A stretch of DNA of 58,758 bases from Hylemonella gracilis ATCC 19624 (GTDB lineage: Bacteria > Pseudomonadota > Gammaproteobacteria > Burkholderiales > Burkholderiaceae_C): positions 1 to 58,758 of the forward strand of contig NZ_AEGR01000055.1 of assembly GCF_000211835.1 (NCBI RefSeq). The letters run 5' to 3'. This document shows positions 1 through 58,758 of this stretch, piece after piece; position 1 is the first letter of the stretch; each line of letters begins with the position of its first letter. The position numbers were made by a program, and so were the translations under genes. Below the pieces are notes generated by a model, which saw nothing but the letters and a program-made list of their open reading frames with translations, searched no databases and was not told the origin of the DNA.

Positions 1-96
<96 letters not shown>

Positions 97-182
97 TTAA
101 CGTCTGCACGGTGTTGCTGACTCCCTCGCCACGGGCAAACGAGGGGCACACCGTCGCAGACAAAACCACAAAACTCAGCGAT

Positions 183-300
183 CCCGGCCCTGAACCGGGG
201 CAGCCGTGGAACTGGCTTTGCCAGGCCACTGGCTGCGTCCCCCTTGCCACCGAAGGTTGGCGTTCAAGGGGGAAGGCGCGCAGCGCCTCAGGGGGTTCTT
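183..300 (-). repeat. Dispersed intergenic repeat, copy 1 (fusA-tuf spacer)
   Basis: Read on the minus strand, a GC-rich block starts a few bases after the fusA stop codon. It contains GAACCCCCTGAGGCGC, the self-complementary GGCGCGCAGCGCC, a CCCCCTTG/CAAGGGGG inverted pair and the core GCCAGTGGCCTGGCAAAGCC followed by GTTCCACGGC. The same modules in the same order lie directly after the stop codon of the gene ending at 48732. A further small stem (CCCGG at 183-187, CCGGG at 195-199) sits at the far end. I recognise this as a family common in Comamonadaceae intergenic regions; that part is memory, not a search. Confidence 0.6.
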
Positions 301-301
301 C

Positions 302-2404
<2,103 letters not shown>

Positions 2405-2472
2405 GATGATCTTTCGTTGAACGAGTCAGGCCCGCTCGTGGCGGGCCCGATCCGTCAGATTGGGAACGATGC

Positions 2473-2943
2473 TTAGAAACGGAAGTGGCTGAACGCCTTG
2501 TTGGCTTCGGCCATGCGGTGCACTTCGTCACGGCGCTTCATGGCGCCGCCACGACCTTCGGTGGCCTCGATCAGCTCATTGGCCAGGCGCAGGGCCATGG
2601 ACTTCTCGCCGCGCTTGCGTGCGGCTTCCTTGATCCAGCGCATGGACAAAGCCAGGCGACGCACAGGGCGCACTTCCACGGGCACTTGGTAGTTCGCACC
2701 ACCGACACGGCGGGACTTCACTTCCACCATGGGCTTCACGTTGTTGATGGCGATCGTGAACAGCTCCAGCGGGTCCTTGCCCGTCTTCTGCTCGATGGTG
2801 TCGAGGGCACCATAAATGATGCGCTCAGCGACCGCCTTTTTGCCGCCTTCCATGATCACGTTCATGAATTTGGACAGCTCGACATTGCCGAACTTCGGAT
2901 CCGGCAGGATTTCACGTTTAGGGACTTCGCGACGACGCGGCAT
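2473..2943 (-). CDS. rpsG: 30S ribosomal protein S7
   Basis: This 156-residue protein is S7, which binds the 3' major domain of 16S rRNA and nucleates assembly of the 30S head. The start [20 protein letters not shown] and the helix with [20 protein letters not shown] are diagnostic, and the length is the usual one. It is the second gene of the str operon. In E. coli, S7 is also the translational autorepressor of this operon and acts in the S12-S7 spacer; the 168-base spacer here (2944-3111) is long enough to hold such a site, but I did not find a specific structure. Confidence 0.98.
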
Positions 2944-3111
2944 ATTTCACCTCATGTTTGCTTCAGTTGGCACCCTTTCGGGCACCGCGAGAGCCATCTG
3001 ACTCCCACTTACTCGACCCACCCGGATTCAGTTCGATCACAAGCTTGGGGTCACTACGCTTGGTTCGCCCGCGTGGAACGACTCAAGCACCGGAAAAAAT
3101 CAGAAAACCGA

Positions 3112-3489
3112 TCAGGCCTTCTTCGGGCGCTTCGCGCCGTACTTGGAACGGGCCTGCTTGCGATCCTTCACGCCCTGCAGATCCAGGGAACCGCGAACGA
3201 TGTGGTAGCGCACGCCCGGCAAATCCTTGACACGACCGCCGCGCACGAGCACGACCGAGTGCTCCTGCAGGTTGTGGCCTTCGCCGCCGATGTAGGAAAT
3301 GACCTCGAAGCCGTTCGTCAGGCGCACCTTGGCGACCTTACGCAGAGCGGAGTTCGGCTTCTTGGGCGTCGTGGTGTACACGCGGGTGCACACGCCGCGA
3401 CGCTGCGGAGAGTTTTGCATCGCGGGGCTCTTGGACTTGGTCGTTTCGACCTCACGCCCCTGACGCACGAGCTGGTTGATGGTTGGCAT
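3112..3489 (-). CDS. rpsL: 30S ribosomal protein S12
   Basis: This 125-residue protein is S12, part of the decoding centre of the 30S subunit. The start at 3489 gives the invariant N-terminus [13 protein letters not shown]; an upstream in-frame ATG at 3519 would add ten non-conserved residues and was rejected. The loop [12 protein letters not shown] keeps the lysine pair, and [11 protein letters not shown] keeps the second lysine. These are the positions mutated in streptomycin-resistant strains, so this allele looks like the sensitive wild type. It is the first gene of the str operon and is preceded by a structured leader and a plausible promoter. Confidence 0.98.
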
Positions 3490-3494
3490 TGAAA

Positions 3495-3570
3495 AAACGT
3501 CCCTAAACGTTTGACGCACCCGAAAGTGCGACCTGAAAAACGAAAACGTGAATCCCTTCGGAAATTCCGA
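3495..3570 (-). promoter_or_regulatory. Structured leader of the str operon
   Basis: Between the predicted promoter and rpsL the minus strand can form three consecutive hairpins. The first has TTCGGAA/TTCCGAA arms around one base near 3553-3570. The second has CGCAC/GTGCG arms near 3516-3530. The third has AAACGT/ACGTTT arms (3507-3512 and 3495-3500) around a TTAGGG-containing loop and runs into a T-rich stretch just before the rpsL ATG. The third stem holds the only Shine-Dalgarno-like AGGGA, so it could affect translation or act as a weak attenuator. This is structural inference only. Confidence 0.35.
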
Positions 3571-3580
3571 AAAGCCCGCG

Positions 3581-3610
3581 AGTGTAGCAGGGAAGCCGCC
3601 GCGCCCGCAA
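3581..3610 (-). promoter_or_regulatory. Probable sigma-70 promoter of the str operon
   Basis: On the minus strand TTGCGG (3610-3605) and TACACT (3586-3581) are separated by 18 bases, about 90 bases upstream of the rpsL start and immediately after the dacA stop codon. TACACT is a good -10 element and the -35 shares TTG. The position is right for the main operon promoter. Confidence 0.5.
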
Positions 3611-3642
3611 GCCGCGCCCGCGCCAACCCGCCCCTGCGAGGG

Positions 3643-5028
3643 CTACTGGAGCCAGAGCCGTAAGGCGTCCCAGGCTTGGCCGATCAGGCCAGCCTCGCCC
3701 ACATCATCCAAAGCAAGCAATGGAATTTCAAAGAGCGTGCGCTCACCTTCACGAATTCGCAGCAAGCCAGCAGCCTGCCCCTGCCGCAAAGGCGCGATCA
3801 GCGGATCGGCACGCACGACATCCATGCGCAACTGCGCCCCCCAGCCAGCGGGCACCGTCACCACGATGGCCTGCGGGCGCCCAAGCCGAACCTCGGCCGC
3901 GCGCCCTTTCCAAATCGAGGCGGTCAGCACCGCCTGGTTGGCCTCGAACAGTTTGACCGCCTCGAAGGCGGTGTAGCCCCAGTTCAGCAGCCGCTGGGCC
4001 TCGGCCGCGCGGGTCTGCTCACTGTCCGCGCCCAGGACCACGGCCAGCAACCTGCGCGGCCCCGGCCCGCCCGCAGCGCCCAGATGTGGGAACTCGCGCT
4101 GGGCCGTGGCCACCATCGAATACCCCACGGCCTCGACGTGACCGGTCTTCATGCCATCCACGGAGGGATCGCGAAACAGCAGCAGATTGCGGTTGCTGTC
4201 GTTCGCCGGCGGAGTGCCAGCGTAGCGGTACTTGCGGATGCCGTAGTAATGCGCATGCTCGGGAAAATCACTCAGCAGCCGCTGCGCCAACACACCGAGA
4301 TCACGCGCGGTGCTCTGCTGCCCGTCGACGGGCAGCCCCGTGGGATTGGCGAAATGCGTGGCGCCCAAACCGAGGGCACGCGCCTTCTCGTTCATGGCTT
4401 GCACAAAGTTCTCCATGCTGCCAGCCACGCCCTCGGCAAGCGCCACGGCACCGTCATTGCCCGACTGCACCAGCAGGCCCTTGATCAGGTCTTCCACGGG
4501 CACGCGCATGCCGGCCTCCAGGAACATCCGGGAACCAGGCTGTCGGCGGGCCCGCTCGCTGATGGTCAGCGGCTTCTCGAGGCTCAGACGGCCATCGCGC
4601 AAAGCCTCGAACACCAGATACGCGGTCATGAGCTTGGTGAGGGATGCCGGCGGCAGGGTCTGGTCCGCGTTGCTGGCGGCCAGAGCTTGCCCGCTGCTGA
4701 GGTCCAGCAGCAACCAGGCACGCGCCGCCAACTCTGGCGGCTTCGGGGCCAGACTCTGCCAAGCCGGCTGAACGCCCACGGCAGAACTCCCTGCCAAGGC
4801 AGCCGTCAACTGGGGCGACAAGGGCTCAACGACGGGAGCTTGGCTTTCCGTCGCATGGACTCGAGGTGCGGAAGCCGGGCTGGCGATGGTGGAGGACTCG
4901 ACCGCCGCAGTCCGCAAGGTTGCGGTCGGGAGGGTCTGAGCGGCGCCTACCGAGGGCGCGACGGCGCACACCGCCAGCAGCGCGGCCGCAGCACCTGGCA
5001 CGCCCCCCGGCAAACGCCAACCCCTCAT
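3643..5028 (-). CDS. dacA: D-alanyl-D-alanine carboxypeptidase (PBP5/6 type)
   Basis: This 461-residue precursor removes the terminal D-Ala from peptidoglycan pentapeptides in the periplasm. The N-terminus from 5028 is a signal peptide (Ala-rich core ending near SVGAAQ), followed by a low-complexity linker to about residue 95. The penicillin-binding triad is complete: SLTK at residues 129-132, SGN in LVQSGNDGAVALAEG, and KTG in DGMKTGHVEAVGYS. A PBP5-type C-terminal beta domain follows, and the end (LIGQAWDALRLWLQ) is an amphipathic helix of the kind that anchors PBP5/6 to the inner membrane. The start codon overlaps the stop of the upstream hydrolase as ATGA, so the two are probably translationally coupled. 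The linker before the catalytic domain is longer than usual. Confidence 0.93.
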   Translation of the reverse strand: MRGWRLPGGVPGAAAALLAVCAVAPSVGAAQTLPTATLRTAAVESSTIASPASAPRVHATESQAPVVEPLSPQLTAALAGSSAVGVQPAWQSLAPKPPELAARAWLLLDLSSGQALAASNADQTLPPASLTKLMTAYLVFEALRDGRLSLEKPLTISERARRQPGSRMFLEAGMRVPVEDLIKGLLVQSGNDGAVALAEGVAGSMENFVQAMNEKARALGLGATHFANPTGLPVDGQQSTARDLGVLAQRLLSDFPEHAHYYGIRKYRYAGTPPANDSNRNLLLFRDPSVDGMKTGHVEAVGYSMVATAQREFPHLGAAGGPGPRRLLAVVLGADSEQTRAAEAQRLLNWGYTAFEAVKLFEANQAVLTASIWKGRAAEVRLGRPQAIVVTVPAGWGAQLRMDVVRADPLIAPLRQGQAAGLLRIREGERTLFEIPLLALDDVGEAGLIGQAWDALRLWLQ

Positions 5029-5684
5029 GCCAGACCGCCCGAATGGGTGGCACTCAGGTGCCGTACCACCAGACTCTTGAGGAGCGGCAACTGTCCATGA
5101 AAAAAATGACCGCCACCGGGCACCACGGTCACGGGCAGCACTTGGGGACGCGCCCAATCCATCACGGCGGCCAAGGGCACGGTGTCATCGTGCTCACCGT
5201 GCAGGACCAGGGCGCGCTCGTGCAACTCAGGGGGCACGGCGGCCACATCAAAGCGGCTGGCCGCCGTGCCGACGAACACCAATTTCTCCAGGGACCGGGT
5301 TGGGGCCAGGTTCGTCATGGCATGGCTCATCACGTAAGCCCCGAAAGAAAAACCGGCCAGCGCCAGCGGCCGCTGCTCGGAGGCCGGCGCGAACTGCTCG
5401 ACGACGGCCAGAAAGTCTTCGGCTTCGCCCCGCCCTTCGTCATGCACGCCTTCGCTGGCACCCACGCCCCGGAAGTTGAAGCGCACCGTCTGCCAGCCGC
5501 ACTGCAGAAACGCCCGAGCCAGGGTCTGCACCACCTTGTTGTCCATGGTGCCGCCAAACAAGGGGTGGGGATGCGCGATGACGGCCATGCCACGCAGCGC
5601 AAGCTCTGGTGCTGGCGCATCGCGCAACACCTCGATGCGGCCCGCGGCGCCCTGCATGTGCAGGCGTTCGGTCTGAGCGTTCAT
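5025..5684 (-). CDS. Alpha/beta hydrolase (COG2945-like)
   Basis: This 219-residue protein has a compact alpha/beta-hydrolase fold. The strand HPHPLFGGTMDNKVV is typical of the short prokaryotic family annotated as dienelactone-hydrolase-like or X-Pro-dipeptidyl-like. The nucleophile elbow is GFSFGAYV (Ser), the acid lies in HGEHDDTVP and the catalytic His in GGGHFFHG. NFRGVGASEG supplies the conserved loop. There is no signal peptide, so it is probably cytoplasmic. Substrate unknown. It lies between the ferredoxin-like gene (25 bases upstream) and dacA (ATGA overlap) and is probably co-transcribed with both. Confidence 0.8.
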   Translation of the reverse strand: MNAQTERLHMQGAAGRIEVLRDAPAPELALRGMAVIAHPHPLFGGTMDNKVVQTLARAFLQCGWQTVRFNFRGVGASEGVHDEGRGEAEDFLAVVEQFAPASEQRPLALAGFSFGAYVMSHAMTNLAPTRSLEKLVFVGTAASRFDVAAVPPELHERALVLHGEHDDTVPLAAVMDWARPQVLPVTVVPGGGHFFHGQLPLLKSLVVRHLSATHSGGLA

Positions 5685-5709
5685 GGCACGATCCTCGCCG
5701 TGCGCGCGC

Positions 5710-6051
5710 TCATCGCCCGACCTCGGGGGAGAGCAGCAGACGCTCGACCACCTTGCCCTGCTTCAGGTGGGACTCGACGATTTCATCGATGTCCTTGAGG
5801 TCCACGTAGGTGTACCAAGTCTCCTCGGGATAGACCACCGCCACCGGCCCGCCCGCGCAGCGGTCCAGACAGCCCGCCTTGTTGACGCGCACTTGGCCCT
5901 TGCCGGAAAGGCCCGCCTCGTGCACCTGCTTCTTGCAATGCGCGAAGGCGGCCTCGGCTTGGTGATCGCCACAACTGGCCTCGCCATTGGCGCGCTGGTT
6001 GAGGCAGAAAAAGATGTGTTGTCGAAAGTAGGACGGTGGCTTGCTGCTCAT
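5710..6051 (-). CDS. Thioredoxin-like [2Fe-2S] ferredoxin
   Basis: This 113-residue protein resembles the thioredoxin-fold [2Fe-2S] ferredoxins. Cysteines lie at residues 16, 27, 39, 61 and 65. The pair in AGCLDRCAGGPVAVVYPE forms the usual CxxxC-GP half of the cluster site; C16 and C27 are the likely other ligands. Proteins of this family are probable electron carriers with unknown partners. It is soluble, has no signal peptide, and precedes the hydrolase and dacA on the same strand. Confidence 0.8.
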   Translation of the reverse strand: MSSKPPSYFRQHIFFCLNQRANGEASCGDHQAEAAFAHCKKQVHEAGLSGKGQVRVNKAGCLDRCAGGPVAVVYPEETWYTYVDLKDIDEIVESHLKQGKVVERLLLSPEVGR

Positions 6052-6115
6052 GGCGGAATTCTAAGAGTGACCTGTAAACCACGACGCTGCGCCTGCGTGA
6101 GGCCGTTCTGGCAAC

Positions 6116-7306
6116 TCAGGCCGCGCCTGACTGCGGCTCCTGCCGTTCCCGCCGTTCTCGCCACACTCGGGCGAGCACATAGGCCAGCACGGCGTAGGGC
6201 CAAAGCCGCCCCAGCCACAGCGTGACGCCATGAAAACGGATGAAACGCCCTTGCTCCCAAACCTGCAAGTTGTGGGCGTAGTAGGGCCCGGTGGGCGCCT
6301 GATTGATCAGGCTGAGAAACACGCCCAAGAGCACCAGCAGCAAAGCGGCAGCCAGGCGCACCGGCACGCGCAACAAGAGCAAGGCAAGGACCAAGGCAAC
6401 CACAAGGCCCGCCTGCACGGGCGTGTTCAGCCAGGTCCAGGCATGCGCGGGGCTGTAGCTCATGGCGGCGGACAGCAGGTTGGCCCCCACGGCAGCGGAC
6501 AGCAAGACCAGGACGAACACCGCTCGCCGCGCATAGGCGCGGATCACGCAGTAGCCCAACAGACAGGGAATCAATACCCCCAGCACCACGCAGGCCCAGA
6601 CCATCAGCGGGGCCAGCGGCGCCACACCCAGGCCCGGGGACAACACGGACGGTCCCACCATGGGCAAGGGCGGCAGCCAGCCCAGCCAGGGGGTGCCCTC
6701 CAGCAGGCTGCGCAGTCCGGATTCGGTTTGCTCGTAGACCTGTCCCAGCCCCAGGGGCACGGCGGTGGGCGCCAGCAACGCACAGGGCCACAAGGCCAGC
6801 AGCACCAGCGCGCCCCGCGCCTCGGAGACGAACCACCTCGAGCGAAAGCGCCCCCAACGGTCGAGCGCGCCCAGGCGCTCCAGCAGGGCGGCGGCGAGCG
6901 CGCCCAGCCAGGCACCGCCCGTGTTCAGGACCCAGTCCACGTTGGACGCCACGCGCAGCGGCAGGTAGGCTTGCATCGCTTCCAAGGTCAGGGACAGGAG
7001 ACAGCCCGCGAGCGTGGCGCCACCCACCGCCCAACCCGACCAGCCGACCACGCCTTCGCCGGGTCGTGTCCGCAGCGCACCCAGGGCCAGGAGGAAACCC
7101 AGAGGGGCATAGCCCAGCACGTTGGCCCACAAGTCAAACGCGGTCCAATACTGAGGCCAGGGCGCAAGCAAGAAGCCCAAGGGCAGCGGCCCCTGATCGC
7201 GCCAGCCGTCAAAGGGATACAGGCTGGCGTAAACCACCAGCACGACATACATCCCGCCCAGGGGCCAGGCGGAGGTCTTGTGCGAGGCGCGGGACATGCT
7301 GCTCAC
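6116..7306 (-). CDS. VanZ family membrane protein
   Basis: This 396-residue polytopic membrane protein begins with the VanZ-like region: a first membrane helix followed by ASLYPFDGWRDQG, then FDLWANVLGYAPLGFLLALG and SLTLEAMQAYLPLRVASNVDWVLNTGGAWLG. The LEAxQ...R..s..D..xNt pattern is characteristic of the family. After about residue 160 come several more hydrophobic segments, so the protein is roughly twice the length of TeiZ/VanZ itself. VanZ of enterococci gives low-level teicoplanin resistance, but the role of the long proteobacterial members is unknown. The gene is 17 bases from hemJ on the same strand. Confidence 0.8.
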   Translation of the reverse strand: MSSMSRASHKTSAWPLGGMYVVLVVYASLYPFDGWRDQGPLPLGFLLAPWPQYWTAFDLWANVLGYAPLGFLLALGALRTRPGEGVVGWSGWAVGGATLAGCLLSLTLEAMQAYLPLRVASNVDWVLNTGGAWLGALAAALLERLGALDRWGRFRSRWFVSEARGALVLLALWPCALLAPTAVPLGLGQVYEQTESGLRSLLEGTPWLGWLPPLPMVGPSVLSPGLGVAPLAPLMVWACVVLGVLIPCLLGYCVIRAYARRAVFVLVLLSAAVGANLLSAAMSYSPAHAWTWLNTPVQAGLVVALVLALLLLRVPVRLAAALLLVLLGVFLSLINQAPTGPYYAHNLQVWEQGRFIRFHGVTLWLGRLWPYAVLAYVLARVWRERRERQEPQSGAA

Positions 7307-7323
7307 GAGGATTGCCGAAGACC

Positions 7324-7752
7324 TTAGAAGGGCTTGACCACCACCAGCACCACGGCCGTCAGCAACAGCAGCACGGGGAGTTCGTTGAACCAGCGGTACC
7401 AGACATGGCTGCGCTGGTTTTCACCCCGGTGGAACTTGCGCAGAAGCACGCCGCAGGCGTGGTGATACCCGAGCACCAGCAGCACGACCGTGAGCTTGGC
7501 ATGCATCCAGGCATTGCCCGGCCCCTTGCCGATGCCGTAGCCCAGCCACAGCCACAGGCCGAAGACCAGGGCCGGCACGGCCAGCATCGTGGTGAAACGC
7601 AGCAGCTTGTCCGCCATCATCAGCAGACGATCCCGCTCGGCCTGCGAATTCGCGGGCACTTGCGCGAGATTGACGAAGATGCGGGGCAGGTAGAACAGCC
7701 CGGCGAACCAGGCGGCGATGAAGACGATGTGGAGCGCTTTGATCCAGAGCAT
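7324..7752 (-). CDS. hemJ: Protoporphyrinogen IX oxidase HemJ
   Basis: This 142-residue membrane protein matches HemJ, which oxidises protoporphyrinogen IX to protoporphyrin IX in heme synthesis. It has about four membrane helices. The N-terminal helix LWIKALHIVFIAAWFAGLFY carries the conserved His, and AWMHAKLTVVLLVLGYHH carries the conserved Lys. The start at 7752 (MLWIKALH) matches the family length; longer in-frame starts run back through the sRNA terminator and were rejected. It faces hemB, another heme gene, across a 359-base intergenic region. CopD-family annotation is the main alternative. Confidence 0.9.
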   Translation of the reverse strand: MLWIKALHIVFIAAWFAGLFYLPRIFVNLAQVPANSQAERDRLLMMADKLLRFTTMLAVPALVFGLWLWLGYGIGKGPGNAWMHAKLTVVLLVLGYHHACGVLLRKFHRGENQRSHVWYRWFNELPVLLLLTAVVLVVVKPF

Positions 7753-7836
7753 GATTCCAGTCCATTTGGGGCACCAGCCGCATCGCGGCTCGCAGCACGA
7801 GGCTAACTGTGCCATCGGCAACGTGATGCCGGAGCT

Positions 7837-7865
7837 AAAAAAAAACCCCGGCACAAGCCGGGGTT
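7837..7865 (-). terminator. Rho-independent terminator of the candidate sRNA
   Basis: On the minus strand AACCCCGGC-TTGT-GCCGGGG is followed by nine consecutive T (7845-7837). The stem is seven G/C pairs, extended by two A-T pairs, with a four-base loop. This is one of the clearest intrinsic terminators in the window. Confidence 0.9.
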
Positions 7866-7937
7866 GCAAGCCTTTTTTGCTGTCACACATCAAGGCCCCG
7901 CTCAGGGAGGAAAAGCGGGGAGGACGCAAGGTCCTCG
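7837..7937 (-). ncRNA. Candidate small RNA of about 100 nt between hemJ and hemB
   Basis: The predicted transcript starts at or near 7937. It opens with a perfect hairpin GAGGAC-CTTGC-GTCCTC (7936-7920). A second perfect hairpin has stem CCCCGC/GCGGGG (7920-7915 and 7901-7896; one base is shared with the first stem) and a 13-nt loop containing CCTCCC, an anti-Shine-Dalgarno sequence. A single-stranded stretch with an A6 run follows, and the end is a strong intrinsic terminator with nine U. It has its own sigma-70 promoter and no credible reading frame. C-rich hairpin loops of this kind occur in regulatory sRNAs that bind mRNA Shine-Dalgarno regions. The alternative is a transcription-attenuating leader of hemJ, which starts 85 bases beyond the terminator. 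No known RNA family was recognised. Confidence 0.7.
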
Positions 7938-7943
7938 GGCGCT

Positions 7944-7972
7944 AATCTAGCAAAAACGACTACTCAATGCAA
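7944..7972 (-). promoter_or_regulatory. Sigma-70 promoter of the candidate sRNA
   Basis: On the minus strand TTGCAT (7972-7967) and TAGATT (7949-7944) are exactly 17 bases apart. Initiation about seven bases downstream, near 7937, coincides with the first base of the first perfect hairpin, which is the main reason to believe the call. Confidence 0.75.
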
Positions 7973-8036
7973 CAACTGGCTACAGCTTTGTTGCAATTCC
8001 ATGGCCCCGCTGGCTGACAAGCCGACAGGCCGCTGA

Positions 8037-9113
<1,077 letters not shown>

Positions 9114-9128
9114 ACCAGGAACCCCACG

Positions 9129-10244
9129 ATGCGCGTCTTTCACATCGGCCCCGGCGGCGTCACTGAAAACGATCAACTCCCCACGTCGCTGCCGGACGCC
9201 ACCCAGGGAGGCTTCGTCTGGGTGGCCTGCGCGCGGCGTGAGTTCGAGGTCATGCAGACGCAGGTTCAGGCCATGCTGCAGTCCTTGTGCGGCGCGCAAT
9301 TGGTGGACCTGCACCTGAGTGACCTGCTGAACAAGCAGCTGCCCTCGCACTACGACTACACCTCGCAATACGACCTGCTGGTGTTCCGCCGCCTGGCCGC
9401 CGGCACGCGCGAAACGGACATGGAGCACCCGGGCGAGCCCTTGCACGCGCCGGTGCGGCACAGCGGCCCGCCCGTGCTGCGGCGCATCGATACCAGTCCG
9501 GTGGGCTTTGCCGTGTTTGATCGATTGCTGCTGACCGTGCATCCGGCGGATTGCGCCGTGCGTGACAGTTACGCGGCGCGGCTCTACATGGCCGCCTCCG
9601 ACACACGTGGCGGCAGCGCGCGCCTGCCGACCAGCCCGCCCGACCTGATGCTGCGCATCGTCAACCTGATGGTGGACGGCTACCTGGACCTGCGGCGCGA
9701 ACTCACGCGCCAGCTCGACCACTGGCAGGCCGAACTGCTCAATCCCCGCACCCGCTTCAACAACTGGAGCGCGCTGCTCGACGCACGGCTATCGCTGCAC
9801 CACCTGGATGAAATCTGCGAAGACCAGCGCGCGGCCATGCAGGACTGGATCGACGCCATCACCACCTGGGCCATGCCAACGGACGCGCTAGGGCGGCAGG
9901 AGCGCGAGCTGCTGCTGGTGCGCAGCCGCGACGTGCTGGAACACATCGAGCGTGTGGTGCATCACGTGCGCCGGCTGGAGCAAAGCGCGGAGACCGCGGT
10001 GCAGATGCATTTCAACGTGCAAGGCAACCGCACCAACGACATCATGCGCACCTTGACGGCGCTCACCGCGATCTTCCTGCCGCTGAACCTGATCACCGGC
10101 TTCTTCGGCATGAACTTTGATTTCCTGCCGCTGATCCACAACACCCGCGGCATCTGGTGGGCTGCCGCCATCATGGGCGTGGCCGGCGTTGGACTGGCCC
10201 TGTTCTTTTGGCGCAATCGCTACCTGGATCGACAGGCACGCTGA
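9129..10244 (+). CDS. corA: CorA family magnesium/divalent cation transporter
   Basis: This 371-residue protein has the CorA layout: a long soluble N-terminal domain and two C-terminal membrane helices. The signature GMN lies in ITGFFGMNFDFLPLI at the end of the first helix, and the second helix is GIWWAAAIMGVAGVGLALFF, ending in a basic tail. CorA pentamers conduct Mg2+ (also Co2+ and Ni2+) into the cytoplasm; ZntB is the closest alternative, and I cannot separate them by eye. The gene is 15 bases behind hemB, whose product looks magnesium-responsive, so joint expression would make sense; that link is inference. Confidence 0.88.
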   Translation: MRVFHIGPGGVTENDQLPTSLPDATQGGFVWVACARREFEVMQTQVQAMLQSLCGAQLVDLHLSDLLNKQLPSHYDYTSQYDLLVFRRLAAGTRETDMEHPGEPLHAPVRHSGPPVLRRIDTSPVGFAVFDRLLLTVHPADCAVRDSYAARLYMAASDTRGGSARLPTSPPDLMLRIVNLMVDGYLDLRRELTRQLDHWQAELLNPRTRFNNWSALLDARLSLHHLDEICEDQRAAMQDWIDAITTWAMPTDALGRQERELLLVRSRDVLEHIERVVHHVRRLEQSAETAVQMHFNVQGNRTNDIMRTLTALTAIFLPLNLITGFFGMNFDFLPLIHNTRGIWWAAAIMGVAGVGLALFFWRNRYLDRQAR

Positions 10245-10275
10245 GCTGCCCGGTTACTTGGCGACCGCTCAGCCC

Positions 10276-10932
10276 TCATTGAGGCCCGGCACCCGTCTTG
10301 AGCCGTTTGAGCAGGTCGTCCACCAACTCCAGACGCAGCAGCGGGTTCTCCACGGCGAGGAACTTCTGCTTGAGCTGGGGGCTCACCGGCAGCACATCGC
10401 ACCAGCGGTAGGCCAACCAGCCACTGTCGTCCCACTGCAGCGGCGGCTGGATGGGCAACAAGGCGTCGTCCTGACCGGACACGTCGGCTTGCAAACTGCG
10501 GTAGAGGCGCTGCAGGTCATCGCGCAGGGGCAAGAGTTCGTCGGGCACCGGCATCGGCGCCGCTTCGTCGAGCAGCAGACCTTCACCCACCCACAGACCG
10601 TGCTTGAGCTGCTCACTGCGCTGCAACTGAAACCGCCGCCCGCCCCGGCAGCGGATCAGCATCAGGCCGGGTTGGGGTCGTTCAAAGACTTCGATGTGGG
10701 CCAGGGTGCCGATGTCGTGCAGCACCTCCACGGGAGGCTCCGTCTCGCCGAGCGCGGGCGCGCGCCTCACCTCGCTGCCTTGGCGCAGACAGACCACGCC
10801 GAAGGGCACTTTTTCCTTGTGGCAGCGTTGGACCAGATCCAAGTAACGCACCTCGAACACGCGCAGCGACAGCACGCCGCCCGGGTACAGCACGGACTGC
10901 AGTGGAAAGAGGGGGATCTGGACGGAAGCCAT
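10276..10932 (-). CDS. Lon N-terminal (LON substrate-binding) domain protein
   Basis: This 218-residue protein consists of a stand-alone Lon N-terminal domain. The start MASVQIPLFPLQSVLYPGG and the stretch LRVFEVRYLDLVQRC are the hallmark of the family, and the C-terminal half is helical. It lacks the AAA+ ATPase and protease domains of Lon, so it is not a protease. Such proteins are widespread and thought to bind protein substrates, but their role is not established. It converges on corA and is 23 bases downstream of the amidohydrolase gene on the same strand. Confidence 0.85.
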   Translation of the reverse strand: MASVQIPLFPLQSVLYPGGVLSLRVFEVRYLDLVQRCHKEKVPFGVVCLRQGSEVRRAPALGETEPPVEVLHDIGTLAHIEVFERPQPGLMLIRCRGGRRFQLQRSEQLKHGLWVGEGLLLDEAAPMPVPDELLPLRDDLQRLYRSLQADVSGQDDALLPIQPPLQWDDSGWLAYRWCDVLPVSPQLKQKFLAVENPLLRLELVDDLLKRLKTGAGPQ

Positions 10933-10955
10933 GGTGGTGGGCCGTGGGAGCGCGT

Positions 10956-11927
10956 TCAGGGCAAGCCCAGCTGGAACAACGCCGCACCGTTGCCCCAGGC
11001 AATGCGGCGCGCGACGTCCGGGGGAAGGTCGGCCAGCCAGCTGCGGTAGTCCCGCATCAGCTCACCATAACTGGCCCAGCGCTCATTGACCCAGGTGTCG
11101 GAGCCGATCAAAAAGCGATCCGGAAACTTCAGCATGAGCTCCCGCCATTCGGGGCAAAGCTGACTGGCACCCGAAAGCGCAGGCGCAGACGCCTCCGTGA
11201 GCGACCCCGCACCCCCTCCCTGACGCGGGGCCTCGTTGCAAACCAAACCAGGCCGGTAGGACAGCTCGCCCATCAAGCCCGGGTACTTCTCCAGCAAAGC
11301 GCGGACCCGTGCTGGCGAGGGTCCGCCGATGCCGGTGTGCGCCCAGATCAGTCGGGCGCGCGGCGCATGGGCCATCAGCAAATCCACCGCCGTGTCGTCC
11401 ATATGGGCCAACACCGCCAGGCCATGCAGCTGCGCGTACTGCATGAGCTTCTTGGCAACTGGGCCATTGGCGTTGGCGCTGTTGTACAGATGGAACTCAC
11501 CAATGCCCCGGTAAGGCCCCGCAGCGGTGCCGCGGGCATGCTCCTCCTGCACCATGGCGTAGATGCTTTCATCTTCGTGCCAGGTGCCGTAGTCCATGCG
11601 ATTGCGATAGAGGCGGATGAAGGGCACGACGGCGACGCGCTCGCGCGCATCCGACTCCGCATGGGCACGCGCCAACATCTGGGTGCCTTCGTTCGGGCGG
11701 CTGTTGGCGATGACCGCGCGCACGCCGCTACCGCGCATGCGTGCCAACACGTCATTCAAGGGGTACGGTCCCTCATAGGCTTCGACGTTGTAATGCAGGT
11801 GGGCGTCGAACAGGGGCCCGTCATAGCCCGCGGCCGGGGAAGCCCCGGAAGCGCGCGCGGTCGAGGCAAAACCCAGCATGGCGCACAAGGCCAGCGGCGA
11901 CAGACACTTCATCAGCACGTGCGGCAT
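10956..11927 (-). CDS. Exported amidohydrolase (Amidohydro_2, TIM-barrel)
   Basis: This 323-residue protein begins with a signal peptide (from [20 protein letters not shown] to about TARAS). The mature part is a metal-dependent amidohydrolase-like TIM barrel: [12 protein letters not shown] gives the HxH metal motif, WAHTGIGG a third ligand His and [12 protein letters not shown] the barrel-end Asp. An alternative start is the Met at 11912, five residues in; the longer frame back to 12254 runs through the next gene and is spurious. Substrate unknown. A divergent paralogue lies at 23140-24189. The gene follows the dienelactone hydrolase by 20 bases. Confidence 0.78.
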
Positions 11928-11947
11928 GGCCTGTCTCCCGATCGGTG

Positions 11948-12637
11948 TCAGCCGAGGTGCTGACCGAGAAAATCGAGCGTGCGCTCGCGCGCCTGGCGAG
12001 CGGCCTCGGCATGGTAAGCCGCGCGGTGATCGCAGTTGAAGCCGTGACGCGCCGGATAGATGTGCACGATCACCTCGGGATTCGCCTTCTGCAAGGCCGC
12101 CACGCCCTCCAGGGGCACATGGGCATCGTTGTCGCTCAGGTGCGCCATCACGGGCACCTGGGGTTTGGAAGCCAGTTCCTGCGGCTGAGTCATGCCGCCG
12201 CCGTAATACGGCACGGCGGCGCTCAGGCCCTTGAGTTTGCTCGCGGCGCGCCACGCCAGCAGGCCGCCCCAGCAGTAACCAACGATGCCCACCTTGGCGC
12301 CGCTGTCGCGGGCGACGTAGTCCACCGCGGCCTGCAAGTCCTGCAACACACCGGGCGCGGGCAAAGCTTCCACCGCGGCTTTGAGGCCCATGCCCTGCTT
12401 CATGTCCGCCTCCGTGTAACCCAGTTCAACGCCGGGCTGCACGCGGTGGAAGGTCGCGGGCGCGATGGCGAGGTAGCCCGCTGCCGCATAGCCATCGGTC
12501 ACCTCGCGGATGTGGCGGTTGACGCCAAAGATTTCCTGCACGACCACGACCGCGCCACGGACCTTGGCCGACGGACGGGCCAGGTAGGCGGGAATGGATT
12601 GGCCATCGGCGGCCTGAAGATCGATGATCTGTCCCAC
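11948..12637 (-). CDS. Dienelactone hydrolase family protein
   Basis: This 229-residue alpha/beta hydrolase has the Cys-type triad of dienelactone hydrolases: the nucleophile in [10 protein letters not shown], the acid in LSDNDAHVP and the His in [26 protein letters not shown] is the conserved N-terminal motif. I chose a GTG start at 12637 because AAGGAG lies seven bases upstream and the protein then begins at the usual family N-terminus ([13 protein letters not shown]). The upstream ATG at 12760 would overlap the divergent SDR gene. The family hydrolyses dienelactone in chlorocatechol degradation, but with no catechol genes nearby the real substrate is unknown. Confidence 0.88.
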
Positions 12638-12719
12638 GGGACGACTCCTTGTATTTCCGGTAGAAGGTCTGACCACGGCAATGGTATCTTGTCGCCCTCG
12701 CAGATGCAGGGGGCTCCAC

Positions 12720-13481
12720 GTGACACAAATATTGCTGGTGACGGGCGGCGGGCGCGGCATTGGCGCCGCGACGGCCTTGCTGGCCGGACAGCGCGGCTAT
12801 GCCGTGGCCGTGAACTACACGTCCGACGCGACGTCGGCGACCGCCGTCGTTGAGCGCATCCGCGCCGGTGGCGGACAAGCTTTGGCCGTGCAGGCCGATG
12901 TGTCCGACGAAGCCCAGGTGTTGGCCATGTACGCCCGCGTCGACCGCGAACTGGGCCCGCTCACGGCCCTGGTGAACAACGCGGGCGTGGTGGACAGCAC
13001 TCAGCGGCTTGCCGAACAAAGCCTGGCGCGTTGGCAACGCATGTTCGCCATCAATGTGTTTGGTACCTTGCTTTGCTCGCGCGAGGCTGTCAAACGCATG
13101 AGCACGAAACATGGCGGCCAATACGGCGGAGGCCAAGGCGGCGCCATCGTCAACCTCAGCAGCGTGGCGGCGCAACTCGGCGGAGCCGGCCAGTACGTGG
13201 ACTACGCGGCGGCCAAGGGCGCGGTGGACTCGTTCACCCGTGGCCTGGCGCGCGAGGTGGCGACCGAGGGCATCCGCGTCAACGCGGTGCGCCCCGGCGT
13301 CATCGAGACCGACATCCACGCCAGCGGCGGCCAGCCGGACCGTGCCCAGCGCATGGCGGGCATGATTCCCATGCAACGGCCCGGCACGGCCCAGGAGATC
13401 GCCCAGGCCATCCTCTGGCTGCTTTCAAACGGAGCCAGCTACGCCACCAGCGCCGTGCTCGACGTTTCGGGAGGTCGCTGA
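12720..13481 (+). CDS. SDR family oxidoreductase
   Basis: This 253-residue classical short-chain dehydrogenase/reductase has the nucleotide-binding motif TGGGRGIG near the N-terminus, NNAG in the fourth strand, the catalytic Ser in IVNLSSVAAQ and the YxxxK motif in YVDYAAAKGAVD. The C-terminal AVLDVSGGR is typical of the FabG-like group. A GTG at 12720 (VTQILLVTGGG) gives the proper length; the in-frame ATG at 12624 would overlap the start of the divergent hydrolase. A YgfF/glucose dehydrogenase-like function is possible but unproven. marC follows 17 bases after the stop. Confidence 0.88.
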   Translation: MTQILLVTGGGRGIGAATALLAGQRGYAVAVNYTSDATSATAVVERIRAGGGQALAVQADVSDEAQVLAMYARVDRELGPLTALVNNAGVVDSTQRLAEQSLARWQRMFAINVFGTLLCSREAVKRMSTKHGGQYGGGQGGAIVNLSSVAAQLGGAGQYVDYAAAKGAVDSFTRGLAREVATEGIRVNAVRPGVIETDIHASGGQPDRAQRMAGMIPMQRPGTAQEIAQAILWLLSNGASYATSAVLDVSGGR

Positions 13482-13498
13482 CACCAGCGCGCAACACC

Positions 13499-14125
13499 AT
13501 GGATTTCAAAGCCCTCATCACCCTGCTGGCCGTGGTCAACCCGCTGTCGGCCCTGCCCTTTTTCATCCACTACACCGAGGGCTACACCAAGGAGCAGCGC
13601 CGCCGCACCATCATGATCGCGGCGCGCACGGTCTTCATCGTGATCGCGGCCAGCGCCCTGCTGGGCTTGCACTTGCTGGCCTTCTTCGGAATTTCACTGG
13701 CCAGCTTCCAGGTCGGCGGCGGCATGCTGCTGCTGACCTCGGCGCTGTCCATGCTCAACGCCCAGCCGGCGGAGGCGCGCTCGAACGCCAGTGAGATCGA
13801 GGACTCGGCCGCGCGCGCCAGCATCGCCGTGGTGCCGCTGACGATCCCGCTGCTCACGGGCCCGGCCACCATGTCGACCGTGGTGATCTACGCCGACAAG
13901 GCCCACACGGTGCTGCAGCACGCCACGCTGATCTTCTACGGCGCCGTGGTCGCCCTGGCCGTGCTGCTGTGTTTCACGCTGGCCGAGCGCATCGCCCGCC
14001 GCCTGGGCAAAACCGGCATCAACGTGATGACCCGCTTGATGGGTCTGGTGCTGGCCGCCATCGCCGTGGAGATCATGTCCGACGGCCTGGTGCAGTTGTT
14101 TCCGGCGCTGGCCGGACGCTCATGA
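13499..14125 (+). CDS. MarC family integral membrane protein
   Basis: This 208-residue protein has six hydrophobic helices. The motifs are typical of MarC/UPF0056: VVNPLSALPFFIHYT at the start, FQVGGGMLLLTSALSMLNAQ in the middle and AVVPLTIPLLTGPATMSTVVI in the second half; the latter mirrors the first repeat (NP...P, P...GP). MarC was once linked to multiple antibiotic resistance, but that role was not supported and the function remains uncertain. It is 17 bases downstream of the SDR gene and converges on the TRAP operon. Confidence 0.88.
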   Translation: MDFKALITLLAVVNPLSALPFFIHYTEGYTKEQRRRTIMIAARTVFIVIAASALLGLHLLAFFGISLASFQVGGGMLLLTSALSMLNAQPAEARSNASEIEDSAARASIAVVPLTIPLLTGPATMSTVVIYADKAHTVLQHATLIFYGAVVALAVLLCFTLAERIARRLGKTGINVMTRLMGLVLAAIAVEIMSDGLVQLFPALAGRS

Positions 14126-14152
14126 GAACGTCCGGTCGCGTACGGTAGGCGC

Positions 14153-15478
14153 TCACCAACCGATCGCCTTGGGCAACCAGAGCGCGATCTGCGGATAGAA
14201 GAAGACCAAGGCCAGCGTGATCGCCTGCATCGCGATGAAGGGCACCACGCCCTTGTAGATGTCCTTGATCGTCACCTCGGGCGGCGCCACGCCCTTGAGG
14301 TAGAAGAGCGCCCAGCCGAAAGGCGGCGTCAGGAAGGACGACTGCAGGTTGACCGTGATCAACATGGCCAGCCAGACTGGGTCCACGCCCTGGGACAGCA
14401 GCACCGGCATGAAGAGCGGCACGGCGATGTAGCTGATCTCGATCCATTCGATGAAGAAGCCGAGCACGAAGATCAGCGCCATCATGAACCAGATGTCGCT
14501 GTTCACGCCACCGGGCAGCAACTCGAACAGGTCGGAGATCAGGTCCTCGCCGTGCAGGCCGCGGAAGGCCAGCGCGAAGACCTGCGCCGTCATCAGGATG
14601 AGCATCATCATCGCCGTGATCTTGCTGGTCTCCAGCGCCACCGCCTTGAGCATCTTCAGCGTGAGGCGCCGCGCCCCGGCCGCGATCAGCACGGCGCCCA
14701 CCGCGCCCATGGACGCCGCTTCCGTCGGCGCGGCGATGCCCCCGACGATGGAGCCCAGCACCGCCACCACCAGCAAGATGGGCGGCACCACGACCTTCCA
14801 GAAGCGTTTCCACAGCTCACCCCGCGAGACGGCGTCGCGCTCTTCCTGTGGAATGGGCGGCATCAGCGCGGGGTTCATCCAGCCACGCACCAGCAGGTAG
14901 ATGATGTACACCGCCGCCAGCAGCATGCCCGGCCCCACGGCCGCCGCGAACAGGGTGCCGACCGAGAGCTGCATGATGTCCGACAGCAGGATCAGGATCA
15001 GGCTGGGCGGGATGATTTGCCCCAGCGTGCCCGAGGCGCAGATCGCGCCGGCGGCGATGCTCTTGTCGTAGCCGCGCTTGATCAGGGTGGGCAGCGTCAG
15101 CAAGCCCAGCGTGATGACGGTGGCGCCCACGATGCCCGTGGTCGCGCCCATGAGCACGCCGAAGAGGATGATGCCCACGCCCATGCCGCCGCGCACGCCA
15201 CCGGCGATGTGGCCCATCACGTCGAGCAGGTCGTCGGCGAGGCGCGATTTTTCCAGCATCACGCCCATGAAGACGAAGAGCGGGATCGACATCCACTGGT
15301 ACCCCGCCACCACGCCGTAAAAACGCGCGGGCAGCAGGGCGAACAGGCCATCGCCGAAACCCAGGTAGCCGAAGACGAAGCCCGTCACGGCCAAGGTCGT
15401 GGCCACGGGTACGCCAATCATCAGCAGGATGAAGAAGCCAGCCAGCATCAGCAAGGCATAGGTCTGCGGTTCAAACAT
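14153..15478 (-). CDS. dctM: TRAP transporter large permease (DctM-like)
   Basis: This 441-residue protein has about 12 membrane helices and is the large, ion-coupled subunit of a tripartite ATP-independent periplasmic transporter. Conserved features include PLFVFMGVMLEKSRLADDLL near the N-terminus and GTLGQIIPPSLILILLSD in the first half, with matching motifs in the second half. The start at 15478 overlaps the end of the small permease by eight bases, which implies translational coupling. It is the last gene of a P-Q-M operon. FVLGFFIEWIEISYIAVPL fits the mannitol/chloroaromatic (FcbT3-like) subgroup. Confidence 0.92.
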   Translation of the reverse strand: MFEPQTYALLMLAGFFILLMIGVPVATTLAVTGFVFGYLGFGDGLFALLPARFYGVVAGYQWMSIPLFVFMGVMLEKSRLADDLLDVMGHIAGGVRGGMGVGIILFGVLMGATTGIVGATVITLGLLTLPTLIKRGYDKSIAAGAICASGTLGQIIPPSLILILLSDIMQLSVGTLFAAAVGPGMLLAAVYIIYLLVRGWMNPALMPPIPQEERDAVSRGELWKRFWKVVVPPILLVVAVLGSIVGGIAAPTEAASMGAVGAVLIAAGARRLTLKMLKAVALETSKITAMMMLILMTAQVFALAFRGLHGEDLISDLFELLPGGVNSDIWFMMALIFVLGFFIEWIEISYIAVPLFMPVLLSQGVDPVWLAMLITVNLQSSFLTPPFGWALFYLKGVAPPEVTIKDIYKGVVPFIAMQAITLALVFFYPQIALWLPKAIGW

Positions 15479-16025
15479 GGCCGCCCTCCCCCATCCCGTT
15501 CGTGCCACCGCTCACGGCCTCTTGACGCTGATGGAACAGCCGCAGCAGGGCCCCCACCGATTGCAAGGCAACCAGCGCATAGCCCAGTGGTATCAGCGAC
15601 TTGATGGCCCAGCGCCAGGGGATGCCCCCCGGATCGGGCGAGGTTTCGTTGATGCTCCAGGACTGCGCGACATACGCGATCGACAGCTTGATGAAAAGCA
15701 GGGACACGACCAGCATCAACAGCACCGAGACCACATCGACCACGAATTTCGCCCGCGGCGAATAACCGGCATAGAACAGGTCAACCCGCACGTTGTCGCC
15801 GCGCTGCAAGGCATAGCTCATGCCCAGCAGTATCAGCGCCGCCAGCAAGTGCCACTCCAGTTCCTGCGCCCAGACGGAGCCGAAGCTGAACAGGTAGCGC
15901 AGCGCGACGTTGGTCGCGACCAGTCCGATCATGAGCAGCGTCACCCAGAGCGTGACACGCCCGATGAAATCGGTCCACGCCTCGATGGCGCCCATCAAGG
16001 CGACCTTTGCTTTTTTCACGCACAC
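15471..16025 (-). CDS. dctQ: TRAP transporter small permease (DctQ-like)
   Basis: This 184-residue protein has four membrane helices and is the small subunit that couples the binding protein to DctM. The region SVWAQELEWHLLAALILLGMSY contains the conserved QELxWHL motif of the family. I use the GTG at 16025, preceded by CAGGAG; a second GTG lies two codons on. It starts nine bases after the dctP stop and overlaps dctM by eight bases, so P, Q and M form one tight operon. Confidence 0.88.
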   Translation of the reverse strand: MCVKKAKVALMGAIEAWTDFIGRVTLWVTLLMIGLVATNVALRYLFSFGSVWAQELEWHLLAALILLGMSYALQRGDNVRVDLFYAGYSPRAKFVVDVVSVLLMLVVSLLFIKLSIAYVAQSWSINETSPDPGGIPWRWAIKSLIPLGYALVALQSVGALLRLFHQRQEAVSGGTNGMGEGGHV

Positions 16026-16034
16026 CGCTCCTGG

Positions 16035-17129
16035 TCAGCCACGGATCTTGGTGTGGTACTGCTCTTCGCTGACCTCCACCCAGCGGTCGTACTTGGCCTT
16101 GAAGGCGAAGTAGGAGTCGTGCACCTTCTTGACCAGCGGGTCCTTGGCCACGGCCTCGGCCAGCACCTTCTCGGTCTCGACGCGCAGGGCCTTGATCACC
16201 GGGTCGGGCAGAGGCTTGGCGATGACCTTCTGGTTCTTGACCAGGTCTTCCATGGCCTCGGAGTTGGCCTTCTGGCACCAGCCTTCGCTGATGACGTTGC
16301 AGGCCGCCGAGGCGTTCTGCACGATGGCCTGCAGGTCCTTGGGCAGCTTGTCCCAGGCGGCCTTGTTGATCAGCAACTCGGACACCGTCGACGATTCGTG
16401 CCAGCCCGTGGTGTAGTAGTACTTGGCGGCTTTTTGCAAGCCCAGACGCCGGTCCTGGTAAGGGCCGACGAACTCGGCCGCGTCGATCACGCCGCGCTCC
16501 AGCGCGGGGAAGATCTCACCCCCCGGCAGCACCTTCACGTCCACGCCCAGGTTGGCGTAGACCTTGCCGGCCAGGCCGGGGATGCGCATTTTCAAGCCCT
16601 TGAAGTCGGCGACGGTGTTGATCTCCTTCTTGAACCATCCCGTCATCTGCACGCCGGTGTTGCCGCAAGGCATGGCCACCATGCCGAAGGGCGCGTAGAC
16701 CTCGTTCCACAGGTCGATGCCGCCGCCGTCATAGAGCCAGCCGTTCATGCCCTGAAAGTTCATGCCGAAGGGCACGGCCGTGAAGTACTGGGCCGCGAAG
16801 GTCTTGCCCGTCCAGAAGTAGCTGTTGGCGTGGTTCATTTCCACCGTGCCCGCGCGCACGGCGTCGAAACCCTCGAAGGCCGGAATGAGTTCTCCCGCAC
16901 CGAAAACCTGGATGTTCAGGCGCCCGCCCGACATCTCGCGGATGCGCTTGGCCAAGTCGGTCGCGCTCCCCGGGCCGTCCATGTAGAAGGGCGCGCCCTT
17001 GGCATAGGCGCTGGTCATCTTCCAGTTGAAGGACTGCTGGGCCTTGGCGACCATGGGGAAAGCCAGCGTGCCGGCCGCGGCGGCGCCCGTGACACTCTTG
17101 GAGACGAAGGAACGACGGTCCAGTTTCAT
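16035..17129 (-). CDS. dctP: TRAP transporter periplasmic solute-binding protein (DctP-like)
   Basis: This 364-residue protein captures the substrate of the TRAP system in the periplasm. It starts at 17129 with a twin-arginine signal, MKLDRRSFVSKSV, followed by an Ala-rich core ending at VAKAQQ. Mature motifs include FNWKMTSAY, GGRLNIQVFGAGELIPAFEG and FKGLKMRIPGLAGKVYANLG, the last holding the conserved Arg that usually clamps the ligand carboxylate. The sequence resembles the FcbT1/mannitol-chloroaromatic subfamily (COG4663), which takes up 2-oxo acids or aromatic acids; the true ligand cannot be read from sequence. A perfect palindrome lies about 60 bases upstream. Confidence 0.9.
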   Translation of the reverse strand: MKLDRRSFVSKSVTGAAAAGTLAFPMVAKAQQSFNWKMTSAYAKGAPFYMDGPGSATDLAKRIREMSGGRLNIQVFGAGELIPAFEGFDAVRAGTVEMNHANSYFWTGKTFAAQYFTAVPFGMNFQGMNGWLYDGGGIDLWNEVYAPFGMVAMPCGNTGVQMTGWFKKEINTVADFKGLKMRIPGLAGKVYANLGVDVKVLPGGEIFPALERGVIDAAEFVGPYQDRRLGLQKAAKYYYTTGWHESSTVSELLINKAAWDKLPKDLQAIVQNASAACNVISEGWCQKANSEAMEDLVKNQKVIAKPLPDPVIKALRVETEKVLAEAVAKDPLVKKVHDSYFAFKAKYDRWVEVSEEQYHTKIRG

Positions 17130-17189
17130 GGGGATACTCCAGTGCAATGGGTTGAAAGAGACGAAGGAATGCAATTCAGGAAATGCTTA

Positions 17190-17201
17190 CTTGCATGCAA
17201 G
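17190..17201. promoter_or_regulatory. Perfect 12-bp palindrome CTTGCATGCAAG upstream of the TRAP operon
   Basis: CTTGCATGCAAG is a perfect palindrome 61-72 bases upstream of the dctP start. It has the shape of the CTTGTATACAAG-type operators bound by FCD-class GntR regulators, which often control TRAP operons. No GntR gene lies in the window, so the regulator would act from elsewhere. Confidence 0.4.
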
Positions 17202-17257
17202 GCGCATGCCCGATTCAGCATGCCCATCGCCCCGCATCCCGCCCGTTCCCGCAAAGC

Positions 17258-17284
17258 TGTCACAAATCGTTAGCCTCGCCCGTC
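17258..17284 (+). promoter_or_regulatory. ECF41-type promoter of the sigma factor gene
   Basis: TGTCACA (17258-17264), a 16-base spacer and CGTC (17281-17284) lie just upstream of the ATG at 17294. This matches the TGTCACA / CGTC promoter described for ECF41 sigma factors, so the sigma factor probably activates its own gene. The same arrangement recurs before the partner gene. Confidence 0.8.
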
Positions 17285-17293
17285 TAGAGCCTC

Positions 17294-18223
17294 ATGGACG
17301 ACACCACCCGCTTTTTCAATCGCCTGCGCCCCCGCTTGCAAGCCATCGCCTACCGCATGCTCGGCACCGTGGCCGAAGCCGAGGAGCTGGTGCAAGACGT
17401 GTGGCTGCGCTGGCATGAGGCCGAGACCGACTCGCTCGACAGCGCGGAAGCCTGGCTGGTCACGGTGACCACGCGCCTGGCCATCGACCGCCTGCGCACA
17501 GCCAAGGTGCAGCGCGCGCACTACACCGGCTTCTGGCTGCCCGAACCGCAACTGACCGCGTCCATCACCCCCGAAGACGGACCCGCCAGCCCCGAGGAAT
17601 TGCTGGAACGCGCCGACGACATTTCCATGGCCTTCCTCGCGCTGCTGGAGCGCCTGGCGCCCGAAGCCCGCGCCGCTTTTCTGCTGCGCGAGGTCTTCGA
17701 CGCCGACTACGCCGACGTCGCACAGGCTCTGGGCAAGAGCGAAGCCGCCTGTCGGCAAATCGTGTCGCGCGCCAAAGCGCAACTCAAAGACGGCCGGGTG
17801 CGCCAGGCCGTCTCGCCCGACACGCACTACAAGTTGCTCAGCGGTTTTGCCGAGGCCGCGCGATGCGGTGACTTCGCCACCCTGCAGGCGCTGCTGGCCG
17901 ACGACGTCGAGCTGATCGGTGATGGCGGCGGCAAAGTGCCGAGCTTTGGCAAGGTGTTGACTGGCGGCGTGCGCATCGCTCAGCTCTACTGGGCCATCTG
18001 GCTGCGCGGGCAGAAGGGCGAACTGTCAATACACATGGAACTGGCCCATATCAACGGTCAGTGGGGCCTGCTGCGCTTCATCGACGGGCAACTCGAATCC
18101 GCGCAGAGCATCGAAAGCGATGGCGAGCGCATCACACGCATCCATGCGCAGCGCAACCCGGACAAGCTGCAACGCCTGGCCGAAGCCTGGGCTGTCACAA
18201 AAGCGGGAGGCAACGCGTCTTGA
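17294..18223 (+). CDS. ECF41-family RNA polymerase sigma factor with C-terminal SnoaL-like domain
   Basis: This 309-residue protein has sigma regions 2 and 4 in its first 170 residues (LQAIAYRMLGTVAEAEELVQ and ALGKSEAACRQIVSRAKAQL) and a SnoaL/NTF2-like extension in the remainder. The family signatures GFWLPEP after region 2, DGGGKV in the extension and NPDKL near the C-terminus are all present, which places it in ECF41 (SigJ-like). In this family the extension, rather than an anti-sigma factor, controls activity. As expected, no anti-sigma gene is adjacent. The partner AhpD-like gene follows 49 bases downstream. The stop is TGA at 18221-18223. Confidence 0.93.
   Translation: MDDTTRFFNRLRPRLQAIAYRMLGTVAEAEELVQDVWLRWHEAETDSLDSAEAWLVTVTTRLAIDRLRTAKVQRAHYTGFWLPEPQLTASITPEDGPASPEELLERADDISMAFLALLERLAPEARAAFLLREVFDADYADVAQALGKSEAACRQIVSRAKAQLKDGRVRQAVSPDTHYKLLSGFAEAARCGDFATLQALLADDVELIGDGGGKVPSFGKVLTGGVRIAQLYWAIWLRGQKGELSIHMELAHINGQWGLLRFIDGQLESAQSIESDGERITRIHAQRNPDKLQRLAEAWAVTKAGGNAS
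18193..18219 (+). promoter_or_regulatory. ECF41-type promoter of the AhpD-like gene, inside the sigma gene
   Basis: A second TGTCACA (18193-18199), 16-base spacer and CGTC (18216-18219) lies within the last codons of the sigma gene, 54 bases upstream of the partner start. Motifs and spacing are identical to the promoter at 17258, which supports direct control of the partner gene by the sigma factor. Confidence 0.8.
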
Positions 18224-18272
18224 GGGGTGAATGCATCACTTTCATTCAACCCTCAATACGGAGTACCTCACC

Positions 18273-18752
18273 ATGAGCCAACGCCTCGACTGCGCCCAAC
18301 AAGCGCCCGAACTGTTCAAGAAGTACCTGGACTTCAGCCTCGCGCTGAAAAAAGGCAGCCTGGAACCCGGCCTGCAGCACCTCGTCACCCTGCGCGCCTC
18401 TCAGCTCAACGGCTGCGCCTTTTGCGTGGACATGCACGTCAAGGAAGCGCGTCTCCACGGCGAGCGCGAATTGCGCCTGCACCACGTCGCCATCTGGCAT
18501 GAATCGCCGCTGTTCTCCGCGCGCGAGCGCGCCGCCCTGGCCTGGACCGAAGTGCTCACGCGCCTGCCGGCCCAAGGCGTGAGCGAGGCCGACTACCAGG
18601 CCGTGCGCGCCGAGTTCAACGAACAGGAAACGGCCGACCTGAGTTTCGCCATCGTCGGCATCAACGGCTGGAACCGCCTGTGCATTGGTTTCGCCGCCGT
18701 GCCGGGTTCGCAGGACAAAGCCTACGGCCTGGACAAGGCGGGTCTGGCCTGA
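18273..18752 (+). CDS. Carboxymuconolactone decarboxylase/AhpD-like protein (ECF41 partner)
   Basis: This 159-residue protein belongs to the AhpD-like, carboxymuconolactone-decarboxylase fold. The redox motif CxxC with the downstream His is seen in NGCAFCVDMHVKEARLHGE, and RERAALAWTEVLTRLP is the conserved helix. It is the typical partner in ECF41 loci, where the target gene encodes a carboxymuconolactone decarboxylase, oxidoreductase or epimerase (COE). The start is the ATG at 18273 because the 14 upstream residues lie in the promoter spacer region. A peroxidase-type role in oxidative stress is plausible but not shown. Confidence 0.9.
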   Translation: MSQRLDCAQQAPELFKKYLDFSLALKKGSLEPGLQHLVTLRASQLNGCAFCVDMHVKEARLHGERELRLHHVAIWHESPLFSARERAALAWTEVLTRLPAQGVSEADYQAVRAEFNEQETADLSFAIVGINGWNRLCIGFAAVPGSQDKAYGLDKAGLA

Positions 18753-18865
18753 GGGAAAGCCCTCTGAGCCGGCGCCCGTCGCCACGGCACCTGCGTTGAT
18801 CCAGGTCAAAGCGCCCGCCCGCGCAGGCCCTAGCATGGTTGTTCATCCACGATGGAGGAGACGCC

Positions 18866-20389
18866 ATGGTCACGAGCCCACCCGCCGGTTCCGCCCCGGC
18901 CCGCGAACCGGTCCACGTCATCGGGCTGCTGACCGCGCTGATCGGCCTGGCCCTGGTTCTGCTGCTGCCCCGCCCCGCGGGCTTGCCGGTGGCGGGACAG
19001 ATCATGCTGGGCTTGCTGCTGTTCTCGGTCATCCTCTGGATGACCGAGGCCGTGGACTACGCCATCAGCGCGGTGCTGATCACGGCGCTGATGGCCTTTT
19101 TACTCGGCCTGGCGCCGAACGCGGCCAAGCCGGAGGCCGTGCTCGGCACCACCGCCGCGCTGACCCTGGCCCTCAGTGGTTTCGCCAACACGGCGCTGGC
19201 GCTGGTGGGCGCGGCCTGCTTCATCTCGGCGGCCATGACGCTGACCGGCCTGGACAAGCGCATCGCGCTCTTCATCCTCTCCCTGGTCGGCGCGCGCACC
19301 AAACGCGTGGTGGTTGGCGCCATCCTGGTCGGCATCGTGTTGTCCTTCCTCGTGCCCTCGACCACCGCCCGCGTGGCCTGCCTGGTGCCCATCGTCATGG
19401 GCATCATCCTGGCCTTCGGCGTGGACAAACGCTCCCGCTTCGCGGGCCTGCTGATGATCGCCACGGCGCAAGCCGCCTCGATCTGGAACGTGGGCGTCAA
19501 GACCGCCGCCGCGCAGAACATGGTGGCCATCGGCTTCATCGAGAAGGCCTTTGGCCAGACCATCACCTGGCTGGACTGGCTGATCGCCGCCGCGCCCTGG
19601 TCCATTGGGATGTCCATCGCACTGTACTTCGTGATGACGCGCATGATGCCGCCCGAGACCGAGGAGATCGCAGGCGGCAAGGACACCATCCGACAGGCCC
19701 TGCGCGCGCTGGGGCCGATGACGGGCGCCGAATGGCGCTTGCTCCTCATCATGCTGACCCTGCTGGGCTTGTGGTCGACGGAGAAAGTGCTGCACCCCTT
19801 CGACACGTCCAGCACCACCATCGCGGCCATTGCATTGATGTTCACGCCAGGCATCGGTGTGATGGGCTGGAAGCAGGCGCAATCGAAGATTCCCTGGGGC
19901 ACCATCGTGCTCTTCGGCACGGGCATTAGCCTGGGCACGGCGCTGCTGCAGACCCAGGCCGCCGCCTGGCTGGCCCACCTCATCGTGGCGCATCTGGGCC
20001 TGGCTGGTGCCTCGGCCTTCATGATCCTGGCCCTGCTCTCGCTCTTCCTGATCGTAGTGCACCTGGGTTTCGCCAGCGCCACCGCCCTGGCCTCGGCCAT
20101 GGTCCCCATCATGATCAGCGTGCTGCAACAGATCGCGGGTGACCAGAGTTCAGTGTCAGGGGCCGCACCGCTGAACCTGATCGGCATGACCCTGCTGCTG
20201 CAGTTCGTGGTGAGCTTCGGCTTCATCCTGCCCGTCAACGCACCGCAGAACATGGTGGCCTACGGCACCGACACCTTCAGCGCCAAGGACTTCGTGCGCA
20301 CGGGCCTGGTACTGACGGTGATCGGCTACGGGCTGGTGTTGCTGCTGGGCGCGACGTATTGGTCTTGGATGGGGTATCTGTCGCACTGA
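18866..20389 (+). CDS. DASS/SLC13-type anion:sodium symporter
   Basis: This 507-residue protein has about 12 membrane helices. SVILWMTEAVDYAISAVLITALMA contains the conserved helix of the CitT/SLC13 (DASS) family, and FLVPSTTARVACLVPIVMG holds the substrate-site S-T-T motif; the second-half counterpart is FGFILPVNAPQNMVAYGT. The family imports citrate, succinate, malate, sulfate or similar anions, or exchanges them. The ATG at 18866 is preceded by GGAGGAG, which decides the start over the ATG at 18839. No metabolic gene next door identifies the anion. Confidence 0.88.
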   Translation: MVTSPPAGSAPAREPVHVIGLLTALIGLALVLLLPRPAGLPVAGQIMLGLLLFSVILWMTEAVDYAISAVLITALMAFLLGLAPNAAKPEAVLGTTAALTLALSGFANTALALVGAACFISAAMTLTGLDKRIALFILSLVGARTKRVVVGAILVGIVLSFLVPSTTARVACLVPIVMGIILAFGVDKRSRFAGLLMIATAQAASIWNVGVKTAAAQNMVAIGFIEKAFGQTITWLDWLIAAAPWSIGMSIALYFVMTRMMPPETEEIAGGKDTIRQALRALGPMTGAEWRLLLIMLTLLGLWSTEKVLHPFDTSSTTIAAIALMFTPGIGVMGWKQAQSKIPWGTIVLFGTGISLGTALLQTQAAAWLAHLIVAHLGLAGASAFMILALLSLFLIVVHLGFASATALASAMVPIMISVLQQIAGDQSSVSGAAPLNLIGMTLLLQFVVSFGFILPVNAPQNMVAYGTDTFSAKDFVRTGLVLTVIGYGLVLLLGATYWSWMGYLSH

Positions 20390-20416
20390 GGCCGCGGGAC
20401 ATCGACCGATCAAACG

Positions 20417-21376
20417 TTAGGCGACAGGCAGCGCAAACCCTGTCCCAAGCGCCTGCCGAAGATGATCCACCAGGCACTGCACCGCGCGCGGCGGCTGCGG
20501 TGACCAGGGACGGATGGCGTAGATGCGTTCGCCGAAAAAATCTCGCGGTAGCCAGGCAGGCAGTACGCGCCGCAGTTGCCCCGCAGCCAAGGCCTCGGCC
20601 GCACTGAAGTCCGGCAGCAGGGCGATGCCCAGGCCGCCCAGCGCGGCTTCGCGCAGCACCTCACTGTTATTCGCCTTGAGCGGGCCACCCACGGCAACCG
20701 CCACGCGCTCGACATCCGAATCGGCGACGCGCCGGCCCGTGCTTTTCTCGAAGGCCCAGCTCTGACCCGCCGCGCCGCGCAGGTACAGCAGACACTGGTG
20801 GCGCGCCAGCTCGGCGGGATGCTTGGGCTCGCCCGCGCGCGCCAGGTAGTCGGGGCTGGCCACCAGCACCGAGCGCGTGTCGCACAGCACCGTGGCCACT
20901 TGGGTGTCAGGCGCCGCCTGGGCGTGGCGGATGGCGAGGTCGAAGCCTTCCTGCGCCAGATTGACGAAACGGTCGCTCAGGTCCAGCTCGATGCGAATCT
21001 CAGGCCAAGCCCGGGCAAAGGCCGGCAAGGTGGGCGCGATGTGCTGCCGCCCCAGGGCCACGGGCGCGCTCACGCGCACCAGACCGCGCGGCGCGCCTGC
21101 CAGGTCCTTGGCGCTGGCCACGCCCTGTTCGATGCGCGCGAAGGCCGCGCCGATGTCGTCCACCAGCTGCTGCCCCGCCGCCGTCAGGCCCACGGCGCGC
21201 GTGGTGCGGCGCACCAAGGGCAGGCCCAGGCTGCGTTCCAGCTCGGCGATGCGCATGCTGGCCGAGGCCTTGGACACGCCCAGGCGCCGCGCCGCCTGGG
21301 TGTAGCTGCGGGTCTGGGCCAGCACGGTCAGCAGGTGCAGGTCCGCGTAGGCCAGGGTGGGGGTGTCGGTGCTCAT
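20417..21376 (-). CDS. LysR family transcriptional regulator
   Basis: This 319-residue protein has the LysR winged helix at the N-terminus (LLTVLAQTRSYTQAARRLG, SKASASMRIAELERSLGLPL) and a substrate-binding domain with VRVSAPVALGRQHIAP and GIALLPDFSAAEALAAGQL. I take the ATG at 21376; an ATG at 21391 would place coding sequence over a perfect inverted repeat. It is divergent from mmsA, with 124 bases between starts, and LysR proteins usually control the divergent gene, so mmsA is the likely target. Ligand unknown. Confidence 0.92.
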   Translation of the reverse strand: MSTDTPTLAYADLHLLTVLAQTRSYTQAARRLGVSKASASMRIAELERSLGLPLVRRTTRAVGLTAAGQQLVDDIGAAFARIEQGVASAKDLAGAPRGLVRVSAPVALGRQHIAPTLPAFARAWPEIRIELDLSDRFVNLAQEGFDLAIRHAQAAPDTQVATVLCDTRSVLVASPDYLARAGEPKHPAELARHQCLLYLRGAAGQSWAFEKSTGRRVADSDVERVAVAVGGPLKANNSEVLREAALGGLGIALLPDFSAAEALAAGQLRRVLPAWLPRDFFGERIYAIRPWSPQPPRAVQCLVDHLRQALGTGFALPVA

Positions 21377-21381
21377 GGCGC

Positions 21382-21405
21382 CATTGTTCATCGAAATGAA
21401 CAATG
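21382..21405. promoter_or_regulatory. Perfect 10-bp inverted repeat, probable LysR operator
   Basis: The arms CATTGTTCAT (21382-21391) and ATGAACAATG (21396-21405) are perfect inverted complements around the four bases CGAA. The site starts five bases upstream of the LysR ATG and lies 96 bases upstream of mmsA. Location and symmetry fit an autoregulatory LysR-type operator. Confidence 0.6.
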
Positions 21406-21500
21406 TGGTCAGCTGACTGGCCTTCTCAAGCGCCCCCGCGCGGCCTAGACTGCGCCGCATTCATCATCCACCAACCTCGGTTTGCCACGGAGGCCCCGCC

Positions 21501-23021
21501 ATGAACGCTCGCACCCTCGCCCCCATCGGGCACCACATCGCCGGCCAGATCCGGCCCGGCGCCTCCGGCCGCCAACAGGACGTGACCAACCCGGCCACGG
21601 GCGCGGTCACCGGCCAGGTGGCGCTGGCCTCGAGCGCCGAGGTCGATGCCGCCGTGGCCGCCGCGCAGGCCGCCTTTCCGGCCTGGGCCGACACCTCGCC
21701 GCTGCGCCGCGCGCGCATCTTGTTCAAGTTCCTCGAACTGCTGAACCAACACCGCGACGAACTCGCGCGCCTGATCACCGCCGAGCACGGCAAGGTGTTC
21801 ACCGACGCGCAGGGCGAGGTGACGCGCGGCATCGAGATCGTGGAGTTCGCCACCGGCATCCCGCAGCTGCTCAAGGGCGACTACACCGAGCAGGTCTCGA
21901 CCGGCATGGACAACTGGACGATGCGCCAGCCCCTGGGCGTCGTGGCCGGCATCACGCCTTTCAACTTCCCCGTGATGGTGCCGATGTGGATGTTCCCCGT
22001 CGCCATCGCCTGCGGCAACACCTTCGTGCTCAAGCCCAGCCCGCTGGACCCCAGCCCCAGCCTGCGCATGGCCGAGCTGCTGAAGCAGGCCGGCCTGCCC
22101 GACGGCGTGTTCAACGTGGTGCAGGGCGACAAGGGCGCGGTGGACGCACTGCTGGCCCACCCCGACTTGAAGGCCGTGAGCTTCGTCGGCTCCACGCCGG
22201 TGGCCAACAGCATCTATGAAACCGGTGCGCGCCACGGCAAGCGTGTGCAGGCGCTCGGCGGCGCGAAGAACCACATGGTCGTGATGCCCGATGCCGACTT
22301 GGACCAAGCGGTCGATGGCCTGATCGGCGCGGCTTATGGCTCCGCCGGTGAACGCTGCATGGCGATCTCGGTCGCCGTGCTGGTGGGCGACGTGGCCGAG
22401 AAGATCATGCCCAAGCTGGTCGAACGCACGAAGGCACTGAAAGTGTTGGATGGCATGAACCTCGCCGCCGAAATGGGGCCCATCGTCACCGAGGCAGCAA
22501 GACTACGCATCACCGGCTACATCGAGCACGGTGCGAAGGAAGGCGCGAAGCTGCTGGTGGACGGGCGCGGTTTCGCGGGTGCGAAGGCGGGGGCGGGCTG
22601 CGAGCAAGGCTTCTGGCTCGGCGGCACGCTGTTCGACCATGTGACGCCCGAGATGAAGATCTACAAGGAAGAAATCTTCGGCCCCGTGCTCTCCTGCGTG
22701 CGCGTGCCCGATTTCGCCAGCGCGGTGCAGCTCATCAATGACCACGAGTTCGGCAACGGCGTCTCCTGCTACACGCGTGACGGCAACGCCGCCCGCGAGT
22801 TCGCGCGCCGCATCCAGGTCGGCATGGTGGGCATCAACGTGCCCATTCCCGTGCCGATGGCCTGGCACGGCTTTGGCGGCTGGAAGAAGAGTCTGTTCGG
22901 TGACATGCACGCCTACGGCGAGGAAGGCGTGCGCTTCTACACCAAGCAAAAGAGCGTGATGCAGCGCTGGCCCGAGAGCATCGGCAAGGGCGCGGAGTTC
23001 GCCATGCCGACGAGCAAGTAA
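21501..23021 (+). CDS. mmsA: CoA-acylating methylmalonate-semialdehyde dehydrogenase
   Basis: This 506-residue aldehyde dehydrogenase oxidises methylmalonate semialdehyde or malonate semialdehyde to propionyl-CoA or acetyl-CoA with NAD+ and CoA, in valine, beta-alanine and myo-inositol catabolism. The catalytic Cys lies in [17 protein letters not shown] and the Rossmann loop in [13 protein letters not shown]. The position normally held by the general-base Glu is Asn in [18 protein letters not shown], a mark of this CoA-dependent branch. GGAGG precedes the ATG. No mmsB or other valine genes are adjacent; the divergent LysR gene is the likely regulator. Confidence 0.93.
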
Positions 23022-23139
23022 GACGTCGGCGCAACGGCCCTCGGCAGCAGCCGCGCGAGGCACGCTGTCGCCTGGACGTGGAACTCGGTGTGGGTCCGAG
23101 GAAAAACTCGGCGCGCAACGTCAGAGTCGGCTCACCGCC

Positions 23140-24189
23140 TCAAGCGAATTCCTCACCAAACAGCAAGCGCCAGGCGTTGCGCCACGCGACCTGATGCCGC
23201 GCATCCTCGGGCAACTGCCCCAGGAAACGCCGGTGTTTGGCATCGTATTCGTTGATGCGATGCATGCGGTCCTGACCCAAGTCGAGCGCGGAAAGGAAGC
23301 GCCGAGGATGCGCGACGATCAAATCGCGCCATTCTTTCTTGAGCGTGTCGCCATTCCAGATGCGCGAGTGCTTTTGCCCGCTCGGCGGATACGTCGAGGC
23401 ACCGTCGCCGAACGCCGTGTCGAAGCACAACTGGGGAAAGCGCTGGATCAGCCCTTCCACGTAGCTGGGTGAATAACGCGTGGCACGCTCAAGGTAGCGA
23501 ACCTGCGCGAGATGGCACCACACCACCCGGGCGTGGGGATACTGTTCCAGCATCTTTTCGAGCACGGGGAGCAAGGCGTCCTCGATCTCGTAGTGGATCT
23601 GGAAGGGCAGCCCGGTGGCCTCGCTCAGACGGAACAAACGATGGCCCGCCGGTCCGTCCAAGGGGATGTCGACGTCACGCTCTTCGGCGTCACGCTTGGC
23701 TTGCCGGGGTGAGGGGTAGTGGCGAAATTCGTATTCGCCCAGCAGCAGGATCTGCCCCTCGCGTGCCGCTTGCTCCTGCGCATCCAGGAATTCGTCGGGC
23801 GCGTCCGTCAGCGCGGGCGGCTGACCGCCATTGCCGATGGGAATGAAGCGGTCCGGAAAACTCGCCAGCAGTCGCTTTGAGAGGTCATCGTAGCGAACGC
23901 CTTCCGCAAACCGGTTCTTGCCGATGTCCGCGGACAGCGCCATCAAGCCGATGTTCAACTCATCCATCGCCTTGGCGATGGCCTGCACATCGATCTTCGT
24001 GGAATTGCAAGAGCTTTCGATGTCGATGTAAGGCAACGCCCCGCTTGCGAGCATCCTCTTCATGCGCAGCGCGTAGCCCGCTTTCAAGGACTGCCCATCC
24101 GGTTGCGCGGTCTGCCCCATCGCGAGCTGTGGCAAACCCACCGCCACCGGGAGCGCACCGAAGTTCTTGATGAAGCGACGCCGGTTCAT
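23140..24189 (-). CDS. Exported amidohydrolase-like protein lacking the HxH metal motif
   Basis: This 349-residue protein starts with a twin-arginine signal (MNRRRFIKNFGALPVAVGLP...AMGQ). Its C-terminal half aligns by eye with the amidohydrolase at 10956-11927: EWRDLIVAHPRRFLSALDLG against [20 protein letters not shown], and the closing AWRN..LLF segment. At the N-terminal metal site the paralogue has DAHLHYN, whereas this protein has DIESSCN, so both histidines are absent. It may be a pseudoenzyme or bind metal differently. It is divergent from the GMC oxidoreductase with 268 bases between starts. Function unknown. Confidence 0.7.
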   Translation of the reverse strand: MNRRRFIKNFGALPVAVGLPQLAMGQTAQPDGQSLKAGYALRMKRMLASGALPYIDIESSCNSTKIDVQAIAKAMDELNIGLMALSADIGKNRFAEGVRYDDLSKRLLASFPDRFIPIGNGGQPPALTDAPDEFLDAQEQAAREGQILLLGEYEFRHYPSPRQAKRDAEERDVDIPLDGPAGHRLFRLSEATGLPFQIHYEIEDALLPVLEKMLEQYPHARVVWCHLAQVRYLERATRYSPSYVEGLIQRFPQLCFDTAFGDGASTYPPSGQKHSRIWNGDTLKKEWRDLIVAHPRRFLSALDLGQDRMHRINEYDAKHRRFLGQLPEDARHQVAWRNAWRLLFGEEFA

Positions 24190-24457
24190 GGGAACGCGGG
24201 GCGTTGGGCACATGTTTGGCAAACAGCTGCTGGCCTCTCCTGGCTCATGACGGTCAAGTGCAGTGCGTATGATCCCGTTCATTCTAGGCATGCACGGCCT
24301 GAGCAAGCCCCGCCCATGAGCGAACCCCATCGTGTTGCCGACCCGCGAATGATCGCGACGATGTAAGCCAAGGCGACCAGATCGGGATTGAGCGCGCAGT
24401 TGGGGCGATCTTTTCCGCTGGCTGCCTTTCTGAGCATTGATTCAAACGACAACATCC

Positions 24458-26188
24458 ATGAGCGAGACCACCTTCGACTTCATCATCATCGGCGCGGGCA
24501 CGGCGGGTAGCCTGCTCGCCAATCGCCTGAGCGCCGATGCATCCAAGCGAGTGCTGCTGATCGAGGCCGGTCGCAAGGACGACTACCACTGGATTCACAT
24601 CCCCGTCGGTTACCTGCATTGCATCGGCAACCCGCGCACCGACTGGCTCTACCAGACCGAACCGGACGCCGGACTCAATGGCCGTGCGCTGCGCTACCCG
24701 CGCGGCAAGGTGCTGGGCGGCAGCTCCAGCATCAACGGCATGATCTACATGCGCGGCCAGGCACGGGACTACGACCAGTGGGCCCGGCTCACGGGCGACA
24801 TGCGCTGGAGCTGGGACCAGGTGTTGCCCTACTTCAAGCGGCATGAAGACCATTACCGGGGCGACCCGGTGGGCCAGCGTGCGAAGGACGCACCGTTTGC
24901 CGCCGACCCGGCTTTCGCGGCTTTCCATGGCACCGGCGGCGAGTGGCGCGTGGACCAACAGCGCCTGCGCTGGGAGGTGCTGGACGCCTTCGCGCGCGCT
25001 GCCCAGCAGGCCGGCATTCCCGCCACTGAGGACTTCAACCGAGGCAACAACGAGGGCGTGGGCTATTTCGAGGTCAACCAGAAGAACGGCCTGCGCTGGA
25101 ATACCGCCAAGGCGTTTCTGCGCCCCGCCTGTTACGCCCGCCCGAATTTCGAGCTGTGGACCTCGGCCCAGGTTTCGCGCCTGCTGTTCGAGGACGGCGC
25201 CGATGGCCGGCCGCGCTGCGTGGGTGCGCAGGTCTGGACGGGGCACGAACAGGTGACCGCGCGCTTGCCGCGGGACGGCACGGGCGAGCTCATCCTGTGC
25301 GCGGGCAGCATCGGGACGCCGCAGATCCTGCAGCTCTCGGGCCTCGGCCCCGGCGCGCTCTTGCAGCAACACGGCGTGCCCATGGTGCAGGACCTGCCTG
25401 GCGTGGGCGCCAACCTGCAGGATCACCTGCAGATCCGCGCGGTCTACAAGGTGCGGGGCCCGAAGGACCGGCGCGGCCTCACGCTCAACACCCTGGCGGA
25501 CAGCGCCTGGGGCAAGTTGAAGATCGGGCTGGAATATGCCCTGCGCCGCAGCGGGCCCATGAGCATGGCCCCGAGCCAGCTGGGCGCCTTCACGCGCAGC
25601 AGCCCTGGCCTGGATCGGCCCAACCTGGAGTACCACGTGCAGCCGCTGTCGCTGGACGCCTTCGGCGAACCCCTGCACGGCTTCAACGCCTTCACGGCCA
25701 GCGTCTGCAATCTGCAACCGACCAGCCGGGGCACGGTGCGCATCCGCAGCGCGCGTTTCGAAGACGCCCCGGCCATCGCGCCCAACTACCTGTCCACGCC
25801 GGAGGACCGACAGGTCGCGGCCGAATCATTGCGGGTGACGCGGCGCATCGTGGCGCAGCCCGCACTCGCGCCCTACCAGCCCGAGGAATGGAAACCCGGC
25901 CTGCCGCCCAGCGGACCCGATCAGAGCGACGCGGATTTGGCGCGCCTCGCGGGCGACATCGCCACCACCATCTTCCACCCCGTGGGCACGACCAAGATGG
26001 GGCGTGTGGAGGGCCCGGATGCGGACCCGATGGCCGTGGTGGACGCGGAACTGCGCGTGCGCGGCGTCACGGGCCTGCGCATCGCCGACGCCGGCGTGAT
26101 GCCCCTCATCACCAGCGGCAACACCAATGCGCCCACGCTGATGATCGCCGAGCGCCTGGCCGAACTGCTGCGCCGGGGACAGCGCTAG
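24458..26188 (+). CDS. GMC family FAD-dependent oxidoreductase (choline dehydrogenase-like)
   Basis: This 576-residue flavoenzyme has the FAD-binding motif IIGAGTAGSLLANRLS at the N-terminus, the GMC signature around VLGGSSSINGMIYMRGQARDYDQW and the second signature near GSIGTPQILQLSGLGP. The C-terminal catalytic His is in FHPVGTTKMG, and the closing GNTNAPTLMIAERLAELL holds the conserved Asn. Such enzymes oxidise alcohols, and BetA, AlkJ and polyethylene glycol dehydrogenases are close relatives; the substrate cannot be assigned. There is no betB or betI nearby, which argues against a choline pathway. The start at 24458 omits seven non-conserved residues. Confidence 0.9.
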   Translation: MSETTFDFIIIGAGTAGSLLANRLSADASKRVLLIEAGRKDDYHWIHIPVGYLHCIGNPRTDWLYQTEPDAGLNGRALRYPRGKVLGGSSSINGMIYMRGQARDYDQWARLTGDMRWSWDQVLPYFKRHEDHYRGDPVGQRAKDAPFAADPAFAAFHGTGGEWRVDQQRLRWEVLDAFARAAQQAGIPATEDFNRGNNEGVGYFEVNQKNGLRWNTAKAFLRPACYARPNFELWTSAQVSRLLFEDGADGRPRCVGAQVWTGHEQVTARLPRDGTGELILCAGSIGTPQILQLSGLGPGALLQQHGVPMVQDLPGVGANLQDHLQIRAVYKVRGPKDRRGLTLNTLADSAWGKLKIGLEYALRRSGPMSMAPSQLGAFTRSSPGLDRPNLEYHVQPLSLDAFGEPLHGFNAFTASVCNLQPTSRGTVRIRSARFEDAPAIAPNYLSTPEDRQVAAESLRVTRRIVAQPALAPYQPEEWKPGLPPSGPDQSDADLARLAGDIATTIFHPVGTTKMGRVEGPDADPMAVVDAELRVRGVTGLRIADAGVMPLITSGNTNAPTLMIAERLAELLRRGQR

Positions 26189-26520
26189 AGCCCGAAATTG
26201 GGCGGGGCTAGGGCAAACGCGCGCACGGGAAAATCCCGATGCCCTCAATTGGTGCCCGGGCCTACAGTCACGTCACTCAAGGTGCGGCAGACGAGCTGCC
26301 GCAGACGCGAGGAACCGAGGACGACACTGGCTTGTTGAACTAGAAAACAAAATAAAGTTACCATCCACAGCAGATGGCTCTGCAAAAGCACCGCGCGCAA
26401 GCCCGGTGCTTTTTTATTGCTGGCTGTCGTGCCACGCCTTCCGAGGCCCTCGCTCCACACACCCTCCCCTCACAGCCCGCTGGCCTCGGCCGCAAGGGCG
26501 TCGCTTGTTACATTTTTCCC
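26189..26520 (+). other. Non-coding, structured intergenic region upstream of tauE
   Basis: These 332 bases hold no credible gene. The plus strand can form four hairpins in a row: CGGGA/TCCCG around AAA (26226-26238), TGCGGCAG/CTGCCGCA around five bases (26283-26303), CCATC/GATGG (26361-26377) and an intrinsic terminator (26384-26413). The stretch between the second and third is unusually A-rich for this genome. It may be the 3' UTR of the GMC gene, a small RNA, or a terminating leader (riboswitch-like) of tauE. I could not match it to a known RNA class. Confidence 0.45.
26384..26416 (+). terminator. Rho-independent terminator between the GMC oxidoreductase and tauE
   Basis: AAAAGCACCG (26384-26393), a ten-base loop and CGGTGCTTTT (26404-26413) form a perfect ten-pair stem that continues into TTTATT. 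It lies about 200 bases after the oxidoreductase stop and 105 bases before tauE. Confidence 0.8.
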
Positions 26521-27279
26521 ATGGAATTGTTGTTTGTCTCGCTGGCCTCGCTGCTGGCTGGCTTCGTGGACGCCATCGTCGGCGGCGGTGGCCTGATTCT
26601 GGTGCCCGCCTTGTTCGCCACCTACCCCGGCGCCAGCGCCGCCACCCTGCTGGGCACCAACAAATCGGCCTCGGTCTGGGGCACCGCGTTCTCGGCGACG
26701 CAGTACGCGCGGCGGGTGGAGCTGCGCTGGCGCGCGCTGCTCCCGGCCATGGCGCTGACGCTGATCGGCTCCTTCCTTGGCGCCTGGCTGGTCACGCTGA
26801 TTTCCACGGCCTTCCTGCGCAAGCTGCTGCCCCTGGTGCTGCTGGCCGTGTTGCTCTACACCCTGGCCCGCAAGGACCTGGGCCGGGCGCACGCGCCGCG
26901 CTACGCGGGCCGCGCCGAGGCGGTGGTGGCGGGCAGCATCGGTCTGTTGATCGGTTTCTACGACGGCCTTTTCGGCCCCGGCACGGGCAGCTTCTTCATC
27001 TTCCTGATGGTGCGCCTGCTGGGGTACGACTTCCTGCACGCCTCGGCCCACGCCAAGTTGCTCAATGTCTGCAGCAACGTGGCGGCGATCGTGCTGTTTG
27101 GCCTACGAGGCCATGTCTGGTGGCATGTCGCGCTGGTGCTGGCCCTGGCCAACGTGGCGGGCAGCCTGCTGGGCACCCGGCTCGCGCTCAAACATGGCGC
27201 GGGCTTCGTGCGCGGGGTGTTCATCGTGGTCGTGGTCGCGCTGATCCTCAAGACGGGGCGCGACGCCTTCTGGCCCTGA
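26521..27279 (+). CDS. TauE/SafE family sulfite exporter-type permease
   Basis: This 252-residue membrane protein has about eight helices. The N-terminal repeat motif GFVDAIVGGGGLILVPALFA and its second-half counterpart GFYDGLFGPGTGSFFIFLMV are diagnostic of the TauE/SafE (DUF81) family, as is TLLGTNKSASVWGTAFSA. Members export sulfite, sulfoacetate or related organosulfur anions, but most are uncharacterised. The start at 26521 places the N-terminus at the family position. It converges on mrdA and has a structured, terminator-bearing region upstream. Confidence 0.88.
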   Translation: MELLFVSLASLLAGFVDAIVGGGGLILVPALFATYPGASAATLLGTNKSASVWGTAFSATQYARRVELRWRALLPAMALTLIGSFLGAWLVTLISTAFLRKLLPLVLLAVLLYTLARKDLGRAHAPRYAGRAEAVVAGSIGLLIGFYDGLFGPGTGSFFIFLMVRLLGYDFLHASAHAKLLNVCSNVAAIVLFGLRGHVWWHVALVLALANVAGSLLGTRLALKHGAGFVRGVFIVVVVALILKTGRDAFWP

Positions 27280-27406
27280 CACGCCTGTCGCGGGCCTCGC
27301 GCTGTCCATGCTGAGGTGCTTCGCCCCACAAGTGTGAGGGCCCGAGCTGGCCCCGACCAAGCCCAGTGCCCGTGCCCGGTACGCACCAGGCCGGCAGCTG
27401 GGCCGC

Positions 27407-29578
27407 TTATTGCCCAGCAGGGCCGTCCATGAAGACTTCCTGTGCGGGAACCACGGGCACGGACTCGGGCTGAGGCAACTGGGTCTGAACAGGCTGGGCG
27501 GCCTGACCCGGACCGGTCACCTCGGTCAGCACCGACTCGCGGCGCTCTTGCGGCGAGGGCGCGGGCGGCTTCTGGAACCAGGCGCGCTTCAAGCCCCCCA
27601 GGGCCTTGACTTCGTCGTCGATGCTGCGCGGTGGCCACGCCACCTCGGCGGCCAGGCGCGGACGGCCAATCGGGTAAGCGGCCAGCCCCTGGCTCACGGC
27701 GTACAGGTCTTCCACGCTGGGGTACTGGCCCAATAGCCAGTAATCGAACACGCGCCGGGCGATGGGCGCGGCTTGTTCGGCGCCCCAACCCGCGTTCTCG
27801 ACCACCAGCGCCACGGCTATGCGCGGCTCATCGGCGGGGGCGAAGGCCATGTACAGGGCGTGGTCACGCTGGTGTTCTTCCAGCTTGCGGGCGTCGTACT
27901 TGTCCTTCTGGCTGATGGTCACGGCCTGGGCCGTGCCGGTCTTGCCCGCGCTGAGGTACTTGGCGCCAGCGAAAGAACGGGCCGAGGTGCCTTCTTGGGT
28001 CACGCCCACCAGAGCGCGACGCACCGCCTCCAGGTTCTGCGGGTTGTAGCCCAGGCTCTGAGGCGGCGTCTTGGCGGTTTCGTGCATGCGCAGGGTTTGC
28101 GGGTCCTGCGTGCCGATGACCAAGTGCGGGCGCTGACGCAGTCCATCGTTGGCCAGCGTGGCCGTCGCCGTGGCCAGCTGCAGCATGGTGAAGGTGTTGT
28201 AGCCCTGGCCAATGCCGAGTGAAATCGTCTCGCCAGCGAACCAGCGCTGCAGACTGGGTTGCTTGAAGGCACGGCGCTTCCACTCTTGGTTGGGCAGCAC
28301 GCCTCGCACCTCGCCCTGGATGTCGATGCCCGTGATCTGGCCGAAGCCCAGCGGCTTCATGAAGTCATGGATGGCTTCCACGCCCAGGTCGTTGGCCAGG
28401 GCGTAGTAATACACATTGCTGGACTTGACGATGCTGCGGTACAAATCCACCACGCCCAAGCCGAAGTCGCCGTGGCTGCGGTAGGTGTGGCCGCCCAGAG
28501 TCCAGGAACCCGAGTCCACGATGGTGGCGCTCGGGTCGCGCTTGCCCAGTTCGAGGGCGGCCAGGGCCATGAAGGGCTTGTAGGTCGAACCGGGCGGGTA
28601 AATGCCCCGCAAGGCGCGGTTGAGCAAGGGCTTCTCGATGGACTCGTTCAGTTCCTGCCAGGATTCCTGGTCCACGCCTTCAACGAAGATGTTGGGATCG
28701 AAGGTCGGCTTGGAGACGAAGGCGAGGATCTCACCGTTGTTCGGGTCCATCGCCACCAACGCGCCACGACGGTCGCCAAACATTTGCTCGACCAGGTGCT
28801 GGAGCTTGATGTCGATGGACAGCAGCACGTTGTCACCCGGCTTGTCTGGCTTGGTCGCCAGCGTCCGCATGATCACGCCGCCCGCCGAGGTTTCGATGCG
28901 CTCGAAACCAGTCTGGCCGTGCAACTGCTTTTCGAAGCTTTGCTCCACACCCAGCTTGCCGATGTAGTCGGTGCCGCGGTAGTTGGCCTGCTCCTCGGCG
29001 GGCCAGGCTTCGATGCGGCGCTTCTCGCTGGTGTTGATGCGCCCGATGTACCCCACGACGTGGCTGCCCAATTCTCCCCAGGGGTAATTGCGCAGCAGGC
29101 GAGCGCGCAGTTCCACGCCCTTGAAGCGGTACCGCTGAACGGTGAAACGCGCCACCTCTTCATCGGTCAGGCGGATGCGGATGGGCAGCGATTCAACCCC
29201 CCGGCTTTCCTGCATCAGTCGGCGGAAGCGCTGACGGTCGCGCGGGGAAATGTCCACCAGCTGAGCGAGCTCGTCGATGGTCTTGGGCAGGTCATCCACC
29301 TGGGCGGGCGTGATTTCCAGGGTGTAGGCCGAATAATTGGTGGCCAGCGGAATGCCGTTGCGGTCAAGGATCAGGCCGCGCGCAGGTGTCAGCGGGACGA
29401 TGGTGGTGCGGTTCACCTCCGCCTGGGCCTGCAACTCAGCATGGCGAAACACCTGCAAGTACACCAGCCGCACCATCAGCAGCAGGAAGCAGATCGCGAT
29501 CACCCCCGCCAGCACCAGGGCGCGGTTGCGGAAGCGGTGCAGGTCCGCCTCGACGTTGCGCAGCTCGGTCAGGGCCAT
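27407..29578 (-). CDS. mrdA: Penicillin-binding protein 2 (elongasome transpeptidase)
   Basis: This 723-residue class B PBP cross-links lateral-wall peptidoglycan as part of the MreBCD-RodA elongation machine. It has one N-terminal membrane helix (near residues 15-38), a pedestal/dimerisation domain, and the transpeptidase triad: GSTYKPF (SxxK), SSNVYYY (SxN) and GKTGTAQ (KTG). The C-terminal tail after about residue 640 is Pro/Gln-rich and longer than in E. coli PBP2. It follows mreD by 121 bases at the end of the mre cluster. The usual downstream partner rodA is not present; tauE converges from the other strand. Confidence 0.95.
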   Translation of the reverse strand: MALTELRNVEADLHRFRNRALVLAGVIAICFLLLMVRLVYLQVFRHAELQAQAEVNRTTIVPLTPARGLILDRNGIPLATNYSAYTLEITPAQVDDLPKTIDELAQLVDISPRDRQRFRRLMQESRGVESLPIRIRLTDEEVARFTVQRYRFKGVELRARLLRNYPWGELGSHVVGYIGRINTSEKRRIEAWPAEEQANYRGTDYIGKLGVEQSFEKQLHGQTGFERIETSAGGVIMRTLATKPDKPGDNVLLSIDIKLQHLVEQMFGDRRGALVAMDPNNGEILAFVSKPTFDPNIFVEGVDQESWQELNESIEKPLLNRALRGIYPPGSTYKPFMALAALELGKRDPSATIVDSGSWTLGGHTYRSHGDFGLGVVDLYRSIVKSSNVYYYALANDLGVEAIHDFMKPLGFGQITGIDIQGEVRGVLPNQEWKRRAFKQPSLQRWFAGETISLGIGQGYNTFTMLQLATATATLANDGLRQRPHLVIGTQDPQTLRMHETAKTPPQSLGYNPQNLEAVRRALVGVTQEGTSARSFAGAKYLSAGKTGTAQAVTISQKDKYDARKLEEHQRDHALYMAFAPADEPRIAVALVVENAGWGAEQAAPIARRVFDYWLLGQYPSVEDLYAVSQGLAAYPIGRPRLAAEVAWPPRSIDDEVKALGGLKRAWFQKPPAPSPQERRESVLTEVTGPGQAAQPVQTQLPQPESVPVVPAQEVFMDGPAGQ

Positions 29579-29699
29579 GACTCACCCATTCAGGCACGCT
29601 GACGCTGGTTCACCGACGGGCCGCACCCGGCGCGAGCAATGCACCGGGCCAAGCCGGTACGGTAGACAGCGGTCTGTGCAAGGTTGACGCGCGGACATC

Positions 29700-30230
29700 T
29701 CATAGTGGCCGGTTGGCATCTGGATCAGGCGCGCGGCGTTGCGGCAGCAGCAACAGCAAGGTCGCGACGGGCCAAAGCAAGGCCTCGATCAGGGGCGCCA
29801 GGAACATGGACCACCCAGGAAACTCGCCCCCCAGCATCATGCGCACCGCCAGGGTGACGAGATGCGCCGCCGCCATGATAGGCAGCACCTGCAGGGCCTG
29901 CCCGGACACGGGAAACCAAAGGATGCGCCGATGCACGGCCGTGGCGAAGAAGCTCAGCACCGAGTAGGCCAGCGCATGCTGACCCAGCACGCTGCCTTGG
30001 TGCACGTCCATCAGCAAGCCAAACAGAAAGGCACCCGTCATGCCCACGCGGCGCGGCTGGTGCACGCCCCAGAAAACCAAGGTCAGGGCCAGCAGGTCCG
30101 GCGCCCAGGGCGCTCGGCCCCAGAGCACGAAATTGCCCATCATGCCCAGGGCCAGGGCGCCCACGAGACTGCCCCAGATGAAGGTCGGCTTGGCGGGCAG
30201 CAGCAGTTGTTGGCCTACGTTGAGCATCAT
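29700..30230 (-). CDS. mreD: Rod shape-determining protein MreD
   Basis: This 176-residue inner-membrane protein has about six helices and an MreD-type pattern, including LTLVFWGVHQPRRVGMTGAF and FLFGLLMDVHQGSVLGQHAL, where the conserved GLLxDxxxGxxLGxxAL motif is clear. MreD links MreC to the elongation complex. Its ATG overlaps the mreC stop codon by four bases (ATGA), so the two are translationally coupled. Confidence 0.92.
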   Translation of the reverse strand: MMLNVGQQLLLPAKPTFIWGSLVGALALGMMGNFVLWGRAPWAPDLLALTLVFWGVHQPRRVGMTGAFLFGLLMDVHQGSVLGQHALAYSVLSFFATAVHRRILWFPVSGQALQVLPIMAAAHLVTLAVRMMLGGEFPGWSMFLAPLIEALLWPVATLLLLLPQRRAPDPDANRPL

Positions 30231-31147
30231 CCGCCTCCTTTGCGCGGTGTGCCCGGCGCGGGCGCCGTCGTTGCGGGCCGCGGCGGCACTCGGCCGGCCA
30301 GGGACTCGAGCACCAGCACCTGGCTGGCCCCGTCGACCCGCGCCTGCGGTTCACAGAAGATCTGGGCGAAGGCTGCCGCGGGGCGGCGCTCCACCCGGCT
30401 GACCCGCGCCACCGGCAGGCCGGCGGGGTAGACGCCGTCGATGCCGCTGGTCACCAGCAGGTCGCCCGGCTGCACATCGGCGTCGACGGCCATGTAGCGC
30501 AGCTCAAGCCGCCCACCTTGACGATCAGGCTCGCCAAACACCACGGCGCGCACACCGGTGCGCGTGTTGACGATGGGAGTGGCCTGCGCGGCATCGATGA
30601 CCAGGGTGACCTCGGCCAGGGCGGCATGCACCCGGGTCACCTGGCCCAGCAAACCGGAATCATCGATGACCGGAGCGCCAGCGCTCACCCCGTGCAGCAA
30701 GCCGCGGTCAATGACGACGCGGTGCACATAAGGATCGGCGGCATCGTAGAGCACCTGCGCGGCCTGGCTGGCCGTGGACAAGCGCGGTCGCAGATCGAGC
30801 AGGCGGCGCAATTGCTCGTTTTCGAGCGCCAGCTGTTCATGGTTCAGCACGCGGGGCGTCTGCTGGCGCAGCAGTTCCTGGCTGTGCGCGGCGAGGTCGC
30901 GGGCATAACGCAGGTCTTGCGCCGCTTCGTACAGGTCACGGCTCCACTGCACGGGCTGTTGCAGCGCCCATTGCAGGGGATAGACCACCGCGGAGATCAC
31001 CGTGCGCAGGGGACCGGTGATTTGGAAGCGGGTGTCCGCGACCATCAGGAAGAGCGACAGCGCGCCAGCCAGCAAGAGCCGAGACAGGGCGGAAGCGCCT
31101 TGGCGGAAGAAGGGCGGTGGCGATCTGTCCAGCGTACCGAGCGCCAT
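30227..31147 (-). CDS. mreC: Rod shape-determining protein MreC
   Basis: This 306-residue protein has one N-terminal membrane anchor (LLLAGALSLFLMVADTRF), a periplasmic coiled coil with LNHEQLALENEQLRRLLDL, and two beta domains containing VVIDRGLLHGVSAGAPVID and GDLLVTSGIDGVYPAGLPVA, which are MreC hallmarks. It binds PBP2 and MreD in the periplasm. The C-terminal 45 residues are Pro/Ala-rich. It lies 51 bases downstream of mreB and overlaps mreD. Confidence 0.93.
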   Translation of the reverse strand: MALGTLDRSPPPFFRQGASALSRLLLAGALSLFLMVADTRFQITGPLRTVISAVVYPLQWALQQPVQWSRDLYEAAQDLRYARDLAAHSQELLRQQTPRVLNHEQLALENEQLRRLLDLRPRLSTASQAAQVLYDAADPYVHRVVIDRGLLHGVSAGAPVIDDSGLLGQVTRVHAALAEVTLVIDAAQATPIVNTRTGVRAVVFGEPDRQGGRLELRYMAVDADVQPGDLLVTSGIDGVYPAGLPVARVSRVERRPAAAFAQIFCEPQARVDGASQVLVLESLAGRVPPRPATTAPAPGTPRKGGG

Positions 31148-31198
31148 AGGGGTGTGAGACCTTTTTCCCGCGAATCAGACGGGTTCGATGAGTCCGGT

Positions 31199-32458
<1,260 letters not shown>

Positions 32459-32475
32459 TCAACACGGTTTTCGCC

Positions 32476-32808
32476 ATGTCCCTGACTTCCGCCGACATCA
32501 CGCGCATCGCCAGCCTGGCCCGGCTGGAACTGAGCCCCGCCGAGGGCGAACGCATGCGCGAACGCATCAACGGCTTCTTCGCCATCGTCGAGCAGATGCG
32601 CGCGGTGGACACCACCGGCATCGAGCCCCTGTCGCACCCGACCATGGCCGCCGCCTACCAGGCCGCCGGTCGTCAGGCCGAGACCGCGCAAGCAGCCCTG
32701 CGTCTGCGCGAGGACCGCGCCAGCGAGGCCAACCAACGCGAGGCCAATCAGCGCAGCGCCCCGGCCGTGGAACGGGGGCTGTTCCTCGTGCCCAAGGTCA
32801 TCGAGTGA
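32476..32808 (+). CDS. gatC: Aspartyl/glutamyl-tRNA(Asn/Gln) amidotransferase subunit C
   Basis: This 110-residue subunit stabilises GatA and anchors GatB in the GatCAB complex. [20 protein letters not shown] and the [22 protein letters not shown] segment are characteristic. The ATG at 32476 gives the normal length; longer in-frame starts run into the mreB leader. It begins the gatC-gatA-gatB operon, with gatA 61 bases downstream. Confidence 0.93.
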
Positions 32809-32869
32809 TGCCGCATCAATTAACGCTGATTTGTCCCGTTTCTGAACACCTCCAAGAACAAGACCGAGC

Positions 32870-34381
32870 ATGAGCGATTTGCATGAACTCAGCGTGGCCC
32901 AGCTAGCCGCGCAACTGCGTCAGAAAAAGGTGTCCGCCGTCGAGGCGGCGCAGCACTTTTTGGCGCGCATCAAGACCCACCAGAACCTGGCCGCCTTCCT
33001 CGCCGTCGATGAGGAAGCGACGCTGACCCAGGCCCGCGCCGCCGACGCGCGCCTCGCCGCGGGCGACAGCGCGCCCCTGCTGGGCGTGCCGATCGCGCAC
33101 AAGGACATCTTCGTGACGCGGGACTTCCCCAGCACCGCGGGCAGCAAGATGCTGACCGGCTACCGCTCGCCCTTCGACGCGACCGTGGTCGCGCGACTCG
33201 GCCAGGGCGCGCCCGACCAAGGCCCCGGCGCGGGCGCCGTCACCCTGGGCAAACTCAGCTGCGACGAATTCGCCATGGGCTCGTCCAACGAAGCCGTGGC
33301 CGTGCCGGCCGTCGGTTTCTCCTCGGCAACCCCGGTGAAGAACCCCTGGGACCCGGCTCGCGTGCCCGGCGGATCCTCGGGCGGCAGTGCCGCCGCCGTG
33401 GCCGCGCGCCTGGCACCCGCCGCGACCGGCACCGACACGGGCGGATCCATCCGCCAGCCCGCCAGCTTCTGCGGCATCACCGGCATCAAGCCCACCTACG
33501 GCCGCGCCAGCCGCTACGGCATGATCGCCTACGCCTCCAGCTTGGACCAAGCCGGGCCGATGGCGCGCTCCGCCGAGGACTGCGCCCTGCTGCTGTCGGC
33601 CCTGTGCGGGCCGGACCTGGACCGTGACTCCACCTCGCTCGACTTGCCCGCCGAGGACTTCAGCCGCGGGCTGAACGACAAGGTCGACGGTCTGCGCATC
33701 GGCATCCCCAAGGAATTCTTCGGCGCAGGTCTGGCCGCCGACGTGCGCGCGGCCATCGACGCCGCCCTGAAGGAATACGAAAAGCTCGGCGCCAAGCTGG
33801 TCGAGATCTCGCTGCCGCGCACCGAGCTGGCCATTCCGGTCTACTACATCATCGCCCCGGCCGAAGCCAGCTCCAACCTGAGCCGCTTCGATGGCGTGAA
33901 GTTCGGCCACCGCGCCAAGGACTACACCGACCTGCTGGACATGTACAAGAAGAGCCGCAGCGAAGGCTTCGGCGAGGAGGTGCAGCGCCGCATCATGATC
34001 GGCGCCTATGTGCTGAGCCATGGCTACTACGACGCCTACTACCTGCAGGCGCAGAAGATCCGCCGCATGCTCGCCGACGATTTCCAGAACGCCTTCCAGC
34101 ACTGCGACGTGATCGCCGGCCCCGCCGCCCCCAGCGTGGCCTGGCAGATCGGCGGCCATGGTGACGACCCCGTGGCCGACTACCTGGCCGACATCTACAC
34201 CCTGCCCGCCTCGCTCGCGGGCCTGCCGGGCCTGAGCCTGCCGGTCGGCTTCGGAGACGGCGGCCTGCCCGTGGGCCTGCAGCTGATCGGCAACTACCTG
34301 CAGGAAGCGAAGCTGCTCAACGCGGCGCACCGCTACCAGCAGGCCACCGATTTCCACCTTCGCACCCCCGCGGGTTTCTGA
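32870..34381 (+). CDS. gatA: Aspartyl/glutamyl-tRNA(Asn/Gln) amidotransferase subunit A
   Basis: This 503-residue amidase releases ammonia from glutamine for transamidation of misacylated Glu-tRNA(Gln) and Asp-tRNA(Asn). The amidase-signature triad is visible: Lys in [12 protein letters not shown], cis-Ser in [16 protein letters not shown] and the nucleophile Ser in [14 protein letters not shown]. The insertion [14 protein letters not shown] near residue 110 is a Pro/Gly-rich loop that looks slightly longer than in most homologues. gatB starts two bases after the stop, so expression is tightly linked. Confidence 0.97.
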
Positions 34382-34383
34382 CC

Positions 34384-35856
34384 ATGAGCAGCAAGTTGAT
34401 CCAAGGCTACGAAGTTGTCATCGGCTTCGAGACGCACGCCCAGCTTTCGACCGAGAGCAAGATTTTCAGCCGCGCGCCCACGGCCTTTGGCGCCGAGCCC
34501 AACACCCAGGCCAGCGCGGTGGACCTGGCCCTGCCCGGCACCCTGCCGGTGATGAACCGGGGCGCGGTGGAACGCGCCATCCAGCTCGGCCTGGCCCTGG
34601 GCTCGCACGTCGCGCCGCGCAGCATCTTCGCGCGCAAGAACTACTTCTACCCCGACCTGCCCAAGGGCTACCAGATCAGCCAGTTCGAAATCCCGGTCGT
34701 GCAAGGCGGCGAAGTGTCGTTCTACCTGGGCGACGAGAAGAAGACGGTGCGCCTCGTGCGCGCGCACCTGGAAGAAGACGCCGGCAAGTCCCTCCATGAA
34801 GACTTCATCGGGCAAAGCGGCATCGACCTCAACCGCGCGGGCACACCGCTGCTGGAGATCGTGACCGAACCCGACATCCGCAGCAGCGAGGAAGCCGTGG
34901 CCTACGCCAAGGAACTGCACAAGATCGTGACCTGGATCGGCATCTGCGACGGCAACATGCAGGAAGGGAGCTTCCGCTGCGACGCCAACGTCTCGGTGCG
35001 CAAGCCCGGCGCACCGCTGGGCACGCGCCGCGAGATCAAGAACCTGAACTCCTTCAAGTTCATGCAGCAAGCCATCGACTACGAGATCCGCTGGCAGATC
35101 GAGCAGATCGAGGACGGCCACGCCATCCAGCAAGCCACGGTGCTCTTCGACCCCGACACGGGCGAGACCCGCGCCATGCGCACCAAGGAAGACGCGGCAG
35201 ACTACCGCTACTTCCCCGACCCGGACCTGCCGCCGCTGGTGATCGCGCCCGAGTGGATCGAGCGCGTGAGAGCGCAGATGCCCGAGCTTCCGAACGACTT
35301 GGCCAAGCGCCTCCAAGAAGAAGACGGTCTACCAGCTTACGACGCCGTGCAGATGACGCAAAGTCGCGCCATTGCTCGCTTCTACAAGATGACCCGTGAG
35401 CGTTGCCAGCAACCCAAGCTAGCAGCAAACTGGATCATGGGCGAGGTTTCAAAGCGCTTGAACGCCGAAGGCATAGATATCGAACAGCTCGAAGTTCGCG
35501 GCTTCACTCCGGCAATCCTGGGCGACATGATCCGATCTATTCATGACGGAATCATCTCCAACAACGCAGGGAAACAAGTACTGGATGAGCTCTGGCTAGG
35601 TGGGGATTCCTCAAATCCGCAAGCCCGTGTAGCTGCCGTCATCGAAGCCAAAGGCCTCAAGCAGATGAACGACTCCGGCGCGCTGGAAAAAATCATCGAC
35701 GAGGTGATCGCCGCCAACCCGGACAACGTGGCCCAGTTCAAAGCCGGCAAGGACAAAGCTTTCAACGCCCTGGTGGGTCAGGCCATGAAGGCCAGCAAGG
35801 GCAAGGCCAACCCGCAGCAGGTCAACGACCTGCTGAAGAAAAAGCTGGCCGGGTAA
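34384..35856 (+). CDS. gatB: Aspartyl/glutamyl-tRNA(Asn/Gln) amidotransferase subunit B
   Basis: This 490-residue subunit binds the misacylated tRNA and activates the acyl group with [23 protein letters not shown] starts the kinase-like domain; [15 protein letters not shown] and [18 protein letters not shown] are conserved, and the YqeY-like tail ends with [10 protein letters not shown]. One oddity is a low-GC patch in the C-terminal third: by my count 35401-35640 is about 54% G+C, with codons such as CTA, ATA and TCA that are rare in the flanking sequence. The reading frame stays intact. Confidence 0.97.
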
Positions 35857-35900
35857 ACCGAGCACGCCGTTCCGACCCGTCTCGCGCCGAGGTACAGCCC

Positions 35901-36866
35901 ATGCACACCCACGATCTTTCCAAATGGCGGCACGCGCATGTGTTCAGCACGAACAGCGCCTCGGCGGAGCGCGGCACCCAGGCCGTGATGTGGATCACCC
36001 TGGCCATGATGGCCGTCGAGATCGGCGCGGGCTGGTGGTCCAACTCCATGGCCCTGCTGGCGGACGGCTGGCACATGAGCTCGCACGCCCTGGCGCTGGG
36101 CCTGAGCGCCCTGGCCTATGCCGCGGCGCGGCGCTACGCCAGCGACCGCCGCTTCGCCTTCGGCACCTGGAAGATCGAGGTGCTGGCCGGGTACACCAGC
36201 GCATTGCTGCTGGTCTGCGTGGCGGCCCTCATGGTGGTGGGCTCCATCGACCGCCTCTGGTCACCCAAGCCCATCCTGTACCAGGAAGCCATCCCGATCG
36301 CCGTCATCGGCCTGCTGGTGAACCTGCTGTGCGCCTGGATACTCCACCGCGCCGGGCACACGCACCATGACCATGACGGGCACGCCCACGGGCACAGCCA
36401 TCACGCCCATGAGGGACAGCATCCGCATCACCACGACCTCAACCTGAAGTCGGCCTACCTGCACGTGGTGGCCGATGCCGCGACCTCCGTGCTGGCGATC
36501 GTGGCGCTGATGGGCGGCCAAATGCACGGCTGGGCCTGGCTGGACCCGGTCATGGGCCTGGTGGGCGCGGTCTTGATCGTGATGTGGGCGCGCAAGCTGA
36601 TCGCCGACACCGGCAAGGTGCTGCTGGACTGCGAGATGGACCACGACGTGGTCGCCGAAATCAGCGAGGCCATCACGGCCGATTTCAAGGAAGGCGAAAC
36701 GCAGCTGACCGACCTGCATGTCTGGCGCGTCGGCAAGGACGCCTACGCCGTGGCGCTGGCCCTGGTCACGCACGACCGAACGCTGACGCCGGAGCGCGTG
36801 AAGACGGCCCTCGCGATCCACGAGGAAATCGCCCACGTCACCGTGGAAATCAACCTCTGCAGCTGA
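35901..36866 (+). CDS. dmeF: Cation diffusion facilitator, DmeF-like divalent metal exporter
   Basis: This 321-residue CDF transporter has six membrane helices. The metal-site motif of the second helix is in MALLADGWHMSSHALALG, and its partner in the fifth is in LHVVADAATSVLAIVALMGG. A cytoplasmic His-rich loop (residues 149-179) holds 15 His. HTHDLSKWRHAHVF at the N-terminus and the DmeF-type C-terminal domain suggest export of Co2+, Ni2+ or Zn2+ by proton antiport. It follows gatB by 44 bases. No metalloregulator gene is adjacent. The metal specificity is uncertain. Confidence 0.87.
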   Translation: MHTHDLSKWRHAHVFSTNSASAERGTQAVMWITLAMMAVEIGAGWWSNSMALLADGWHMSSHALALGLSALAYAAARRYASDRRFAFGTWKIEVLAGYTSALLLVCVAALMVVGSIDRLWSPKPILYQEAIPIAVIGLLVNLLCAWILHRAGHTHHDHDGHAHGHSHHAHEGQHPHHHDLNLKSAYLHVVADAATSVLAIVALMGGQMHGWAWLDPVMGLVGAVLIVMWARKLIADTGKVLLDCEMDHDVVAEISEAITADFKEGETQLTDLHVWRVGKDAYAVALALVTHDRTLTPERVKTALAIHEEIAHVTVEINLCS

Positions 36867-36940
36867 ACCACCGTGCCGGCGCGCAAGCTGGCACTCTGTG
36901 CCACTCTACCGACCGCGCCTGAAGGATTGGCCGGCGGGGC

Positions 36941-37408
36941 TTACAAACCCAGATCACTCAGACTGGGGTGGTCGTCCGGCCGCCGCCCCAGGGGCCAGTG
37001 GAACTTGCGGTCCTCGGGCTTGATGGGCAGGTCGTTGATGCTGGCGTAGCGACGCTGCATGTAGCCCAGTTCGTTGAACTCCCAGTTCTCATTGCCGTAG
37101 GAGCGGTACCACTGGCCGGAGTCGTCATGCCATTCGTAGGCGAAGCGGACCGCGATGCGGTGCCCGCTGACGGCCCAGAGTTCCTTGATCAGGCGGTAGT
37201 CCAGCTCACGCGCCCACTTGCGCTGCAGGAAGGCTCGCACCTGCTCACGTCCGACCGGAAACTCGGCGCGGTTGCGCCAGCGCGTGTCCTCGGTGTAGAC
37301 CAAGGCCACGCGGTCCGGGTCGCGTGAATTCCAGGCGTCCTCGGCCATGCGCACTTTTTGCGCCGCGGTCTCGGGCGTGAACGGGGGCACGGGGGGTTTC
37401 GGGTCCAT
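36941..37408 (-). CDS. DUF1348 family (NTF2-like) protein
   Basis: This 155-residue protein matches the DUF1348 group of the NTF2/SnoaL-like fold: [45 protein letters not shown] and [22 protein letters not shown] are nearly invariant in the family. Function unknown. I chose the ATG at 37408 because GAGGAG lies seven bases upstream. It is 25 bases behind the PilJ-domain gene on the same strand and may be the last gene of that transcript. Confidence 0.88.
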
Positions 37409-37433
37409 GGCAAAGCTCCTCAGGTGTTGCAAC

Positions 37434-38156
37434 TCAAACCGCGCGCTGGCTCCGGTCCGCGAGCGTGACCGCCTGGCGCGTCAGGCGGTCGATTTCTCCG
37501 GTGATGTCCGACAGCACGTTGGCGACCACCGCGAATTCACGGCCATGTTGCCCCGCGCGCGCCGCCATGATCTGGGCATTGAAGCTCACCACCTTGGCTT
37601 CCTTGGCGACGCTCTGGATATCGCCCACGATGCCCACGAGCTCCGTCATCATGGTATCGGACTTGGCCTTGGTCACTTCGTCGAAGGCCGTGGTCGCGGT
37701 GTTGAGCACGTCCAGGATGCGGTCGATCAAGCCCACGAGTTCCAGCAGCGATTCGGCCACGCCAGAAGCCTTGCGCTCGATCTGCTCCAGCGTGCGCTGC
37801 ATGAGCTGCATGAAGGCAGCAATCACCGGGCCGACGCCGTTCGGGCCGTGGTAGGTGTCCGCGATCTTTTGGGCGGCAGCCTTGTCCAAAGACAAGACGG
37901 TGTCTTGCAGATGCTGCTGACTTTCGGTGAAGACGTGCAAACTGCGTTGCGCGGCTTCCAGTTTCTGCGCGTCGCCGCGTGAAGCCAGCAGGGTTTGCAA
38001 AATCATGCGCTGCGACAACATGCGCTGCCGCGCGGCCAGATTGACCAGGGACAGTCCCTGGACGTGCGCTGGCCGTTCCGACATTGGCGAGGGGGTGATG
38101 ACGCGCGGCGTGAAAGCTGGCGTCGTGGTCGCGGCAGGAAAAGGGGTCGAGTTCAT
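37434..38156 (-). CDS. Soluble PilJ/NarX-type sensor protein with a short MCP-like helix pair
   Basis: This 240-residue protein has no signal peptide or membrane helix. Residues 38-51 ([14 protein letters not shown]) match the conserved box of the PilJ N-terminal domain (PF13675) and resemble the nitrate-binding P-box of NarX/NarQ. The C-terminal half is a helical hairpin like a shortened chemoreceptor signalling tip ([35 protein letters not shown]), but the tip lacks most of the CheA/CheW-binding sequence. It is 145 bases downstream of cynS on the same strand. A cytosolic sensor or modulator for the linked kinase or transporter is my inference. Confidence 0.7.
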
Positions 38157-38300
38157 GGAAGACGCTGGAGCATGGCCTCACGGAAAGGACCCGATTGCGT
38201 CAGCACGCGTCCTTGGCCTCGACCTTGCACACCCTGGCCGCGGCGATCTCGACAGTGGAGAACGCCATGGCGGCTGAGCGCCCACGGTCGTTTGAAACGA

Positions 38301-38744
38301 TCAATAGGTCTTGTAGGGCAGGAACTTGCCCGACAGCAGCACGTTGACGCGGTCGCCCTTGGGGTCGGCCTCGCGCGTGATGTCCATCTTGAAGTCGATG
38401 GCGCTCATGATGCCGTCGCCAAACTCCTCGTGGATCAGCTCCTTGATCGTGGTGCCATAGACGTTGACGATCTCGTACCAGCGGTAGATCAGCGGGTCGG
38501 TGGGCACGGCCGTGGTGAGCGAGCCCTTGTAGGGCACGACCTGCAGCCACTTTTGCTCCTCCTCGTTCAGGCCAAAGATCGCGCCGAGGGTCTTGGCCTG
38601 CGCGGCGTCGAAGGTCATCTGGCCCAAGCAGCCGGCGGTGACCCATTCCTTGCTGAGGCCCACCTTGGCGGCCACGTCCTCCCATTTGAGGCCCTTGGAC
38701 ACCTTGACGGTGATGATTTTTTCGGTGACGTCGTTGCGGTTCAT
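38301..38744 (-). CDS. cynS: Cyanase (cyanate hydratase)
   Basis: This 147-residue enzyme converts cyanate and bicarbonate to ammonia and CO2. The catalytic residues are in place: Arg88 and Glu91 in YRWYEIVNVYGTT and Ser114 in FGDGIMSAIDF, with the same spacing as Arg96, Glu99 and Ser122 of the E. coli enzyme. The N-terminal part is the helix-turn-helix-like fold of cyanases. It lies 36 bases downstream of the ABC ATPase gene and is the strongest clue that the transporter imports cyanate. No carbonic anhydrase gene is linked. Confidence 0.96.
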   Translation of the reverse strand: MNRNDVTEKIITVKVSKGLKWEDVAAKVGLSKEWVTAGCLGQMTFDAAQAKTLGAIFGLNEEEQKWLQVVPYKGSLTTAVPTDPLIYRWYEIVNVYGTTIKELIHEEFGDGIMSAIDFKMDITREADPKGDRVNVLLSGKFLPYKTY

Positions 38745-38780
38745 GGAATGCTCCTGGGTTGGGGAAAACGGCGCGCGCCC

Positions 38781-39575
38781 TCAATGGGCCTGCGCGCGCG
38801 AAACGAGAAAATCAACGATGTGGTTGCGCAGCGCGTAGTAGCCGTCCAGGTGGTGCAGCCCGGCACGTTGGCGATCACGCGGCAGCGGGTTGACCACCAC
38901 CTCGGCGATGCCGCCGGGCTGGTAGCGGCCTTCACGCTCGCCGCCATTGCGCATGAGCAGGATGCGGTCGGCCAGCAGAATGGCCTCGTCCACGTCGTGC
39001 GTGATCATGAACACGGTCTGCTGCGTCTGGCGCACGATGGCCATCAATTCGTCCTGGATGGCGCCTCGCGTCAGGGCGTCCAGCGCGCCGAAGGGCTCGT
39101 CCAGCAGCAGCATCTTGGGCGCGATGGAGAAGGCACGCGCGATGCCCACGCGCTGCTTCATGCCACCCGACAACTCGCTGGGTTTGCGGTCGATGGCGTG
39201 GCTCAGGCCCACCATCTCGACGTAGCGCTCCACATGGGCGCGCAGTTCGGCGGCCTTCATCTCCGGCCAGCGCGAGCGCACGGCGAAGGCGATGTTCTGC
39301 CGCACGCTGAGCCAAGGCATCAAGGCGTGCCCTTGGAAGACCACGCCGCGCTCCAGACTGGGCCCCGAGACCTCGCGTCCGTCCATGAAGACATGGCCGG
39401 CGCTGGCCTGGTCCAACCCCGCCAGCACATTCAGGATGGTGGTCTTGCCGCAGCCCGAATGGCCGATGATGCAAACGAACTCGCCCTTGTCGAGCGTGAA
39501 GGAGACATCGGCGAAGACCGGCCGCTCGGGCACATAGGCCTTGGCCAGCCCTTCGATTTTGAGGAAGGTCTTCAC
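38781..39575 (-). CDS. NitT/TauT-type ABC transporter ATPase (CynD/NrtD-like)
   Basis: This ATPase (264 residues from the GTG at 39575) has Walker A GHSGCGKTT, the Q-loop in VVFQGHALMPWLSVRQNI, the signature LSGGMKQRV, Walker B MLLLDEPFGALD and the switch His in MITHDVDEA. It energises the adjacent permease and belongs to the nitrate/cyanate/taurine group. An ATG at 39641 in the same frame would overlap the permease gene by 11 bases and add 22 residues that look unlike the family, so I prefer the GTG; the choice is not certain. cynS follows 36 bases downstream. Confidence 0.88.
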   Translation of the reverse strand: MKTFLKIEGLAKAYVPERPVFADVSFTLDKGEFVCIIGHSGCGKTTILNVLAGLDQASAGHVFMDGREVSGPSLERGVVFQGHALMPWLSVRQNIAFAVRSRWPEMKAAELRAHVERYVEMVGLSHAIDRKPSELSGGMKQRVGIARAFSIAPKMLLLDEPFGALDALTRGAIQDELMAIVRQTQQTVFMITHDVDEAILLADRILLMRNGGEREGRYQPGGIAEVVVNPLPRDRQRAGLHHLDGYYALRNHIVDFLVSRAQAH

Positions 39576-39630
39576 GCCGACTGGCTCCGTACCCGGGTTG
39601 CGCGATTCATGGCGAGCAGCATTGCGAGCT

Positions 39631-40548
39631 TCACTCCACATAGGTCACGGCCTTCTGCAGGCGGCCGAACAACAGGTCGAGCAGCATGCCCACGACGCCG
39701 ATGACGGTGATCGCGAAGATCACGTTGGACAGCGAGAGGTTGTTCCATTCGTTCCAGACGAAATAGCCGATGCCCGTGCCGCCGACCAGCATTTCGGCCG
39801 CCACGATGACCAGCCAGGCGATGCCCATGCTGATGCGCATGCCCGTGACGATGGTGGGCGCGGCCGCGGGCAGGATGACCAGGAAAGCTTTTCGCAGCGG
39901 GCTGACTTCCAGCGTGGCCGCGACGTTGAGCCAATCGCGCCGCACCGCCGCCACGCCAAACGCCGTGTTGATGAGCATGGGCCAGACCGAGCAGATGAAG
40001 ATCACGAAGATGCCGCTGGCCGAGGAATCCTTGATGGTGTAGAGCGCCAGCGGCATCCAGGCCAGGGGGCTGATGGGCTTGAGCACCTGGATGTACGGGT
40101 CGAGGGCGCGCCGCAGCAAGGGCGACATGCCGATCACGAAACCCAAGGGCACGGCCACCAAACAGGCCAGCAAGAAGCCCAGCCCCACGCGCGCCAACGA
40201 ATGGCCGAGCTGGATCGCGATGCCCTTGTCGTTCGGACCGTTGTCGTAGAAGGGGTTGCTCAGGTGTTTCCACGCGGTGCGCGCGAATTCGGCCGGTGCG
40301 GGGAAACCGCCTTGCTTGCCCGACGCGGAGGCACCCGCCGCCGCGCCCGGGTCCTTGCCCATCATCTTGAGGTACTCGATTTCCTCGGGCGTCAGGTTGG
40401 CGGCCCCGCCCGCCGCGGAGGCCACAGGCACGGTCGCGACGTGCCAAACGAACGCCAGCATCAGGAACAGGAGCAGGGACAACAGGGCCGCGCGTGGCCC
40501 CTGTGCTTGCAGTACGCGTTTCATGCGAATGCCATCGGGGGAGTTCAC
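39631..40548 (-). CDS. NitT/TauT-type ABC transporter permease (CynB/NrtB-like)
   Basis: This 305-residue permease has an N-terminal helix, a polar segment of about 85 residues and a BPD-type core of five helices with the EAA loop in EVSPLRKAFLVILPAAAPTIVTG. PLAWMPLALYTIKDSSAS is typical of the NrtB/CynB group. The GTG start at 40548 overlaps the stop of the binding-protein gene (GTGA), so coupling is likely; an ATG at 40524 has no good ribosome-binding site. It is one of three contiguous transporter genes. Confidence 0.87.
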   Translation of the reverse strand: MNSPDGIRMKRVLQAQGPRAALLSLLLFLMLAFVWHVATVPVASAAGGAANLTPEEIEYLKMMGKDPGAAAGASASGKQGGFPAPAEFARTAWKHLSNPFYDNGPNDKGIAIQLGHSLARVGLGFLLACLVAVPLGFVIGMSPLLRRALDPYIQVLKPISPLAWMPLALYTIKDSSASGIFVIFICSVWPMLINTAFGVAAVRRDWLNVAATLEVSPLRKAFLVILPAAAPTIVTGMRISMGIAWLVIVAAEMLVGGTGIGYFVWNEWNNLSLSNVIFAITVIGVVGMLLDLLFGRLQKAVTYVE

Positions 40549-41978
40549 GCCGCCTTGCGGATCTTGAAGCTCTTGGCGTAATCGGCGGCCTTGGCCGGGT
40601 CGAACTCACGCCCCATGATCTTGAACTTGGGGTAGCTGCCCTCGGGCACGGGTTGACCCAGGGCGGCCATCTGCTTCTTGGCGTCGGTGAGCAGGAAGAC
40701 CTTCTCGGCGATCTGCTTGTAATTCACATCGCCCTGCAGATAGCCCCAACGCTGCATCTGCGTGAGCATCCACACCGCCATGCTCTGCCAGGGCATGGGG
40801 TCGAAGTCGGCGCGGTTGGGCACGTTCTGCACCTTGCCCAGGCCGTCGGCGAACTTGCCGGTCAGCACCTGCTGCAACACGATCTCGGGTTGGTTCAGGT
40901 ACTGCGCGGGCGCGATGGTCTTGGCGATCAGTTCGCGGTTCTCGGCCTTGCGCGCCATGGCCGCCGAAGTCAGCACGGCACGGTACAGGGCGGCGAAGGT
41001 GTTGGGGTTCTGCTGAATGAAGTCGGCGCTGGTGCCGAAGGCACAGCACGGGTGACCATCCCACAGGTCCTTGGTCAGCAGATGGATGAAACCGATTTCC
41101 TCGTACACCGCGCGCTGGTTGAAGGGATCAGGGCCGAGGTAGCCGTCGATGTTGCCGGCACGCAGGTTGGCCACCATCTCGGGCGGCGGCACGACGCGGA
41201 TTTGGATGTCGGTGTCCGGGTTCAAGCCATGCTCGGCCACGTAATAACGCAGCAGGAAGTTGTGCATGGAATAGTCGAAGGGCACGGCGAACTTGAAGCC
41301 CTTCCAGTCCTTGGGATCGCGTTTGTCCTTGTGCTTGAGCGCCAGGGTGATGGCCTGGCCATTGGTGTTCTGGATCGCCGCCACCTGCATGGGCGCGGGG
41401 TTGGACCCCAGGCCCAGACTCATGGCCAGTGGCATGGGGCTCAGGAAGTGCGTGGCGTCGTACTCCTTGTTGAGCATCTTGTCGCGGATCAGCGCCCAGC
41501 CCGCCGTCTTGACCACTTCCACGTTCAAGCCCTGCTGGCTGTAGAAGCCCATGGGGTGGGCCATGATGAGGGGCGTGGCGCAAGTGATCGGGATGAAGCC
41601 GATCTTGATGTCTTTCTTCTCGAGCGCACCCTTGTCCTGCGCCATGGCCTGCAAGGCCGACACGGGCAGCAGCGAGGCGATGGCCGCGCGCGCGGTGTTC
41701 GCGCCCACGGCCTTGAGGAAACGACGGCGCACGCTGTCGACCGGGAAGATCGCCTTGATCAGGCTGGCCTCGACGAAGTCACGCGACAGGGCTTCGGCCT
41801 CGGTCGCGAGCGAGGCGCTGCGCGTGGCGGCCATCGACGCAGCGTGATCGGCCGGCGCGTGATCCTGACCGCAGGAACAGCGCAGCATCAGCGGACGGTC
41901 CGCGTCGTACGGTGCATAGGTCTGGGCATCCGTGTCGGACGAGACAGACGAGACGGGCTGGGCAGGCAGTCGGGACAT
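40545..41978 (-). CDS. NrtA/CynA-type ABC transporter substrate-binding protein with N-terminal extension
   Basis: This 477-residue protein binds the substrate of the transporter, probably cyanate or nitrate. The twin-arginine signal (VRRRFLKAVG, Arg at 84-86) is not at the N-terminus but follows about 80 residues that include RCSCGQDH (Cys34, Cys36, His40) and His45. The mature domain has IKIGFIPITCATPLIMAH and PEMVANLRAGNIDGYLGPDP, characteristic of the NrtA/CmpA/CynA family. It is the first structural gene after the two-component pair, and a palindrome precedes it. Substrate choice rests mainly on the linked cynS. Confidence 0.85.
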   Translation of the reverse strand: MSRLPAQPVSSVSSDTDAQTYAPYDADRPLMLRCSCGQDHAPADHAASMAATRSASLATEAEALSRDFVEASLIKAIFPVDSVRRRFLKAVGANTARAAIASLLPVSALQAMAQDKGALEKKDIKIGFIPITCATPLIMAHPMGFYSQQGLNVEVVKTAGWALIRDKMLNKEYDATHFLSPMPLAMSLGLGSNPAPMQVAAIQNTNGQAITLALKHKDKRDPKDWKGFKFAVPFDYSMHNFLLRYYVAEHGLNPDTDIQIRVVPPPEMVANLRAGNIDGYLGPDPFNQRAVYEEIGFIHLLTKDLWDGHPCCAFGTSADFIQQNPNTFAALYRAVLTSAAMARKAENRELIAKTIAPAQYLNQPEIVLQQVLTGKFADGLGKVQNVPNRADFDPMPWQSMAVWMLTQMQRWGYLQGDVNYKQIAEKVFLLTDAKKQMAALGQPVPEGSYPKFKIMGREFDPAKAADYAKSFKIRKAA

Positions 41979-42092
41979 GGCGCACCTCTTTCAAGAAAAG
42001 ATGCTGTCCTTACGCAAGTCGTGCGCCAGTCGCGTGGTCTGCACGCGGCTGGCGGTACTTCGGCGCAAAGTCGCCGATGATTTTTCGCGGCC

Positions 42093-42112
42093 TTGTAGGG
42101 CTGGCCCTACAA
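42093..42112. promoter_or_regulatory. Perfect palindrome, probable operator upstream of the transporter genes
   Basis: TTGTAGGGC (42093-42101) and GCCCTACAA (42104-42112) are perfect complements separated by two bases. The site overlaps the stop codon of the response-regulator gene and lies about 115 bases upstream of the binding-protein start. The two-base gap and the lack of a T tract argue against a terminator. It is a good candidate for the response regulator's own binding site. Confidence 0.5.
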
Positions 42113-42751
42113 ATTTCGGGACGTGGCATCGCGCTCGGCATAGAGCGCCAGCTCCACATCGTTCTTGGTTCCGGTCTTTTCGAGGATGCGCGCCCGGTAG
42201 GTGCTGACCGTGTTGGGTGCGAGGCCCAGCTGCGCACCAATCTCGCTCACGCTGCGCCCCTGGATGAGCAGACGGAAGACCTGGTGCTCGCGGTGTGACA
42301 GCGCCTCCGCACCGCCGCGCCCGGCCACCGCGCCGGCCAAGGCCTCGGCCGCGGCGGGTGTGACGAACACGCCGCCGGCCGCCGCCTTGCGCACGGCGGC
42401 CAGCATCACATCCGGGTCAGCGCTCTTATTCAAGTACCCCGCTGCGCCCAGCTTGATGCAACGCGCGGCGTACTGGCGCTCAGGATAGGTGCTGAGCATC
42501 AGCACGGGCAGGCGCGGGTGCGCGGTGCGCAACTGCTGCAGCACGTCCAGCCCATCGCGACCAGGCAGGGCGATGTCCAGCAGCACCAGGTCCAGCCGAT
42601 CAGCCATCACCTGCACCTGTTCCAACACATCCGGGCCGGTGGCGGCCTCGGCCACCACCTGCACACCCGGATCATCGGACAGGATCTGCTTGAGGCCCTC
42701 GCGCACGATGCGGTGGTCGTCGCCGATCAGGATGCGCAGGAGTTCGCTCAT
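42107..42751 (-). CDS. NarL/FixJ-type response regulator
   Basis: This 214-residue protein has a receiver domain with acidic residues in ILIGDDHRIVREGL, the phospho-acceptor Asp59 in LVLLDIALPGRDG and the conserved Lys in GAAGYLNKSAD. A LuxR-type helix-turn-helix follows (LSHREHQVFRLLIQGRSVSE, APNTVSTYRARILEKT). Its ATG overlaps the kinase stop codon by four bases, so it is the cognate partner of that kinase. The likely target is the transporter-cyanase operon downstream. Confidence 0.93.
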   Translation of the reverse strand: MSELLRILIGDDHRIVREGLKQILSDDPGVQVVAEAATGPDVLEQVQVMADRLDLVLLDIALPGRDGLDVLQQLRTAHPRLPVLMLSTYPERQYAARCIKLGAAGYLNKSADPDVMLAAVRKAAAGGVFVTPAAAEALAGAVAGRGGAEALSHREHQVFRLLIQGRSVSEIGAQLGLAPNTVSTYRARILEKTGTKNDVELALYAERDATSRNL

Positions 42752-43941
42752 GGCGTCACCGGCATCAGCAAGGCGAACGTCGTACCGCGACCCGGCTGGC
42801 TGTCGATGGTCACCTGGCCACCGAAGTGGCGCGCGCGTTCGCGCATGCCCATCACGCCATAGGCCGTGGCGGCCTCGAAGGCCTCGGGCGCCGCGCCCCG
42901 CCCGTCATCGCGCACGCTCAGGCGCAACTGGCACGCATCGGCCTCGATGCGGATGGCGACAGCGCGGGCCTGGGCATGACGGCCCACATTGCTCAACATT
43001 TCCTGGAAGATGCGGAACACCGCCATGGCCGCGGGCTCGGGCAGCTCGACGCCCGCCTGCACGTCCATCTGCCAGGTCAGGTCCAGCTCGGCGGATTGCA
43101 CGAATTCCTGGGCCTGCCATTCGAGCGCGGCCCACAGGCCCTGATGGTCCAGGATGCTGGGGCGCAGGTCGGTGATGATGCGTCCCACGTTCTCCACCGC
43201 GTTCTCGATCATGCGGCTCATGCCGTGGCACTTGCAGCGCAGGCGTTCACGCAGCGCGTCGGCCTCGTCGGGCGCGGGCGTTTCGCCCAGGCGCTTGGCC
43301 AGCCAGTTCACGTCCATCTTGAGCGCGACCAACAGGCTGCCCAGTTCGTCATGGACCTCGCGCGCGATGCGCGTGCGCTCGTCCTCGCGCGCCGAGTCCA
43401 GCCAGGCCGAGAGTTTGCGCATCTGCGACAGCGCGTCGGACAGCTCGCGCGTGCGCTCGTCGACGCGCAACTCCAGCTCCTCCTTGGCGCGGCGCAAGGC
43501 GTCGGCCGCCTGCTTGCGCGGCGTGATGTCCACGATGGTGGCCATCGCGCCCAGCACCATGCCGTTGTCGACCACCGGGTGCGAGGTGTACTCGGCCGGA
43601 AAACTGGTGCCGTCGCGCCGCCAGAGCACCTCGTTGTCGATCCGGCAGGACTGGCCCTGGCGGAAGGCGTTGAAGATCGGGCAGTCGCGCTCGTGGTAAG
43701 GCTGGCCGTCCTGGCGCGTGTGGTGGATCAGCTCGTGCATGTTGCGGCCGATCACCTCGACCGGCTCGTAGCCCAGCATGCGCGCACCCGCCGCGTTGAT
43801 GAAGATGCAGCGCCCCGCGAGGTTGACGCCGAACATGCCCTCGCCGGTCGATTCGAGCAAGAGGGCCAGGCGGTCGCGCCACAGCGGATGGGCCAGGGAC
43901 TGGCCTTCGTGTTGCGCGGGGGTTTCAAGCGAGGAAGACAT
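42748..43941 (-). CDS. PAS-domain sensor histidine kinase (NarX/NreB-like HisKA_3 class)
   Basis: This 397-residue kinase has no membrane helix. A PAS domain spans about residues 20-145 (LLESTGEGMFGVNLAGRCIF, LGYEPVEVIGRNMHELIHHT). After a coiled coil comes the HisKA_3 box with phospho-acceptor His197 in REDERTRIAREVHDELGSLL, then a HATPase domain with RDDGRG and GVMGMRERARHFGG. A cytoplasmic sensor of redox state, oxygen or a metabolite is possible, but the PAS ligand is unknown. It starts the minus-strand array that leads to cynS. Confidence 0.92.
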   Translation of the reverse strand: MSSSLETPAQHEGQSLAHPLWRDRLALLLESTGEGMFGVNLAGRCIFINAAGARMLGYEPVEVIGRNMHELIHHTRQDGQPYHERDCPIFNAFRQGQSCRIDNEVLWRRDGTSFPAEYTSHPVVDNGMVLGAMATIVDITPRKQAADALRRAKEELELRVDERTRELSDALSQMRKLSAWLDSAREDERTRIAREVHDELGSLLVALKMDVNWLAKRLGETPAPDEADALRERLRCKCHGMSRMIENAVENVGRIITDLRPSILDHQGLWAALEWQAQEFVQSAELDLTWQMDVQAGVELPEPAAMAVFRIFQEMLSNVGRHAQARAVAIRIEADACQLRLSVRDDGRGAAPEAFEAATAYGVMGMRERARHFGGQVTIDSQPGRGTTFALLMPVTP

Positions 43942-44042
43942 GGCGGTGTTGGCAGGGTCTCATGGCAAGGAAGCAAGCGTCATGCCGCTGGCCATCGCTG
44001 GCTCACCCTAACCTTGGCCCTGACCTGGACCGCCCGCGGCCG

Positions 44043-44738
44043 CTACTGGGCGACGCCGTAACGCTGTCGGTAAGCGAGCACGCGCGCGTGGTCGGCGCCG
44101 GAGGCCCCGGCACCCTGGCACTCCAAGTAGCGCAGCAGGTCTTCCAGACGGGCGATGGTGGCCACCTGCATGCCCAGGCGATCGCGCACGTACTGCACGG
44201 CGCTGTAGGGCACGTCGGCGCCGTTCTCGGTCGCCATCTCCTGGCGGTCCAGCGCGATCACCACCGCGTGGGCCTGGGCGCCCGCGGCCTCGATGAGGGC
44301 GATCGATTCGCGCACCGCCGTGCCGGCCGACATCACGTCGTCCACGATCAGCACCCGGCCCTTGAGCGGCGCACCGACCAGCGAGCCGCCCTCGCCGTGG
44401 TCCTTGGCCTCCTTGCGGTTGTAGGCGAAGGGCCGGTTGTGGCCGCGCCGCGCCAGCTCCACCGCCACCGCCGCGCCCAGCGGAATGCCCTTGTAGGCGG
44501 GGCCAAAAATCATGTCGAATTCCAGCCCGCCCTCGCGCATCGCGTCCAGCAGCGCAGCCGCATAGAATTCCGCGAGCCGGCCCAGTTTGGCCCCGTCGTC
44601 GAACAGGCCCGCGTTGAAGAAGTAGGGCGAGAGCCGCCCCGCCTTGGTCTTGAACTCGCCAAAGCGCAGCACGCCGCATTCCACCGCGAAGGCCACGAAC
44701 TCCTGGGCCAACGCTTCCTTCTTTTCTTCACCCGCCAT
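44043..44738 (-). CDS. pyrE: Orotate phosphoribosyltransferase
   Basis: This 231-residue enzyme joins orotate and PRPP to form OMP in pyrimidine synthesis. The PRPP-binding motif is [14 protein letters not shown], and [32 protein letters not shown] and [15 protein letters not shown] are conserved PyrE segments. The start at 44738 is preceded by AAGGA; longer in-frame starts run into xth. Its start codon shares two bases with that of the divergent xth gene. Confidence 0.95.
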
Positions 44739-45549
44739 GGCTACAACATCCTTGTTCAATCTGGTCAGTCTCAACCTCAACGGCATCCGTTCCGCCACCA
44801 GCAAGGGGCTGGAAGCCTGGCTTGAAAAGACGCGCCCGGATTGTATTTGCGTGCAGGAAGTCAAGGCCCAGGCGCCGGACGTGGCCGGCAAGTTCGAGCA
44901 GCTCGCCGGCTTGCAAGGCCACTTCCATTACGCCGAGAAGAAGGGCTACTCGGGCGTGGCCGTCTACACGAAACACGCGCCCAGCGATGTGCTGATCGGC
45001 TACGGTTCGCCCGAGTTCGACGCCGAAGGCCGCTGGGTGGAACTGCGCTACGACACGCCCAAGCGCAAGCTCTCACTGATCAGTTGCTACTTCCCCAGCG
45101 GCTCCTCGGGGGAAGACCGCCAGCAGGCCAAGTTCCGCTTCCTCGACGAAATGTGGGCGCACCTGCAGTCGCTGCGCGGTCAGCGCGAATTCATCCTCTG
45201 CGGTGACGTGAACATCGCGCACAAGGAGATGGACCTGAAGAACTGGAAGGGCAACCTCAAGAACAGCGGTTTCCTGCCCGAGGAGCGTGCCTGGATGACC
45301 AAGCTGCTGGACCCGCAGCAGGGCGGCCTGGTCGACGTCTACCGCACGCTGGAACCCGAGGCCATCGACACCGCCTACACCTGGTGGAGCAACCGCGGTC
45401 AGGCCTACGCCAAGAACGTCGGCTGGCGCATCGACTACCACCTGGCCACGCCCGCCCTGGCGGCGCTGGCGCGCCAGACCGGCGTCTACAAGGACGAGAA
45501 GTTCAGCGATCACGCGCCGCTGTCGGTCAGGTACGACCTGACGATCTGA
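44737..45549 (+). CDS. xth: Exodeoxyribonuclease III (AP endonuclease)
   Basis: This 270-residue enzyme of the ExoIII family cleaves DNA at abasic sites in base excision repair. The active-site motifs are [38 protein letters not shown] and the terminal [12 protein letters not shown] with the catalytic Asp-His. The ATG at 44737 gives [13 protein letters not shown]; no Shine-Dalgarno sequence precedes it, and a TTG at 44752 is an alternative. It is divergent from pyrE, and the two start codons overlap in the tetranucleotide CATG. Confidence 0.93.
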
Positions 45550-45641
45550 CAAGAAAAAGGCGCACCTCTTGTCCACTGCGGGACGGACGGCCGCGGGACC
45601 GGGGACTAACATCCCCGCGGACCATCCTGCGGAGCACGCCC

Positions 45642-46550
45642 ATGATCGAGACCTGGCTACAAGCCCTGCCCCATGGCATTCACCTGAGCTGCCGCGCCTC
45701 GGGCACCCCCGGCCGACCTGTGCTGCTCTTCCTGCACGGCTTTCCGGAAGCGGCTTTCGTCTGGGACGAACTGCTCGAACATTTCACCCGGCCTGAGAAC
45801 GGCGGTTACCGCTGCGTGGCGCCCAATCTGCGCGGCTACGAGCGCTCGAGCGCGCCGCCAGAACCCGCCGCCTACCGCGCCAAGCATCTGGTGCAAGACA
45901 TCGCGGCCCTGATCGCCGTCGAATCCCCCGGCCAGCCCCTGGCCTGCCTGGTCGCGCACGACTGGGGCGGCGCCGTGGCCTGGAACTTGGCCAACCAACA
46001 ACCCGCGCTGATCCAGCGCCTGGCCATACTCAACTCGCCGCACCCGGGCACCTTTCTGCGCGAGCTGAAAAACAATCCGAAGCAGCAAGCGGCCAGCGCT
46101 TACATGAACTTTCTGATCCGGCCCGATGCCGAAGCCTTGCTGGCCGAGGACGACTACCGCCGCCTCTGGGACTTTTTCCTGAACCTGGGTGCGGGTGAAG
46201 ATGGCTACGGCTGGCTAACCGATGAACTGAAAGAACGCTACCGAGCCGTCTGGGACCAGGGCCTGACGGGCGGCCTCAACTACTACCGCGCCTCGCCGCT
46301 GCGCCCGCCCAGGCCAGAGGACGCGGCGGCCAGCCAGATCGAACTGCCGCGCGAGATGTTGACCATCGCCGTGCCCACCCTGGTGCTCTGGGGCCTGGGC
46401 GACACCGCTTTGCCACCGGAACTCATCGAGGGCTTGGAAGACTACATCCCGCAACTCACGCTGGAACGGGTGCCCGAAGCCACGCATTGGATCGTGCACG
46501 AACAAGCCGGGCGGGTCATTCAAGCGCTGCAGCGTTTTCTCGCGGCTTAG
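45642..46550 (+). CDS. Alpha/beta hydrolase, epoxide hydrolase-like
   Basis: This 302-residue protein has the epoxide hydrolase/haloalkane dehalogenase pattern: the oxyanion motif LFLHGFPEAAFVW, the nucleophile Asp in LVAHDWGGAVAWN, the acid in VLWGLGDTALPPELI and the His in EATHWIVHEQ. An Asp nucleophile rather than Ser supports epoxide hydrolase or fluoroacetate dehalogenase chemistry over esterase activity. There is no signal peptide. GGAG precedes the ATG at 45642. Substrate unknown. Confidence 0.87.
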   Translation: MIETWLQALPHGIHLSCRASGTPGRPVLLFLHGFPEAAFVWDELLEHFTRPENGGYRCVAPNLRGYERSSAPPEPAAYRAKHLVQDIAALIAVESPGQPLACLVAHDWGGAVAWNLANQQPALIQRLAILNSPHPGTFLRELKNNPKQQAASAYMNFLIRPDAEALLAEDDYRRLWDFFLNLGAGEDGYGWLTDELKERYRAVWDQGLTGGLNYYRASPLRPPRPEDAAASQIELPREMLTIAVPTLVLWGLGDTALPPELIEGLEDYIPQLTLERVPEATHWIVHEQAGRVIQALQRFLAA

Positions 46551-46605
46551 GCCACGGCTGCACCGATCGGCCGCGTGCCATTCACCGCGCGCGGCGCCCA
46601 GTGGA

Positions 46606-47940
46606 CTACGTGTCGCCCGCCTTCAACTTCTGGTGGATGCGCCGCGTGACGCGCCACACGCCCCAGATCACCAAGGGGATCAGCGCACCGGTGGCGATTT
46701 CCACATCCACGTGCAGGCCCGTCGCCTTCAGGGCCTTGACGCCATAGACCAGCAGGCTGACCACGTAATAAGAGATCGCCGCGATCGACAGACCTTCCAC
46801 CGTGGTCTGCAGGCGCAGCTGCAGTTCCTGCCCGCGGGTGAGCTTCTCCAGCAGTTGCTGGTTTTGCGCCTCGGTGGCGATGTCCACCCGCGTGCGCAGC
46901 AGGGCGCTGGCGCGTGCCACCCGCGCGGACAAGGACGACAGCCGCTGCGCGGTGGCCGTCACGGTCGCCATGGCGGGCGAAAGGCGACGCTGCAGGAACT
47001 CGCCCACGGTCTGGGTGCCAGACACAGGCTGCTCGCGCAGCTCTTCGAGCCGCTGGTCCACGATGGCGGCATAGGCGCGGGTGGCCGCGAAGCGGTAGTC
47101 ATGCTCGGCCATGGCGCGTTCGATGCGCGCGGCCAGGCCGATCAGGGTGTCCAGCAGTTCCTGCTCCGAGGCAGATTTGTTCTCCAGCCGTGCCGTGATG
47201 CCCGCCAGCGCGGCTTCGGCCTCGCCCAGCATGGTGCCCAGGTCCTTGGCCACGGGCAGGCCGCGCAAGGCCATCAGGCGGTAGGTTTCGAGTTCCAGCA
47301 GGCGTTGGGAAATGCGACCGGCACGGGTCTCGGTCGTGGCGGGCGGAGCGATCACGAGGAAACGCTCGAAACCACTCTCGCGCAGATGGAAGTCGGTCAC
47401 GGCCCAGGAATGGCCCTGGTTGCCCATGATGGAAGCCACCACCACCCGCTCACCGAACCAGCGGCGCGCCTGGGCCATGGTGGCTTCGGGGGTGCTCAGA
47501 TCACCGTGCACCATGGCCAGCTCGATGGCGGCGAAGACGCGCCCGGGAATGTCACGCAACCAGTTCGGCGGCAGCACGAGGCCCGAGGACACATCGGGTT
47601 CGGCTGCGCCCAGGACAGCATGCGCGGGCAAGGGCTGCACGAGGGAATACCGCGTGTATTCGGTGTGCCGTTCCCACTTGACGGTGTAACCCTCGAAACG
47701 CAGGCGCAGGAAATTGGCCTGCAAGGCATCGAGCGTCAGCCCCTGCTGACCCGGCAGCCGCCGCAGGTGCGCGCATTCCTGCTCACGGCTGACGCCCGCG
47801 TTGAGAACGGCGACGTAGATGACCAGGGCAGGCAGGCGGATGCGCGCGGACGGACGGGCGTGCACCTCGTTGTGCAACACGGCACGCAGGTCGTCGTCCA
47901 GTGGCAGGAGCCGGGAGTAAGCGGCGCTCATGCTTGCCAT
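46606..47940 (-). CDS. DUF3422 family membrane protein
   Basis: This 444-residue protein matches the DUF3422 family, found mainly in proteobacteria. LRAVLHNEVHARPSARIRLP is the conserved N-terminal motif, GRISQRLLELETYRLMALRG lies in the middle and QTTVEGLSIAAISYYVVSLL near the C-terminus. Two membrane helices lie near the end (about residues 380-435), after a long helical region, so most of the protein is cytoplasmic. Some members are annotated as Egg-lysin-like, with no experimental basis known to me. It is divergent from the metallo-hydrolase gene. Confidence 0.85.
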   Translation of the reverse strand: MASMSAAYSRLLPLDDDLRAVLHNEVHARPSARIRLPALVIYVAVLNAGVSREQECAHLRRLPGQQGLTLDALQANFLRLRFEGYTVKWERHTEYTRYSLVQPLPAHAVLGAAEPDVSSGLVLPPNWLRDIPGRVFAAIELAMVHGDLSTPEATMAQARRWFGERVVVASIMGNQGHSWAVTDFHLRESGFERFLVIAPPATTETRAGRISQRLLELETYRLMALRGLPVAKDLGTMLGEAEAALAGITARLENKSASEQELLDTLIGLAARIERAMAEHDYRFAATRAYAAIVDQRLEELREQPVSGTQTVGEFLQRRLSPAMATVTATAQRLSSLSARVARASALLRTRVDIATEAQNQQLLEKLTRGQELQLRLQTTVEGLSIAAISYYVVSLLVYGVKALKATGLHVDVEIATGALIPLVIWGVWRVTRRIHQKLKAGDT

Positions 47941-48093
47941 TGTGCCGCTTCCGCCGGGTCATCGGCTACGTTGACTGCACGGGTCTCGGCGGGCGCCCAT
48001 CGGGCCAGTCCCGAGTCCGGCGCGGCAGAGTTTTGGATAGCATCGCTGTCCAACACCGTTTCGGCCCGGCCGCTTTGAACCCAGTGCCTCACC

Positions 48094-48732
48094 ATGCTCC
48101 AGTACCTGACCGTCCCCGTGACTGCCTTCCAGCAGAACTGCACCATCGTCTGGTGCGACGAGACCATGGACGCCGCCGTCATCGACCCCGGCGGTGACCT
48201 GCCCCGCATCACCGCCGCCGCCAGCGGGGCGGGCGTCACGCTCAAGGCCATCTGGATCACCCACGCCCACCTGGACCACGCGGGCGCGGCGGCGGAACTG
48301 GCCCGCGCGCTGAGCCTGCCCATCATCGGTCCGCACCCGGACGACCAGTTCTGGATCGATGGCCTGGCCGAGCAGGGTCGCCGCTTCGGCATGCCCGCAG
48401 GGGAGCCTTTCGTGCCCACGCGCTGGCTGCACGATGGCGACACGGTGCAGATCGGGCACTGCACGCTCAATGTGCGGCATTGCCCCGGCCACACGCCGGG
48501 CCACGTGGTGTTCCACTCACCCGAGGCGCACCGCGCCTTCGTCGGCGACGTGCTGTTCGCAGGCTCCATCGGGCGCACGGACTTTCCGCGCGGCAACCAC
48601 GGCGACCTGATCCGCAGCATCACCGAGCGGCTCTGGCCTCTGGGTGACGACACCGTGTTCATCCCCGGCCACGGACCCGAAAGCACCTTCGGACAAGAAC
48701 GCGAGACCAACCCGTTCGTGGGTGGGACGTAA
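48094..48732 (+). CDS. MBL-fold metallo-hydrolase, glyoxalase II-like
   Basis: This 212-residue protein has the metallo-beta-lactamase fold and the metal motif THAHLDH, followed by His in HCPGHTPGHVVF, Asp in FVGDVLFAGSIGRTD and His in FIPGHGPES. NCTIVWCDETMDAAVIDPGG is the usual N-terminus of the YcbL/GloB-like group. It lacks the C-terminal domain of true glyoxalase II (about 250 residues), so it is the short YcbL type that may hydrolyse S-lactoylglutathione or other thioesters. A repeat element follows the stop codon directly. Confidence 0.9.
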   Translation: MLQYLTVPVTAFQQNCTIVWCDETMDAAVIDPGGDLPRITAAASGAGVTLKAIWITHAHLDHAGAAAELARALSLPIIGPHPDDQFWIDGLAEQGRRFGMPAGEPFVPTRWLHDGDTVQIGHCTLNVRHCPGHTPGHVVFHSPEAHRAFVGDVLFAGSIGRTDFPRGNHGDLIRSITERLWPLGDDTVFIPGHGPESTFGQERETNPFVGGT

Positions 48733-48735
48733 AAA

Positions 48736-48834
48736 GTTCCCCCCACGCTGCGCTCACGGCGTTCGCTGCGCCACCCCCTCAAGAGGCGACGCCAGTGGCC
48801 CAGCAAAGCTGGTTCCACGGCGTCCTCGCTCCCT
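48736..48834 (+). repeat. Dispersed intergenic repeat, copy 2
   Basis: GTTCCCCC begins four bases after the stop codon at 48732. The block then has CACGCTGCGCTCACGG, CGCAGCG-type inverted motifs, CCCCCTCAAGAGG and the core GCCAGTGGCCCAGCAAAGC followed by TGGTTCCACGGCGTC. The same core and order occur at 183-300 directly after the fusA stop. Both copies have the same orientation relative to the preceding gene, as expected for a 3'-UTR element. Confidence 0.6.
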
Positions 48835-48879
48835 GTGCTGGTCTGGCGCAAGCTGCTTCCTGCACAGTCCTGTCGGAAT

Positions 48880-49731
48880 CTATCCCCGCTTCGCCTGCTC
48901 GTAGAGCGGCTCAACCCGGGGCAGGTTTTTTTCGATTTCCTTGATGCGCGTCTTGCCCGAGGGGTGGGTGGACAGCCACTGCGGCGGCGCGCCCTTGCTG
49001 GCGCTGCCCATCTTGCGCCAGAGCGTCACGCCAGCACGGGGGTCGTAGCCCGCGCGCGCGGCCAGTTCCATGCCGACCAGATCGGCTTCGCTCTCGTCGT
49101 CCCGGCTGAAGCTCAGGGTCAGCAGGTTCGCGCCACTGCGCGCGACGGACTCGGTCAGGTTGGGGTCGATGCCCCACAAGGCGGAAGCCACCGCGCCCCC
49201 CACCCGGGCGATGCCGTTGGTGACTTGGCTCTTGCCCATGCGCTCGCGGGCGTGCTCGCGCAAGGCATGCGCGATCTCATGCCCCATGACCATGGCGACC
49301 TCGTCGTCGGTGAGTTTGAGTTGCTCCAGGATGCCGGTGTAGAAGGCGATCTTGCCGCCCGGCATGCAGTAGGCGTTGACCTGCTTGCTGACGATCAGGT
49401 TGATTTCCCACTTCCAGTTCTTGGCGCGCGGGTTCCAGCTCAGGGCATGGGGAATGATCTGGTCCGCGATGGCGCGCAAGCGGCGCACTTGGGGGTCATC
49501 GTCGGGCGCGAGGGCGTTCTTCTTGCGCGCCTCGTCGAGCTGCTGCTGGTACTGGGTGAGCGCCATTTTCTCGACGTCCTCGGCGGGCGCGAGCTTGGTG
49601 AACGCCGACGTCTTGCCCACGTCCACACCCAGCTTCTGCTCTTCGGCATGGGCCGAAACCGAGGCACAAGCCGCTGCCCACAGCAGCGTGCGGATCAGGA
49701 GGGAATTCAGGATGGAATTGCCTTTTTTCAT
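48880..49731 (-). CDS. M48 family zinc metallopeptidase, exported
   Basis: This 283-residue protein starts at 49731 with a signal peptide (helix LLIRTLLWAAACASVSAHA). The zinc site is MVMGHEIAHALREHARERM (HExxH), with the third ligand in DDESEADLVGMELAARAG. It resembles the LoiP/BepA-type peptidases of the envelope, but without the TPR domain of BepA. GPxGK-like SYxHPSGKTRIKEIEKN ends the fold. A role in outer-membrane protein quality control is plausible. It is divergent from ampG. Confidence 0.9.
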   Translation of the reverse strand: MKKGNSILNSLLIRTLLWAAACASVSAHAEEQKLGVDVGKTSAFTKLAPAEDVEKMALTQYQQQLDEARKKNALAPDDDPQVRRLRAIADQIIPHALSWNPRAKNWKWEINLIVSKQVNAYCMPGGKIAFYTGILEQLKLTDDEVAMVMGHEIAHALREHARERMGKSQVTNGIARVGGAVASALWGIDPNLTESVARSGANLLTLSFSRDDESEADLVGMELAARAGYDPRAGVTLWRKMGSASKGAPPQWLSTHPSGKTRIKEIEKNLPRVEPLYEQAKRG

Positions 49732-49846
49732 GGTCCGCCAATCATGCCGCAAGGACAGGCGCCATGAAAAAACCACAGCGCGGCCTGTGCGTCCATGCTC
49801 GTCCACGCTCGTCCGCACCGGCCAAGCCCCCACGTATGATGCCCTG

Positions 49847-51214
49847 ATGTCCAAGCCCCTTTCCGAGCATCCGGCCCCCGCGCAAACTGACGCCTCCGAC
49901 AAACTGGGCTGGCTGGCCGCCTGGCGGATCTACCTGGAACCCGCCACGCTGCGCATGCTGGCCCTGGGCTTCGCCGCCGGACTGCCGCTGCTGCTGGTGC
50001 TGGGCACGCTGAGTTTTCGCCTGCGCGAGGCGGGCATCGACCGCGCCACCATCGGCTACTTGAGCTGGATCGGCCTGGCCTACGGCTTCAAATGGATCTG
50101 GTCGCCGCTGGTGGACCGCCTGCCTCTGCCCGGCCTGACCCGCTGGCTGGGCCAGCGGCGCGGCTGGCTCCTGCTGGCCCAGCTGGGTGTGGCGGGCGGA
50201 CTGATCGGCATGGCGCTGGCCGATCCGCGGCAGGGCCTGCACGCCGTCGCGGGCTTCGCGGTGCTGGTGGCCTTCGCCTCGGCCACCCAGGACATCGCGC
50301 TGGACGCCTACCGCATCGAATCCGCCAGCACCGAACGCCAGGCCGCGCTGGCCGCCGCCTACCAGGCGGGCTACCGGCTGGCCATGATCTGGGCCGGGGC
50401 CGGCGTGCTCTGGCTGGCGGCGCGGGCGGAAATGGCGACCCTGCCCGGTGCGACACCGGTCTATCAGAACGCGGCCTGGACCACGGCCTATCTCGTCATG
50501 GCGGCGAGCATGCTGCCGGGCATGCTGACCGTGCTGCTGGCACCGGCCGTCTCCCTGGCCGCGGCGAAGGCCCCTGCCGCGCCCGGCCCGCTGGCGTGGC
50601 TGCGCGACGCCATCGTCGAGCCCTTCCTCGATTTCGTGCGCCGCTACCGCTGGCAGGCCCTGCTCATCCTCGCGCTCATCGCCATCTACCGCGTCAGCGA
50701 CTTGATCATGGGCATCATGGCCAATCCCTTTTACGTGGACATGGGCTACAGCAAGGACGAAGTGGCCGCCGTCACCAAGATCTACGGCCTCTTGATGACG
50801 CTGGCCGGCTCCTTCCTGGGCGGCGCGCTGGCCTTGCGCCTGGGCGTGATGCGCGTGCTGATGCTGGGCGCGGTGCTCAGCGCGGCGACCAATCTGCTCT
50901 TCGCCTGGCTGAGCACGCGGGGGCATGACGTGACGTCGCTGATCTACGTGATCTCGGCGGACAACCTGGCCTCCGGCCTGGCCTCGGCGGCCTTCATCGC
51001 CTACCTCTCCGGTCTGACCAACGTCACGTATTCAGCCACCCAATACGCCTTGTTCAGTTCCATGTACGCGCTCGCGCCCAAGTTCGTCGCGGGCTTCTCG
51101 GGCGAATTCGTGGACGCCTGGGGGTACAGCACCTTCTTCACCAGCACGGCGCTGCTGGGAGTGCCCGTGCTGGTGCTCGTGGCCTTGGCGTCCAGGGTAG
51201 AGCGCAAGGGCTGA
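49847..51214 (+). CDS. ampG: AmpG-type muropeptide permease (MFS)
   Basis: This 455-residue major facilitator protein has at least 12 helices. LRMLALGFAAGLPLLLVLGT, GLAYGFKWIWSPLVDRLPLP and FASATQDIALDAYRIE are the AmpG hallmarks, the last carrying the QDIxxDxxR motif. AmpG imports GlcNAc-anhydroMurNAc peptides for cell-wall recycling, so it fits with the wall enzymes elsewhere in the window. Unlike E. coli AmpG, no ampD is adjacent. The ATG at 49847 is chosen over upstream in-frame codons that overlap the divergent peptidase gene. Confidence 0.92.
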   Translation: MSKPLSEHPAPAQTDASDKLGWLAAWRIYLEPATLRMLALGFAAGLPLLLVLGTLSFRLREAGIDRATIGYLSWIGLAYGFKWIWSPLVDRLPLPGLTRWLGQRRGWLLLAQLGVAGGLIGMALADPRQGLHAVAGFAVLVAFASATQDIALDAYRIESASTERQAALAAAYQAGYRLAMIWAGAGVLWLAARAEMATLPGATPVYQNAAWTTAYLVMAASMLPGMLTVLLAPAVSLAAAKAPAAPGPLAWLRDAIVEPFLDFVRRYRWQALLILALIAIYRVSDLIMGIMANPFYVDMGYSKDEVAAVTKIYGLLMTLAGSFLGGALALRLGVMRVLMLGAVLSAATNLLFAWLSTRGHDVTSLIYVISADNLASGLASAAFIAYLSGLTNVTYSATQYALFSSMYALAPKFVAGFSGEFVDAWGYSTFFTSTALLGVPVLVLVALASRVERKG

Positions 51215-51297
51215 CCCGCTTTACCTTTCTTTACGGCCACGACAAGCCGGGCTCATCCCCGGATTGCACCATGGCGGGGATGGATACACTCGCCGCC

Positions 51298-52050
51298 ATG
51301 AGCCCCACGCCCCTGCTGATGATCGAGGACGACGCCCGGCTGGCGGCGATGGTGCGTGACTACCTGGCCCCCTCGGGTTTCGCCGTGCAACATGCCGGCA
51401 CGGGCGCGGCGGGGCTGGCCAAGCTGGGGGCCTCGCCCCAGGGCGCCGAGCAAGCGCCGCAACTCATCGTGTTGGATTTGATGCTGCCGGACATGGACGG
51501 GCTGGACATTTGCCGCCGCATCCGCAGCCTGCCCGGCGCCACGGCGCACACCCCCATCCTCATGCTCACGGCCAAGGGCGACCCCATGGACCGCGTGATC
51601 GGTCTGGAAATCGGGGCCGACGACTACCTGGCCAAGCCCTTCGAACCGCGTGAACTGCTGGCGCGCGTGCGCGCCCTGCTGCGCCGGCATGCCCAATCCA
51701 GCACCTCCTTGAGCACGGACGAGGGCACAGGCAGCGGCCATCCGCCCCTGCATTTTGGTTCGCTCACGATCGACCGCGACGCACGCACGGTGACCGTGCA
51801 AGGGCGCTCCTGTGAACTCACCTCCTACCAGTTCGACTTGCTGGTGACGCTGGCGGAGCGCGCGGGCCGCGTGCTGACGCGCGAGCAGATCATGGAAGCG
51901 GTGCGCGGCCGCGAGCTGGAGGCCTTCGACCGCTCGATCGACGTGCACATGGGCCGCATCCGCGCGGCCATCGAGGCCGACCCCAAGGCACCCAAGCGCA
52001 TCCTCACCGTGCGCGGCGTGGGCTACGTCTTCGCTCGCCAGCAGGATTGA
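51298..52050 (+). CDS. OmpR-family response regulator
   Basis: This 250-residue regulator has a receiver domain with acidic pair IEDDARLAAMV, phospho-acceptor Asp60 in LIVLDLMLPDMDG, Thr/Lys switch residues in MLTAKGD and YLAKPFEPRELL, and a C-terminal winged helix ending in TVRGVGYVFARQ. RstA/OmpR is the nearest named group. The kinase gene starts 22 bases later. A TACACT box ends seven bases before the ATG, with no ribosome-binding site between, so the mRNA could be leaderless; an in-frame ATG at 51271 lacks a Shine-Dalgarno too. Confidence 0.93.
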   Translation: MSPTPLLMIEDDARLAAMVRDYLAPSGFAVQHAGTGAAGLAKLGASPQGAEQAPQLIVLDLMLPDMDGLDICRRIRSLPGATAHTPILMLTAKGDPMDRVIGLEIGADDYLAKPFEPRELLARVRALLRRHAQSSTSLSTDEGTGSGHPPLHFGSLTIDRDARTVTVQGRSCELTSYQFDLLVTLAERAGRVLTREQIMEAVRGRELEAFDRSIDVHMGRIRAAIEADPKAPKRILTVRGVGYVFARQQD

Positions 52051-52072
52051 GGGCGCTTTCGCGCGCCTGGTC

Positions 52073-53536
52073 ATGCCTTCCCCGTCGGCCATGAAGATCG
52101 CGCCAGTCCACCGCCTCTACCTGCGCCTGTGGCTAGCCGTGGTAGGCGCCATTGGCGTGCTCACCCTGATCTTCGCGTGGATCACGCACATCGAACGGGT
52201 GCAAGCCGAGCGTGCGCGCGAGAGCGATCGCGCTCAACGCCCGGGCCGGGAAATCGTGCTGCGCAACGCCGAAGGCGAGGTGCTGGGCCGGGCCCTGACC
52301 CTGCGTCCCTCACCCACACCGCCGCGCCCGGTGCACGGCGCGAACTTTGGCCCTGGCCTGAATTTCGAAGTGCCGATGCGCGACGGTCAGATCCTGCACA
52401 TCTGGCTGCCCGCGCCACCGCGCGGAGACATGCGCAGCCCGCCTCCGCCCGCGTGGTGGGAGCCACCTTACAGCCTGCCCGGCCTCTTGGTGCTGCTGGT
52501 GCTGATCGCCGCGGCCGTGGCGCTGGGCGCCTGGCCAGTCGTGCGCCAACTCACGCAGCGCATTGAAACCCTGCAACTGGGCGTGGAGCGTTGGGGCGAG
52601 GGCGATTTGGCGCGGCGCCTGCCGGAAGACGGACAGGACGAAGTGGCTTTCCTGGCCCAACGATTCAACGTGGCCGCGTCGCGCGTGCAGGCGCTGCTTG
52701 TGGCCCACAAAACCTTGCTGGCCAATGCCTCTCACGAGCTGCGGTCGCCGCTGGCCCGCATCCGCATGAGCCTGGAGTTGCTGCAGAAACCGGCCAGCGC
52801 CACCTCGCAGGCTCAACCCAATCCGGCCGCGTACGAAGAGATCACCCGCAACATCCGCGAACTGGACCAGTTGATCGACGAAATCCTGCTGGCCAGCCGC
52901 CTGGACGGCAGCCCCGACGCCTTGGGGCCGCTGGAGCCCATCGACCTGCTGGGCCTGGCCGCGGAGGAATGCGCGCGCACGGACGCCGAGCTCGACCCGC
53001 CCGCCGACACACGCAGCCTGCGCTTGCTCGACGATGTCGTGGGCCAGCCCCGCTTGCTGCGCCGTGCCGTGCGCAATCTCCTGGAGAACGCACGCCGTCA
53101 TGGCGCGGGTTGGGTCACCCTGACGCTGAAGATCGTGGAAGTCGAGGCTGACCCTGTCCCCGCCAGCACCGCTGCGCAGGGGTCGCCGGGCGGCACGCCG
53201 ATGGTCGAGCTGCGCGTCTGCGATCAGGGGCCTGGGGTTCCTCAGGCCTTGCGTGAAAGAATCTTCGAGCCCTTCTTCCGGCTGCCTGGCGCGTCCGAGC
53301 GCGAAGGCGGCGTGGGCCTGGGGCTGGCACTGGTGCGCACCATCGCCCAACGCCACGGCGGCACCGTGCACTGCGAGGATGCCCCTGTGCCGACGGGGAA
53401 CCTGGGTGGCGAGGACAAGGTCGAGAGCTCAGACGCTGCGACCAGCGCTCGCGGCACCGGGCCAGGCGCATGCTTCGTGTTGCGCCTGCCTCTGAAACCA
53501 GTAGCGACACCAGCGTCGCACACGCCGACGGCCTGA
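52073..53536 (+). CDS. EnvZ/RstB-like sensor histidine kinase
   Basis: This 487-residue membrane kinase has two membrane helices (about residues 18-37 and 136-154) that flank a Pro-rich periplasmic domain of about 95 residues. A HAMP segment follows, then the H-box with His221 in NASHELRSPLARIRMSLELL, the N-box in RNLLENARRHGAG, and G boxes in CDQGPGVP and GGVGLGLALVRTIAQRHGG. A stretch before the last beta strand is long and low-complexity. It pairs with the OmpR-type regulator. The signal is unknown; PRP and PPPP clusters are all that is distinctive in the sensor domain. A Met at 52091 is an alternative start. Confidence 0.92.
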   Translation: MPSPSAMKIAPVHRLYLRLWLAVVGAIGVLTLIFAWITHIERVQAERARESDRAQRPGREIVLRNAEGEVLGRALTLRPSPTPPRPVHGANFGPGLNFEVPMRDGQILHIWLPAPPRGDMRSPPPPAWWEPPYSLPGLLVLLVLIAAAVALGAWPVVRQLTQRIETLQLGVERWGEGDLARRLPEDGQDEVAFLAQRFNVAASRVQALLVAHKTLLANASHELRSPLARIRMSLELLQKPASATSQAQPNPAAYEEITRNIRELDQLIDEILLASRLDGSPDALGPLEPIDLLGLAAEECARTDAELDPPADTRSLRLLDDVVGQPRLLRRAVRNLLENARRHGAGWVTLTLKIVEVEADPVPASTAAQGSPGGTPMVELRVCDQGPGVPQALRERIFEPFFRLPGASEREGGVGLGLALVRTIAQRHGGTVHCEDAPVPTGNLGGEDKVESSDAATSARGTGPGACFVLRLPLKPVATPASHTPTA

Positions 53537-53856
53537 CCGCGCCTGAGCCCATGGCACGGCGAGCGGCCGAGGAACGGCGGTGTCGCGAACCGCAATCGCA
53601 ATGGCAATCGCAAACCAGGTGGACCTGATCAGCATGCGGATTCGTTGCGTTCCAGATGCCGACGCATCGTGCCATCCGGGGCCTGGATCGGCGCCATTTC
53701 CCCCATCGGGGGGATAGTTCATCCTTTCCAAGCCCTGGACAATGGGCGCTCCCAACGACGTCCTTCCGAGGACTTTACAAGCCGCTCGCAAGAGCGGCTT
53801 TTTTTCGTCCCCGCGCAAGACGGCGGGCCTTAACAGCAGCGGCGCCGCCGCCGACC
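53537..53856 (+). other. Non-coding region between the kinase gene and the zinc-finger gene
   Basis: These 320 bases hold no gene I can support. They contain the short direct repeat GCAATCGCAA twice (53590s-53610s), a C-tract/G-tract pair (CCCCC at 53700-53704, GGGGGG at 53708-53713), a GTCCT-TCCG-AGGAC hairpin (53760-53773) and then an intrinsic terminator at 53779-53805. The last two hairpins could be the 3' end of a small plus-strand RNA or the 3' UTR of the kinase mRNA. No convincing promoter was found. Confidence 0.4.
53779..53805 (+). terminator. Rho-independent terminator downstream of the two-component genes
   Basis: AAGCCGCTC (53779-53787), loop GCAA and GAGCGGCTT (53792-53800) form a perfect nine-pair stem, followed by five more T. 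On the minus strand the T tract is poor, so it acts mainly on plus-strand transcripts, 240 bases after the kinase stop codon. Confidence 0.85.
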
Positions 53857-54063
53857 TCAGTGATGGGCGGCGACGTGCTCGCCCGCTTTCAGGCGGTAGA
53901 CGGTGCCGCAGTAAGGGCACTTGGCTTCGCCGGTATGGGCCACGTCCAGGTAGATCTTGGGGTGGCTGTTCCACAATTTCATGTCCGCCTTGGGGCTGGG
54001 GCAGTAGACGCCGCCGTGGGCGTTCAGGTCCTTGGCCAGCAATTCAACGATGGGCTTGCTCAT
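53857..54063 (-). CDS. zf-CHCC zinc-finger domain protein
   Basis: This 68-residue protein carries the CHCC-type zinc site: Cys in GVYCPSP, His in WNSHPKIYLDV and the CPYC pair in EAKCPYCGTVYRL, which fits PF10276 (the NDUFS6/NUMM-like zinc ribbon). The C-terminus ends HVAAHH. Small proteins of this type are common next to ilvE in Burkholderiales, and their role is unknown. It lies 78 bases downstream of ilvE on the same strand. Confidence 0.88.
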   Translation of the reverse strand: MSKPIVELLAKDLNAHGGVYCPSPKADMKLWNSHPKIYLDVAHTGEAKCPYCGTVYRLKAGEHVAAHH

Positions 54064-54141
54064 GGTGTCTCACCTTGTGTCTAGTCCGTGGTCTCTGGTT
54101 GGCGCGGCGCGCGGAGGGTCGGTGGCGCGCCGCTCCCGTGA

Positions 54142-55080
54142 TCAGACCTTGCTCAGCCAGTGCGCGTACTTGGCGTTGCGGCCGTTCACGATGTCGAAGA
54201 AAGCGCTCTGGATCTTTTCCGTCACCGGGCCCCGCGCGCCAGCGCCGATCTGCACGCGGTCCAGCTCGCGAATGGGCGTGACTTCCGCGGCCGTGCCCGT
54301 GAAGAAAGCTTCATCGGCGATGTAGACCTCGTCGCGCGTGATGCGCTTTTGCACCACATCCAGGCCCAGGTCCTTGGCGATGTGCAGCACGGTGTTGCGC
54401 GTGATGCCGTTGAGGGCACCCGCCGACAAGTCGGGCGTGTAAATCACGCCGCCCTTGATGACGAAGATGTTCTCGCCCGCGCCTTCGGCCACGAAACCCG
54501 CGGTGTCGAGCAGCAAGGCCTCGTCATACCCGTCTTCCGTGGCTTCCATGTTGGCGAGGATGGAGTTGCTGTAGTTGCTGACGGCCTTGGCCTGCGTCAT
54601 GGTGATGTTGACGTGGTGGCGCGCATAGCTGCTGGTCTTGACGCGGATGCCGCGCTTGAGGCCTTCCTCGCCCAGGTAGGCGCCCCATTCCCAGGCCGCC
54701 ACCATCAGGTGGATGGTGTTGCCCTTGGGGCTGACGCCCAGCTTCTTGTCACCGATCCAGGTCAGCGGGCGTATGTAGCAGCTCTGCAGCTTGTTGACGC
54801 GCACCACTTCCTTCTGGGCCTCGTTGATCTGCTCGGCCGTGAAGGGCACGTTCATGCGCAGGATCTTGGCGCTGTTGAGCAGACGCTCGGTGTGTTCCTG
54901 CAGACGGAAGATCGCCGTGCCGTTGACCGTGTTGTAGGCGCGCACGCCCTCGAAGGCGCCGCAGCCGTAGTGCAGGGTGTGGGTCAGGACGTGAACCTTG
55001 GCGTCGCGCCACTCCACCAGCTTGCCGTCGAACCAGATTTTTCCGTCGCGGTCGGCCATCGAGGTCGGTAGGGAACTCAT
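54142..55080 (-). CDS. ilvE: Branched-chain amino acid aminotransferase
   Basis: This 312-residue class IV PLP enzyme transaminates 2-oxo acids to Val, Leu and Ile. HTLHYGCGAFEGVRAYN, IRPLTWIGDKKLGVSP and TMTQAKAVSNYSNSILA (with the PLP Lys) are conserved, and GTAAEVTPIRELD closes the active site. The start is the ATG at 55080. It is followed by the zinc-finger gene and preceded by a small membrane-protein gene. Confidence 0.95.
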   Translation of the reverse strand: MSSLPTSMADRDGKIWFDGKLVEWRDAKVHVLTHTLHYGCGAFEGVRAYNTVNGTAIFRLQEHTERLLNSAKILRMNVPFTAEQINEAQKEVVRVNKLQSCYIRPLTWIGDKKLGVSPKGNTIHLMVAAWEWGAYLGEEGLKRGIRVKTSSYARHHVNITMTQAKAVSNYSNSILANMEATEDGYDEALLLDTAGFVAEGAGENIFVIKGGVIYTPDLSAGALNGITRNTVLHIAKDLGLDVVQKRITRDEVYIADEAFFTGTAAEVTPIRELDRVQIGAGARGPVTEKIQSAFFDIVNGRNAKYAHWLSKV

Positions 55081-55166
55081 GAAACTTTTCCTCTGCTATT
55101 GCACTGCATCAAGACGCCCTGCCCCGATACATTCAAGGCAAGCAAAAAAGGCGCGAGCCGGCCATT

Positions 55167-55613
55167 TTACGAGGCGGACGGCATGTCGGCTGGGGCCGCG
55201 GTTTCGCCCTCATCCTCTGGCTGGGGCCGCCACATCGTCCAACGGGCCAGCTGGCCGTCGGCAAACTCCGCCTCGACCCAGGAGCCGCCCGGGTCCGTCC
55301 AGCGGTAGACCTCGGGTTGCTGACCCTGGGGCGAACGCAGCTCGCCCAGGGCGCGGGTCAGGGCCATGACGTGCAGCAGCGAGACTCGCGGCCGCAGCTT
55401 GGCGTTGAGCATCACGGCGCTGTCCACGTACCCCAGCGGACGCTCGCTGGCGCGGCGCATCACCGTCATGAAACGGTTGAAGTGCAGCAGCAGCCACATC
55501 ACGATGCCGCCCGCGACCAGGGCCACGCCGCCCCAGCCCCAGGCGCGGTGCCCACCGACGAACAGCACGGCCAGGCCGAGCGCGACCAGAATCTTGCGCA
55601 GATGAATCTTCAT
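55167..55613 (-). CDS. Uncharacterised small membrane protein
   Basis: This 148-residue protein has two hydrophobic helices in its first 50 residues (ILVALGLAVLFVGGH and GGVALVAGGIVMWLLLHF), followed by a soluble domain with RPLGYVDSAVMLNAKLRPRV, a Trp-rich part (YRWTDPGGSWVEAEFADG) and an acidic Ala/Pro tail. I did not recognise a family. It lies 86 bases upstream of ilvE and 33 bases downstream of the aldo/keto reductase gene on the same strand. Confidence 0.7.
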   Translation of the reverse strand: MKIHLRKILVALGLAVLFVGGHRAWGWGGVALVAGGIVMWLLLHFNRFMTVMRRASERPLGYVDSAVMLNAKLRPRVSLLHVMALTRALGELRSPQGQQPEVYRWTDPGGSWVEAEFADGQLARWTMWRPQPEDEGETAAPADMPSAS

Positions 55614-55646
55614 GGCGGGCGATTGTCTCAGAGCCCGCTCATCGAT

Positions 55647-56480
55647 TCAGAGCATCTCCAGCGGCATGGCCCGACGCGGCGGCGGGAACAGCGCGTCCAG
55701 CTCGGCGCGTTGCGCCGGGGTGAAGCGCAACTCGCGCGCGGCCGCGTTCTCGCGCAGGTGGGTGGCGTTGGCGCTCTTGGGGATCGCGATGACGCCGTCC
55801 TGCCCAAGCAACCAGGCCAGCGCGGCCTGGGCGGGGGTGCAGCCGTGCTTCTGGGCGAAGGCGCGCAGACCGGCATGGCGCGGCAGCCGCGCCTGCTCGA
55901 TGGGCGAATACGCCATCACCGGCACGCCGTGCTCACGCAGCCAAGGTTGCAGGTCCCACTCGATGCCGCGCCGCCCCAGGTTGTAGAGCAGCTGGTTGGC
56001 GGCGCAGCCGGTGCCGCCCTGCACGCGCCACAGGGCTTTCATGTCGGCGAAATCGAGGTTGCTCACCCCCCAGTGCCGGATCTTGCCCGCGGCTCGCAAG
56101 GCCTCGAAGCCCGCCACGGTTTCGGCCAGGGGATGCTCGCCTCGCCAGTGCAGCAGGTAAAGGTCGATGCAGTCGGTGCGCAATCGTTGGAGGCTGCGCT
56201 CGCAGGCCGCGATCACGCCGGCGCGCGAGGCGTTGTGCGGGTAGACCTTGCTGACGAGAAAGGCCTGCGCGCGTCGGCCGGCGAGGGCCTCGCCCACCAC
56301 CTCCTCGGCCCCGCCCTCGGCGTACATCTCGGCGGTGTCGATCAGCGTGAGGCCCAGGTCCAGCCCCGCTTGCAAGGCAGCGACCTCGGCCTTGCGGGCA
56401 GCGCGGTCCTCGCCCATGTACCAGGTGCCCTGGCCCAGGGCAGCGACCTGCTCGCCGGAGGGCAGGCGCACGGTGTTCAT
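55647..56480 (-). CDS. Aldo/keto reductase
   Basis: This 277-residue NADPH-dependent reductase has the AKR tetrad: Asp in [15 protein letters not shown], Tyr in the same segment, Lys in [13 protein letters not shown] and His in [44 protein letters not shown] and [13 protein letters not shown] are typical of the prokaryotic YeaE-like group. Its ATG overlaps the stop of the preceding small gene by four bases (ATGA), linking it to the Feo cluster. A reduction of small aldehydes such as methylglyoxal is possible. Confidence 0.92.
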
Positions 56481-56764
56481 GAACGGCGGCGCAAGACGTG
56501 GACGGGCTGAGGTGCGTCCGGTACACGGGCGACCGAGGTTGCCGCCGCTTTCGCCCCTGGGGCCGAGCGATCACAGCCCTCGCAAGCGCAGCCGGTCATG
56601 GGCGCGCGGGCCGCGCGCTGCAGGCGGGTCGCCAAGGGCGCGGGCCAATGCGACCACGCGGCCAGCCAGCGCGCGAGCCCACGGCGCAGGACGGTCGGCA
56701 TCAAGGCCTGCGCCGCGTAGGCAAAGCAGGCGATCACGATCAAGGCCACCACGATGGTCTGCAT
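56477..56764 (-). CDS. Small membrane protein with Cys motif, Feo-associated
   Basis: This 95-residue protein begins with one membrane helix ([19 protein letters not shown]), then a basic amphipathic segment and a Cys motif [11 protein letters not shown] (CxCxxC). Small proteins of this sort (DUF6587 or FeoB-associated Cys-rich membrane proteins) often follow feoB and may take part in Fe(II) transport or redox control of the gate; their role is not settled. It starts 15 bases after feoB and overlaps the aldo/keto reductase gene by four bases. Confidence 0.75.
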
Positions 56765-56779
56765 GACGATGCTCCCGGC

Positions 56780-58633
56780 TCAAGCGCCCAGCCACAGGGC
56801 GACGCGGTAGGTCACGAAGGCCGCGAAGTAAGCCAGCGCGAACAGGTAGGCGGCCATGATCAGCGGATAGCGCCAGGCGTTGGTCTCGCGCCGCACCACG
56901 GCCAACGTCGACATGCACTGCGGCGCGAACACGAACCAGGCCAGCAGGGCGTAGGCCGTGGCCATGGACCAAGTCTGGGCGATCACGGGCGCCAGCGCAT
57001 CGGCCACTTCCCCCGTGGACGACAGGGCGTACACCGTGCCCAGGGCGCCCACGGCGACCTCGCGCGCGGCCAGGCCCGGCACCAGGGCGATCGAAATCTG
57101 CCAGTTGAAGCCAATTGGCGCGAACACCACCTCCAGCGCACGCCCCAGGTACCCCGCCAGGCTGTACTGGATGGCTGGGCCCGTGGCGCCCTCGGGTGGG
57201 GCCGGGAAGGTGGAGAGGAACCACAACAACACCGTCAGGGCGAAGATGATGGTGCCCACGCGGCGCAGGAAGATGCGCGCGCGTTCCCACAAGCCCAGCG
57301 CAAGATTGCGCAGGTTCGGCAAGCGGTAGGGCGGCAGTTCCAGCATCAGCGGCTGGTAGCTGCTCTTCATCCAGACCCGCTTGAGCAACCAGGCTACGGC
57401 CATGGCCGAAAGCACGCCCGCGATGTAGAGCACGAACAGCGTGAGCCCCTGCAGGTTGACGCCGCCCACCGTGCGCTGCGGCACGAAGGCGCCGATCAGC
57501 AAGGCGTACACCGGTAGCCGCGCGGAGCAAGTCATCAGCGGCGCGACCATGATGGTGGCCAGCCGGTCACGCCAGTTGGGGATGGTGCGCGTGGCCATGA
57601 TGCCGGGGATGGCGCAGGCAAAACTCGACAACAGGGGGATGAAAGCCCGGCCTGACAAGCCCACCTTGCCCATCACGTTGTCCAGCAGGAAAGCGGCGCG
57701 GGGCAGGTAGCCCGAATCCTCCAGCACGAGGATGAAGAGGAACAAGATCAGGATTTGCGGCAGGAAGACCAACACGCCCCCCACGCCCGCGATCACGCCG
57801 TCGACCAGCAAGCTGCGCAAGGGACCGTCGGCCATGTGGGCGCTCAGCGTTTCGCCCGCCCAGGCCATGGCGTCGTTGATGGCGTCCATGGGCACGCTGG
57901 CCCAGGAAAACACCGCCTGGAACATCAGGAAGAGCAAGCCCGCCAGCAGAACCAGCCCCCACACCGGGTGCATCACGACGGCGTCGAGCCGGTGGTTGAA
58001 GCGCTTGAACTGGGCGGCGCCCGGCGCCGCGACGGCCAGGATGCGGCGCACCTCGCGCTGTGCCTCGGGCAAGCTGAGCGCCTGGTCCTTCGCCTCGGCT
58101 TGGGACGGCAGCGACCATTGCGCCTGCCGCTCCAGTTCCGCGAGCAGGGCCGCGTGGCCCCGGCTCTGCACCGCCACGGTCTCGACGACCGGCACGCCCA
58201 GCTCGGCGGACAGGCGCGCGATGTCGATGGCCAGGCCACGGGCGCGCGCCACGTCGGCCATGTTGACGGACACCATCATGGGCCGACCCAGGCGGCGCAA
58301 CTCCAGCACCAGGCGCAAGTTCATCACCAGGTTGGTGGCGTCGACGACGGCAACGATCACGTCCGGGGCCGGCTCGTCGGCGCGCAGGCCCATCACCATG
58401 TCACGCGTGACCGCCTCGTCCGGCGTGGACGGCGTCAGGCTGTAGGCTCCGGGCAGGTCGATGAAGGACACCGTGCGGCCGTCGGCCAGCGTGGCGCTGC
58501 CGACCTTGCGCTCCACGGTCACGCCCGCGTAGTTGGCAACTTTTTGGCGCGCGCCGGTGAGCAGGTTGAACAGCGCCGTCTTGCCACAGTTGGGGTTGCC
58601 CACCAGGGCGATGCGCAAAGTTTCGGCGCTCAT
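56780..58633 (-). CDS. feoB: Ferrous iron transporter FeoB
   Basis: This 617-residue protein imports Fe2+ across the inner membrane. The N-terminal G domain has G1 GNPNCGKT, the Fe-switch region NYAGVTVERKVG, G3 DLPGAYSLTP and G4 NMAD. The membrane part has GVLVFLPQILILFLFILVLEDSG and the Gate motifs SFACAIPGIMATRTI and LMTCSARLPVYALL. It is shorter than E. coli FeoB (773 residues), in line with a shorter spacer and C-terminus in this betaproteobacterial type. Its ATG overlaps the feoA stop codon by four bases. Confidence 0.96.
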   Translation of the reverse strand: MSAETLRIALVGNPNCGKTALFNLLTGARQKVANYAGVTVERKVGSATLADGRTVSFIDLPGAYSLTPSTPDEAVTRDMVMGLRADEPAPDVIVAVVDATNLVMNLRLVLELRRLGRPMMVSVNMADVARARGLAIDIARLSAELGVPVVETVAVQSRGHAALLAELERQAQWSLPSQAEAKDQALSLPEAQREVRRILAVAAPGAAQFKRFNHRLDAVVMHPVWGLVLLAGLLFLMFQAVFSWASVPMDAINDAMAWAGETLSAHMADGPLRSLLVDGVIAGVGGVLVFLPQILILFLFILVLEDSGYLPRAAFLLDNVMGKVGLSGRAFIPLLSSFACAIPGIMATRTIPNWRDRLATIMVAPLMTCSARLPVYALLIGAFVPQRTVGGVNLQGLTLFVLYIAGVLSAMAVAWLLKRVWMKSSYQPLMLELPPYRLPNLRNLALGLWERARIFLRRVGTIIFALTVLLWFLSTFPAPPEGATGPAIQYSLAGYLGRALEVVFAPIGFNWQISIALVPGLAAREVAVGALGTVYALSSTGEVADALAPVIAQTWSMATAYALLAWFVFAPQCMSTLAVVRRETNAWRYPLIMAAYLFALAYFAAFVTYRVALWLGA

Positions 58634-58758
58634 GCGGACCGCCTTGCTGCGTCCAACTCTGCGCTCGCCTCGAGGCGGACCTCGACACAGTGCGCCTCGA
58701 CCTGGCGCAGCGCGAAGAAGGTTTCACCCACCTGCACCGCCAGCGGCTCGCGGCCTCC
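58630..58758 (-). CDS. feoA: Ferrous iron transport protein A, C-terminal fragment cut by the window edge
   Basis: The last 42 residues of a small SH3-like protein can be read from 58758. They begin GGREPLAVQVGETFFALRQV and continue with EAHCVEVRLEA, which is the FeoA C-terminal beta strand pattern. The TGA stop overlaps the feoB ATG (ATGA), the standard feoAB arrangement. The 5' end lies outside the window. Confidence 0.88.
   Translation of the reverse strand, partial: GGREPLAVQVGETFFALRQVEAHCVEVRLEASAELDAARRSA

Follow-up and report, generated by a model that had tools for sequence, protein, structure and literature searches.

The anti-hemB (RF02837) small RNA gene of Hylemonella gracilis and the slot beside engB that its relatives share with ErsA

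The anti-hemB RNAs, catalogued in Rfam as RF02837, include ncS04 of Burkholderia cenocepacia, an RNA of 105 nt with mapped ends, the 3′ end by RACE and dRNA-Seq (PMC5688073, Table 1). The discussion of that paper states that ncS04 binds Hfq, and its Table 2 records no significant change in seven conditions, membrane stress not being among them, which gives no support for stress induction. Anti-hemB is further listed in B. pseudomallei (PMC3521395), and a passage of a review has an RNA termed Bc7 co-purifying with Hfq, with hemB as its predicted target (PMC6321483); judging from the hemB link and from Rfam's “Burkholderia RNA 7”, Bc7 is apparently the RF02837 RNA. Other CU-rich Shine-Dalgarno binders, at different loci, are CT_433/CT_521 of Bordetella pertussis, as described in PMC12235514, and the same review gives Hfq-assisted blocking of the Shine-Dalgarno sequence as the reported mode of ErsA on algC (PMC6321483). 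In the open-licence papers searched we found no link of anti-hemB to sigma-E or to ErsA, and likewise neither the covarying 5′ hairpin and the wide gammaproteobacterial range of RF02837-type RNAs described below, nor the polA/engB slot and sigma-E-type promoter shared with ErsA, both of which are lost in most loci of the family studied here.

The window, that is, the whole stretch of DNA analysed (58,758 nt of Hylemonella gracilis ATCC 19624, contig NZ_AEGR01000055.1), carries between hemJ and hemB a locus that we confirm as an RF02837 sRNA gene, real but not new. The RF02837 model matches the minus strand at 7921–7837 over model positions 1–81 of 81 with 63.7 bits (cut-off 49.5), this being the single match in its own genome, and the hemB neighbour that goes with the family is present, starting divergently at 8112. 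R1, a covariance model from our alignment A1, matches 7938–7837, the window itself being one of R1's 28 rows. A sequence-only reading of this DNA had called the RNA unannotated, which the Rfam match corrects; its proposal of an independent sRNA with its own promoter and terminator is supported. The parts are as follows:

7944–7972, minus strand: promoter, TTGCAT at 7972–7967, 17-base spacer, TAGATT at 7949–7944, read from the sequence
7952–7944, minus strand: extended −10 element TGCTAGATT (TG-C-TAGATT), within the promoter
7837–7937, minus strand: predicted sRNA transcript of about 101 nt, from the RF02837 match, the R1 match and the fold
7920–7936, minus strand: 5′ hairpin H1, GAGGAC-CUUGC-GUCCUC, 15 of its 17 nt beyond the Rfam model
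7897–7919, minus strand: hairpin H2 with the UUCCUCCCU loop, anti-Shine-Dalgarno-like, a putative seed, from fold and conservation
7870–7896, minus strand: hairpin H3, GCCUU...AAGGC, from fold and two-sided changes
7837–7865, minus strand: intrinsic terminator, 9-bp stem and nine-U run, from sequence, fold and two-sided changes
8112–9113, plus strand: hemB, divergent neighbour (Pfam ALAD, E 6e-139)
7324–7752, minus strand: hemJ, downstream neighbour (Pfam PF03653, UPF0093, E 1.8e-41)

On direct reading all the elements claimed earlier are present, namely TTGCAT-17-TAGATT, the GAGGAC/GTCCTC hairpin, the hairpin with the CCTCCC loop and the nine-U terminator; the last reads AACCCCGGC-TTGT-GCCGGGGTT, and its nine-T run starts inside the 3′ arm. 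The predicted 101-nt RNA (7937–7837) folds into four stem-loops at −47.7 kcal/mol, a z of −4.88 against 200 dinucleotide shuffles (−31.7 ± 3.3), none of which came that low. The three hairpins seen earlier are among them; the third in order, at 7896–7870, had been overlooked, and the CCUCCC loop of H2, taken to be of 13 nt, has 9 nt in the fold and is closed by a 7-bp stem. The statement that there is no reading frame does not hold to the letter, since the hemJ frame stays open backwards across the sRNA as far as a TTG at 7929 (7324–7929, minus strand); it is open in this way in just 10 of the 60 family loci with hemJ, the window counted, so it looks accidental, and we reject a coding frame in the sRNA. 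By our own count the promoter matches the sigma-70 consensus at 7 of 12 positions, and a scan requiring 9/12 did not report it; it becomes convincing only because the extended −10 recurs at the same place in most of the family. Transcription of the sRNA in this organism is a prediction.

Of 149 relatives, 125 have an RF02837 match at E ≤ 0.001, and in 117 the match exceeds the cut-off. The 121 loci analysed are the window and 120 fetched RF02837 matches; they come from 114 genomes (113 besides its own, seven with a second copy) and split into 75 of the window's family (23 of the genus and 52 others) and 46 of other Burkholderiales families. The earlier reading had staked itself on conservation of the stems and the CCTCCC loop in relatives, and both are conserved; CTCCCTGAG, which spans the loop and runs into the 3′ arm of H2, is present in 113 of the 121 loci. 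A1, with its 28 sequences, covers 16 pairs in H2, H3 and the terminator; 11 of these change on both sides, 93.1% of cells are paired, and on each of five measures all 500 shuffles fall short of what is observed. Two-sided changes occur in all 5 modelled pairs of H3 (89.2% of cells paired) and at 5 of 6 of the terminator; the H2 stem is 100% paired across the 28 rows and itself hardly varies. The invariance of the loop in A1 is partly a matter of choice, since 9 of the 28 rows stem from a pattern requiring CTCCCTGAGCGGG; the count of 113 is free of that.

For the alignment and the H1 set, 25 of the 80 loci of a named-genome scan described below were offered, 12 outlying rows were dropped and near-identical rows removed; a usable anchor was present in 107 of the 108 kept rows, and 105 were scored. 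H1 was located by a search of each sequence, so that at least five of the six pairs are common by chance (98 of 105 sequences, with 76 distinct stems among the 98, versus 44% of shuffles), and only six of six is telling (72 of 105 versus 6.5% of shuffles). Over all 121 loci an H1 score of at least 14 is reached by 87% in the genus, 62% in the family and 70% in the order, versus 17%, 18% and 9% of shuffles. RNAalifold lacks H1 under two of three MAFFT settings and has it under global-pair, and R1 treats it as unpaired. By these pair counts H1 covaries strongly though it lies almost wholly beyond the Rfam model, which for that reason seems to be truncated on its 5′ side.

The range of the RNA is far wider than the name “Burkholderia RNA 7” implies: R1 matches 167 of 369 class-level genomes. 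Nine class-level R1 loci were scanned with RF02837, which is over its cut-off at six (L276, L277, L279, L285, L292, L295) and below it at L282, L289 and L302; it also passes at L198 and misses L174, although L174 has the core motif. Some genomes carry the sRNA in tandem, with starts about 140–310 bases apart: two copies each in G017:C43, G122:C12 and G145:C183, and four each in G319:C33 and G427:C8. Second copies distant from hemB are seen in the family genomes G045:C9, G054:C12, G058:C11 and G086:C15. The model of the alphaproteobacterial sRNA ar14 gives weak, sub-threshold matches on the RF02837 site at L289, L277 and L292, near 1503–1617 (25.1–29.5 bits, cut-off 58.8).

The gene neighborhoods fall into distinct configurations. 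In the 75 window-family loci, hemJ follows the sRNA in 60, at a median of 76 bases past the Rfam match, hemB is divergent in 60, one of these farther off, and engB is seen at none. Among the 46 Burkholderiales loci from outside this family hemJ is seen at none; convergent engB lies just downstream in 34 and same-strand engB upstream in 6 more (adjacent in 40 in total), and hemB is divergent upstream in 35. The named-genome scan, which combined a sigma-E motif with the core pattern, gave 80 loci from 120 stretches among the matches listed, including Rhodocyclaceae, Nitrosospira, Sulfuricella, Thauera, Steroidobacteraceae and Thioalkalivibrio; among the matches listed, convergent engB is present at 72, hemB upstream at 54 and polA upstream at 18, polA being recognised by its C-terminal end and tblastn. 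At the class level, where the best matches were taken and no random draw made (30 were fetched, and 27 remained once the own locus, one family locus and one order locus were set aside), polA and/or engB lies within about 1.5 kb at 25 of the 27 best loci, one with both inverted. Outside the window's family engB is mostly the gene that the RNA faces, and behind the RNA stands hemB (Burkholderiales) or polA (gammaproteobacteria). An ORF of 180–226 aa is found between polA and the sRNA in L153 (two such), L191, L198 and L206; by eye, its end resembles a small outer-membrane barrel.

These neighborhoods bear on two functions suggested by the flanking heme genes. A terminating leader, as the sequence-only reading had offered, would set hemJ expression in the window's family by read-through. 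The spacing was given correctly, 84 bases separating the terminator from the hemJ start at 7752; this gap shows, by eye, no obvious hemJ promoter, and hemJ is the usual follower in the family. However, the terminator is strong, with its nine U, the hemJ frame through the RNA is not conserved (10/60), and in the other Burkholderiales families hemJ was seen at none of the 46 loci that carry the RNA, most of which have convergent engB (34). We thus reject a hemJ leader as the family's function; it could be at most an added role in one family, and as such we consider it improbable. Regulation of hemB, by antisense or by pairing, is what the name of RF02837, the prediction for Bc7 (PMC6321483) and the divergent hemB at 35/46 other-family and 60/75 family loci would suggest. 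Against this, the RNA and the hemB coding region do not overlap, complementarity to the hemB start region is like that of shuffles (mean z 0.13, n=95), and polA takes the place of hemB at 18 of the 80 named loci among the matches listed. Accordingly, hemB antisense is rejected, regulation of hemB in any form is very improbable, and the name “anti-hemB” is positional. The start regions of hemJ (mean z −0.17, n=60), engB (0.19, n=34) and a cytochrome gene (0.28, n=31) likewise show no more complementarity than shuffles do, and with shuffle-like values for both hemB and hemJ the earlier appeal to heme genes as the explanation lacks support.

The promoters differ between the same groups. We scored the pair GGAACTT/TCTNA, which we take to be the sigma-E consensus, over 11 positions within the 76 bases that lead up to the start of the Rfam match, and skipped one of the 46 other-family loci with too short an upstream sequence. 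At least 10/11 is reached at 32 of these 45 loci versus 0 of 5700 background windows from the same loci, and at least 9/11 at 38 of 45 versus 1.07% of background. The window's family has scores of at least 10 in 2 of 75 loci and at least 9 in 3 of 75, and the window itself, at 6/11, lacks the sigma-E/sigma-22-type promoter of ErsA. An extended −10 (TGNTANANT) is found instead in 22 of the 23 loci of the genus and 35 of the 52 remaining loci of the family (57/75), and in 0 of 45 of the other Burkholderiales, with background rates of 0.0000, 0.0001 and 0.0036; 43 of the 57, the window included, end 18–26 bases ahead of the Rfam start, and most of the other 14 sit about 10 bases farther upstream, where the 5′ stem is longer. 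Scores of at least 9 recur in 20 of the 27 best class-level loci versus 2.6% of background, here with a slightly wider motif; the 80 named loci are silent on promoter frequency because they were selected with the sigma-E motif. As far as promoter motifs can tell, the sRNA of these relatives would be under the control of sigma-E.

RpoE itself (TIGR02939) is found at E ≤ 1e-40 in 129 of 148 genomes searched, that of H. gracilis included, where it scores 233.9 bits, just below the cut-off of 236.15; RpoE of the window's family (G000:C69:16473-17054 and relatives) mostly scores lower than that of other families. G056 and G073 have RpoE scores among the highest of the family (284.5 and 273.2 bits, exceeded by G006 alone), and their sRNAs are preceded by GGAACCT or GGAACTT (promoter scores 8 and 10), which would suit a joint change of sigma factor and promoter; a counterexample is G043, with a promoter score of 10 and an ordinary RpoE (247 bits). 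When the regions upstream of rpoE in 20 genomes were searched for a promoter of the family's type, nothing usable emerged; by eye, another gene seems to lie close ahead of rpoE in the window's family.

We consider it probable that the locus codes for a trans-acting sRNA that is assisted by Hfq, covers Shine-Dalgarno sites with its loop, and comes from a sigma-E stress locus common to ErsA but is here uncoupled from sigma-E. Such an RNA would be transcribed from about 7937 to 7837; H2 would present UUCCUCCCU (the loop also given as CUCCCUGAG) in a fixed hairpin, the long 3′ U tail would be kept for Hfq, and the loop would pair in trans with G-rich Shine-Dalgarno regions and block translation of several mRNAs. 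Both the CCUCCCU-type loop, conserved and unpaired, and the long U tail fit an Hfq-assisted blocker of this kind. The trans-acting sRNA with a C-rich loop proposed earlier hence remains the best available reading, though the target search gave none: the exact loop complement, TCAGGGAGG-N3-10-ATG, yielded 22 listed sites in six genomes, with no evident common gene in the downstream frames, and the five sites before an ATG in the own genome have no convincing gene behind them. As this search found no target, the blocking step is putative, and so is Hfq binding here. The same outcome, and the flat expression of ncS04 across the seven conditions of Table 2 (PMC5688073), would also suit an sRNA that serves mainly as a decoy for Hfq or another RNA-binding protein and not in mRNA pairing; however, conservation is highest in a part that takes in the unpaired loop (CTCCCTGAG in 113/121) and not just stems and tail, and a decoy strikes us as a poor bet.

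The relatives of the window's RNA and ErsA occupy the same slot and have the same type of promoter. In Pseudomonadaceae-like genomes, found through RsmY (family f209 being judged Pseudomonadaceae from RsmY and RF01719 matches), engB is present at all 12 loci and polA at 11 (not L338); RF01719 (Pseudomon-1/ErsA) fills the polA–engB slot in 5 of the 5 loci scanned, with 120.6–135.6 bits, and a GAACTT-type promoter scores at least 9 at 12/12, a count with no background comparison behind it. The best R1 match lies beside engB at the place of ErsA in 12 of 12 loci and is weak (14.1–17.3 bits, E 0.0009–0.0094); the maximum in 26 control loci is 12.0 bits. Conversely, RF01719 weakly matches the RF02837 site at 3 of 9 class-level R1 loci (26.7–30.3 bits, cut-off 50). 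It gave no match at L307, L320 or L326, and is absent from the matches for window positions 7700–8150 at E up to 5, hence below its gathering cut-off. These cross-matches rest mainly on the terminator and H3, ErsA being without the H2 loop. Of 21 further engB loci near Pseudomonadaceae, 15 of genus g283 and six of other families, R1 matches three at E ≤ 1 (16.2, 12.6 and 10.5 bits), all among the six; in the Pseudomonadaceae-like g283 there are matches at 0/15, and polA was not seen beside engB.

We infer that RF02837 and ErsA probably share an ancestor, and the fuller proposal stands at slightly better than even: RF02837 and RF01719, now two separate families, would be branches of one sRNA gene that has stood beside engB under sigma-E since before the split of Gamma- and Betaproteobacteria, Spot 42 might be a third branch that has fully diverged, and the window's family would show the gene leaving both engB and sigma-E. 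The ancestor would have been a sigma-E-controlled sRNA gene between polA and engB, the slot of ErsA in Pseudomonas; polA would have been replaced by hemB on one side in Burkholderiales, and in the window's family engB by hemJ and the sigma-E promoter by an extended −10, sigma-70-type one, that being the probable direction of the gene-order changes. Given the promoter change, expression in the window's family should no longer follow envelope stress. Alternatively, RF02837 RNAs and ErsA might be unrelated and have arisen separately in a permissive polA–engB spot. Spot 42 of E. coli occupies that slot without significant similarity, ErsA is without the H2 loop, the cross-scores are weak and R1 matches are few near Pseudomonadaceae (3/21), all of which would suit separate origins; against them, the sigma-E-like promoter, the strand relative to engB and the C-rich terminator loop are common to both, and the models match reciprocally, though weakly. 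Separate origins are in our view rather unlikely. If the branching from one gene is true, it offers a natural case of an sRNA switching its regulator with its loop staying fixed.

Compared with the known systems, Spot 42 (spf) of E. coli K-12 (L272) shares the gene order polA > spf > yihA, yihA being engB, but R1 gives the spf locus 10.2 bits (E 0.028), under the control maximum, and RF00021 is not listed for the window; with the slot alone in common and no significant similarity, membership in Spot 42 is rejected. The Betaproteobacteria toxic small RNAs (RF02278, double-hairpin) resemble the window's RNA in a CU-rich loop which PMC5688073 describes as thought to block ribosome binding sites, but the window scores 23.5 bits with that model, below the gathering cut-off of 50. 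With RF02837/ncS04 it shares the whole model over the cut-off, the hemB neighbour, the size, the loop and the U tail, and it differs in its 5′ hairpin beyond the model, its extended −10 promoter and the replacement of engB by hemJ downstream. The sRNA was thus catalogued already, under a name that misleads. ErsA has another 5′ half, no H2 CCUCCCUGAG hairpin, and a length of 132 nt as given in PMC7565897 versus about 101 nt for the window's RNA, and the window, with hemB and hemJ, lacks its polA–engB position. Nonetheless, the RF02837 relatives outside the window's family resemble ErsA in the polA–engB slot, the sigma-E/sigma-22-type promoter and the C-rich terminator loop, and Hfq is a further likeness going by what PMC8575079 and PMC6321483 say of ErsA. 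The ErsA slot and the sigma-E-type promoter lead to the hypothesis that in betaproteobacteria and many gammaproteobacteria these genes code for an sRNA of envelope stress, with an evolutionary contrast in the one family that is mostly without the sigma-E-type promoter.
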